Below are positions 1-35,680 of a stretch of DNA of 35,680 nucleotides, piece after piece. How positions within the stretch are numbered: the first letter of the stretch is position 1; every line of letters begins with the position of its first letter. Origin of the DNA: Acidobacteriota bacterium. Its GTDB lineage: Bacteria; Acidobacteriota; CAIWXX01. The translations under genes were made by a program, and so were the position numbers. The stretch is from positions 1-35,680 of the forward strand of contig JACPPM010000264.1 in the NCBI GenBank assembly GCA_016191015.1. The letters are read 5' to 3'. Under the pieces are notes generated by a model, which was not told where the DNA came from, made no database searches, and saw nothing but the letters and a program-made list of their open reading frames with translations.

Positions 1-128
1 CACAGATTGACTCGCAGATGTCGCCGATTGCTTCGCGCCGACCCGAGAGTGAGGAGCAAGTTGCTCGTCGGTTGAATGCTGGAAGTATCTGCGTAATCTG
101 CGCGGAAATCTGCGCCATCTGCGGTTTC
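1..128. repeat. Dispersed ATCTGCG-type repeat, copy 1 (cut by window edge)
   Basis: Positions 3-128 match 5245-5370 with only four mismatches that I can count over 126 bases and no gaps. The left part carries CGCAGAT units and the right part ATCTGCG units, so the two ends are imperfect inverted repeats of each other. Compared with copy 2, this copy lacks one 9-base unit near its left end or is already divergent there; the window edge prevents a decision. It lies about 240 bases upstream of the TTG-started gene. The short open frames that cross it are not believable genes. Confidence 0.85.
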
Positions 129-365
129 GCACGGAACGGCCTCGCCCGAGTCGGCGCCTCGACTTTGCCGCAGCCCCGTCGGCAATCGAAGCTCCGAGAA
201 TTCCGACCTCGTCGGTGGTAGGATGGATAGCGTCAGCGGCTGGCATGGAGCAGGGAGGTTCACCAGCAGCCGGCGGAGAGACGCGGACTGAGCACCCTCG
301 AGCTCGTGCCGTCGCCAGAATCGGAGGGCCTGTGTTTTGGGGTCCACTATTCATAGGAGGTCATC
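129..365. other. Intergenic leader upstream of the first gene
   Basis: I see no gene here. The only clear signal is a strong ribosome binding site, AGGAGG at 355-360, five bases before the TTG start at 366. I could not identify a convincing -35/-10 pair. Confidence 0.5.
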
Positions 366-2033
366 TTGGAGATAAGGGACAAGACCGTCATGGTACTCGG
401 TGGCTGGGGCCTTGTGGGGTTGGGCGTCTGCCGACGCATTCTGCTCGAATCCCCACGCAGGATAGTTGTGTTGTCGCTACGCAAAGAAGAGAGCCGGCAG
501 GCCTGCGCCATGCTCGCCTGCGAAGCGGGATCGACTGAGCTCATACCCGAATGGGGCGATGTGTTCGCTCTCAACGTCTTCAAAGACCGGCGCCGCGCCG
601 AGATCATCGGGGAGTCGGCGCTGCGCCGGAGGGTTATCGACGCGCTTTACGATACACTCACCCCGGGAATACTGCATTCATATTATCTGAACCGCACGAT
701 TACCCGCCACGCACCTCACGTGATCGTAGACTGCATCAACACCGCCACGGGGCTCGCCTATCAGGACGTCTACAAAACCGTCCAGCGGGCCAGAAAGGCA
801 CAGGCGCGAAAGCAGGATCTCAGCGAGCACGTGGACATGCTCATGCTGACCGACGCGATCCCTCAACTCATCCGGCACGTGCAGGTCCTCTACCAGTCGA
901 TGATCGATGCCGGAACACAGTGCTATTTCAAGGTGGGGACATCGGGAACCGGCGGCATGGGCCTCAACATCCCCTACACGCATTCCGAAGAACGCCCGTC
1001 ACGGACGTTGTTGTCCAAGTCCGCCCTGGCAGGTGCCCAATCCCTCCTTCTCTTCCTCATGGCACGCACTCCAGGCGGCCTGATCACGAAGGAGGTGAAG
1101 CCGGCTGCTGCCATCGCATGGAAGCGCATAGAGTACGGCGAGGTGCCGGGTGTCTCGCTGGTCGACTGCCCGCCTGAAAAGGCCCTGAAGATCGGCAGAA
1201 CATTTCGCCCACGCGACCGCTCCTGCGGCCGACCCCTCGGCAAGAAACTGGAGTCCGTCTTCATCGACACGGGCGAGAACGGAATCTTCTCACTCGAGGA
1301 GTTCTCCGCTCTGACCACGCTGGAACAGATGGAGTTCGTCACTCCCGAAGAGATCGCGGACAACATCGTGTTTGAGATCAAGGGTGGCAACACCGGGCAT
1401 GACATCATCAATGCACTCGACAACGCCGCGATGGGCCCGACCTATCGCGCGGGACTCATGCGCCACTCAGCGTTGGAGAAGATGCGCCAACTGGAGGACG
1501 AGCACGGCTGTCACAGCCTCGCATTCGAGCTCCTCGGACCACCGCGTCTCTCAAAGCTCATTTTCGAGGCGCACCTCTTGAGGCTGAATTACGGCACAAT
1601 GGAAGAGGTCGCGACGGCGTCTCCCGGCCGCATGTCCACGGCTCTGGCGCGCACGCTGCGCGAAAACTCCGATCTCAGGAGCCAGATCATCTCGATCGGC
1701 ATCCCGATCCTCTGGCCTGACGGGACGATGTCGCGCGGCCCTGTGGTGAAGACGCCGCCGGTTGTCTCCGACGACGATACGTTCAAGACAGACGCGGGCA
1801 CAATCGACCGCTGGGCCGAGAGCGGGTGGGTCGACCTCCGCCTCGCCAACTGCCGGAAGTGGCGTGACCGGTTTGCCAAGATCCTGAAGGAGGCGGACGA
1901 GATCTCGCCTCGGGACACGTCCTCCCGCCATCTCCGGGGGCGCCAGTTCTGGACGTTCGACGGTTTCATCCAGCCCGGCAAGATCGTAGGCTGGATCTTC
2001 GCGACCGAAGAAAAGGGCGCGCGGATGAAGTAG
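366..2033 (+). CDS. Putative NAD(P)-binding Rossmann-fold protein of unknown function (555 aa)
   Basis: The start is TTG, chosen because AGGAGG lies five bases upstream and because the Rossmann strand begins immediately. Residues 7-18 (TVMVLGGWGLVG) form the beta-strand and glycine-rich loop typical of short-chain dehydrogenase/epimerase nucleotide binding. A second conspicuous block is GTSGTGGMG at about 191-199, followed by NIPYTH, which looks like an active-site or substrate loop. At 555 residues it is much longer than a classical SDR (about 250) and its C-terminal half has no domain I recognise. There is no signal peptide or membrane segment, so it is probably cytosolic. The pirin gene follows after nine bases, suggesting one transcript. 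I can support nucleotide binding but not a reaction; a dehydrogenase, epimerase or reductase are all possible. Confidence 0.6.
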   Translation: MEIRDKTVMVLGGWGLVGLGVCRRILLESPRRIVVLSLRKEESRQACAMLACEAGSTELIPEWGDVFALNVFKDRRRAEIIGESALRRRVIDALYDTLTPGILHSYYLNRTITRHAPHVIVDCINTATGLAYQDVYKTVQRARKAQARKQDLSEHVDMLMLTDAIPQLIRHVQVLYQSMIDAGTQCYFKVGTSGTGGMGLNIPYTHSEERPSRTLLSKSALAGAQSLLLFLMARTPGGLITKEVKPAAAIAWKRIEYGEVPGVSLVDCPPEKALKIGRTFRPRDRSCGRPLGKKLESVFIDTGENGIFSLEEFSALTTLEQMEFVTPEEIADNIVFEIKGGNTGHDIINALDNAAMGPTYRAGLMRHSALEKMRQLEDEHGCHSLAFELLGPPRLSKLIFEAHLLRLNYGTMEEVATASPGRMSTALARTLRENSDLRSQIISIGIPILWPDGTMSRGPVVKTPPVVSDDDTFKTDAGTIDRWAESGWVDLRLANCRKWRDRFAKILKEADEISPRDTSSRHLRGRQFWTFDGFIQPGKIVGWIFATEEKGARMK

Positions 2034-2042
2034 TAGCAGAAA

Positions 2043-2741
2043 ATGATGACAATCCGACGATCGCGTGACCGCGGTCATTTCAACTTCGGCTGGCTCGACA
2101 CGCACCATACCTTCTCCTTCGCCGGATACCACGACCCCGCCCAGATGGGGTTCCGAGCCCTCCGCGTGATCAACGAAGACTGGATCAAGCCTGGCAAGGG
2201 ATTCCCGATGCATCCCCATTCGAACATGGAAATCGTCACGTACGTCCTGGAGGGCGCGTTGGAGCACCGGGATTCGATGGGGAACGGGGGCGTGATCCGG
2301 CCGGGCGATGTCCAGAGAATGAGCGCAGGCGCAGGACTGAGGCACAGCGAGTACAACCACTCCACCACGGAGGATGTTCATCTTCTTCAGATCTGGATCG
2401 AACCGGATGAATTCGGGCTTCCGCCTTCGTACGAGCAGAAGTCGTTCCGTGCGTGGGAGAGGCGCGGATCATGGCGTCTCGTCGCTTCGCCCGATGGCCG
2501 AGACGGGTCGATCACCTTCCACACAGGGACGGATCTCTACGCCGCCACGCTCGACCCAGGCGAGGAGATCGCGCACGTCCTTCGGGGAGGGCGACATGCG
2601 TGGATGCAGGTCGCGCGAGGATCGGTAGAGATCGCCGGAGAGCTTCTGGAGGCGGGAGATGGCGCCACGGTCAGCGGGCAGGAGGTCGTGCGACTCGAGG
2701 CGACGGATACATCGGAGCTGCTGCTTTTCGATCTCGCCTAG
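2043..2741 (+). CDS. Pirin family protein (YhhW-like bicupin, possible quercetinase)
   Basis: A 232-residue bicupin of normal pirin length. The N-terminal cupin has all four expected metal ligands: H57 and H59 in the HPHSNMEI block, and H101 and E103 in LRHSEYN. The opening stretch GHFNFGWLDTHHTFSFAGY is a pirin hallmark. Bacterial members such as E. coli YhhW bind a metal and can oxidise quercetin, but the physiological role is generally unsettled. It starts at tandem ATG codons nine bases after the stop of the Rossmann protein and is probably co-transcribed with it. No Shine-Dalgarno sequence is obvious. It ends about 100 bases before the convergent MFS gene. Confidence 0.9.
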   Translation: MMTIRRSRDRGHFNFGWLDTHHTFSFAGYHDPAQMGFRALRVINEDWIKPGKGFPMHPHSNMEIVTYVLEGALEHRDSMGNGGVIRPGDVQRMSAGAGLRHSEYNHSTTEDVHLLQIWIEPDEFGLPPSYEQKSFRAWERRGSWRLVASPDGRDGSITFHTGTDLYAATLDPGEEIAHVLRGGRHAWMQVARGSVEIAGELLEAGDGATVSGQEVVRLEATDTSELLLFDLA

Positions 2742-2840
2742 ACAGCCGGGTCACGACCGTCGCCGCTCGGTAGAGGAGGAGCTATGCGGCCGAGCCTCCA
2801 TTGAAACGAGCTCTCCCGCTCCGGTGATCTGCCCTGACCC

Positions 2841-4091
2841 TCAGAGATCCGGGGAGACTACGGGGAGGGGCTGGGGTGACGGGTGGTCGTCATGGCCGCG
2901 GAGAAGCTCGGGACGATCAGCCGACGAATCGAGGCTCAGGAGAAGAAGTGATGTCGGCGCGGCGAGGACAAGGAGGAGGGGCCAGAAAAGCGGCTCGGGC
3001 AACCTGGCGTGCAGCGGGAGCATGACGATCGGATTGACCATCAATCCGAGGCTCCAGGTGGCGCCATACAGCCCGAGGTACCTCCCGCGGGCCCTCGGCG
3101 GCGCCCAATCGGCGACAAAGGACATCTGTTGAGGAATCGCCATGATTTCGCCGACCGTCCAGAGGAGGAGCATCAGAAGGAACCATGCCCAGTGCATGAC
3201 GAAGCCGATGAGACCGAAAGCGATGCCGACCACGATGCTCCCGATGGCAGCGACGCGGAGCCGCCGGTAACGACTCAACCACGCGACTGCCGACATCTCG
3301 AGAGCCGCGATCAGCAGGCCATTAGCGGCTACAAGGATCCCGAAGGTGGAGGCCGGATAGCCTGCCGAGAGCGTCATCGTGAGCGGCAAGACCGTGAGAA
3401 AAGAGAAGAACACGAGCGTGAAAGCGAAGGAAGCAAGGAGGAGGCGAAGGTATGCACGATCACGCCACGGGCTCTCCTGAGGCGCCGCCGCCGAGCTGCC
3501 GATGGCCGCAGGCGGTTGCGTCTCAGGAATGCCCAGAAGAACAACGACACCAAAGAGGAGCGTCGTCAGACCGTCCGCAGCAAATAGCAGCCGCCAACTC
3601 ACGTCGACGAGGAATCCGCCGGCCCCGATGCCGAATGCGAATCCGAGGTTGACGGCGGTTCGCAATGCCGCGAAGCCCGCTGCCCGCTCGCGCGAAGGTA
3701 GCTGATCCCCGATGATCGCCGATGAGGCCGGCCGGTAGAGATCGGCGAGAAAACCGAAAAGAAGAAGGATCGGGATGAGCACGTGCGCCGTCGGCGCCTG
3801 TGCCATCGCCAGGGCCAGGACACCGCTTCCGAAGAGGCTGAGCATGAGGGTGCGGCGGCGCCCTAACCTGTCGGTCAGCTCGCCGCCGGTGATGATCGAG
3901 ACGAGCGACCCGAGTCCATAGGCCATGACGAGGCCCCCAGCTTGAGCGCCTGTCATGTGGAATTCGCGGCTCAGGACCAGCGTGAGATACGGGAGGATGA
4001 AGCTCCCGAGCTTGTTGACGAGGGTCCCCCACACGAGTATGCGCACCGTCCGCGGGAGACGACGCAGGACAGCAAATGGATTCTCCAACAC
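2841..4091 (-). CDS. Major facilitator superfamily transporter (probable drug/metabolite exporter)
   Basis: A 416-residue protein with about twelve hydrophobic helices, the usual MFS size. The motif A loop between helices 2 and 3 is intact (GGELTDRLGRRRT, about residues 69-81). This cytoplasmic loop pattern and the overall look are closest to proton-coupled drug-efflux MFS proteins of the MdtH/YceL kind; the substrate cannot be read. The chosen start is GTG at 4091; the next codon is TTG and there is no Shine-Dalgarno sequence. A -10-like GATAATAT lies only 9-11 bases upstream, so the message may have almost no leader. The C-terminal tail of about 25 residues is polar. Convergent with the pirin gene; same strand as the hydrolase upstream but separated by 117 bases. 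Confidence 0.9.
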   Translation of the reverse strand: MLENPFAVLRRLPRTVRILVWGTLVNKLGSFILPYLTLVLSREFHMTGAQAGGLVMAYGLGSLVSIITGGELTDRLGRRRTLMLSLFGSGVLALAMAQAPTAHVLIPILLLFGFLADLYRPASSAIIGDQLPSRERAAGFAALRTAVNLGFAFGIGAGGFLVDVSWRLLFAADGLTTLLFGVVVLLGIPETQPPAAIGSSAAAPQESPWRDRAYLRLLLASFAFTLVFFSFLTVLPLTMTLSAGYPASTFGILVAANGLLIAALEMSAVAWLSRYRRLRVAAIGSIVVGIAFGLIGFVMHWAWFLLMLLLWTVGEIMAIPQQMSFVADWAPPRARGRYLGLYGATWSLGLMVNPIVMLPLHARLPEPLFWPLLLVLAAPTSLLLLSLDSSADRPELLRGHDDHPSPQPLPVVSPDL

Positions 4092-4100
4092 GAACGTCGG

Positions 4101-4108
4101 ATATTATC
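4101..4108 (-). promoter_or_regulatory. Candidate -10 box for the MFS gene (near-leaderless)
   Basis: On the minus strand the sequence reads GATAATAT, ending nine bases before the GTG start. If GATAAT is the -10 element, transcription would begin about five bases before the start codon. No convincing -35 hexamer is visible, so this is a weak call. Confidence 0.3.
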
Positions 4109-4208
4109 ACGCAGCACGCCAAACACGGCGAAGCCACGACCAATCAGGCTGCGGCCCCGCCGCCGGCGAGAGCGCCCGGCCCGCTCCGGACGCTGTCCGA
4201 TCTCGACC

Positions 4209-5051
4209 TTATCGCTCCGAGCGAGCAGACGCCAGCAGTTGAGCGGCGTCGATGAGTGCCTGAGCGAGTCGCGGTCCGACCGCCTTGTTGCCTTTCGCGT
4301 TCGGGTGTGAGTCGCCGTCTCCGTGACTCGCCTCATACTGGTACTTCAGCATGTTTGCCGCAGCGCTGCCGTCATTGGGCACGGCAAGAATGTCGAAAAC
4401 GTCGAAGCAGACCACATTCGGATGTCCGTTGAGGTAGGCGGAGCTCTTGAGCCAGTTTGCGAAGGCGCGCGCGTTGGCAGCTTCGGTCGAATTCGTCGAG
4501 AGCCTGTGCAGAGGCGGCGTTGACATCACCATAAAGATCTTGTCCTTGCGTGTGTCGCAGAATTTCCGAATGGCCAAGGCCCATTTTTTTCGCTGGTTGA
4601 GGGTCGCGGTGTTCGGAATCGCTGAAGCCGGAAAACACGACTTGAACGCAATGACCTGATGGTTGTCGAGGATCAGGTTTCTGCAGGTCACGTAAGACTG
4701 GCCCTTGTTTGACCACAATTTCCAGAGCCCATCCGGGTCAGTGTTGTCGTCAGGGATATCGTAGTTCGTGCCGGTGAAATGCCCGGCGGGATCGCGAAGG
4801 CCGTCGTAATTGTATCCGTGATCCCAGAATTGGAAAGAGGACGAATGAGAATTGTTGTAGGTCTTGATGTATTTCCGCATGTTCCCCTGGACGACGAAGC
4901 CGTCGCCTGTGGAATGATGCAGGAAGAACAAGTTGTTGAGCACGGCCGGTTCCTCGGGTAGCGTCTGTCCCGATAGTTTAGGCAGGGCCGCTCCGGCGAG
5001 TAGGATTGTGGTACCGATGAATCCCGCCAGACTAAGCCGATTTGGCAGCAT
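4209..5051 (-). CDS. Secreted SGNH/GDSL-like hydrolase family protein (280 aa)
   Basis: The open frame extends far upstream through the 5.2 kb repeat, but the real start is ATG at 5051. It has GGAGG eight bases before it and opens directly into a signal peptide (MLPNRLSLAGFIGTTILLAG, cleavage probably near residue 29). The mature protein has features of SGNH hydrolases: an HHSTGDG block with candidate nucleophile S47, a KSCFPAS block at 137-143, and a C-terminal DSHPNAKGN block (247-255) that would supply the catalytic His249 and an Asp. The spacing is not that of textbook DxxH, so the family fit is moderate. The likely substrate is an ester on an extracellular carbohydrate or lipid, which is inference. 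It is probably monocistronic. Confidence 0.65.
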   Translation of the reverse strand: MLPNRLSLAGFIGTTILLAGAALPKLSGQTLPEEPAVLNNLFFLHHSTGDGFVVQGNMRKYIKTYNNSHSSSFQFWDHGYNYDGLRDPAGHFTGTNYDIPDDNTDPDGLWKLWSNKGQSYVTCRNLILDNHQVIAFKSCFPASAIPNTATLNQRKKWALAIRKFCDTRKDKIFMVMSTPPLHRLSTNSTEAANARAFANWLKSSAYLNGHPNVVCFDVFDILAVPNDGSAAANMLKYQYEASHGDGDSHPNAKGNKAVGPRLAQALIDAAQLLASARSER

Positions 5052-5104
5052 TTTTGTAACCTCCATCATGGATTGATTAAAGACGATAGGGCGGATTATG
5101 AAAT

Positions 5105-5141
5105 CCATATAGAATATGGTACCGAACGGGCTTCTTGTAAA
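5105..5141 (-). promoter_or_regulatory. Candidate promoter with palindromic operator for the secreted hydrolase
   Basis: Positions 5105-5119 form a perfect palindrome, CCATAT-AGA-ATATGG. On the minus strand a TTTACA element (5141-5136) followed by a 17-base spacer leads to CATATT (5118-5113), so the palindrome would cover the -10 box. The geometry suits repression by a dimeric regulator. It lies in an AT-rich patch about 55 bases upstream of the hydrolase start. The regulator is unknown. Confidence 0.3.
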
Positions 5142-5230
5142 GTGACGACCCTCACGTGGAGGATCCAGATGCCTGCCGCCGGGAGCCGGGGCTGCGCACC
5201 CACGTCCGGGCCACGTCAAACTCCCGCGCA

Positions 5231-5370
5231 AACCACAGATTTCGCAGATTGACTCGCAGATGTCGCCGATTGCTTCGCGCCGACCGGAGAGTGAGGAGCA
5301 AGTCGCTCGTCGGTTGAATGCTGGAAGGATCTGCGTAATCTGCGCGGAAATCTGCGTCATCTGCGGTTTC
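5231..5370. repeat. Dispersed ATCTGCG-type repeat, copy 2 (complete)
   Basis: The left end reads AACCACAGATTTCGCAGATT and the right end, on the other strand, AACCGCAGATGACGCAGATT, so the element has imperfect terminal inverted repeats built from CGCAGAT units. Its core matches copy 1 (3-128) with four mismatches. Both copies have the same orientation and each lies upstream of a plus-strand gene. There is no transposase and no obvious target-site duplication. It could be a MITE-like or REP-like element; the apparent coding frames across it in both directions are artefacts. Confidence 0.85.
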
Positions 5371-5507
5371 CTCCGATCGACTTCACCCGGACTTCGCGGT
5401 GCGACTTTGACGTTCCCCTGCCTGCCCCCTTTCTGGTGTAGACTTCCCGCCGCAGCATCCATTATGATGGGCGCGATTTGGCAGCCCAAGGCATCGGAGG
5501 CGTGGCG

Positions 5508-5810
5508 ATGGATGAGACGGAACCCGTAGTCATCCCGATCGATGGGACCTTGGACCTGCACACATTTCGGCCGCGAGATATGAAGGCACTGGTGCCTGAA
5601 TATCTGAACAAGTGCCGGGAGAAGGAGATCTTACAGGTGCGTATCATTCACGGAAAGGGAATTGGGGAGCTCAGACGGACCGTCCACGCGATCCTCGAGC
5701 GGCTGCCGGAGGTCGTGTCATTCCACACGGCCGCTGAAGACGCTGGAGGCTGGGGGGCGACGATTGTGACACTCAGAAAGGACCTGGAGGATGGCTATGG
5801 AAACCCCTGA
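5508..5810 (+). CDS. Stand-alone Smr domain protein (100 aa)
   Basis: Essentially one Smr domain, as at the C-terminus of MutS2. It has the opening DLHTFRP motif (D16-L-H18), an acidic helix (EYLNKCREKE), and the HGKGIGELRR block (48-57), whose HGKG loop is the family hallmark. Smr domains bind or nick nucleic acids; free-standing bacterial copies are mostly uncharacterised. I chose ATG 5508, seven bases after GGAGG, over an in-frame TTG at 5478 that has no binding site. Its last 14 bases overlap the Rieske gene start, implying translational coupling. A link to electron transport is not obvious. Confidence 0.88.
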   Translation: MDETEPVVIPIDGTLDLHTFRPRDMKALVPEYLNKCREKEILQVRIIHGKGIGELRRTVHAILERLPEVVSFHTAAEDAGGWGATIVTLRKDLEDGYGNP

Positions 5811-6270
5811 TCCGGCGGTTCCCGCTGCCCAGCTGACGTCGCGACGCCGACTGCTGAACGTCCTGCTCGGCAGCAGTTTCCTCTCGTGGATGGCCGTCCT
5901 GTTGTACCCCGTGCTCAGGTACTTGAAACCGCCGGCCGAAGCCGGCGGCGGCTCGGAGATGACGCTGAGCGATGCGGATCGTACGAAGGTGGTCCAGAAT
6001 GGGTTCAGCATTGTGCGACTGGGCACCGATCGCATCATCGTTTTCCAGGATGCAGCAAAGACGATCCACGCGCTCCAGGCCAAATGCACCCACGAGGGGT
6101 GCACGGTTACGTACAAGGCCGACGAGGGGCTCGTCTGGTGTGCCTGCCATAACGGCAAGTTCGCGCTGGACGGGCGCGTGATCTCGGGACCGCCACCTCG
6201 GCCGCTCGCCGCCTACTCCGTGCGTGGAGACGTGGCGAACCAGATCACCATCGGCCGACAGGGAGCTTGA
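5797..6270 (+). CDS. Rieske iron-sulfur subunit of a cytochrome bc/b6-type complex
   Basis: A 157-residue membrane-anchored [2Fe-2S] protein. The N-terminus has a twin-arginine type motif (SRRRLLN, 15-21) followed by a hydrophobic anchor (about 22-42), as expected for Tat-exported Rieske proteins. Cluster motifs are complete: CTHEGC (C97, H99, C102) and CACHNG (C115, C117, H118). C97/H99 and C115/H118 should ligate the cluster, and C102-C117 should form the stabilising disulfide. ATG 5797 is six bases after GGAGG; an in-frame ATG at 5791 abuts the binding site and is less likely. The cytochrome b gene begins two bases after the stop, so the two almost certainly form one quinol-oxidising complex. 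Confidence 0.93.
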   Translation: METPDPAVPAAQLTSRRRLLNVLLGSSFLSWMAVLLYPVLRYLKPPAEAGGGSEMTLSDADRTKVVQNGFSIVRLGTDRIIVFQDAAKTIHALQAKCTHEGCTVTYKADEGLVWCACHNGKFALDGRVISGPPPRPLAAYSVRGDVANQITIGRQGA

Positions 6271-6272
6271 TC

Positions 6273-9200
6273 ATGGCAGAAGCACCACATCGGCCGTTCC
6301 GTGCATCGATTCTCGAAAAGCCCTGGCGGTGGCTCGACGAGCGTTATCACCTCGATGACGTCGTGGATTTCGTTCGCCACAAAGAGATCCCCATCGGCGG
6401 TCACGCCGTGATTTGGTACTACTTCGGTGGCATCGCGCTCTTCTTCTTCACCGTCCAGATCGTCACCGGCATCCTCCTGCTCATGTACTACGAAGCCGGC
6501 GAGAATACATCCTATGAATCCATGAAATTCCTCGTGGGCAAGGTCCCCTTCGGCTGGCTCATTCGATCCATTCACTGCTGGTCCGCGCACCTCATGGTGA
6601 TCGCGGTCCTCGTCCACATGTTCAGCGTCTTTTTTCTGAGGTCTTATCGCAAGCCACGTGAGCTGACCTGGATGACCGGATTCGGTCTGTTGGGGCTGGT
6701 CCTCACCTTCGGCTTCTCCGGCTACCTGCTCCCGTGGAACGAGCTCAGCTACTTCGCGACTGCCGTGGGCACCGACTCCATGAAGTCTATCCCGTATGTC
6801 GGCGAATGGTTGCTCGAAGTCCTCCGAGGCGGCAAAGAGGTGTCGATCCGCACCCTTCACCGCTTCTTCGCGCTGCACGTCTGCGCCCTCCCAATCGCGA
6901 CCTTCGGCCTCGTCGCCTTCCATATGGTCCTCGTCCAGAGGCAGGGAATGGCAGCTCCGGAGGCTCACGATGATACTGCCGCATCGAAACTGGGCGCCAT
7001 GCGTTTCTTCCCGAACTTCGCGATGCGCGACGTGCTGCTCTGGGTGCTCTGCATGAACATCCTCGCCATCCTCGCCGTCTGGCTTCCCCACGGCCCCGGA
7101 ATCCCGGGAATGGAATGGAACATCGGCGACAAGGCCGACCCGCTCAAGCCGGCCTATCCCGGCATCAAGCCCGAGTGGTACTTCCTCTGGGTCTACCAGA
7201 TGCTCAAGGAGTTCCCGGCGCACATCCTTGGCATGGAGGGACCTCAGGCCTGCATGTTCATCGCCTCGCTCCTCATGGCGGCATGGCTCCTTGTTCCTGT
7301 CTTGAATCGCAGCTCGCAGCGCGGAAGGAAGAGCCCTGCATTCGAAGATTTCGGCGTCGCAGTCGTGCTGTTTCTCGCGTTCCTGACGCTCAAGGCGTGG
7401 GACCTCGGCGTCCACGTGCCGCACGGCGAGGATCCTGCCGCGAAGCCCGAGCTGGTGCAGATCATCAACCGGAACTCAGCAGGTGTCATCATGTTGCTCG
7501 GTCTCGGGATCACCGTTTTGCGGCGCATGTGGTACGGAGCCAGCCACTTTGCCTTCACCGCGATCGCTCTGCTGCAGGCAATCCTGCACGGCTTCGTGGG
7601 ACTCTCGTATCTGGCCGCGAGCGGCGCATGCACACTCCTGTTCGGGGTCGCCGTGGCCTTTCACGCGCGCCGCGCGAGGCGCGAGCGACTCGCCGCTGCC
7701 TGCCTCCTCGGTTGCCTCCTCTTCTCCCGACCATCCGCAGCGCAGGAGCCGCAGGCGGCAGCCCAAGCAGGGAATCAGATGCCTGTGGAGAAGTGGCCCG
7801 AGGACTTCCGGAAGCTGTTTGATGCGAACGAGAACGGGAAGCCGATCGTGCCACCTGAGGCGCAGGCCTTTTTCCGGAGGCTGCCCGGTCACGCACAGAC
7901 TCTCTTTTTTTCCGGCGTAGAATCCGGTCTGCTTTCCTCGCCGGCCCAGCTCGCCAGCCTGCTCTCTCTCGACCTCGACGACCGCAAGATCGAGCTGCTT
8001 CTCTCGGACAACTGCGTGCTCTGCCACACCAACCCGGACATGCAGAGCGACGAAACGCTCTTCCGTCTGCGGGACGGCGATCCGGTGGAGCGCGAGAAAG
8101 ACCCCTACCGGCACCTGGACGTGCGCGAGATCGTCTCCGACGTCCACTTCCGCCAGGGCTTGATGTGCGCTGGGTGCCACGGTGGATCACCGGCTGGCAC
8201 CGAGATGGATGACGAAATCTATGAGCGCTGGCCCGAGGCGTCCAAGCGCAAGGCCGACAGGACCTGGGTCCCGGAGTTTTGCACAGTGCGCTGCCACGCA
8301 AACGCGGAATTCATGCAGCGGTTCAACCCGTCCTTGCCGGTGGACCAGATGCTCAAGTACCGCGAGAGCCACCACGGGCGACTCCTGCTGGGCAAGAAAG
8401 ACTCCAAGGCGGCGCAGTGCGTCAGTTGCCACGGCGTCCATGGAATTCGCAGCCCCGAGAGCCCGGTCTCCTCAGTGAACGCGGCCAACATCCCGGCGAC
8501 CTGCGGGAAGTGTCACGCCGATCCTCAGTACATGTCAGGCTACACGCTGAGCGACGGCACCACCCCCATCCCGACCGACCAGCTTGAGAAATACCGAAAG
8601 AGCGTGCACGGACTCGCTCTGCTTCAGAAGCACGACATGGGCGCCCCCGCCTGCAACGATTGCCATGGCAACCATGCGGCACTGCCGCCGGAAGTCGGGC
8701 ACATCGCGCAGGTCTGCCGCACGTGCCACGTTGTCAATGGAACCCTGTTCGACGGGAGCCCCCACAAGAAGGCCTTCATCGCGCACCGGTGGCCCGAATG
8801 CGAGACGTGCCATGGCAAACACGACATCAAGAAGACCAACGACGAGATGCTGGCCGTCGCTCAGCCCACCAGCATCTGCGATCCGTGCCACCGCGACTAT
8901 GGCAAGCCCCTCTGCACGGAGACCACCGCGCTCTTCTACAACAGCATCACGCAGGTGCGAGAGGCGGGTGAGGAGATCGAGCGGGCGGCGGGTGAGCTAG
9001 CCGAGATGGGCCTGGAAGTGGACGACTTGCGATTCGGCGTGAGTGGACTGCGCGACTCGCTGCTGCAGTCCAGATCGCTCATCCATTCTTTCAGCCGGAC
9101 CGACTTCTCAAAACCGTACGAAACGGGCATGAAAACCGCCGCTGAGCTGCGCGCGGAGGTCGATCGGATGAGGGGTGAGTACAGCTTTCGTCGCAACTGG

Positions 9201-9305
9201 CTGATCGTCTCCACCCTCTTCATCACGCTGTTTGCAGTTCTCCTCTATATGCGGATCAGACTCGCAGACAAACAGGGGGGGTACAGGCCGCCGGGCGCGG
9301 CATAG
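6273..9305 (+). CDS. Cytochrome b (b6 + subunit IV) fused to a nine-site multihaem cytochrome c
   Basis: A 1010-residue fusion. Residues 1-225 are the cytochrome b N-terminal domain with haem ligands H101/H115 and H202/H217; the 15-residue step of the second pair is b6-like. Residues 245-465 are the C-terminal domain with the quinol-site PEWY motif at 300-303 and further membrane helices. Residues 472-491 (basic RARRER, then a hydrophobic run ending PSAAQE) look like a retained signal peptide. The periplasmic part (492-970) has eight CxxCH sites, at C581, C632, C716, C744, C794, C815, C843 and C869, plus one CxxxCH at C670. A helical region and a C-terminal anchor (about 976-992) follow. ATG 6273 is seven bases after AGGGAG. 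It probably passes electrons from quinol via the haem wire to a periplasmic acceptor; no separate cytochrome c1 is seen. Confidence 0.93.
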   Translation: MAEAPHRPFRASILEKPWRWLDERYHLDDVVDFVRHKEIPIGGHAVIWYYFGGIALFFFTVQIVTGILLLMYYEAGENTSYESMKFLVGKVPFGWLIRSIHCWSAHLMVIAVLVHMFSVFFLRSYRKPRELTWMTGFGLLGLVLTFGFSGYLLPWNELSYFATAVGTDSMKSIPYVGEWLLEVLRGGKEVSIRTLHRFFALHVCALPIATFGLVAFHMVLVQRQGMAAPEAHDDTAASKLGAMRFFPNFAMRDVLLWVLCMNILAILAVWLPHGPGIPGMEWNIGDKADPLKPAYPGIKPEWYFLWVYQMLKEFPAHILGMEGPQACMFIASLLMAAWLLVPVLNRSSQRGRKSPAFEDFGVAVVLFLAFLTLKAWDLGVHVPHGEDPAAKPELVQIINRNSAGVIMLLGLGITVLRRMWYGASHFAFTAIALLQAILHGFVGLSYLAASGACTLLFGVAVAFHARRARRERLAAACLLGCLLFSRPSAAQEPQAAAQAGNQMPVEKWPEDFRKLFDANENGKPIVPPEAQAFFRRLPGHAQTLFFSGVESGLLSSPAQLASLLSLDLDDRKIELLLSDNCVLCHTNPDMQSDETLFRLRDGDPVEREKDPYRHLDVREIVSDVHFRQGLMCAGCHGGSPAGTEMDDEIYERWPEASKRKADRTWVPEFCTVRCHANAEFMQRFNPSLPVDQMLKYRESHHGRLLLGKKDSKAAQCVSCHGVHGIRSPESPVSSVNAANIPATCGKCHADPQYMSGYTLSDGTTPIPTDQLEKYRKSVHGLALLQKHDMGAPACNDCHGNHAALPPEVGHIAQVCRTCHVVNGTLFDGSPHKKAFIAHRWPECETCHGKHDIKKTNDEMLAVAQPTSICDPCHRDYGKPLCTETTALFYNSITQVREAGEEIERAAGELAEMGLEVDDLRFGVSGLRDSLLQSRSLIHSFSRTDFSKPYETGMKTAAELRAEVDRMRGEYSFRRNWLIVSTLFITLFAVLLYMRIRLADKQGGYRPPGAA

Positions 9306-9312
9306 CCGTCCC

Positions 9313-9396
9313 GAGTTCAAAGTTCAAAGTTCAAAGTTGAAGAGCCGAGGTCATCTCACGGGTCTGTCATGACCCGGAATCTTGATCTTTGAACTC
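9313..9396. repeat. TTCAAAG inverted-array element A (3' of cytochrome gene)
   Basis: Begins eight bases after the cytochrome stop codon. The left arm is GAGTTCAAAG followed by further TTCAAAG units; the right arm CTTTGAACTC (9387-9396) is its exact reverse complement over ten bases. Nested between them is a second hairpin, CGGGTC (9359-9364) with GACCCG (9371-9376). There is no following T-run. It could act as a transcription terminator or message-stabilising structure. Related elements are at 13426 and 20168. The rest of 9397-9528 shows nothing recognisable. Confidence 0.8.
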
Positions 9397-9528
9397 TGCT
9401 CGGGCCCCGTGTGATCCGCGTCACCTGCAACGACCTCTATGGGAAAGCTCAGGTGATTCTCAGGACTTCCATCGCCACCTGTCCGATCTTCTCGGATGAC
9501 GCTCGAACGAATCCCATGAGAGGTTAAC

Positions 9529-10325
9529 ATGAGAACACACGCAGGTTTCCTTGCCGGCTGCCTGATCAGCGGCATGATCGCCCACGCAGGGAGCACGGCC
9601 GATGGGCGGGTGATCTCAGCAATCGCGTGAGCTGGGACCGTGACGGAAGCCCGCGTACAGCCAGGGGGACCGTGGGTGCCTATGAGACCGGCGGGAGCTC
9701 CCCGGCTTCGGCAGATCTCTCGATGACGATGAGCGTCTCGCCGGAAGCAGGAGTCGTAGGCGCCACCCTCACCTACTCGCTCGATCTGCGCAACAACGGC
9801 CCCGATGAGGTGTCCGGCGTTCAGATATCGGACACTCTGCCCTCCGCGCTATCCATCGTCTCGGCCACACCGAGCCAGGGAGTATGCGGCAGAGGAGGGT
9901 TCATCGGCTGCGACCTCGGCTCCCTGCCTGCTGGCGCGAACGCCACTATCGAGATCCAGGCCGTGACGCTTTCAGCCGGCGAGATTGTCAATCACGCTTC
10001 CGTGCTCTCCCGCCAGACCGATCCGGTGCCTTCCAACAATGCGGCATCGGCAGCCGCGACGATCACGGGTGGAGCGGTGACTGCGCGATTGGCCGTCAGG
10101 GTTGTCGGTAGAGGGTCGGTCATGAGCAGCCCCGGTGGGATTGCCTGCCCCGGGGACTGTGTGGAAGAATTCCCGATCGATGGACGGATCACTCTGGCGG
10201 CTGTGCCGGCGCGCGGCCACCGATTCGCCGGCTGGCGTGGTGGGTGCCGAGGTACCGGATCGTGCAGTCTCACCATGACATCCGCTCGCCAGGTCACCGC
10301 CCGTTTCCGCCGCGCGCGTTCGTAG
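9529..10325 (+). pseudogene. Decayed or frameshifted secreted protein (choice-of-anchor Q tail, DUF11, InlB-type repeat)
   Basis: A good start exists at ATG 9529 (AGAGG five bases upstream) encoding a signal peptide, MRTHAGFLAGCLISGMIAHA, but this frame stops at 9628-9630 after 33 codons. Another frame then runs from 9627 (GTG overlapping the TGA as GTGA) to 10325. It begins SWDRDGSPRT..GAYETG, which resembles the very end of choice-of-anchor Q/beta-helix surface proteins. It continues with a DUF11-like beta domain (about 9720-10060) and a Cys-containing InlB B-repeat-like domain (GHRFAGWRGGC, to the end). The most economical reading is that a long surface-protein gene lost its middle, leaving signal peptide and tail out of frame. 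A short secreted protein made by a frameshift, or a sequencing error plus natural truncation, cannot be excluded. Confidence 0.6.
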
Positions 10326-10465
10326 GAACCGGCCCGCGCCCGATCCCTCATCGAGCGCCGGCCTGATTTCGCGAGTGGGAGTGGAGGCGCGAGAACGGGC
10401 GCACCTTCCCCTTCTAGCCGATTTCAGGTCGGATTGCGCATTATGGGAGGAAGGAGGGCGCTCAC

Positions 10466-11359
10466 ATGGCTCGAGGGTCGGGGGGGCATTACGGGACGGC
10501 GCCGCGGGCGTTGATTCCGGTGTTGGCGATGGCTCTCCTGGGTGGATCGGCCATCGCCGTGCGGGCGGCGACCGACATGGGCAACGCGAGCGTGCCGCTT
10601 ATTTCGTCCCTCACGGCGAATCCGAAGGTGGTCCAGCAGAACCGGACGACGCGGGTGGCGCTCACGTACAGGTTCAGTGATGCGGGTCGGGATTTGCGCG
10701 GGGGGATGCTCAAGGTGACGATCCTGCGCTCCTCGGGCGGCGAAGTGGAATTGACGTACGCATTGACAAAGCCGAAACACGAGGGCGCCACCGGTCAGGA
10801 AACCGTACCGATCGACGTTATGTGTGACACGAGCAGTTTGGTGAAGATCACGGCAAGGTTGCAGGATGCGGGCGGGCGCACGAGCCAGGCCAAGACAGTG
10901 CAGCTCGCGACTCCCGGCACTGAGGTTGGGCAGCAGGCGGCCAACTTCACACTGGTCGATCAGAGCGGCCATCCGGTGTCATTGCGCGATTACGCGGGCA
11001 AAGTAATCCTGTTGCACCTCTCCGCCATGTGGTGCCGACCGTGTCAGAGCGAGGCGGAAGATGCCGAGGAGCTGCAGCGGCGATACAAAGACCGGGGGTT
11101 TGTTATCCTGGGTGTGCTGATCGAGGACTACGCGGGCGATCCGCCCGATCAGACGGATCAGCTGGCATGGGCGAACAGCTACTCGCTCACCTTCCCCGTG
11201 CTCGCGAGCGGTGACTCCATCGCGTGGAATCTCTACGACGATGAAGGCTACATCCCGCTCAATGTGATCATCGGCCGGGATCAGGTCATCACGTACAAGG
11301 ACGTGGGCTACACTCCGGACGGGCTCGAGACTGAGATCGTCGAAGCCCTGAACAACTAA
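10466..11359 (+). CDS. Secreted thioredoxin-like (TlpA/redoxin family) protein with N-terminal beta domain
   Basis: A 297-residue exported protein. ATG 10466 is seven bases after AAGGAGGG. A signal peptide occupies about 1-35. Residues 40-150 form a beta-rich Ig-like region of no family I recognise. Residues 153-297 are a TlpA/AhpC-TSA-like thioredoxin fold: a PxxF-type entry (QAANFTLVDQSG), the strand VILLHLSAMWC, and the active site WCRPC with C190 and C193. A long insertion loop (EDYAGDPPDQTDQ) precedes the cis-Pro-like region (YIPLNVII). It probably reduces or oxidises thiols in extracytoplasmic proteins. The partner is unknown and it appears monocistronic. Confidence 0.82.
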   Translation: MARGSGGHYGTAPRALIPVLAMALLGGSAIAVRAATDMGNASVPLISSLTANPKVVQQNRTTRVALTYRFSDAGRDLRGGMLKVTILRSSGGEVELTYALTKPKHEGATGQETVPIDVMCDTSSLVKITARLQDAGGRTSQAKTVQLATPGTEVGQQAANFTLVDQSGHPVSLRDYAGKVILLHLSAMWCRPCQSEAEDAEELQRRYKDRGFVILGVLIEDYAGDPPDQTDQLAWANSYSLTFPVLASGDSIAWNLYDDEGYIPLNVIIGRDQVITYKDVGYTPDGLETEIVEALNN

Positions 11360-11457
11360 TCGCCGGTCGCCACATCATGCAGGCAAAACACCGCGTGCGC
11401 GTCTCGGCGCTTTCATTTTCATGTCCGAAATTGGCCAACCGCGCGCGAAGGCGATGG

Positions 11458-11463
11458 TACACT
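11458..11463 (+). promoter_or_regulatory. Candidate -10 box of the Ada-AlkA gene (leaderless pattern)
   Basis: TACACT ends exactly seven bases before the ATG at 11471, so the transcript would start at or one base before the start codon, and no Shine-Dalgarno sequence is present. The -35 region (11431-11438) contains the palindrome TTGGCCAA, a possible operator. MrfA shows the same -10-to-ATG spacing. Confidence 0.4.
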
Positions 11464-11470
11464 GTGTGGC

Positions 11471-12922
11471 ATGGAACTGGATACGAGAGCTTGTTATGAA
11501 GCGCTGCGAAGCCGTGATCCGCGGTTCGACGGCCGATTCTTCACAGGTGTATTGACGACCGGCATTTATTGCCGCCCGATCTGTCCGGCCGTGACGCCGC
11601 GGTTTGAGAATGTCCGGTTCTTCGCCTGCGCGGCTGCGGCCGAGGAGAACGGGTTCCGGCCGTGCAAGCGCTGCCGTCCGGAAACCGCCCCCGGCACGCC
11701 GCCCTGGGCGGGGACATCGACGACCGTGAAACGCGCGCTGCGCCTCATCGCCGAGGGCGGTCTGGATGACGGAGGTGTCGATGTATTGGCTGCGAAGCTG
11801 GGCATCGGAGCCCGCCACTTGCGCCGGCTGTTCCATGAGGAGTTGGGAGCGTCACCCTTGTCCGTAGCCGAAACGCATCGCATCCACTTTGCCCGGAAGC
11901 TGCTCGACTCTACCGATTGGCCGGTCGGCCGCCTCGCGCTGCTCTCAGGCTTCGGGAGTGTCCGCCGATTCAACGACGCGATCCGGAATACATTTGGTCT
12001 CCCACCGACTCGATTGCGGAGGATGAGCGAGGGGGTTGGTCCGACGAAATCCCCGCGGCTTCGGATCCCCTACGTGCCACCGTACGACTGGGATGCTCTT
12101 CTCGACTGGTTCGAAGTGCGCGCCGTCCCAGGCCTCGAATTGGTCCGCGACGGCGCCTATCGGCGTACGTTCGAATTGGCGGGGGCGCGCGGGATACTCG
12201 AGGTGCGCCACGATCCGCGCTCGAAGTGTCTGGAGGTACTCCTCCCGGCACAGGTTACCGCAAGCCTGATCCCGCTCGCCGAGAAGGTCCGGCGGCAATT
12301 CGATTGCAGCTCGGTGCCCCAGCAGATCGCCACGCACCTGCGGCGCGATCCCCTCCTGGCACCGCTCGTGTCCCGGCGGCCTGGTCTGCGCGTGCCTGGG
12401 GCGTTCTGCCCCTTCGAGCTCGCAGTGCGCGCAATCCTCGGACAACAGGTATCCGTCCGCGGCGCGCGGACGTTCGCGGAGCGATTGGTGCAGATTTTTG
12501 GCGATCCCATGCCGGGAGATACGGCCGGGCTCACCCATGTGTTCCCGGACCCAAGCAGGCTGATGCAGGCGGACCTGAGCCGGATCGGCATCACGCGCGC
12601 CCGAGCATCGACGATCCGCGCGGTTGCCGCGGCATTCTGCGACGGCCGGATCGATCTTTCTCAGAATACGGAGCTGGACGGATTCGTCGGCCGTCTTGCT
12701 GCAATCCCGGGTGTGGGCCCGTGGACGGCCCACTACATCGCCATGAGGGGCGCTGGTGAGCCGGATGCGTTCCCATCCGGCGACCTGTGGTTGCGGCGGG
12801 CAGCATCAACGACGACAAATCCACTGAAATCCCGGGAGCTCGAATCCCGGTCCGCTGCGTGGCGGCCGTGGCGCGCATACGCGGCAATGCATTTGTGGCT
12901 CAAGACGGAGGTAAGGAAATGA
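11471..12922 (+). CDS. alkA: Ada-type regulator fused to AlkA 3-methyladenine DNA glycosylase
   Basis: A 483-residue alkylation-repair fusion. Residues 1-75 are an Ada N-terminal zinc domain with all four cysteines: C34 and C38 in YCRPICPA, C65 and C68 in PCKRC. One of these (C34 by alignment) is the methyl-phosphotriester acceptor in Ada. Residues 85-185 are an AraC-type DNA-binding domain (GIGARHLRRLFHEELG). Residues 195-300 correspond to the AlkA N-terminal domain. Residues 310-483 are the HhH-GPD glycosylase, with hairpin AIPGVGPWTAHYIAMR (411-426) and catalytic Asp at D438 (PSGDLWLRR). It should sense methylated backbone, activate transcription and excise alkylated bases. Its stop overlaps the methyltransferase start. 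Such Ada-AlkA fusions are known in other phyla. Confidence 0.93.
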   Translation: MELDTRACYEALRSRDPRFDGRFFTGVLTTGIYCRPICPAVTPRFENVRFFACAAAAEENGFRPCKRCRPETAPGTPPWAGTSTTVKRALRLIAEGGLDDGGVDVLAAKLGIGARHLRRLFHEELGASPLSVAETHRIHFARKLLDSTDWPVGRLALLSGFGSVRRFNDAIRNTFGLPPTRLRRMSEGVGPTKSPRLRIPYVPPYDWDALLDWFEVRAVPGLELVRDGAYRRTFELAGARGILEVRHDPRSKCLEVLLPAQVTASLIPLAEKVRRQFDCSSVPQQIATHLRRDPLLAPLVSRRPGLRVPGAFCPFELAVRAILGQQVSVRGARTFAERLVQIFGDPMPGDTAGLTHVFPDPSRLMQADLSRIGITRARASTIRAVAAAFCDGRIDLSQNTELDGFVGRLAAIPGVGPWTAHYIAMRGAGEPDAFPSGDLWLRRAASTTTNPLKSRELESRSAAWRPWRAYAAMHLWLKTEVRK

Positions 12923-13419
12923 TGATGCACATCGACCATTGTGAATCCCCGATCGGCCGCTTGGTTCTTGCGGCCGGCGATCACGGCCTGGTCGCGCTCG
13001 AATTCGAGGACCACTGGGACGTGGCTCGAAAGCGGCTCGAGCACCGGTTCGGCACTGTAAGCAACGGGCAGCCTCTCGTGGAGACCAGAGCGAAGCTTGA
13101 GGCGTATTTTGCCGGCGAGGTGACGGCGCTGGACGAGGTGGCCGTTGATCCACAGGGAACGCCGTTTCAGCTTCGCGTGTGGAAAGCATTGCGCGCAATC
13201 CCGGCGGGCAGAACCGCCTCGTACGGCAACATCGCGCGGTCACTCGGTCTCCCCGCTGGCGCCTCGCGCGCGATCGGCGCCGCCAACGGGAGCAACCCGG
13301 TCGCAATCGTGATTCCGTGTCATCGCGTGATCCGCAGCGACGGCGCCCTCAGCGGGTACGGCGGCGGAGTCGAGAGGAAGCGATGGCTGCTCCAGCACGA
13401 AGGCGCGATCCTGCTTTAG
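12919..13419 (+). CDS. ogt: Methylated-DNA--protein-cysteine S-methyltransferase
   Basis: A 166-residue suicide methyltransferase removing methyl groups from O6-methylguanine. The active site is IPCHRVI with acceptor C134; the DNA-binding helix is GASRAIGAANGSNP (114-127). The start is the first of three ATG codons, at 12919, seven bases after GGAGG. This ATG overlaps the TGA of the Ada-AlkA gene (ATGA), so translation is coupled and the pair forms a compact alkylation-repair operon. An in-frame extension upstream inside the glycosylase gene is ignored because it lacks a binding site. The fused upstream protein has only the Ada N-domain, so this gene supplies the C-terminal Ada activity separately. 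Confidence 0.95.
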   Translation: MMMHIDHCESPIGRLVLAAGDHGLVALEFEDHWDVARKRLEHRFGTVSNGQPLVETRAKLEAYFAGEVTALDEVAVDPQGTPFQLRVWKALRAIPAGRTASYGNIARSLGLPAGASRAIGAANGSNPVAIVIPCHRVIRSDGALSGYGGGVERKRWLLQHEGAILL

Positions 13420-13425
13420 TGGTTT

Positions 13426-13520
13426 CGAGTTCAAAGTTAAAAGTTCAAAGTTCAAAAGCGTCAAGCGAGCCTCCGAGTGGTCTTGAACTTTGAACTTTGA
13501 ACTTGGACCTTTGAGCTCGA
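13426..13520. repeat. TTCAAAG inverted-array element B (3' of ogt)
   Basis: Begins seven bases after the ogt stop. The left array (13426-13458) contains CGAGTTCAAAG and further AGTTCAAAG units. The right array (13481-13520) reads TTGAACTTTGAACTTTGAAC and ends TTTGAGCTCG, near the reverse complement of the left edge. A 22-base spacer separates the arms, allowing a long imperfect hairpin. It may end the repair operon transcript. Confidence 0.85.
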
Positions 13521-13577
13521 GACAAGCCAATACTCCCTCCCACGCCATTCTGCCACACTAGCAATGATGTTCTGAGA

Positions 13578-13586
13578 TGATAGAAT
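13578..13586 (+). promoter_or_regulatory. Candidate extended -10 promoter for prfB
   Basis: TGATAGAAT fits the extended -10 pattern (TGN then TAGAAT). The -35 region is not recognisable, as is common with extended -10 promoters. Transcription would start near 13593, giving a leader of about 37 bases before the prfB ATG. Confidence 0.35.
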
Positions 13587-13629
13587 GACCGCACCCCGGA
13601 TGGACTTGGGTATGGAGGAAGGTGCAATC

Positions 13630-14728
13630 ATGCTGGAGGAACTGAAGGACAAGCATACTGGGCAGAAGAAGCTGCTCGAAGAGCTCCGGGGTTTTCTTTG
13701 AGATCGAACACAAGCGGGATGAGATTGCGGCGATCGATCACCGGATGTCCGACCCGGGCGCGTGGAGCAATCAGGAGCTGCTCAAGGAGCTGAACCGGAG
13801 CAAGAAGCGGCTGGCCGGTACGACCGAGAGGTTTGGTCATCTCGAACGCAGTATTTCGGATGCGGGCGCGCTGCTGGAGCTGTTGGAGGAAGGGGAGGCG
13901 TCGGTCGAACCGGAGTTTCGAGGGCTGCTGAAGGCGATCGAGGCGGACGCGGAGAAGCTGAGGCTCGAGGCGCTCTTCTCCGACGAAGCCGATGCCAAAG
14001 ACGCCTACCTCGAGATCAACTCAGGTGCGGGCGGAACCGATGCGCAGGATTGGGCTCAGATGCTGCTACGTATGTACCTGCGGTTCTGCGACAAGGAGGG
14101 GTTCGCGGCGACGGTCGTAGACTCGCAACCGGGAGACGAGGCGGGGATCAGGAGCGCCACGGTGAGCATCGAGGGGCCGTACGCCTTTGGATACCTGAAA
14201 GAGGAAGTGGGTGTGCACAGGCTCGTCCGCATCTCTCCGTTCGACTCGAATGCGCGGAGGCACACGGCTTTCGCGTCTGTGTTCGCATACCCTCAGGTGG
14301 ACGAGTCGATCAAAGTCGACATCGATCCGAAGGACCTGCGCGTGGACACATATCGCAGCAGCGGCCACGGAGGTCAGCACATCAATGTGACCGATTCCGC
14401 GGTGCGGATCACGCATATCCCGACCAACACTGTGGTGTCGTGCCAGAACGAACGGAGTCAGATTCGGAATCGCGACTTGGCGATGCGCGTTCTGATGGCG
14501 CGTTTGGTGGAGCTCGAGCGGGGAAAGCAGCTCAAGAAGAAGCAGGAGATCGAGGACGCGAAGAAGGACATCGGCTGGGGCAGCCAGATCCGCTCGTATG
14601 TTTTGCACCCCTATCAGATGGTCAAGGACCATCGCACGAAGCTCGAAATCGGTGACGTGAATCGGGTATTGGACGGCGACCTTGAGGAGCTGATCAAGGC
14701 TGCGCTGCATATGAATCGGAAGAAGTAG
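13630..14728 (+). CDS. prfB: Peptide chain release factor 2, made by programmed +1 frameshift
   Basis: Two frames join at an in-frame TGA at 13699-13701. The first encodes 23 residues from ATG 13630 (AAGG and GGAGG upstream) and ends RGFL; after a +1 shift the second continues EIEHKRDE to 14728, giving 365 residues, the E. coli RF2 length. RF2 hallmarks are present: the stop-recognition SPF tripeptide at 202-204 (RISPFDSNARRHT) and the peptidyl-tRNA hydrolysis motif GGQ at 247-249 (GHGGQHIN). RF2 reads UGA and UAA. As in most bacteria, scarcity of RF2 at the internal UGA favours shifting, so the protein controls its own level. serA follows after 19 bases, probably on the same transcript. A gene call starting at 13745 would lose the first 38 residues. 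Confidence 0.97.
13687..13702 (+). promoter_or_regulatory. prfB: RF2 programmed +1 frameshift site
   Basis: The sequence CGGGGTTTTCTTTGAG contains the canonical slippery CTT followed by TGA (13696-13701). A G-rich Shine-Dalgarno-like CGGGGT lies three bases upstream of CTT, the spacing used in other prfB genes. The ribosome slips from CTT to TTT and continues with GAG. Confidence 0.95.
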
Positions 14729-14747
14729 GCGGCATTGAGGTGAAGCA

Positions 14748-16322
14748 GTGAGAATACTGGTATCTGACGACATCAGCGAATCCGCGCTCGGGGTTTTCTC
14801 AGGCACGGGCTGGAGCGTGCAGAAGAGGACGGGGCTGAAGAGCGAGGAGCTCGCCGCGATCATCGCCGAGTACGACGCGCTTCTGGTGAGGAGCGCGACG
14901 AAAGTGACCCGCGAGTTGCTCACGTGCGCCTCGAAGTTGCGCGTGGTCGGGCGCGCCGGCATGGGCGTGGACAATATCGACGTCGAAGCCGCGACGGTGA
15001 AGGGTGTGGTCGTGATGAACACACCCGGGGCGAACACGATATCCACGGCGGAGCATGCGATGGCGTTGCTGCTGGCGGCGGCGAAGCATGTGACACAGGC
15101 GGCGGCGAGCATGAAGGCGGGGCGTTGGGATAAGAAGAGTTTCGTCAATATGGAGCTCCGCGGCAAGACTCTCGGCATCATCGGGTTGGGGCGTATCGGC
15201 CAGGAAGTCGCCAGGCGGGCAGCGGCGTTCGAGATGCGCTTGATGGCGTATGACCCATTCGTATCCGAGAGCGTCGCGCGTTCGTTGCATGCGCACCTCG
15301 CCCCCCTGGACCAGCTGCTCGCCGAATCGGATTTTGTCTCCCTGCATGCCACGCTGACGGCCGAGTCAAGAAACCTCATCGACGCGACCGCGCTGGGCAG
15401 GATGAAGCCTGGGGCCGTCCTGATCAACTGCGCGCGCGGCGATCTGGTCGACGAGGACGCCGTCCTTGAAGCGCTTGAAAGCAAGCGCATCGCCTGCGCC
15501 GCCCTGGACGTCTTCAAGAAGGAGCCCCTCACGGACTACCGCCTGGCGTCGCACCCGAATGTCATTCCGACGCCGCACCTGGCCGCCTCCACGTCGGAGG
15601 CGCAGGAGCTGGTCGGCGTCGAAATCGCGCGCCAGATCTATGACTACTTGAAAGACGGGATCGTGCGCAACGCCGTGAACGTGTCAGCGATTCCAGTCGA
15701 AGACCGGACGGTGGTCGAGCCATTCCTCACACTCGGGGGCAGGCTCGGCGCTTTCGCCGCTCAGATCACACAGGGACGCATGGAGGAGGTCGAGATCGAG
15801 TACCATGGGGATGCTCTTCACAAGTACGCAAACACGATCTCCAGTCACGTCCTCCGCGGATTGCTGGGCACGATCATCGAAAACGTCAATGAAGTGAACG
15901 CTCTGCATATCGCCCGTTCGCGAGGAATCAGGTTACGGGAGGAGTTCTCGCCGGCGGCCTCCCCGTACCCGAGTCTCATCGGAGTGCGCCTGAGGACGGA
16001 TGAGACACAGACACACCTGGAAGGCACCGCCTTCAACCACCGCCTTTGCCGTCTGGTGTCTTGCGACGGCCTCCCCCTCGACATCCACCTCGGAGGAGGA
16101 ATGCTGTTCATCCGTAACCGCGACGTCCCCGGGGTGATCGGCCAGCTCGGGACCGCGCTCGGCGGCCATACCATCAACATCGGGCAGATGAGCCTCAGCA
16201 GAAACAGCGAAACTCACCTCGCAATGGCCGTGCTCAGTGTCGACGGGGAGGTCGGGACCGAGGTCGTCGAAGAGCTCCGCCGAATCACGGCAGTGGAATA
16301 CGCACGATACGTTGAGGTATGA
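14748..16322 (+). CDS. serA: D-3-phosphoglycerate dehydrogenase
   Basis: A 524-residue long-type PGDH catalysing the first step of serine synthesis (3-phosphoglycerate to 3-phosphohydroxypyruvate, NAD-linked). The substrate and nucleotide domains are complete: NAD loop GLGRIG at 146-151, and catalytic R230 (NCARGDLV), E259 (FKKEP) and H277 (PTPHLAAST). Residues 310-450 form the intervening ASB domain, and 453-524 the C-terminal ACT domain (RDVPGVIGQLG..HTINIGQM), which in relatives mediates serine feedback inhibition. The start is GTG at 14748, just downstream of a GAGGTGA binding site. It is probably co-transcribed with prfB. Of the regulatory ligand contacts I can see only that the ACT core is conserved. 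Confidence 0.96.
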   Translation: MRILVSDDISESALGVFSGTGWSVQKRTGLKSEELAAIIAEYDALLVRSATKVTRELLTCASKLRVVGRAGMGVDNIDVEAATVKGVVVMNTPGANTISTAEHAMALLLAAAKHVTQAAASMKAGRWDKKSFVNMELRGKTLGIIGLGRIGQEVARRAAAFEMRLMAYDPFVSESVARSLHAHLAPLDQLLAESDFVSLHATLTAESRNLIDATALGRMKPGAVLINCARGDLVDEDAVLEALESKRIACAALDVFKKEPLTDYRLASHPNVIPTPHLAASTSEAQELVGVEIARQIYDYLKDGIVRNAVNVSAIPVEDRTVVEPFLTLGGRLGAFAAQITQGRMEEVEIEYHGDALHKYANTISSHVLRGLLGTIIENVNEVNALHIARSRGIRLREEFSPAASPYPSLIGVRLRTDETQTHLEGTAFNHRLCRLVSCDGLPLDIHLGGGMLFIRNRDVPGVIGQLGTALGGHTINIGQMSLSRNSETHLAMAVLSVDGEVGTEVVEELRRITAVEYARYVEV

Positions 16323-16354
16323 GGCTGCGCGCAAGACGAGGCTTCTACGATTTC

Positions 16355-16363
16355 TGCTATACT
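16355..16363 (+). promoter_or_regulatory. Candidate extended -10 promoter for the outer-membrane protein
   Basis: TGCTATACT is a near-perfect extended -10 element lying 28 bases before the GTG start. Transcription would start near 16370, just upstream of the GGAGG at 16381-16385. No good -35 hexamer is visible. Confidence 0.45.
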
Positions 16364-16391
16364 CGGACGTGAACAACCGAGGAGGAAGAAA

Positions 16392-16940
16392 GTGAAAAGA
16401 CACCTGTCTGTTGCCCTCTTGGCGATCTCGACACTCGCGCTCCTGCCCGCAACCTCGCCTGCCGGAGACGCGTTCGTGAAGTTCGGCCTCGTCGTCAACG
16501 ACCTGGGTGAAGGGTTCGATTTTTCCGACCGCTGGCAGATCGGCGCGGGGGCCGACTGGGTCGTGGCTGACACGGTCGGCATCGGCTTCGAGGTTCAGTT
16601 CGCCTACCGCAAGTACACCATCTCGCTTCTGGGGACTGATGTCGACATCCGGGCCATTCCGCTGAACCTCTTCGGCAATGTGAAGTTCAAGCCCGAGCTC
16701 GACGGTGGGGTGCATCCGTTTGCCGGAGCCGGATTCGGGATGATGGGCAGCATCAACTCGGCCGAGGGTGGAGGAAGCACTGAGGTCGATAGCGACTTCG
16801 ACCCGGGACTTCACTTGATGGGCGGCCTGGAGCTCGGCTCGTCCGACGGTGCCGCGTTTCTCGTCGAATTCGAGCTAGCGCGGCCGGTCGTCGACGGGGC
16901 TCAGAACATCTATGTCTTCTACGGAGGCATTCGCTTCTAG
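16392..16940 (+). CDS. Small outer-membrane beta-barrel protein
   Basis: A 182-residue exported protein with a signal peptide (MKRHLSVALLAISTLALLPA, cleavage after about residue 24) and alternating hydrophobic strands. It ends in YGGIRF with a terminal phenylalanine, the usual signal for the BAM outer-membrane insertion machinery. Length and strand pattern suggest an eight-stranded OmpA/OmpX/OmpW-like barrel (porin-family beta-barrel domain). GTG 16392 follows GGAGG by six bases. Function is unknown; a structural or minor transport role is possible. It has its own apparent promoter, so it is probably independent of serA. Confidence 0.8.
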   Translation: MKRHLSVALLAISTLALLPATSPAGDAFVKFGLVVNDLGEGFDFSDRWQIGAGADWVVADTVGIGFEVQFAYRKYTISLLGTDVDIRAIPLNLFGNVKFKPELDGGVHPFAGAGFGMMGSINSAEGGGSTEVDSDFDPGLHLMGGLELGSSDGAAFLVEFELARPVVDGAQNIYVFYGGIRF

Positions 16941-16950
16941 GCGGCGTCGC

Positions 16951-16967
16951 GTCGGATCTCTACCGAC
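16951..16967 (+). terminator. Possible terminator hairpin after the outer-membrane protein gene
   Basis: GTCGG (16951-16955) pairs with CCGAC (16963-16967) around a seven-base loop, about ten bases after the stop codon, and can be extended with a small bulge. There is no T-run, so an intrinsic terminator is only possible. The rest of the 310-base gap to the kinase gene holds an AT-rich promoter-like patch (17100-17160) and nothing else I recognise. Confidence 0.3.
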
Positions 16968-17123
16968 ACGCCGTAGGCTCGGTGCGGCACGCCGGGGCGG
17001 TTCATAACGCCGCGCTGCGAAGAAAGCTCTGGTCGTTTCCTCGTGCATCGGTCTCACTGCAGACCCGGTACGTGTCTGTCCTTTCCTTCCACATATTCAG
17101 CTCACTTTTAGGAAAAATTGATC

Positions 17124-17152
17124 TTGCAATCCAATATTTGTAGGTGTAGTCT
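17124..17152 (+). promoter_or_regulatory. Candidate sigma-70 promoter for the hybrid histidine kinase
   Basis: TTGCAA (17124-17129), a 17-base spacer and TAGTCT (17147-17152) lie in an unusually AT-rich patch in otherwise GC-rich DNA. The predicted transcript would have a leader of about 90 bases. Confidence 0.35.
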
Positions 17153-17250
17153 TAAGAATACGTGAACGACAGCACGACCTCGGGGTTCCGCCCCGCAAGT
17201 GGTGAGGTGGTAGTCGTGGATTTGCGGCGAGCACGAGGGTGGTCTGTGTG

Positions 17251-20148
17251 ATGCAGCCGAATCATGCGGACCATTCCCGAACGACGGATAGAAAGGATCT
17301 TCAAAGCCCCGAGGAGCGTCTGCGCGATCTTGTCGAAGACTTGGACGCGATCGTCTGGGAAGCTGAAGCGCCGGAAGACGCACTCGGTGCCAGTGGTGCA
17401 CTGAGGTTTTCGTTCGTCAGCGGGCGGGCTGAGAGCATCCTCGGCTACCCCGTCGGACGGTGGCTCGGTGAACAGGGGCTCTGGCCCTCTGTCGTGCATC
17501 CCGACGACCGGGCGCGAGTGGAGCGCACGTATTCGACCGTTCTGCTGGAGGGACGCTACGGCGGCATCGAGTATCGGGTTGTCGCCGCCGATGGGAGAAC
17601 CGTCTGGATTCGAGACCGCGTCCATGCGGTTCGCTCAGCCGGGACCGGCCGGTTTCGCCTGCACGGGGTCATGATGGACATCAGCGATCGGGTGGAGGCG
17701 GAGAGTGCGCTGAAGAGGGGCGAGGAACGTTACCGCGCATTTGTCGAGCAGAGCACGGAGGGGATCTGGTGCTATGAGGCCGACCAACCGATGCCGGTGG
17801 ATTTCACCGAGGACGAACAGATCGACTATTTTTATGCTCACGGCCGCTTGACCGACTGCAACGCGGTCTTCGCACAGATGTACGGGTTCGACGAACCGGA
17901 GGACGTTATCGGAGCCCGCGTCGGCGATTTGCTCCCCCGTTCCGACCCGCGGAACGAGGAGTACCTGAGAGCTTTTGTTCGGGCCGGATACAGGCTTTCG
18001 GACGTCGAGTCGCATGAGGTGGATCGAGCAGGGGGCTCGAAATATTTTCTGAACAACCTGGTGGGCATCGTCGAAGACGGGCGTCTGGTACGGGCCTGGG
18101 GCACGCAGCGCAACGTCACGCAGAGCAAGCAAGCCGAAGAGGAGATCAGACGGCAGACGGTGTTCTTCCGGGAGCTGTTCAATAGCGCGCCCAATGCGAT
18201 CCTGATTGTGGACATGAATGATCGCATCGTCGACGCGAACCGTGGTTTCGAACGGACGTTTCAGTATTCGGCCGAGGAGGTGCGAGGCCGGCAGGTCAAC
18301 GACTTCATCGTTCCGCCCGATCTGGCCGTCGAAGCCTCCGACCTATCTCGCCAAGCTCTCCGGGGCGATATCGTGCGGAAAGAATCGGTGAGGAAGCGAA
18401 GGGACGGGAGCCTTTTGACGGTTTCCATACTCAGCTATCCGATCATGGTCGATGGCCGGCTGGAGGCCATCTACGCGATTTACAGCGATATTACGGAACG
18501 GACGCGAGTGAACGCGGCATTGCGCGAGGTGGCGGTTGGAGTATCGGCGGGAACCGGCGAGGCTTTTTTCCAGACGCTTGCCCGTCAGCTCACGCGCGCC
18601 CTCGACGCCGATTACGCCGTCATCGCCAGGTTCGCCACGGGATCCGAGGACCGAATCAGATCGCTCGCGGTCTGCAGGCGAGGTGAGATACTCGAGAACA
18701 TAGAGTACGATCTGGTCGGGACGCCTTGCGAGGGTGCGGCGCACGGAGCTCTTTGTTATTACGCGAATGACGTCCAGCGTTTGTTCCCCCGGGACGAGAT
18801 GCTGCGCACGATGTCGGTGGAATCGTACATGGGAGTCCCTCTGTTTGATTCGACTGGACGCGCCTTCGGGCTGATGGCAGTGCTGCACGGCCGGCCGTTG
18901 TCGAATGAGTCGCTCGCGAGATCCATGCTGCAGATCTTCGGGATGCGCGTGGCGGCCGAGCTGGAGAGGACCCAGGCGGAGGAGGCGCTGAGGCGGAGCG
19001 AGGAGCAGCTTCGACACTCGCAGAAGATGGAAGCCGTCGGGAGGCTCGCCGGTGGTATCGCCCATGACTTCAACAACCTCCTCACGGCAATCTCCGGATA
19101 CTCGGAGCTCATCCTTATTCGCATGCCGGCCAGCGACCCGCTGCGTCGACAGGTTGAGGAGATCAGGAAAGCCGGTGAGCGGGCGGCGTCGCTGACGCGA
19201 CAGCTTCTTGCCTTCAGCCGCAAGCAGGTGCTTCAGCCGCGCGTCCTCGACCTCAACGCCGTCGTCATCGAAATGGACAAGATGCTCAGGCGTCTGATTG
19301 GCGAGGATGTCCTCCTGAGCACCATCTTGCAGGACGGGTTGGGCCGGGTGAAAGCCGATCCGAGCCAGCTCGAGCAGGTCATAGTGAACCTGGCCGTCAA
19401 CGCCCGTGACGCGATGCCGCGCGGCGGCCGCCTCGTCATCCAGACTGCCAACATCCATTCCCGGGACGTGCAACCGGCTGAAGTGCCGGAATTGCGGCCA
19501 GGCGAATATGTGATGCTGGCGATCAGCGACAACGGCGTCGGTATGGAGCCCGATGTGCTCGGACGAATGTTCGAGCCCTTCTTCACCACCAAAGAAAAGG
19601 GTAAGGGGACCGGTCTCGGCCTCTCCACGGTTTATGGGATCGTCCGGCAAAGCGACGGGTATATCTCGGTCTCCAGCGCCCCGGGCCTCGGCACGACCTT
19701 CAAGATCTACCTCCCGTACGTCGCCGAGGCAGCGGATGTGCCGGCCGGCGGCGGAACCGAGGTGCAGCGAACCAGAGGAACCGAGACAATCCTGCTCGTC
19801 GAGGACGAAGACGTCGTTCGCAGGATGACCCGGGAGATTCTCGAGGGAGAGGGGTACAAAGTATTGGAAGCGGCCGACGGCCAGGAGGCGCTTCTTATCT
19901 GCGAGAAGTATGAGGGCCCGATTCAGCTTCTGTTGACTGACGTCGTGATGCCCGGATTGAACGGCCATGAGCTCGCCGAGGCTCTCTCCGAGAGCCGGCC
20001 CGGTATCCCGGTGCTCTATATGTCCGGGCATACGGGGGACACGATCATCGGGAAGGGCGCGAGGATCCGTCGCTCGGCATTCCTCCAGAAACCCTTCGTC
20101 CCCCATGCCCTTGCGCACCACGTCAGACAGTTGCTGGATGATCACTGA
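17251..20148 (+). CDS. Cytosolic hybrid sensor histidine kinase (PAS-PAS-PAS-GAF-HisKA-HATPase-REC)
   Basis: A 965-residue hybrid kinase with no membrane segment or signal peptide, so it senses something inside the cell. Residues about 21-150 are a PAS/PAC unit (GYPVGRWLG, then DISDRVEAE). About 155-295 is a second PAS-like unit (YGFDEPEDVIG). About 300-417 is a third PAS with PAC (YSDITERTR). Residues 425-572 are a GAF domain containing several cysteines. HisKA has the phospho-acceptor H605 in GGIAHDFNN; the ATPase domain shows the N-box NLAVNARDAM, the G1 box DNGVGM and the GTGLGL lid. A C-terminal receiver has phospho-acceptor D897 (LLTDVVMPGLNG) and K947 (QKPF). ATG 17251 is preferred; GTG 17248 and 17239 are alternatives. 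No output regulator is adjacent. Confidence 0.93.
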   Translation: MQPNHADHSRTTDRKDLQSPEERLRDLVEDLDAIVWEAEAPEDALGASGALRFSFVSGRAESILGYPVGRWLGEQGLWPSVVHPDDRARVERTYSTVLLEGRYGGIEYRVVAADGRTVWIRDRVHAVRSAGTGRFRLHGVMMDISDRVEAESALKRGEERYRAFVEQSTEGIWCYEADQPMPVDFTEDEQIDYFYAHGRLTDCNAVFAQMYGFDEPEDVIGARVGDLLPRSDPRNEEYLRAFVRAGYRLSDVESHEVDRAGGSKYFLNNLVGIVEDGRLVRAWGTQRNVTQSKQAEEEIRRQTVFFRELFNSAPNAILIVDMNDRIVDANRGFERTFQYSAEEVRGRQVNDFIVPPDLAVEASDLSRQALRGDIVRKESVRKRRDGSLLTVSILSYPIMVDGRLEAIYAIYSDITERTRVNAALREVAVGVSAGTGEAFFQTLARQLTRALDADYAVIARFATGSEDRIRSLAVCRRGEILENIEYDLVGTPCEGAAHGALCYYANDVQRLFPRDEMLRTMSVESYMGVPLFDSTGRAFGLMAVLHGRPLSNESLARSMLQIFGMRVAAELERTQAEEALRRSEEQLRHSQKMEAVGRLAGGIAHDFNNLLTAISGYSELILIRMPASDPLRRQVEEIRKAGERAASLTRQLLAFSRKQVLQPRVLDLNAVVIEMDKMLRRLIGEDVLLSTILQDGLGRVKADPSQLEQVIVNLAVNARDAMPRGGRLVIQTANIHSRDVQPAEVPELRPGEYVMLAISDNGVGMEPDVLGRMFEPFFTTKEKGKGTGLGLSTVYGIVRQSDGYISVSSAPGLGTTFKIYLPYVAEAADVPAGGGTEVQRTRGTETILLVEDEDVVRRMTREILEGEGYKVLEAADGQEALLICEKYEGPIQLLLTDVVMPGLNGHELAEALSESRPGIPVLYMSGHTGDTIIGKGARIRRSAFLQKPFVPHALAHHVRQLLDDH

Positions 20149-20167
20149 TGCGCCTGGACCCGGGATT

Positions 20168-20253
20168 GAGTTCAAAGTTCAAAGTTCAAAGTTCAACGAT
20201 GGTGGCGGATCCGGACTAGCACTTTGAACTTGCAACTTTGAACTTGGAACTTC
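20168..20253. repeat. TTCAAAG inverted-array element C (3' of the kinase gene)
   Basis: Begins 20 bases after the kinase stop. The left arm (20168-20196) is GAG followed by TTCAAAG units; the right arm (20220-20253) has ACTTTGAACTT units on the same strand, giving an imperfect hairpin with a 23-base spacer. Its right edge is only about 20 bases from the next start codon, so it could terminate the kinase transcript or influence the peptidase gene. Confidence 0.85.
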
Positions 20254-20273
20254 GGTCCCCGCTTTGTGCTAGT

Positions 20274-21878
20274 ATGAGCATCAGGCGTCACATGAAGACT
20301 GGGTTGCTCGGCGCGGCGTTGCTCACTCTCTGGACAACGCCCGTCCACGGCCTGAACGTGCTCGACTGGTTGAGCTCGGCCGGTGGCAATCCGCTCACAG
20401 TCCGTGCCCCGCGCTTCCTTCTGCTGGACCAGCCCCGCGGCGGACCGGCGATGGTGCACCAACTCGAGAGGACGACACGGATCGACACACCGGCGGCGGG
20501 GGAATTCGTCTACAGCTTCGGCGAGCTCTCTGCGGCCGTCAGCCTCGAGGCCGTCGATTCATCGACCGGGATTCCGTATCTGGTGCTAGTCAGTACGACC
20601 CTTCCGCGCAAGGTTCTGGCACTGCAGCCGCTCGCGCGTGGCGCCGAAGGACAGCTGACTATTGTCGACGAGAACCTGGCCGTGACGCCCGAGCCCCGCC
20701 AGGTCCGTGCGATCGACATCGATCCGGGGTCCATGTCCAATCGCTTTTTCCGAATCTATGACGGGCAGGGAATCCGCACCGTGAGGGACATCGGCAATCG
20801 GGCGCTGTTTGTCATCCCATCCGAGGCCTCAGATTCGTATCTGGCGCCACCAGAAACCAGAGGGTTCTCGGCACAGATGGCGTATCATCACCTCTCGCTC
20901 GTCCGCCGGCAGCTCGCTGAAGCCGGAATCCGTGCTCCCGAAGGACGCGCGGGGGTGTTCGTCAATGTGGCGGGCATCTCGCGAGGTATGTACTTGCGGC
21001 GCGCGCCATTTGTCCTGGCCTTCGGGGAGCGGCAGGCCGCGGACGCCGACATCCTTTACCACGAATACGGACACGCCGTTCTGGACGGCATCAACGCCCC
21101 GCTCATGCTCGAGGGCGAGAGTTTCTTCGGCTCCGCGATCCACGAAGCCTTCGGAGATGTTCTGGCGTACGTGATGAACGGTAATCCACGGATCGGCGAA
21201 TGGGGGGGCCAGACGATCCGCACCCTTCAGAACACCGCGCGATATCCTGGAGGCTGCCTCGATCCCAAGCTCGGGCAGTTCGAGCCGCACGTGGCGAGTC
21301 GAGTGATCTCGGGCATCTTCTATTCGGTGGCGCAGAGAATCGGGAGGATGGAGACCCTGAATCTTCTGGTTGACGCAGCGATGAACCTGACGGCGTTCCC
21401 GTCCTTCTACGATTTGCGCTCGGCCGCCGTCGAAGCAGCTCGCGCACGGTATGGCGAGCAGCTTGCCGAAGATATCTCGGGTCTCTTCGAGGCGAGGGGG
21501 ATCACGGCCGAGAATCTGAGCAACGATGCAGCCTTCATGGCCGGAGAGAAGATCAGTCTCCGCGACGCACACGGGAGGTACGTCGAAGAGGTGGCCGGCA
21601 GCGGATCGATCGAAGTGGTCACCGAAGGCGAGGTTCGATACTCTCGGCCCGGCTATAACCTCATCGCCGATCTCGAGCTCACCGGCCCTGCAGGTTTCGA
21701 AAAGGCCGTGGTGTTGGTCAACGGGCACTGGCCGGTGTCCAACGGCCAGATCATCGCGCCTGTCGGTCGAATCCTTTTGCGGGGGGCTCCCCCCGGAACC
21801 TACCAGATCCGCGCCCGCGTCAAGCTCGGCGGCAATCAACGAACGAGCTACCTGTACAAGAGCTTCAGTGTCAGGTAA
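20274..21878 (+). CDS. Secreted gluzincin-type metallopeptidase (M4/M36-like)
   Basis: A 534-residue exported protein. The zinc motif HEYGH (H263, E264, H267) is followed 24 residues later by HEAFGD (E291), the arrangement of thermolysin-like gluzincins in which the third ligand is Glu. The N-terminal 230 residues probably form a propeptide or prodomain; the C-terminus (about 430-534) is a beta-rich domain. The start is uncertain. ATG 20274 gives MSIRRHMKTGLLGAALLTLW as signal peptide. ATG 20292 is equally possible, because an extended -10-like TGCTAGTAT (20267-20275) overlaps the first ATG. Neither has a Shine-Dalgarno sequence. A still longer frame from 20238 begins inside the repeat and is rejected. 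It is convergent with mrfB, with 18 bases between. Confidence 0.75.
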   Translation: MSIRRHMKTGLLGAALLTLWTTPVHGLNVLDWLSSAGGNPLTVRAPRFLLLDQPRGGPAMVHQLERTTRIDTPAAGEFVYSFGELSAAVSLEAVDSSTGIPYLVLVSTTLPRKVLALQPLARGAEGQLTIVDENLAVTPEPRQVRAIDIDPGSMSNRFFRIYDGQGIRTVRDIGNRALFVIPSEASDSYLAPPETRGFSAQMAYHHLSLVRRQLAEAGIRAPEGRAGVFVNVAGISRGMYLRRAPFVLAFGERQAADADILYHEYGHAVLDGINAPLMLEGESFFGSAIHEAFGDVLAYVMNGNPRIGEWGGQTIRTLQNTARYPGGCLDPKLGQFEPHVASRVISGIFYSVAQRIGRMETLNLLVDAAMNLTAFPSFYDLRSAAVEAARARYGEQLAEDISGLFEARGITAENLSNDAAFMAGEKISLRDAHGRYVEEVAGSGSIEVVTEGEVRYSRPGYNLIADLELTGPAGFEKAVVLVNGHWPVSNGQIIAPVGRILLRGAPPGTYQIRARVKLGGNQRTSYLYKSFSVR

Positions 21879-21896
21879 TCGCGACGGGGTCTCTGC

Positions 21897-23240
21897 CTAA
21901 TTTTCGGGATCGTCTCGCTGCCGAGCGAGCCTCCTGACCAGCCGCTCCAGCCGTTTCTCGAAATCGACGCGATGACGATCCAGTTTCGGCTCGTGAGGAT
22001 GCCGCTCAGAGAGACGGGTGATTCTTTCGAGCGCATCGCGGACGACCGCCTGCGCGTCCGTGAACCGCCGCTCCTGTCGCTCGAGGTGGATCGCCATGTT
22101 CTTCATGAACTCGAGCGCCGCTAACCCGTCCTCCTCGGCCCCGTCGCGCCAGAGCAGCATCGCCTCCTGCCGCTTCCCGGCCCTGCGGTGCATGAGTGAC
22201 GCACGCTTGATGGCCCTGATCTTGCTCTCGCCTCCGACCCCGGCCCCCAAGGCCTCGGAAAAGTAAAGCGACGACTGCTCGTAACATTCTCTACGCTCGT
22301 AGAAGAATGCCAGCCCCAGCATGTCGCGCGCATCTCGGATCGCCGCTTCGCTCCTCCGCGCCACCAGGTCGTGGCAGATCGTCAGGACACACATCATGGA
22401 GAGGATATCGAGCCGGTTGTGGTGGAACACCTTGGAGATCCAGTAGGGGTTCTGTGTTTTCAGATACTCGAAGTAGACCTGCGGAATGTCGGCGCCCGGG
22501 ACATCCCCGTGCCGTTCGACGCCCAGCAGGTTCTCTTCGAGGCTGCGCAGTGAGCAGCTCTCGAGGCGTTCGCCCCAGATCTGGCGGGCCGGGTAGAGCA
22601 TGTCCAGATGCGGCAGACCACTCAACCTTGTTCGTCGACGCCCGAGCACGAAACGGCTTTCGAGCAGCGGCAGGTCGAAGGCGCGGCCGTTAAACGTCAC
22701 GACTGCATCGAACCTCTCGAGGAAATCCTCCACGTTAGCCAGGATCTCCGGCTCGTCCGCGAAATCCCGCATGAAATACTGGCGGATGCGGAACTCATCA
22801 TCCGCAAAGAAACCAAGCCCGGTGAGGAACGCGTAGTTGGATGCCCCGGCCGAGAGGCCTGTTGTTTCGAGATCGAGGTACAGGATTCGCGAGGGGTCAA
22901 TCCCGCAGAATCGGTCGTCTCGGCTGATCAACGCGAGAATCTCACCAGTCAACTCGAGACCAGCGCCGATCCTGGTACGGCCATGATAGGAGTCGATCGC
23001 GAGGGGACATTCTCCCGGAGATCCGTGGTCGAACTGGCTGAGGTCTAACGGCTCTTCATGCGGCCGAGGTTCCTCGTCATCTTGACGGGCATTCCGCGCC
23101 TCTGCGCGAGCCGTGCGGGCCGAGTCCCGCGCCATCGAGCTCTGGATGAGGCGTTCGAGCTTCTCCTTGAGGCTTCCGGTCTCCGATTCCTGGATGTGCT
23201 GCCACTCCTCTTCGATGATCTTCTTCCTGTCCTGGTTCAT
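21897..23240 (-). CDS. mrfB: YprB/MrfB-type DEDD 3'-5' exonuclease with helical repeat tail
   Basis: A 447-residue RNase H-fold exonuclease. Motif I is YLDLETTG (D123, E125), motif II TFNGRAFDLPLLESRF (D189), and motif III FHHNRLDIL (H273/H274, D278), a DEDDh-type site. Residues about 300-447 are helical and TPR-like. In Bacillus subtilis YprB (MrfB) works with the helicase YprA (MrfA) in removing mitomycin C adducts independently of UvrABC; here the homologous genes are adjacent and in the same order. ATG 23240 is 29 bases after the mrfA stop. The frame stays open further upstream, but those starts would overlap mrfA and lack a binding site. Neither start has a strong Shine-Dalgarno sequence. 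Confidence 0.88.
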   Translation of the reverse strand: MNQDRKKIIEEEWQHIQESETGSLKEKLERLIQSSMARDSARTARAEARNARQDDEEPRPHEEPLDLSQFDHGSPGECPLAIDSYHGRTRIGAGLELTGEILALISRDDRFCGIDPSRILYLDLETTGLSAGASNYAFLTGLGFFADDEFRIRQYFMRDFADEPEILANVEDFLERFDAVVTFNGRAFDLPLLESRFVLGRRRTRLSGLPHLDMLYPARQIWGERLESCSLRSLEENLLGVERHGDVPGADIPQVYFEYLKTQNPYWISKVFHHNRLDILSMMCVLTICHDLVARRSEAAIRDARDMLGLAFFYERRECYEQSSLYFSEALGAGVGGESKIRAIKRASLMHRRAGKRQEAMLLWRDGAEEDGLAALEFMKNMAIHLERQERRFTDAQAVVRDALERITRLSERHPHEPKLDRHRVDFEKRLERLVRRLARQRDDPEN

Positions 23241-23269
23241 GGAGGTGCGCCTGCACTCTTGTTGCACGA

Positions 23270-25645
23270 TCAGGGCTTCGCGTCCACAAGCCCACGGAGT
23301 ATCTCCTCGACCATCCGCTTCAGGCTCCGGCCGGGGTTGATGTTCGGGCCGATGCACGAGGGGCATCCCGAGGCGCACTGGCATTGGTTGAGCACCTCCT
23401 GCGCTTCCGCCAGGAGCCGCGCGGAGAGGCGGTGGAGCGGCTCGCTGAGCCCGATCCCTCCTGGGTAATTGTCGTAGATGAAGACGACCGGCTCGAAATT
23501 GCGCGGAGGCGGCTCGCGCCGGGGTCCTGGTTGCTGGAGCGGGACCTTCGTGCGGTCATCGCAAACGGCCTCCTGCAAGTCGCGGACGTCGCACATCAGG
23601 TAGAGCGGCGCCAGATGGTGGAGAAGGAACGCCAGGCCCCAGACGGCCAAGACGCGCTCGTCCGGGCTCCCCTCGATTGAATCGATCAGCTTCTCGTTGA
23701 TCCTCAACCAGTACGAAGTGGTCTGCAGGTCGTTTTGCGGGAGCTGCTGGTTGCCGTAACCGACGTTCTCCATCGTGTTGAACTTGATCTTCTTGAAGCC
23801 GACGACCTGCCGGGCCACATGGACTTCGCCGTGAGACGACCGCCCGCCGTGCATATCATCGCCGTGGAACTCCTCGAGCACCTTGACATCCCTGTACGAA
23901 ATGGCGTCGGTGAAATAGTCGACCTCGGTCTTCTTCACGTAGGCCTTGCGCTGATCGTAATCCATCTTCTCGACGATGTACCGCTGACTTTCGAGCAGAT
24001 AGATGGCTTTTTCATGAAGCGTCGTCAGGGCCGCGCCGAAGTCAACCTCGGCGATAATCTCCGGCTTCCCCGTCTGATCGACGACGACGAAGTTGTCGGA
24101 GCTGATCGAGCGGAGGCTGACGGCGTCGGCGGGGTACGCCTCCTGGACCCAGAAGTACTTCTCCTGGCTGAGGTGCAGGAAGCCCCGATCGACGAGCATC
24201 GCGAGGATTTCTTTCAGATCGCGTTTCCCGAATCGTTCATGAGCACCGATGGGCAGCTCGAAAGCGGCGCATTTCAGGTGATCGAGAAAGATGCTGAGAT
24301 TGTCCGGGTTGATGAGGCCCATCTCGGGGTTCTGGGAGAAAAAATACGAGGGATGGTTGACGATGAACTGGTCGAGCGGGCTCGAGCTCGCCACGAGCAC
24401 CGCGAGTGACGGGGCGTTGCGACGCCCTGATCTGCCCGCCTGCTGCCAGGTCGAGCTGATCGTGCCGGGGTAGCCGGCCATGATCGAAACGTCGAGATGA
24501 CCGACATCGATGCCGAGCTCGAGGGCGTTGGTCGAGACAACCCCTCGGATCTCACCCGATCGAAGCCCTTCCTCGATCTCGCGCCGGCGTTTCGGCAGGT
24601 AGCCGCCGCGGTACCCGCGAACCGAGTCCGCGTCGAGGACACTCTTCTCGAGGTCCTGCTTCAGATACGACAGGAGCACTTCGGTGTGAAGCCGGCTGCC
24701 GGCGAAGATGATCGTCTGAAACCCGTTCTTGATCAGGCGGGCAGCGAGTGAGCGCGCCTCCTGGAGATACGACCGCCGGATCCCCAGCTCACGGTCGACG
24801 ACCGGCGGGTTGTAGAAGACGAAGTATTTCTCGGCCGCCGGAGAGCCGTTGCGATCGATCAACTCGACATCGCTTTCGGTGATGGCCATCGCCAGCTCTC
24901 GGGGGTTGCCGATCGTAGCCGAGGAGCAGAGGAAGCGGGGGCTGCTGCCGTAGAAGGCGCAGATCCGCTTCAGACGGCGCAACACGTTGCACAGATGACT
25001 TCCGAAGACGCCCCGATACGTATGCAGCTCGTCGATCACCACGAACTCGAGGTTTTCCAGAAACCGCGCCCACTTCGTGTGGCACGGCAGAATCCCGGCG
25101 TGCAGCATGTCGGGGTTGGTGAACGCGATGTGCGATTCGGACCTGATCGCCTTCCTCGCATCACTCGGCGTATCCCCATCGTACGTATAGGTCTTCAGCG
25201 GCGTCGGAAGATAGTTGCTGAGGCGCTTCATTTCCGCGAGCTGGTCCTGGGCCAGTGCCTTCGTCGGGAAGAGATAGAACGCGCGTGCGGATGGCTTCCT
25301 CAGAATCTTGTCAATGACGGGGAGGTTGTAGCACAGTGTCTTTCCCGATGCGGTTGGAGTCACAACGACGACGTTCTTGCCGGCCTGCGCCGCCTCGGCC
25401 GCCATCGCCTGATGGACGTAGAGTTGATCGATGCCGCTGCGCAGGAGCGCTTCGCGAAGCCCGTCGTGGAGAGTCCTCGGGATCTCGGCAAACTCTCCTT
25501 CGCGAGCGGGCATCTGGCGCACAGCCGTGATACGGCCAGATGCGCGGTACCGGTCCTCCAGCTCCCGAACCGCTTCCGTGATCGACTCGATGCGCGAGTA
25601 GAGTTGGAGCTGTGATTCGCTGCTTCCCTCGGGCAGTTCTTTCAT
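23270..25645 (-). CDS. mrfA: DEAD/DEAH-box DNA repair helicase MrfA (YprA type, DUF1998)
   Basis: A 791-residue superfamily 2 helicase. Motif I is TPTASGKT (96-103), motif II DELH (205-208), motif III SSAT, motif V ALELGIDVG and motif VI QQAGRSGRR. The C-terminus has the four-cysteine zinc signature of the family, C755, C757, C761 and C764 (CQCASGCPSC), in the DUF1998/MrfA zinc-binding domain. B. subtilis MrfA is a 3'-5' helicase acting with MrfB on mitomycin C lesions. I placed the start at ATG 25645, though the frame stays open upstream. The protein homology begins here, and TATAAT sits seven bases before this ATG, so the message would be leaderless. mrfB follows on the same strand. The gene is divergent from the blaI-like gene. 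Confidence 0.93.
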   Translation of the reverse strand: MKELPEGSSESQLQLYSRIESITEAVRELEDRYRASGRITAVRQMPAREGEFAEIPRTLHDGLREALLRSGIDQLYVHQAMAAEAAQAGKNVVVVTPTASGKTLCYNLPVIDKILRKPSARAFYLFPTKALAQDQLAEMKRLSNYLPTPLKTYTYDGDTPSDARKAIRSESHIAFTNPDMLHAGILPCHTKWARFLENLEFVVIDELHTYRGVFGSHLCNVLRRLKRICAFYGSSPRFLCSSATIGNPRELAMAITESDVELIDRNGSPAAEKYFVFYNPPVVDRELGIRRSYLQEARSLAARLIKNGFQTIIFAGSRLHTEVLLSYLKQDLEKSVLDADSVRGYRGGYLPKRRREIEEGLRSGEIRGVVSTNALELGIDVGHLDVSIMAGYPGTISSTWQQAGRSGRRNAPSLAVLVASSSPLDQFIVNHPSYFFSQNPEMGLINPDNLSIFLDHLKCAAFELPIGAHERFGKRDLKEILAMLVDRGFLHLSQEKYFWVQEAYPADAVSLRSISSDNFVVVDQTGKPEIIAEVDFGAALTTLHEKAIYLLESQRYIVEKMDYDQRKAYVKKTEVDYFTDAISYRDVKVLEEFHGDDMHGGRSSHGEVHVARQVVGFKKIKFNTMENVGYGNQQLPQNDLQTTSYWLRINEKLIDSIEGSPDERVLAVWGLAFLLHHLAPLYLMCDVRDLQEAVCDDRTKVPLQQPGPRREPPPRNFEPVVFIYDNYPGGIGLSEPLHRLSARLLAEAQEVLNQCQCASGCPSCIGPNINPGRSLKRMVEEILRGLVDAKP

Positions 25646-25652
25646 CCCGAGT

Positions 25653-25680
25653 ATTATACACGCTGTCGGACTGTGGTCCG
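25653..25680 (-). promoter_or_regulatory. Leaderless promoter and palindromic operator of mrfAB
   Basis: On the minus strand TATAAT (25658-25653) ends seven bases before the mrfA ATG, placing the start of transcription at or next to the start codon; there is no Shine-Dalgarno sequence. Immediately upstream is the perfect inverted repeat CGGAC-TGTG-GTCCG (25667-25680). Its CGNAC-N4-GTNCG geometry resembles the Gram-positive SOS (LexA) box CGAAC-N4-GTTCG with two symmetrical changes. Damage-inducible control is therefore possible but unproven. No -35 hexamer is evident. Confidence 0.45.
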
Positions 25681-25725
25681 GTGCTGGCGATACGTAGCCG
25701 CATGACTGGGGTATGGCGACACAAG

Positions 25726-25766
25726 CGCAAACACCTATTGACAATCGGTTTTTGCTTGCGTACAAT
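25726..25766 (+). promoter_or_regulatory. Promoter and operator-like dyad of the blaI-blaR1-czcCBA operon
   Basis: TTGACA (25738-25743), a 17-base spacer and TACAAT (25761-25766) make the best sigma-70 promoter in the window. An inverted repeat, CGCAAACA (25726-25733) and TGCTTGCG (25753-25760), matches at seven of eight positions, is separated by 19 bases and brackets the -35 element, with its right arm abutting the -10. ATTGACAAT (25737-25745) is itself a small dyad. A dimeric repressor bound here would block RNA polymerase; the first gene product is the obvious candidate. GGAGG for the first gene lies at 25779-25783. Confidence 0.65.
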
Positions 25767-25790
25767 CCTCGGGACCCTGGAGGCGACGCG

Positions 25791-26198
25791 ATGATGGTTC
25801 CGGTCGGTCCCCCGTTTCTCGGCGAGCTTGAGATTGCCGTGATGGAGCGCCTCTGGGCCGGGGGACCGTCCGACGTCGAAACGGCACACAGGTCTATTGG
25901 GCACGGCAGAGGGATCACTCTCAACACGATCCAGTCCACGTTGCAGCGCCTCTACAAGAAGGGGTTGCTGGCACGCCACAAGGTCAGCCATGCATATGTC
26001 TATTCGCCGCGCGTGTCTCGCGCGGAGGTGATGGCGCAGATCGTGAATGAAGTGGTCACCGCACTCGCGGGCGGTCGCACCGAGCCGATGCTGGCGGCTT
26101 TTGTCGATCTGGCGTCCCGTGCGGGACGGGACACCCTGGACAGGCTCGAGAAGATGATCGAGCGAAAGAGAGATGAACGCAGGCGGGGCGGCCGGTGA
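25791..26198 (+). CDS. BlaI/MecI/CopY-family winged-helix repressor
   Basis: A 135-residue protein of typical family size. Residues about 10-73 form the winged helix (LGELEIAVMERLWAGGP, recognition helix TLNTIQSTLQRLYKKGLL, wing KVSHAYVYSP). The C-terminal helices would form the dimer. BlaI and MecI bind operator dyads as dimers and are inactivated by proteolysis near residues 101-102 (Asn-Phe in staphylococcal BlaI). Here LAAFVDLA at 101-108 falls in the equivalent place, without the Asn. ATG 25791 is seven bases after GGAGG. Its stop overlaps the start of the M56 peptidase gene (GTGA), the standard repressor-protease pairing, and the metal-efflux genes follow. It probably represses its own operon. 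Confidence 0.92.
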   Translation: MMVPVGPPFLGELEIAVMERLWAGGPSDVETAHRSIGHGRGITLNTIQSTLQRLYKKGLLARHKVSHAYVYSPRVSRAEVMAQIVNEVVTALAGGRTEPMLAAFVDLASRAGRDTLDRLEKMIERKRDERRRGGR

Positions 26199-27187
26199 CG
26201 AATCTAGGCGGAATCGTGGATCTCGCTGCCATGGCCTGGATCGGGTTCACGATCGCGTGGGCTGCGGTCTGTGCCATCTCCTACCCACTCATTCGTTTGA
26301 AACTGATCAGGCTGCGCGCATCACACCGTGCGATGGCCATTGCCACATGGGCCGCTATGCCGCCGGTCGCCGGAGTGCTTCTGACAGGTATCTGCTTCCT
26401 CCCCTCCTCTCTGAGCCTGGCCGGCCTGAGTGCAGACCACTGCCTCGATCACGGCGACGGCCATACGCACATATGTCTGAACCACGGGCCCGAGTCGAGT
26501 GGCCTCACCGCCGCAGGAATCGCAATCGCCACCCTGGTTCCACTGACGGCGCTCCTCGCTCGTGAGCTTCGCGAGTACACCCGCCTCCGTCGGCTGTTGA
26601 GCATGCTTGAGCTCACGAGCCGGAAATGCCGCAATCGCGACATTCGCGTGCTCGACACGCCGATTCCCCTCGCCTTCGCAGCATTCCTCATCCGGCCTCG
26701 TGTGTTCATCTCCTCCGCACTGATCACGTCGCTCCCTCAGCAACTCCTCGATGTGGTCATCGAACACGAGCGCGCGCACGTGCGTCGACGCGATCGTTTC
26801 ATCCGAGCCATCGTCTCCCTACTCTCCGGTTTCTACACCCCTCGGATCCGCACGCGCCTCATCGAAGATCTCTCGCTTGCTTGCGAACAGGCGTGCGACG
26901 AGGAGGCGGCGGCCCGCGTGGGCGACCGCCTGCGGGTCGCAAGCGCGATCCTGGCGGTCGAGAGGATGCGTCAGGAACTGCCCGCGCTCCCGTCTCTCGC
27001 GGGTTCCTCTTTCGGTGGATCGAACATCGCACTGCGCGTCTTCTCCCTTGTTCAAGGCGCGGTCCGTCCGCCCGCATCCGGCCGGCACTGGATCTGGGTC
27101 GGAGTGGCTCTTGCCGGCCTGACTCTCTTGGCGAGCGACACCATTCACCACGCTGCCGAAACGATTCTCACTCCCTTCACGAGGTAA
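26195..27187 (+). CDS. BlaR1-like M56 membrane metallopeptidase with His/Cys-rich extracytoplasmic loop
   Basis: A 330-residue integral membrane peptidase. Predicted helices lie at about 9-30, 45-68, 104-124 and 298-315. The M56 zinc site is HERAH (H191, E192, H195), with an acidic CEQACDEEA block (230-238) that could provide the third ligand. Staphylococcal BlaR1 has a C-terminal penicillin-binding sensor of about 250 residues; this protein ends shortly after the last helix, so it cannot sense beta-lactams that way. The loop between helices 2 and 3, extracytoplasmic in BlaR1, contains H82, C83, H86, H90, H92, C94 and H97 (DHCLDHGDGHTHICLNHG), a plausible metal site. I infer that metal binding outside activates repressor cleavage inside. 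The GTG start overlaps the repressor stop; czcC starts six bases after its stop. Confidence 0.88.
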   Translation: MTNLGGIVDLAAMAWIGFTIAWAAVCAISYPLIRLKLIRLRASHRAMAIATWAAMPPVAGVLLTGICFLPSSLSLAGLSADHCLDHGDGHTHICLNHGPESSGLTAAGIAIATLVPLTALLARELREYTRLRRLLSMLELTSRKCRNRDIRVLDTPIPLAFAAFLIRPRVFISSALITSLPQQLLDVVIEHERAHVRRRDRFIRAIVSLLSGFYTPRIRTRLIEDLSLACEQACDEEAAARVGDRLRVASAILAVERMRQELPALPSLAGSSFGGSNIALRVFSLVQGAVRPPASGRHWIWVGVALAGLTLLASDTIHHAAETILTPFTR

Positions 27188-27193
27188 CTCCAC

Positions 27194-28498
27194 ATGCCGC
27201 CAACACACCCCCGCAGTTTCGGCACAACACCGATCGTCAATCGGAGATTGCTTTCGCTACTCGGTCTCGGCCTAGCCATCTGGATCACCGTGCCCTCAAT
27301 CAAAGCCGGTGAGACACTGACTCTGGATGAGGCAATCGCCCGGGCGCTGGAAGAAAATCCGGAGTTGCTGGCTACACGGCTTGAAGTGCAGGCGCGAGAG
27401 GCGAGAATCTCCCAGGCAGGGGTTCTTCCCAACCCCGAGTTCTTCGTGCTGAGTGAAGATATCGGAGGTTCGGGTGCCTATGAGGGGTTCGCAAGATCGC
27501 AGACTACCGCGCAGGTGAGCCAGCGGGTCGAGCTTGGAGGAAAACGGGGCGCCCGCAGGGATGTCGCGTCATCCAACCGGGACGTAGCAAGCGGCGCACA
27601 TGACCTGAAGCGTCGTGAAATTGTGGCAGACGTACGGAGGGCTTTCTACACAGTCCTTGTCGCTCAGCATCGTGTCCACCTGATGGAAGAGCTGATGGGG
27701 GTATCCATGCAGTTTTCGAGAATTGTTCAAGAACGGATTCAGGCAGGAAAGATCCCCCCGATCGATGATGTAAAAGCAACGGCGATTGTCGCATCTGCGG
27801 AGATCGATTTGGCGCGCTCTCAGCGCGAGCTGGATTCCGCGCGCTACGGGCTTGCTGCAGCAATCGGCATTACCGGACCGGACTTTGGACCGGCGCAGGG
27901 TGAGTTGTTCCTGGGATCTCCTGAAGTTGCGCTGCAGGAGTTGATCGACTCGCTGTCGAAAAGCCCGGAGCTGCAAAAAGCGGCTGCTGAAATCGATGAA
28001 AGGGAAGCGCTGCTCGCAATCGAAAGAGCGAAACGAATTCCTGACATCACTCTCACCGGCGGATACCGCACACTTGAACCCACGAATGATCATACTTTTG
28101 TCATCGGGGCTTCCATTCCGCTTCCTCTCTTTGACCGCAACAAGGGCGGAATTCTGGAGGCACAAAGAAGGGTCCTCAGCGCCGAACAAGCAAGGAATTC
28201 TGTTGAAGCGCAGATCAAGAATTCCCTGGCCGGTGCCTATCAACTGTATTCAGCCGCCAAAGCAGAGGCGCAGGCTCTGCAGGAACGCGTTTTGCCGGCC
28301 AATCAAACATCCTTTGACGCCATCAGCGAAGGGTATCGACTGGGCAAGTACGGTTATCTGGATGTGCTGGAAGCGCAAAGAAGTCTGTTTCAATCACGAC
28401 TTCAACTGCTGCGGGTATTGGGTGATTTGCATGCGGCGGCAGCGGAAATCGAAAGAATCACTGGGAAAGAACTTCTGACGGAGGCACGCCATGAATAG
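27194..28498 (+). CDS. czcC: CzcC/TolC-family outer-membrane efflux protein
   Basis: A 434-residue outer-membrane factor of the OEP family. A signal sequence (about 17-38, ending SIKAGE) has no lipobox cysteine. It is followed by LTLDEAIARALEENPEL, the usual entry of the first OEP repeat, then long coiled-coil helices (about 120-210 and 330-430) and a second repeat (LDVLEAQRSLFQSRLQ). It should form the trimeric channel through the outer membrane for the CzcBA pump. ATG 27194 is six bases after the M56 gene stop and has GAGG nine bases upstream. The next gene overlaps its end by eight bases. From within this gene onward, codon use shifts toward AAA/GAA and lower GC than in the regulator genes. 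Confidence 0.9.
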   Translation: MPPTHPRSFGTTPIVNRRLLSLLGLGLAIWITVPSIKAGETLTLDEAIARALEENPELLATRLEVQAREARISQAGVLPNPEFFVLSEDIGGSGAYEGFARSQTTAQVSQRVELGGKRGARRDVASSNRDVASGAHDLKRREIVADVRRAFYTVLVAQHRVHLMEELMGVSMQFSRIVQERIQAGKIPPIDDVKATAIVASAEIDLARSQRELDSARYGLAAAIGITGPDFGPAQGELFLGSPEVALQELIDSLSKSPELQKAAAEIDEREALLAIERAKRIPDITLTGGYRTLEPTNDHTFVIGASIPLPLFDRNKGGILEAQRRVLSAEQARNSVEAQIKNSLAGAYQLYSAAKAEAQALQERVLPANQTSFDAISEGYRLGKYGYLDVLEAQRSLFQSRLQLLRVLGDLHAAAAEIERITGKELLTEARHE

Positions 28499-29963
28499 GC
28501 CGATCATCATCATAATCGCTTCGGTCACGATTCTGGGAGCGCTGATCGCGTTCCCACTGTTAAGAAAGAACAGAGCCGTGCAGCAACATGAAACGGATGA
28601 GATTGCGGATGCTCCGAAAGGGCCGCATGGCGGAAGACTCCTGATACAAGATGCTTTTCAGTTGGAAATCACCCTTTTCGAAAAAGGTGTCCCTCCGGAA
28701 TTCCGCTTATACGTATTTGACCGAGAGAAGCCGCTGGACCCAGCTTCCGTCGCTGCCGAGATTCGACTGAAGCGGCTGGGCGGGCGTGAAGACGTTTTTC
28801 ATTTCGCCAAAGAAGCGGATTACCTGAGAGGTAATGCGGTAGTAGAAGAACCTCATTCGTTCGATGTAAGCGTCGCGGCAACCTATCAGGGGAAAACGAA
28901 TCGCTGGGAATATGCGTCGTACGAAGGACGCACAACGATGACTCCCGAGGGGGTTCAGTACTCAGGGATTGTTGTGGAAACGGCTGGTCCGGCAAAGATG
29001 AAAACGGTATTGGAGCTTTCCGGGGAAGTGATCCTTAACCCCGACCGGCAAACCCATGTGCCGCCGCGCTTTGATGGAATCATTGCCTCGGTGCCGGCAA
29101 GTCTTGGTGATCGTGTCGTCAAAGGAGAGGTTCTGGCGACTCTGGAAAGCACGCAACTGGCGGAAGAAAAGAGCGCTTACGTGAGGGCGATGTACGAACA
29201 TCAATTCGCACAGAAGGCGTACGAGCGCGAACAGATGCTTTGGGACAGGAAGATCACCTCCGAACAGGATTATCTTGCGACAAAACGGGAGTATGAAGAA
29301 GCAAGAATTCGTTTTCAAACCGCCGCCCAGAAGCTGAAGGCAGCCGGAATTCCGTCAGAAGGGATCGAAACCGACGAGGACATTTCCACTCACATCATTC
29401 GAAGCCCGATTAGCGGCACGATCATCGAAAAGGACCTGGCCATCGGTGAGGCAGTACAGTCGGAGGAGAAGCTCTTCGTGATTGCAGACCTGTCGGAACT
29501 GTACGGTGAGATCACGATTCCTGCTCAATCAATCAGCGCTGTGCGGAAAGGCCAAGCCGTGACCGTGGTTTCAGATGTCCTCGATCAGGAGATCCAGGGC
29601 CGGCTGACATACGTGGGGCCTTTGTTGGGAGAAAAGACACGCTCCGCCAAAGGACGTGTTTTGATTCAAAATCCGGAAGGCGCCTGGAGACCCGGAGTAT
29701 TCGTGAAAGTCCGTGTGGTTCAGGAAGAAATCGATGTCCCTGTTGCCGTCAAGGCTTCCGGGCTGCAAACGTTCCGCGATTGGAATGTGGTGTTTCTTGC
29801 CGTTGGAAACGAGTTTGAGATTCGTCCGCTGGAACTGGGCCGCAGAGACGGCCAGTGGGTGGAAGTGCGTTCGGGAATCTCCCCTGGCGAACGCTATGTT
29901 TCCGAAAACAGCTTCCTCGTAAAGGCCGACATTGAGAAATCCGGCGCGAAGCACGACCACTGA
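28491..29963 (+). CDS. czcB: CzcB-type periplasmic adaptor (membrane fusion) protein of a metal RND pump
   Basis: A 490-residue adaptor anchored by an N-terminal helix (about 4-24, PIIIIIASVTILGALIAF). It has an extra N-terminal domain with GPHGGRLL (45-52), often seen in heavy-metal adaptors, then the barrel-sandwich and lipoyl halves (PRFDGIIASVPASLGDRVVKG and IIRSPISGTIIEKDLAIGEAV) flanking an alpha-hairpin (about 225-285). A beta-barrel and a membrane-proximal domain follow. The C-terminus, GAKHDH, is short and weakly His-containing. It should link CzcA to CzcC and may pass metal to the pump. ATG 28491 is six bases after GGAGG and overlaps czcC by eight bases. Confidence 0.92.
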   Translation: MNRPIIIIIASVTILGALIAFPLLRKNRAVQQHETDEIADAPKGPHGGRLLIQDAFQLEITLFEKGVPPEFRLYVFDREKPLDPASVAAEIRLKRLGGREDVFHFAKEADYLRGNAVVEEPHSFDVSVAATYQGKTNRWEYASYEGRTTMTPEGVQYSGIVVETAGPAKMKTVLELSGEVILNPDRQTHVPPRFDGIIASVPASLGDRVVKGEVLATLESTQLAEEKSAYVRAMYEHQFAQKAYEREQMLWDRKITSEQDYLATKREYEEARIRFQTAAQKLKAAGIPSEGIETDEDISTHIIRSPISGTIIEKDLAIGEAVQSEEKLFVIADLSELYGEITIPAQSISAVRKGQAVTVVSDVLDQEIQGRLTYVGPLLGEKTRSAKGRVLIQNPEGAWRPGVFVKVRVVQEEIDVPVAVKASGLQTFRDWNVVFLAVGNEFEIRPLELGRRDGQWVEVRSGISPGERYVSENSFLVKADIEKSGAKHDH

Positions 29964-29977
29964 CAGAGGTTAAGGCG

Positions 29978-32900
29978 ATGTTGGAAAGAATCATACGATT
30001 TTCGATTCGCAATCGGTGGTTTGTGCTGGTGCTTACTCTGGTCATGGCTGCGGCAGGAATCCACAGTTTCCGCGATCTTCCTATCGACGCGGTTCCGGAT
30101 ATCACCAATGTTCAGGTTCAAATCAATACCGAAGCTCCGGGCTACTCTCCACTGGAGGTGGAGCAGCGAATCACTTTTCCTGTGGAATCAGCGATGGCCG
30201 GATTGCCTCGCCTTGATTGCACACGTTCCATTTCCCGCTACGGGCTCTCCCAGGTAACTGTGGTCTTTGAAGACGGCACCAGTATCTACTTTGCCAGACA
30301 GTTGATCACCGAGCGGCTGCAAGAAACCAAAGGGAAGCTGCCGGAAGGGATTGAGCCGGCGATGGGTCCGATTGCAACGGGCCTTGGAGAAATCTTTCTC
30401 TGGAATGTGGATGCGGAACCGGGAACAAGGAAACCGGACGGAACATCGATAACCTCGACGGATCTTCGAACCATTCAGGATTGGATTATCCGTCCTCAAT
30501 TGCGGAACGTTCCCGGCGTCGCCGATGTGAATTCGATCGGGGGATATACGAAGGAGTATCACGTGACCCCGCAGCCGGAGAAACTGCTGGCCTACAACTT
30601 GAGCTTCTCGGATATCTTGAAGGCGTTGCGCGCAAACAACAGCAACGTCGGCGCCGGCTACGTCGAACACCAGGGCATGCAACTGCTGATCCGCGCGCCG
30701 GGCCAGGTATCGACTGTAGATCAGATCAAGAAGATCATAGTCGACCACCACGACGGGATCCCGATCCATATCGGTGATGTTTCCGATGTTCACATCGGAG
30801 AGGAGATGCGCACCGGCGCCGCCACACAAAACGGCAAAGAGGTTGTTTTGGGAACTGTTTTCATGCTGATTGGCGAAAACAGCCGCACGGTGTCTGAGAG
30901 AGTGGGAGAGAAAATGGAAGAGGTGAACCGTTCGCTCCCGAGCGGTGTGAAGGCAAGTGTAGTGTACGACCGAACAAATCTCGTGAACGCAACGATCCGC
31001 ACCGTGCGAAACAACCTGTTCGAGGGCGCGATCCTGGTCATCGTGATCCTCTTTTTGCTGCTGAGAAACATACCCGCCGCCATCATCACGTCCATGGTGA
31101 TTCCATTGTCGATGCTATTCACCTCGACAGGCATGGTCGCCAACAAGATGAGCGGAAACTTGTTGAGCCTGGGCGCCATTGACTTCGGATTGATTGTCGA
31201 TGGCGCCGTGATCATGGTGGAAAACTTTGTCCGTCGTCTGTCGGAGGCAGAGCGCAGGCTGGGCAGGCAGGTGACGCCTCACGAACGTCTCGAAATCGTT
31301 TACGAAGCTTCCAAGGAAGTGCGGCGCGCCACGGTTTTCGGAAGCGCAATCATCATGACGGTCTATCTGCCGATCCTGACGCTAACCGGGATCGAAGGGA
31401 AAATGTTTTTTCCGATGGCCTTCACCGTAATCCTTGCGTTGTTGGGCGCCATGATCCTGTCCATCACGTTTGTCCCCGCCGCTGTCGGAATATTCCTGAG
31501 GTCCGCTCATTCCGAATCCGACAATGTTGTCATCCGCGGCTTCAAGAAAGGATATGTTCCACTGCTGCAGTATTCGTTGGCGCACAAGAGGACCGTGATT
31601 CTGGGCGGAATCGGAATCGTTGTCCTCACTTTCGGACTGGCAACCCGTATGGGAAGCGAATTCCTCCCCAGCCTGGATGAAGGGGATCTTCTGGTACACG
31701 CGTTGCGGATTCCGGGAACCGGGTTGACTCAAGCCGTGGAAATGCAGCACGTACTGGAAGAGCGTATCAAGGAGTTTCCCGAGGTGGAAAGGGTATTCGC
31801 CAAAATCGGAACGGCTGATATCGCTACGGATCCGATGCCCCCAAGTGTCGCGGATGTTTATGTAATGATGAAACCGCGGAGGGAGTGGCCGGATCCGGAC
31901 AAGTCGAGAGAGGAAGTAGTCCGGCATTTCCAGCAAGAGCTCGAGAAAATCCCCGGCAACAAATACGAATTTACACAACCAATCGAGATGCGATTCAACG
32001 AGCTCATCGCCGGGGTACGGGCCGATGTTGCCGTAAAGATCGTCGGCGACGAGATGGATGTTCTGGTGGAAAGCGGTGAAATAGCACTGCGCATCCTTGA
32101 GTCCATTCCGGGCGTTTCCGATGCCCGCTTGGAACAATTGACCGGGCTCCCTATGCTGACCATTGAAATGGATCGGAACCGGATGGCGCTTCATGGCCTG
32201 AACATTGCGGACGTTCAGGAGGCGGTGGAAATCGCAATTGGCGGAAAGTCGGCGGGTCAGATTTTTGAAGGGGATCGACGCTTTGATCTGATCGTAAGGC
32301 TCCCAGATGCACTGCGACAAAACCTTGAGGCGATGAAAGCGATTCCGATTGCACTGCCGGCGGCAAACGGCGAACATCAGCAATTCATCCCGCTTTCAGG
32401 CGTCGCGAAATTCGAGATCACACAGGGGCCCAATCAGATCAATCGCGAGAACGGGAAACGAGTCGCCATCGTAACCGCCAATGTGAGGGATCGCGACCTC
32501 GGTTCATTTGTTGAAGAAGCTCAGGAGAAGATGAGCGCTTCCCTCACCCTGCCTGCGGGCTACTGGATGGAATGGGGAGGCCAATTCGAACATTTGATTT
32601 CTGCGAGCCGGAGACTCCAGATTGTCGTGCCGATTGCCTTATTGTTGATCTTCACGCTGCTCTTCTTTTCTTTCGGCAGCCTGAAAGACGCGCTTCTGGT
32701 TTTCACGGGAGTTCCTCTGGCCATGACAGGCGGCATCCTCTCGCTCTGGGTACGCGGCATTCCCCTTTCCATCTCCGCAGCGGTGGGCTTCATCGCGCTG
32801 TCCGGAGTCGCCGTCTTGAACGGACTGGTGTTGATTTCGTTTATCAAAACCTTCCGGCATCAAGGGCTCCACATCAAGGAAGCCGTTTTTGAAGCATCCA

Positions 32901-33145
32901 CAACCCGGCTGCGGCCGGTGCTGATGACGGCGCTGGTCGCTTCACTGGGCTTTGTTCCCATGGCCCTTGCAACCGGAAGCGGCGCAGAGGTCCAAAGGCC
33001 GCTGGCTACGGTGGTCATCGGCGGAATCCTGTCTTCTACGCTGCTGACCCTGGTTGTTCTTCCCGTGCTTTACGGCATATTCCACAAGGTGAAAGGAGCG
33101 GGGGGACATCCCCCCGACGCACGGGCATCGGTGTCACGGTCGTGA
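29978..33145 (+). CDS. czcA: CzcA-type heavy-metal RND efflux pump
   Basis: A 1055-residue RND transporter with two halves, each a periplasmic loop and six helices. In helix 4 the motif DFGLIVDGAVIMVEN places D402, D408 and E415 at the same numbers as the proton-relay residues of Cupriavidus CzcA. This pattern marks divalent-metal (Zn/Co/Cd or Ni) exporters rather than the monovalent CusA group. The N-terminus (MLERIIRFSIRNRWFVLV) and DLPIDAVPDITNVQVQI are typical. It should pump metal from periplasm or cytoplasm to the outside with CzcB and CzcC, driven by protons. It starts 14 bases after czcB and ends the operon; the 33146-33336 gap holds nothing I recognise. The exact metal cannot be read from the sequence. 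Confidence 0.95.
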   Translation: MLERIIRFSIRNRWFVLVLTLVMAAAGIHSFRDLPIDAVPDITNVQVQINTEAPGYSPLEVEQRITFPVESAMAGLPRLDCTRSISRYGLSQVTVVFEDGTSIYFARQLITERLQETKGKLPEGIEPAMGPIATGLGEIFLWNVDAEPGTRKPDGTSITSTDLRTIQDWIIRPQLRNVPGVADVNSIGGYTKEYHVTPQPEKLLAYNLSFSDILKALRANNSNVGAGYVEHQGMQLLIRAPGQVSTVDQIKKIIVDHHDGIPIHIGDVSDVHIGEEMRTGAATQNGKEVVLGTVFMLIGENSRTVSERVGEKMEEVNRSLPSGVKASVVYDRTNLVNATIRTVRNNLFEGAILVIVILFLLLRNIPAAIITSMVIPLSMLFTSTGMVANKMSGNLLSLGAIDFGLIVDGAVIMVENFVRRLSEAERRLGRQVTPHERLEIVYEASKEVRRATVFGSAIIMTVYLPILTLTGIEGKMFFPMAFTVILALLGAMILSITFVPAAVGIFLRSAHSESDNVVIRGFKKGYVPLLQYSLAHKRTVILGGIGIVVLTFGLATRMGSEFLPSLDEGDLLVHALRIPGTGLTQAVEMQHVLEERIKEFPEVERVFAKIGTADIATDPMPPSVADVYVMMKPRREWPDPDKSREEVVRHFQQELEKIPGNKYEFTQPIEMRFNELIAGVRADVAVKIVGDEMDVLVESGEIALRILESIPGVSDARLEQLTGLPMLTIEMDRNRMALHGLNIADVQEAVEIAIGGKSAGQIFEGDRRFDLIVRLPDALRQNLEAMKAIPIALPAANGEHQQFIPLSGVAKFEITQGPNQINRENGKRVAIVTANVRDRDLGSFVEEAQEKMSASLTLPAGYWMEWGGQFEHLISASRRLQIVVPIALLLIFTLLFFSFGSLKDALLVFTGVPLAMTGGILSLWVRGIPLSISAAVGFIALSGVAVLNGLVLISFIKTFRHQGLHIKEAVFEASTTRLRPVLMTALVASLGFVPMALATGSGAEVQRPLATVVIGGILSSTLLTLVVLPVLYGIFHKVKGAGGHPPDARASVSRS

Positions 33146-33336
33146 GCATTGCGTATCTGTCGCTGATCCCGGGTGAGCTCGTGCCGGAACGAATCGCACT
33201 TGCCTCTGACTCCGTCTTTCATCAACCTGGATAAATCGTACTCGGGACGGAGATCATCCTACAGCTCCTTCTGAGAACCTGCCTTCCTCATATGCTTCAC
33301 TCTCTAATCGCGTCAGTTCGCGCGCACGCTCCGCTT

Positions 33337-35502
33337 CTACTTGGCTTCCAGCGGCACCCATTCGACCACTGATTTCTTGGTCATGTTGTCGGTGGCGGTC
33401 ACTCTGAGCCAGCACAGGCCGGAAGGGAGGTTTGCCGCACGCAGGTCGAAGATGTACTCGACCATCGTGTCGGAGACGCGATTGGGACGTTCGAGGAGCT
33501 TGAACTGCGGCTGCGCGAGATTCCTTCCTGACGTGTCGAGAATCTCCCAATTGATCCCCAAGTCGGGCTCCTTGCTCCCCGCCTCGAACGCGAAGTTATA
33601 CAGCTTGATCAGGAGAGCGCGATCCTTGCCATCCTGGATGTCGGGGTGGAGCTCAACGGCGCATGACTTGCCACGATAGGTCACCGGGAATTCGATCCCA
33701 TGTCTCGCGATGCGCGCCGGAGGCTTTTGGGGGTCGTATCCGACGGCGTTGGACCAGTTGGACTTGGAGGGCACAAAGAAGGGTGTCGCAACCGAGAAGG
33801 CCTTCGGATCGCTCTTGGTCGTCACCTTGAGGCTCATGGTACCGATGTCCCCGGTGAGATTATTACGGACGATCGTCCGGATTTCATACTCGCGGCCCGG
33901 ACGCAGCAACATGACGTCGGTGTAGCGGATGCCGTTTTGCTGAAGCTTGCCGCCCGCATCGCCGGCCGAAACGCGGCTGAAGCCGTGAGCGTACCCTTCG
34001 AATCTTTTCTCCGGGCCGAGCGCGAATGCATAGAGCTCGATCTGCAGCTCGCGCTTCTCTTTCGCGAACTGCGTGCCTGGCAACTCGACCGCCACTGCCA
34101 CCGGGCTCAGCCCCTCTTCCTCCGGGAAAAGCAGCGCCTGGGCCTTCATAGTGATGGCATTCAAAGATGAACCGTCATTGACGATTTGCGCGATTTGCGT
34201 CAGCCGTTCATCGCCCGACAGCTCGCTGAAGGGACGCGCATCGTGATACCCGGGCCTGTAGGTGAAGTCGACGCCCGGCCGCGTAACCTCAACCTTGATC
34301 TTGTGGAACTCTCCGGGCTTCCGGCCTGACCTCGCGGGTGGCGTGTAGCCAAGCAGGTAGAAGGATTCGGTCGTGTCGAGCACGTCGGTGAGCGCACTGT
34401 CCATCTCGTTCGAGTTCTTGTACAGCTTCCCGCCCGTCTCCTTCGCCATCGAGAACAACGACGCCTGCCGTCGTCCGGTTGCCTGCGGATCGGATGTCGT
34501 CTGGAGCGTGAAATCCAGGTTCGAGTCGGAAGCGAGGCCGGCGGCATCGAGTGCGAAAATCCGGCAGTCGGAGGACGAGAAGTAGTTCATCGCCTGTTCC
34601 ATGAGGTCCGACAGGTCGGTGGCGATTTCGCGCGCCTGCGCCTCGCCGCTGGCCGCCATCGTCTCGAAGTCTCCATGCACAAACGTCTCGGCCTCCTGCG
34701 CTGTGTCCCTGATGTCGCGGACGCCGAATGCCTTCGTATCGAATCCGGTCGAGAAGAGGATCAGGAACTTCCTGCCTGGCAGGAGCTCGAGCTCGCGGGC
34801 GAAGGTGCGGATGTTCTCCAGGTAGATGCCGACCGTGTCCCGATAGTACTGCTCATTGTCGCGATTCACCTTCGCATTCATCTCGCGCATCCACTGGGCC
34901 GTGTATACTTTGGCAACAGCGCCCGGTTTCGCCTCTGTTTCTTCGCCGCCTAGCATTCCGATCGGCGCTTCACTCAGGACCATCGACTCATTGAAGAAAC
35001 CAGCGGAGTCGATCACCGTATCGAACTTGCGTTGGACCCCGAGCGAGTTGATCGCAGAACGCAGGAGGTTCTTGTCCGACGTGAAGTTACAGACCATGAA
35101 GACGCCCTTGAGCGTCGAGAATGCATAGACAGCAGCGCGGTCATCAGCGGGGAGCATCGTATCGACGAACTTGTAGCCGGCTTCCTGTCCACGTACCAGA
35201 GCGGCCGGCGTGTTGAAGGTCACGTCGTAGAGAAGGATGAAGTTCCGGCGCGTCACCGGCGGTGGCAGCTTCTGCTCATCTCGCTTGTTGAGATCGATCG
35301 GGAAGAAGAGCTCGATCTTCTGCTCTTTCCCGTCTTCCCAAACCTTGAAGTCCTCGAGCTTCAGGTCCATCACCGCATTGCCGTCCTTGTCGCGGACAAA
35401 AACCGGCACTTCGACGACGGATACCCCCGCCTCTTCCTTCGGCTGATCCGCCGCCGCGACGACCGCACCAAACAAGATCGTTCCCAGCCACGCGTGTCTC
35501 AT
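33337..35502 (-). CDS. Secreted protein with acidobacterial VWFA-related domain
   Basis: A 721-residue exported protein. ATG 35502 lies six bases after AGGAGG and opens a signal peptide (MRHAWLGTILFGAVVAAADQ); an upstream in-frame extension is rejected. Residues about 26-66 contain the strand pattern VEVPVFVRDKDGNAVMDLKLEDFKV seen at the start of acidobacterial VWFA-related proteins. The A-domain follows (NFILLYDVTFNTPAALVRG, about 88-106, through DRAAVYAFST and a FLILFSTGFD strand). The metal-site motif is DVTFNT rather than DxSxS, so metal-dependent adhesion is doubtful. The rest (about 370-721) is beta-rich. It is probably surface or periplasmic and binds protein. This family is the main taxonomic pointer in the window. 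Confidence 0.85.
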   Translation of the reverse strand: MRHAWLGTILFGAVVAAADQPKEEAGVSVVEVPVFVRDKDGNAVMDLKLEDFKVWEDGKEQKIELFFPIDLNKRDEQKLPPPVTRRNFILLYDVTFNTPAALVRGQEAGYKFVDTMLPADDRAAVYAFSTLKGVFMVCNFTSDKNLLRSAINSLGVQRKFDTVIDSAGFFNESMVLSEAPIGMLGGEETEAKPGAVAKVYTAQWMREMNAKVNRDNEQYYRDTVGIYLENIRTFARELELLPGRKFLILFSTGFDTKAFGVRDIRDTAQEAETFVHGDFETMAASGEAQAREIATDLSDLMEQAMNYFSSSDCRIFALDAAGLASDSNLDFTLQTTSDPQATGRRQASLFSMAKETGGKLYKNSNEMDSALTDVLDTTESFYLLGYTPPARSGRKPGEFHKIKVEVTRPGVDFTYRPGYHDARPFSELSGDERLTQIAQIVNDGSSLNAITMKAQALLFPEEEGLSPVAVAVELPGTQFAKEKRELQIELYAFALGPEKRFEGYAHGFSRVSAGDAGGKLQQNGIRYTDVMLLRPGREYEIRTIVRNNLTGDIGTMSLKVTTKSDPKAFSVATPFFVPSKSNWSNAVGYDPQKPPARIARHGIEFPVTYRGKSCAVELHPDIQDGKDRALLIKLYNFAFEAGSKEPDLGINWEILDTSGRNLAQPQFKLLERPNRVSDTMVEYIFDLRAANLPSGLCWLRVTATDNMTKKSVVEWVPLEAK

Positions 35503-35593
35503 CACAAACCTCCTCCCCATCTGTTCATACGCTTCGCGGAGCACCTCGCGTCCCCTCAACTATCGCACAACAACACTTGGCGTGTCATCCTAA

Positions 35594-35634
35594 CGCGGCG
35601 GAGCCGCAACCAAAGAGGTTGCGTCTCCGACGCG
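35594..35634. repeat. Strong 41-base hairpin upstream of the VWFA gene
   Basis: The arms 35594-35611 and 35617-35634 pair at 16 of 18 positions by my count, with two single mismatches, around an AAAGA loop. The inner stem is GCAACC/GGTTGC. No T-run follows on either strand, so it is not a classical terminator. It lies about 90 bases upstream of the VWFA gene start. It may be a REP-like palindrome or the end of a gene beyond the window. Nothing else is recognisable in 35503-35680. Confidence 0.6.
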
Positions 35635-35680
35635 CGTGAGAGCGTGGAGAGTGAGAGCGTTTTTCCGAGCCACCTCGATC

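Follow-up and report, generated by a model that had tools for sequence, protein, structure and literature searches.

TTCAAAG heptamer arrays in an acidobacterial genome lie directly behind stop codons and pair only inward

Introduction

Heptameric tandem repeats occur in excess in many bacterial genomes, and slippage is one proposed source, according to the parts of the two reports on which our comparisons draw (PMC4692102, PMC4679880). The closest described systems are the repeats of Xanthomonas and Nostoc with units GGGAATC and GGGGA(C/T)T; in the portion of that report used here, these are G-rich heptamers that lie close behind stop codons on the coding strand, prefer four units and are rare between divergent genes (Rehm et al. 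2015, PMC4692102). The arrays described below have the unit TTCAAAG and were noticed in a 35,680 nt stretch of DNA from an Acidobacteriota bacterium (the window). A full-text search with TTCAAAGTTCAAAG, GTTCAAAGTTC and three longer forms, whose scope leaves out most subscription papers, returned no report of a TTCAAAG repeat.

Results

Three inverted arrays in the window

The inverted TTCAAAG arrays that had been reported at three sites in the window are real. Their common left edge, GAGTTCAAAG, starts at 9313, 13427 and 20168 (the original prediction gave 9313, 13426 and 20168), and the stop codons before them have their last base at 9305, 13419 and 20148, giving distances of 7, 7 and 19 nt, as the claimed offset of 7–19 nt requires. 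Tandem TTCAAAG units, a variable spacer and a reverse-complement array are present in all three as described, the right arm of element 1 being degenerate (Table 1), and the claim that the arms and not the spacers are conserved also stands: the three window spacers differ and, genome-wide, arms are common and spacers mostly unrelated. The window contains 14 matches to the 14-mer TTCAAAGTTCAAAG at ≤2 mismatches, and because 100 shuffles gave a mean of 0.10 and a maximum of 1, chance is excluded. Folded as RNA, all three elements are more stable than their shuffles, whichever strand is taken (z −3.7 to −6.7). Rfam at its gathering threshold gave no match in the window, and among five element-bearing stretches it found RNase P only, which is unrelated to the arrays. 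By profile match, the family model of the methyltransferase-like gene upstream of element 2 is reached in full (171/171, at 210/210 aa), and that of the CckA-like kinase upstream of element 3 ends (868/868) at 963/965 aa.

Table 1. Arrays in the window and the genes 5' of them.
Feature	Position	Strand	Remarks
Element 1 left arm, TTCAAAG array	9314..9338	+	GAG edge from 9313; 7-8 nt past stop codon 9303-9305
Element 1 spacer	9339..9381	.	43 nt
Element 1 right arm, degenerate CTTTGAA array, TTGATCTTTGAACT	9382..9395	-	short, 14 nt
Gene 5' of element 1	6267..9305	+	cytochrome b domain, then part rich in CxxCH motifs; stop TAG 9303-9305
Element 2 left arm, TTCAAAG array	13428..13456	+	8 nt past stop codon 13417-13419
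Element 2 spacer	13457..13482	.	26 nt
Element 2 right arm, CTTTGAA array	13483..13514	-	
Gene 5' of element 2	12787..13419	+	methylated-DNA-protein cysteine methyltransferase family; C-terminus full
Element 3 left arm, TTCAAAG array, four perfect units	20169..20196	+	20 nt past stop codon 20146-20148
Element 3 spacer	20197..20220	.	24 nt
Element 3 right arm, CTTTGAA array	20221..20252	-	
Gene 5' of element 3	17251..20148	+	PAS-domain histidine kinase / response regulator, CckA-like by profile; C-terminus full

Other features of the window include a protein that matches TIGR03436 (acidobacterial VWFA), a family that would point to Acidobacteriota, and an unusual fusion at 6267–9305, where a single frame joins a cytochrome b domain (residues 17–378) to a long multi-CxxCH part. 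In prfB (release factor 2; 13630–13760), 22 codons from the ATG at 13630 end ...CTT TGA within ggggttttctttgag, a site that resembles the RF2 programmed +1 frameshift site, and the model match of the long prfB frame (13745–14728) begins only at model position 31.

A family of four-unit arrays

The source genome (G000; a 6.43 Mb assembly in 349 contigs) contains 182 matches to the 14-mer (82 + 100), and the reversed control has 7 (5 + 2). We analysed a sample of 60 stretches plus the window, 920,487 bases that hold 139 of the 182 matches; 46 stretches (L031–L076) were chosen for containing matches and 14 contigs were picked by number, and these latter (164 kb) have no 14-mer. A scripted search of this 0.92 Mb found 78 clusters with 115 arms. 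Written with + for TTCAAAG and − for CTTTGAA, they comprise 31 '+-', one '++--', one '++-', 25 '-', 19 '+', one '++' and no '-+', so that all 33 paired clusters point inward. Arms have a median length of 29 nt (IQR 26–33), or about four units, with few one- or two-unit precursors, and the spacers of the 31 simple pairs measure 18–43 nt (17 pairs) or 83–225 nt (14 pairs). Exact short tandem runs of period 4–12 in the sample are dominated by this family: period 7 accounts for 93 of 109, and the unit AAAGTTC alone for 73. These are heptameric intergenic repeats, as just two of 87 period-7 AAAGTTC arrays lie inside called genes. Each unit contains a single G and a single C, and the edges of the clusters listed read AGTT...AACT.

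A second dispersed repeat of ~300 bp, unrelated to the heptamer arrays, was seen at window 35560–35680, L063:12155–12475, L051:18352–18618 and many other places. It is intergenic (one of 90 profile matches is within a called gene), partly self-complementary and often at contig ends (49 of 90 matches are ≤130 bp from a stretch end), and it sometimes adjoins a heptamer array (L067:9621, L049:7496).

Placement and strand at stop codons

Genes were called with a home-made codon-usage script that missed the window methyltransferase gene plus one or two more. Its stop calls are robust. Its start calls are not, because TGA occurs in every frame of the right arm, and we therefore draw nothing from distances to starts. 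With three of the 115 arms at stretch ends, 112 could be scored. The outer side faces a same-strand stop in 72 of these (≤10 nt away in 50) and a start in the other 40 (≤10 nt away in six). When each cluster was placed at random within its own gap, the expected number of stop-facing edges ≤10 nt from the stop was 22.7 (maximum 31 over 2000 placements); 47 of 64 were observed. The bias is strongest for single arms (19/25 against 3.6 expected, maximum 9), and clusters in convergent gaps, with 18/25 against 14.4 expected (maximum 19), do not reach significance in this permutation. At least one coding-strand arm that starts −4 to 15 nt from a stop is present in 47 of 78 clusters. Among gaps of ≥25 nt, clusters occupy 47 of 329 codirectional, 15 of 65 convergent and 4 of 71 divergent ones. 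The motif search for stop distance and strand bias that accompanied the original prediction was thus run on this 0.92 Mb sample, and the bias to gene 3' ends that it had proposed in place of random insertion holds there, not in the window alone.

The chief rival to a functional explanation is that the arrays are passive simple-sequence repeats, made by slippage or copied, that do nothing and survive where they are harmless, past stops and before the next promoter. The general abundance of heptamers in bacteria and the slippage proposed for them (above) favour it. However, mere tolerance predicts arrays anywhere in the gap, and 26 of 65 arms start between −2 and +1 nt relative to the stop codon; nor does it predict a four-unit mode with few short precursors, inward-only pairs, or the strand bias, which among arms that start −4 to 15 nt from a stop is 54 with TTCAAAG on the coding strand to 2 with CTTTGAA. 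We regard such passivity as a serious possibility, though one that is probably wrong.

The same strand bias, the strong stop bias of single arms and the constant arm length would also suit a strand-specific binding site, in which the coding-strand array, as RNA or as an A+T-rich patch of DNA, would be bound by a protein and any hairpin would be secondary. A translational regulator has been proposed for the TAACTGA repeats of other bacteria, in the part of that report used here (PMC4679880). We consider a binding site quite unlikely, and evidence against it comes from a second genome (below).

The stop codons are native

From a list of 42 genes with an array flush against their end, 11 proteins were scanned against family models. 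The models reach or nearly reach the C-terminus in WcaJ (472/472), PfpI (177/179), Lon (782/790), M19 peptidase (389/393) and ClpB (848/865); those for the remaining scanned proteins are weak, internal or absent and tell little. In well-modelled genes, the stops behind which the arrays sit are native ones that end essentially full-length proteins. An element that supplies a stop codon by inserting into a gene was considered and dropped, since no arm contains a stop codon beyond −4 nt, although for arms at −1 and −2 the initial bases of the array complete the stop.

The relative G001 has no 14-mer, and a 0.71 Mb sample of it has no period-7 run. Four gaps are syntenic between the two genomes. 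The stops of the CheA-like and ClpB genes fall at the same codon in both, with the array of the source genome 0–2 nt behind and G001 array-less, and the ends of the Lon and L066 genes show no close alignment. In L054, six bases separate the end of the right arm from a TTGACC/TATA-like sequence, which has an aligned counterpart in G001. Arrays that come and go between relatives, and an arm that stops just short of a conserved promoter-like sequence, are what passive repeats would show.

One element or two tags

In the nine convergent gaps that contain a pair, gap length minus the arms has a median of 100 nt, against 97 nt for element-free convergent gaps (p = 0.74), and subtraction of the spacer as well leaves a median of 8 nt (p = 0.0007). 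The spacer therefore looks like old intergenic DNA, with each gene end carrying its own tag, and convergent gaps look as if each stop had gained an arm. In the 21 paired codirectional gaps, what remains is larger than element-free gaps under both subtractions (p = 0.03 and 0.00006).

Alternatively, the arms might be terminal inverted repeats of a non-autonomous, MITE-like mobile element that inserts beside stop codons. Related spacers in different gene contexts point in this direction: those at L041:91–277 and L066:10132–10327 are 73% identical over 197 nt, and a third, at L066:11322–, shares 48 nt at 92%. The L066:10113–10364 element, which has the look of a single 250-nt unit, starts at a stop codon and creates a gap of 289 nt between genes that stand close together in G001. 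However, nearly all other spacers are unrelated to one another, single arms have no second end, and there is no target-site duplication (mean 1.42 against 1.36, p = 0.42, 33 pairs). The five Y1_Tnp matches genome-wide, three of them over the cut-off, have no array in their 2.6–3.3 kb loci. We judge mobility improbable as a general account; nonetheless, both origins may occur, because the L041 and L066 spacers are related and L066:10113–10364 resembles a single unit. The lack of similarity among most spacers also led us to set aside the spacer as a conserved RNA or MITE core, and three related spacers with no duplication do not amount to the common internal sequence and target-site duplication by which MITEs are recognised.

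Hairpins and terminators

Intrinsic (Rho-independent) terminators are inverted repeats behind stop codons that can serve both strands. The TTCAAAG arrays differ from them in their A/U-rich stem, in having no U-tract (2.2 T per 10 nt past the 3' arm) and in often consisting of one arm only. A canonical terminator, among the functions first suggested, is not supported: a G+C-rich stem with a T-run occurs at one of 63 array-bearing gene ends and at 1.8 in shuffles, against 20 of 305 other gene ends (8.6 in shuffles).

The 17 short-spacer pairs are predicted to fold strongly (−29.9 to −48.9 kcal/mol, z −4.6 to −13.8). Not every cluster can form a hairpin, since about half of the clusters are single arms without a partner within 300 nt; among 44 single-arm clusters a clear partner was found only for three wide pairs (six arms), 269–308 nt away. 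Paired arms share nine variants against 6.5 expected (p = 0.16), so these pairs lack the co-variation that a selected hairpin might show, a result that again suits passive repeats. An array flush with a stop lies under the terminating ribosome, which should delay folding.

Distribution and a second genome with the same layout

Four of 396 genomes of the phylum contain the 21-mer: G000 (125 matches), G359 (10), G074 (3) and G182 (1). Such patchiness also fits passive repeats. In G359 several arrays lie within open frames and not behind stops, and TTCAAAG is not special in the phylum relative to its reversed form, as outside G000 the 21-mer has 14 matches in three genomes and its reversed control 20 in six. 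Matches occur in many phyla, in at least 116 stretches across genome contigs and, among the matches listed, in cyanobacteria, Bacteroidota, Verrucomicrobiota, Chlorobi, Patescibacteria and others. In 80 of these loci, for which crude ORFs were used, the stop bias is weak: the outer side is within 12 nt of a stop in 14 of 69 arms and within 12 nt of a start in 11, and 33 of 110 arms are inside ORFs. In the cyanobacterium Hydrococcus sp. Prado102 (L091, L119, L134, L136, L157, L168) the heptamer array belongs to a longer dispersed repeat whose flanks are shared (GTGATTAGAGTTCAAAG...).

Genome G196, from another family of the phylum, has 40 matches to AAGTTTCAAGTTTC, with unit AAGTTTC. A 0.36 Mb sample chosen around these matches contains 29 clusters, and all 18 that hold both strands point inward. 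At stops, 21 arms have the unit on the coding strand and one does not, and 22 of 26 stop-facing edges are within 10 nt (15.6 expected, maximum 20 of 2000). A unit-blind scan for periods 5–11 found 122 tandem arrays. Period 7 accounts for 113, which use at least a dozen units and of which 36 are at stops, and small families tend to keep one strand. Inverted pairs beyond the main unit number six in one canonical-unit orientation and one in the other. With AAGTTTC and further heptamers in the same layout, it seems to matter more how the arrays are laid out than which letters they use, and G196 is the strongest evidence hinting that layout rather than sequence is kept. The many different units argue against one sequence-specific binder.

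The further G196 families (L345, L340, L351 and others) include GCCGATT, GTCAGTT, GCTGAGT, GGTCTTT, ATTTGCC and others, with about four units each and many of them located behind stops, and GTCAGTT is similar to the published TAACTGA repeat.

Layout that is kept while units change could also mean a stop-codon tag independent of the unit. Some process, perhaps directed slippage or a telomerase-like templated polymerase, would add a tandem stretch of about 4 × 7 nt, on the coding strand and precisely behind stops; convergent tags would yield the inward pair, lineages and even one genome would use different heptamers for the same job, and period 7, length, strand and place would be conserved but not sequence. 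We consider this unlikely.

Discussion

The TTCAAAG arrays form a family with a set position, strand and array length and with inward-only pairs, and the same layout recurs with another unit in G196. Judging from sequence, our tentative preference, held with somewhat less than even confidence, is to read them as 3'-UTR elements anchored at the stop codon, which when paired would form a hairpin without a U-tract that marks or shields mRNA ends. Transcription would make the arrays the opening part of the 3' UTR, and a complementary array downstream, or that of a converging neighbour gene, would give a long A/U-rich RNA hairpin of the same form on both strands. Such a hairpin might slow RNA polymerase or block 3' exonucleases, and so mark or shield mRNA ends, either for a single gene or for a convergent pair. 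Arrays would be created and altered by 7-nt slippage or by copying, and would be kept beside the stop codon, where neither the protein nor the next promoter is harmed. Single arms might be half-built or decayed versions, or might be read by something that needs no hairpin.

The sharpness of the layout, in which about four interchangeable units lie on the coding strand with their edge at the stop and pairs point inward, turns a vague over-representation of heptamers between bacterial genes into testable predictions. The A/T-rich unit also means that a G-quadruplex is not needed to explain the placement and four-unit preference of the Xanthomonas and Nostoc repeats.

Comparison with known repeats

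REP and REPIN sequences with their RAYT transposases are, in the parts of the reports used here, similarly extragenic, palindromic and of high copy number, and have suspected roles in termination or mRNA stability (PMC2817692, PMC3116915, PMC3733652). The TTCAAAG arrays differ in being tandem heptamers with no conserved non-tandem palindrome and no linked Y1 transposase found. We do not class them as REPs or REPINs: their edges are AGTT...AACT in place of a GTAG or CGTC tag, and no Y1 match is the repeat-flanked, linked RAYT of those systems.

The TAACTGA direct repeats of Beggiatoaceae, cyanobacteria and Bacteroidetes are nearer: as described in the part of that report used here, they too are heptamer arrays, sporadic in several phyla and consistently oriented to genes (MacGregor 2015, PMC4679880). 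Unlike the TTCAAAG arrays, they are mostly upstream of start codons, their unit has stop codons in forward reading, and one of 170 sets is inverted (PMC4679880, same part).

The Xanthomonas and Nostoc units, as far as the part of their report used here describes them (PMC4692102), are G-rich and form G-quadruplexes, which TTCAAAG cannot; lacking G-tracts, it does not belong to their G-rich type. Their edges lie 0–50 nt from the stop, where most TTCAAAG edges are within 10 nt, and inward inverted pairs are a main form of the TTCAAAG arrays. The TTCAAAG arrays are thus a variant of the known intergenic heptamer repeats (compare GGGAATC in Xanthomonas), and what sets them apart is the A/T-rich unit, the edge at the stop itself, inward pairs as a main form, and a layout that one phylum builds from different units.

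Follow-up and report, generated by a model that had tools for sequence, protein, structure and literature searches.

A BlaR1-like membrane protease with a conserved His/Cys loop as the likely metal-responsive regulator of an RND metal pump operon

The 35,680-nucleotide stretch of acidobacterial DNA analysed here (the window) carries an operon in which a BlaI-type repressor and a peptidase M56 membrane protein precede the genes of a heavy-metal pump, in the order blaI-M56-tolC-hlyD-czcA. The genes overlap or nearly touch, and the repressor gene overlaps the M56 gene (Table 1). Based on the sequence, we consider it likely that the pair forms a metal-responsive switch of the BlaR1/BlaI type, in which a small extracytoplasmic metal site would act as the sensor and a divalent-cation RND pump would be the system under control. 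As a member of peptidase M56, the window protein would work like BlaR1 with BlaI, without the beta-lactam sensor domain. Since these genes form one probably self-regulated set with a heavy-metal pump, the M56 protein most likely turns the pump on under external metal.

Table 1. Positions in the window of the operon genes and of the motifs and candidate regulatory sites discussed in the text.
Feature	Position	Strand	Remarks
Operator O1 (candidate), AACACCTATTGACAATCGGTTTT	25730..25752	+	23-bp palindrome overlapping the blaI promoter
Sigma-70-type promoter, TTGACA-17-TACAAT	25738..25766	+	11/12 consensus match; -35 inside O1; predicted
BlaI/MecI/CopY-type repressor	25791..26198	+	Pfam Penicillinase_R 8.1e-23; no Cys
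M56 (BlaR1-like) membrane metalloprotease	26195..27187	+	330 aa; GTG start; without penicillin-binding domain
Extracytoplasmic loop EL1, residues 68-98 (predicted)	26396..26488	+	between predicted helices 42-67 and 99-137; no K/R in 46-122
Motif D81-H82-C83-x2-H86-x3-H90-x-H92-x-C94-x2-H97	26435..26485	+	eight residues invariant in nine orthologues
Catalytic HExxH, H191-H195	26765..26779	+	H191ERAH; invariant in orthologues
Catalytic ExxxD, E231-D235	26885..26899	+	E231QACD; invariant in orthologues; BlaR1 equivalent E242xxxD
Extracytoplasmic tail motif D315-x2-H318-H319-x2-E322	27137..27160	+	end of last helix
Outer-membrane factor (TolC/CzcC-like)	27194..28498	+	Pfam OEP 5.9e-49; NCBIfam IhpA 210 bits, below cut-off
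Operator O2 (candidate), 32 bp inside tolC	27226..27248		19/23 to consensus
Periplasmic adaptor (CzcB-like)	28491..29963	+	Pfam HlyD_D23 1.5e-37; NCBIfam RND_mfp above cut-off
RND metal pump (CzcA/CusA family)	29978..33145	+	TIGR00914 1576 bits, cut-off 701
Pump TM4 signature DFGLIVDGAVIMVEN	31181..31225	+	HME1/HME2 type, divalent cations

The M56 protein matches the peptidase M56 family PF05569 with 40.4 bits, above the Pfam cut-off of 31. A Pfam scan of the protein returned no transpeptidase or penicillin-binding domain and the chain stops at residue 330, directly after the helix of residues 297-329 and 11 residues past H319, which bears out the claim of the earlier note that the penicillin-binding domain is absent. 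A phmmer sequence search of the PDB with the protein gave no meaningful match; Foldseek returned S. aureus BlaR1 (8exs) as the top PDB match of the predicted model, with a probability of 1.00 and an E value of 2.6e-3. AlphaFold2 predicts helices at residues 2-37, 42-67, 99-137 and 297-329, placing the His/Cys loop between helices 2 and 3, as had been claimed. The pLDDT falls below 50 across residues 70-103, with helices predicted on either side, and EL1 is a low-confidence region in both structure models. In BlaR1 the N and C termini are outside and EL1 connects helices 2 and 3 (PMC9834060). The charge distribution points the same way: there is no Lys or Arg in residues 46-122 and there are five in residues 34-45 and another five in 123-133, so that by the positive-inside rule EL1 is predicted to lie outside; a cytoplasmic loop was ruled out by the same missing charges. 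Charge bias, AlphaFold2, Foldseek and the BlaR1 topology all agree with the outward orientation that the earlier note had proposed as a point to check, and the predicted architecture is one of four membrane helices, an outward EL1 and a cytoplasmic protease.

The translation reproduces at their exact positions the five His and two Cys that had been noticed in residues 82-97 (H82, C83, H86, H90, H92, C94 and H97, coded within 26438-26485). Only 6 of 20,000 shuffles of the M56 protein reached seven His and Cys residues in 16. Our orthologue set comprised nine pump-linked M56 proteins, namely that of the window and eight more from its phylum, with pairwise identities of 24-89% (median 28%). D81 and all seven His/Cys residues are invariant in their alignment, the common pattern being DHC-x2-H-x2/3-H-x-H-x-C-x2-H, and so are H191, E192, H195, D200, E231, D235, H318, H319 and E322; eight of the 28 invariant columns are concentrated in the 17-residue motif (hypergeometric 1.4e-5). 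Chance clustering of His and Cys was ruled out by the shuffles together with the invariance in orthologues.

The loop Cys are not universal, since the gammaproteobacterial orthologues, plasmid-borne ones included, have the same operon and HHxxE tail and carry an HWHH loop with no conserved Cys instead. The two conserved Cys of the window protein would lie in an oxidising compartment, and C83 and C94 might form a redox-sensitive disulfide that responds to oxidants or thiol stress, with metals inducing the operon indirectly. We regard this as very unlikely, because a disulfide would account neither for the HHxxE tail nor for the five His, which are invariant, and the gammaproteobacterial orthologues retain operon, tail and operator-like sites without the Cys. 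The loop aligns ambiguously between the two flavours: alignments A1 and A2 suggested H92 as the sole invariant loop residue, and in one loop alignment H86 and H90 pair with HWHH. For this reason H92 is not claimed as the only invariant position of the loop.

The HHxxE tail is a second conserved site, absent from the earlier note, and is located where BlaR1 carries its beta-lactam sensor; going by the topology of BlaR1, it falls outside the cytoplasm, as the loop does. H318, H319 and E322 do not vary in the alignment of His/Cys-loop proteins or in that of HWHH-loop proteins. Because the tail is conserved with the loop and lost with it, the putative metal site probably comprises more than the loop, with the tail as a likely part of it. 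The last helix of BlaR1 is domain-swapped, so that EL1 protrudes beside the sensor of the adjacent monomer. EL1 also occupies the active site of the sensor and continues directly into helix alpha-3, which extends to the protease (PMC9834060). The EL1 of one subunit might thus reach the tail of the other, and we put the chances of a single metal site joining loop and tail at about even. The original reading, a compact extracytoplasmic metal site in the loop, thus gains from the motif conservation and the predicted outward topology, and needs amending in that the site probably extends beyond the loop and that the Cys are not universal.

CopY binds metal directly through Cys. The repressor of the window scores 45.4 bits with the NCBIfam CopY model TIGR02698, below the cut-off of 121.95, and has no Cys, which makes a CopY-like direct metal response unlikely; direct metal sensing of the CopY type was ruled out on this ground, and the M56 protein is therefore the candidate sensor. 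The blaI start is most likely the ATG at 25791 and not 25713, where the longest ORF begins, since the predicted promoter and the candidate operator take up 25730-25766. O1 has two mismatches to the palindrome of the orthologues, AAAACCGATTGACAATCGGTTTT, and no such site is expected in the shuffled window. An O1-type element stands upstream of blaI in the gammaproteobacterial and most related operons, and the sequence common to the orthologues at this place is AAAACCGATTGNCNATCGGTTTT. The offset of O2, 32 bp from the tolC start, is found also in most gammaproteobacterial loci and in loci L134 and L137. O1 and O2 are the top two sites both in the window and in the 6.43-Mb genome, with a genome search pattern that admits the window's own T and thereby slightly favours the rank of O1, leaving that of O2 unaffected. 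The Arg codon within O2 is CGG in 22 of the 22 gammaproteobacterial loci examined, which are related and do not amount to 22 independent cases, and CGG accounts for 6.8% of the Arg codons in these operons; the retention of a rare codon suggests that the constraint on O2 is on the DNA and not on the peptide.

A second clade of M56 proteins with a His/Cys loop (L086-L097) is without the O1-type element; L090 has the palindrome CTACA-GTC-TGTAG, to which L093 and L097 appear to have related sequences. An Rfam scan of the locus found no RNA element. On the other strand a helicase-like ORF (window 23270-25939, minus strand) crosses the blaI promoter in its longest, GTG-started form; the gene probably begins further inside this ORF, near 25640.

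The M56 fold and the BlaI partner would also be expected of an ordinary BlaR1/MecR1-like sensor of beta-lactams or of the cell wall that happens to neighbour a pump. Such a sensor is extremely improbable here, as the penicillin-binding domain is absent, the operon order is kept in two phyla and the operator-like palindrome is repeated inside the pump operon.

By its TIGR00914 score above cut-off and by DFG-x3-DGA-x3-VEN in TM4, the window pump is of the divalent HME1/HME2 type, whose signature is associated with Zn, Co, Cd and Ni (PMC3637150). Among the relatives, the same loop motif accompanies DFG..DGA, MVDGS, LVDAS and LVDDA pumps. Since one loop occurs with several TM4 types, the pump does not fix the metal identity, and reading the metal from the pump type was ruled out by these four types. 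The pump gene is followed by that of a 740-residue protein (33337-35559, minus strand) with no Pfam match at 0.001, which looks VWA-like by eye. Elsewhere in the window a single ORF (6267-9305, plus strand) joins a cytochrome b to a multihaem cytochrome c tail with several CxxCH motifs (Pfam Cytochrome_B and Cytochrome_C7/c3).

Relatives were gathered by tblastn on plasmids, by whole-genome searches within two phyla, that of the window and that of Shewanella, and by a single scan of GTDB contigs; pump-linked proteins served as queries, and the sampling is biased accordingly. The gene order blaI-M56-tolC-hlyD-czcA is present in all gammaproteobacterial loci with enough contig and is conserved in two phyla. 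The His/Cys motif recurs in five Pseudomonadota genomes (L133-L137, with Asp replacing the first His in L136), and these proteins are the nearest relatives of the window protein in a tree computed without the loop and tail columns. After dereplication at 70% identity, 26 pump-linked M56 proteins could be compared with 32 unlinked ones. The HHxxE tail is found in 19 of the former and two of the latter (Fisher 1.4e-7, a P value that ignores kinship), the full His/Cys motif in nine and none, and the His/Cys content of the loop is higher in the pump-linked proteins (Mann-Whitney 5e-8, again ignoring kinship). Among the short M56 proteins with no pump beside them, most have a loop of 9 residues and lack HHxxE. 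Motif and pump traits follow clades, with about four changes on the tree, so that their association describes a pattern and does not count as an independent test; testing motif against pump with correction for phylogeny was dropped for want of independent contrasts.

Nested inside a clade possessing both the loop motif and HHxxE are L091 and L092, which kept blaI and M56 and have no adjacent pump; in both, the loop motif is deleted and HHxxE has become HRxxK. In L091 the M56 gene is followed by that of a DUF5916 protein and the context is short, the contig ending 1.1 kb downstream; in L092 the context covers 3 kb. This joint loss of loop and tail where the pump is absent bears on whether metal might have a structural role only, for example as a permanent Zn stapling EL1, the signal then being contact with the adaptor or channel, or envelope stress. 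EL1 is placed where an adaptor could touch it and the number of Cys and His differs between clades, both of which would suit this reading. The ligand set, however, varies between clades while the pump linkage persists; taken with the joint loss, this fits a ligand site better, and we consider a purely structural metal unlikely. A His/Cys-rich segment adjoining a metal pump could also be a periplasmic buffer or chaperone that passes metal to the pump. This too is highly improbable, as the loop is part of an intact protease that has a repressor for partner, with likely operators in the operon, and a buffer needs neither.

The expectation of the earlier note, that the His/Cys positions be conserved beside metal pumps and absent from M56 proteins elsewhere, is supported, with exceptions. 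In its favour are the invariance in the nine proteins, the recurrence in Pseudomonadota and the unlinked proteins, most of which are without the motif. Against it stand the HWHH loops of the gammaproteobacteria, three pump-linked proteins (L101, L102 and L169) that have Cys/His-rich C-terminal tails and no loop motif, and three proteins (L138, L141 and L142) with an EHCH...C..H loop and no pump, encoded divergently from TonB-dependent receptors. L157 and L168 are pump-linked and have neither the loop motif nor a Cys/His-rich tail. A single universal loop motif for all pump-linked M56 proteins was ruled out by the HWHH and Cys/His-tail types.

Under the metal-responsive switch that we favour, the BlaI-like repressor would, without metal, occupy O1 at the promoter and O2 just inside tolC and keep the operon repressed. 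Once a divalent transition metal accumulates outside the inner membrane (by the type of the pump, Zn, Cd, Co or Ni), it would bind the His/Cys loop of EL1, probably along with the HHxxE tail. By analogy with BlaR1, the metal may pull EL1 and tail together and shift helix 3; the cytoplasmic HExxH protease would thereby be activated and cut the repressor, and expression of repressor, sensor and pump would be released.

The window pair resembles BlaR1/BlaI and MecR1/MecI (MEROPS M56) in comprising a membrane zinc protease with HExxH and ExxxD and with a predicted outward EL1 and C terminus, and in having a BlaI-type repressor partner in the same operon. Unlike BlaR1 and MecR1, it has no penicillin-binding sensor domain, the defining feature of the beta-lactam sensors, and has instead a conserved His/Cys EL1, a short HHxxE tail and an RND metal pump as neighbour. 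Its operator-like palindrome, ACCGATTG-NC-NATCGGT, also differs from the classical TACA-N-TGTA type of BlaR1/BlaI systems. With CopY and TcrY it shares the repressor superfamily and the control of metal export, but the repressor here is without the Cys metal hook and below the CopY cut-off. CzcRS, CusRS and similar two-component systems sense extracytoplasmic metal and control czc/cus pumps, whereas here a protease-repressor pair replaces histidine kinase and response regulator. The pump genes themselves are like those of the CzcCBA and IhpABC HME-RND systems (a TIGR00914 pump with DFG-x3-DGA-x3-VEN, a CzcB-like adaptor and a TolC-like channel), and differ in having a BlaI/M56 pair as the likely regulator.

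In the literature searched, M56 proteases are known as beta-lactam sensors. Our search of the open literature (the subscription literature lay outside it) gave no paper joining peptidase M56 with czcA and nothing relevant on M56 with metal pumps, and the annotation of these operons lists only 'M56 family metallopeptidase'. The M56 protein is a likely regulator for metal-pump operons, both chromosomal ones and those carried by conjugative plasmids (Shewanella, an IncC Salmonella plasmid and a Pseudomonas aeruginosa megaplasmid). The conserved metal-type site suggests what a BlaR1-type protease that has lost its penicillin-binding part may sense, and the 30-residue loop with its short tail offers a minimal system for how EL1 movement activates the protease. 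We tentatively propose, at somewhat less than even chances, that the BlaR1-type protease is a general chassis in which swapping EL1 and tail gives different metal-sensor types, with the metal bridging EL1 to the tail of the domain-swapped partner. The same tentative proposal would cover His/Cys loop with HHxxE, HWHH with HHxxE, a Cys/His tail near CusA-like pumps and an EHCH loop near TonB receptors. If true, bacteria would have one more way of sensing metal outside the membrane, in addition to kinases and cytoplasmic repressors.

Several of the relatives merit separate mention. The BlaI-M56 pairs with EHCH loops lie at L138:6814-7776(-), L141:6539-7534(+) and L142:5658-6623(-), with the upstream palindrome ACACCGATTGCCAATCGGTGT at L138, and may represent a variant of the switch that serves metal uptake. 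The M56 proteins with Cys/His tails are encoded at L101:6185-7105(-), L102:6801-7778(-) and L169:6524-7510(+), the tails reading CEC..H..CC, CFCC..CH and WHCHHTNHEACC..HAHC, respectively, and two of the three stand beside a pump with the CusA-like signature AIAIGAMVD. The same operon as in the window occurs on conjugative plasmids, at L185:5603-12761 (P. aeruginosa p2017-45-85) and at L032 (Salmonella IncC plasmid); on the P. aeruginosa plasmid both palindromes are present, the loop is degenerate (TCSAHADALLHLCVWH) and the tail reads LHSVTE. Downstream of M56 at L133 and L137, the pump genes are accompanied by small genes whose products are PII-like proteins, HupE/UreJ-like proteins (by eye) and His-rich GGGHDHGHGHSHGP proteins.
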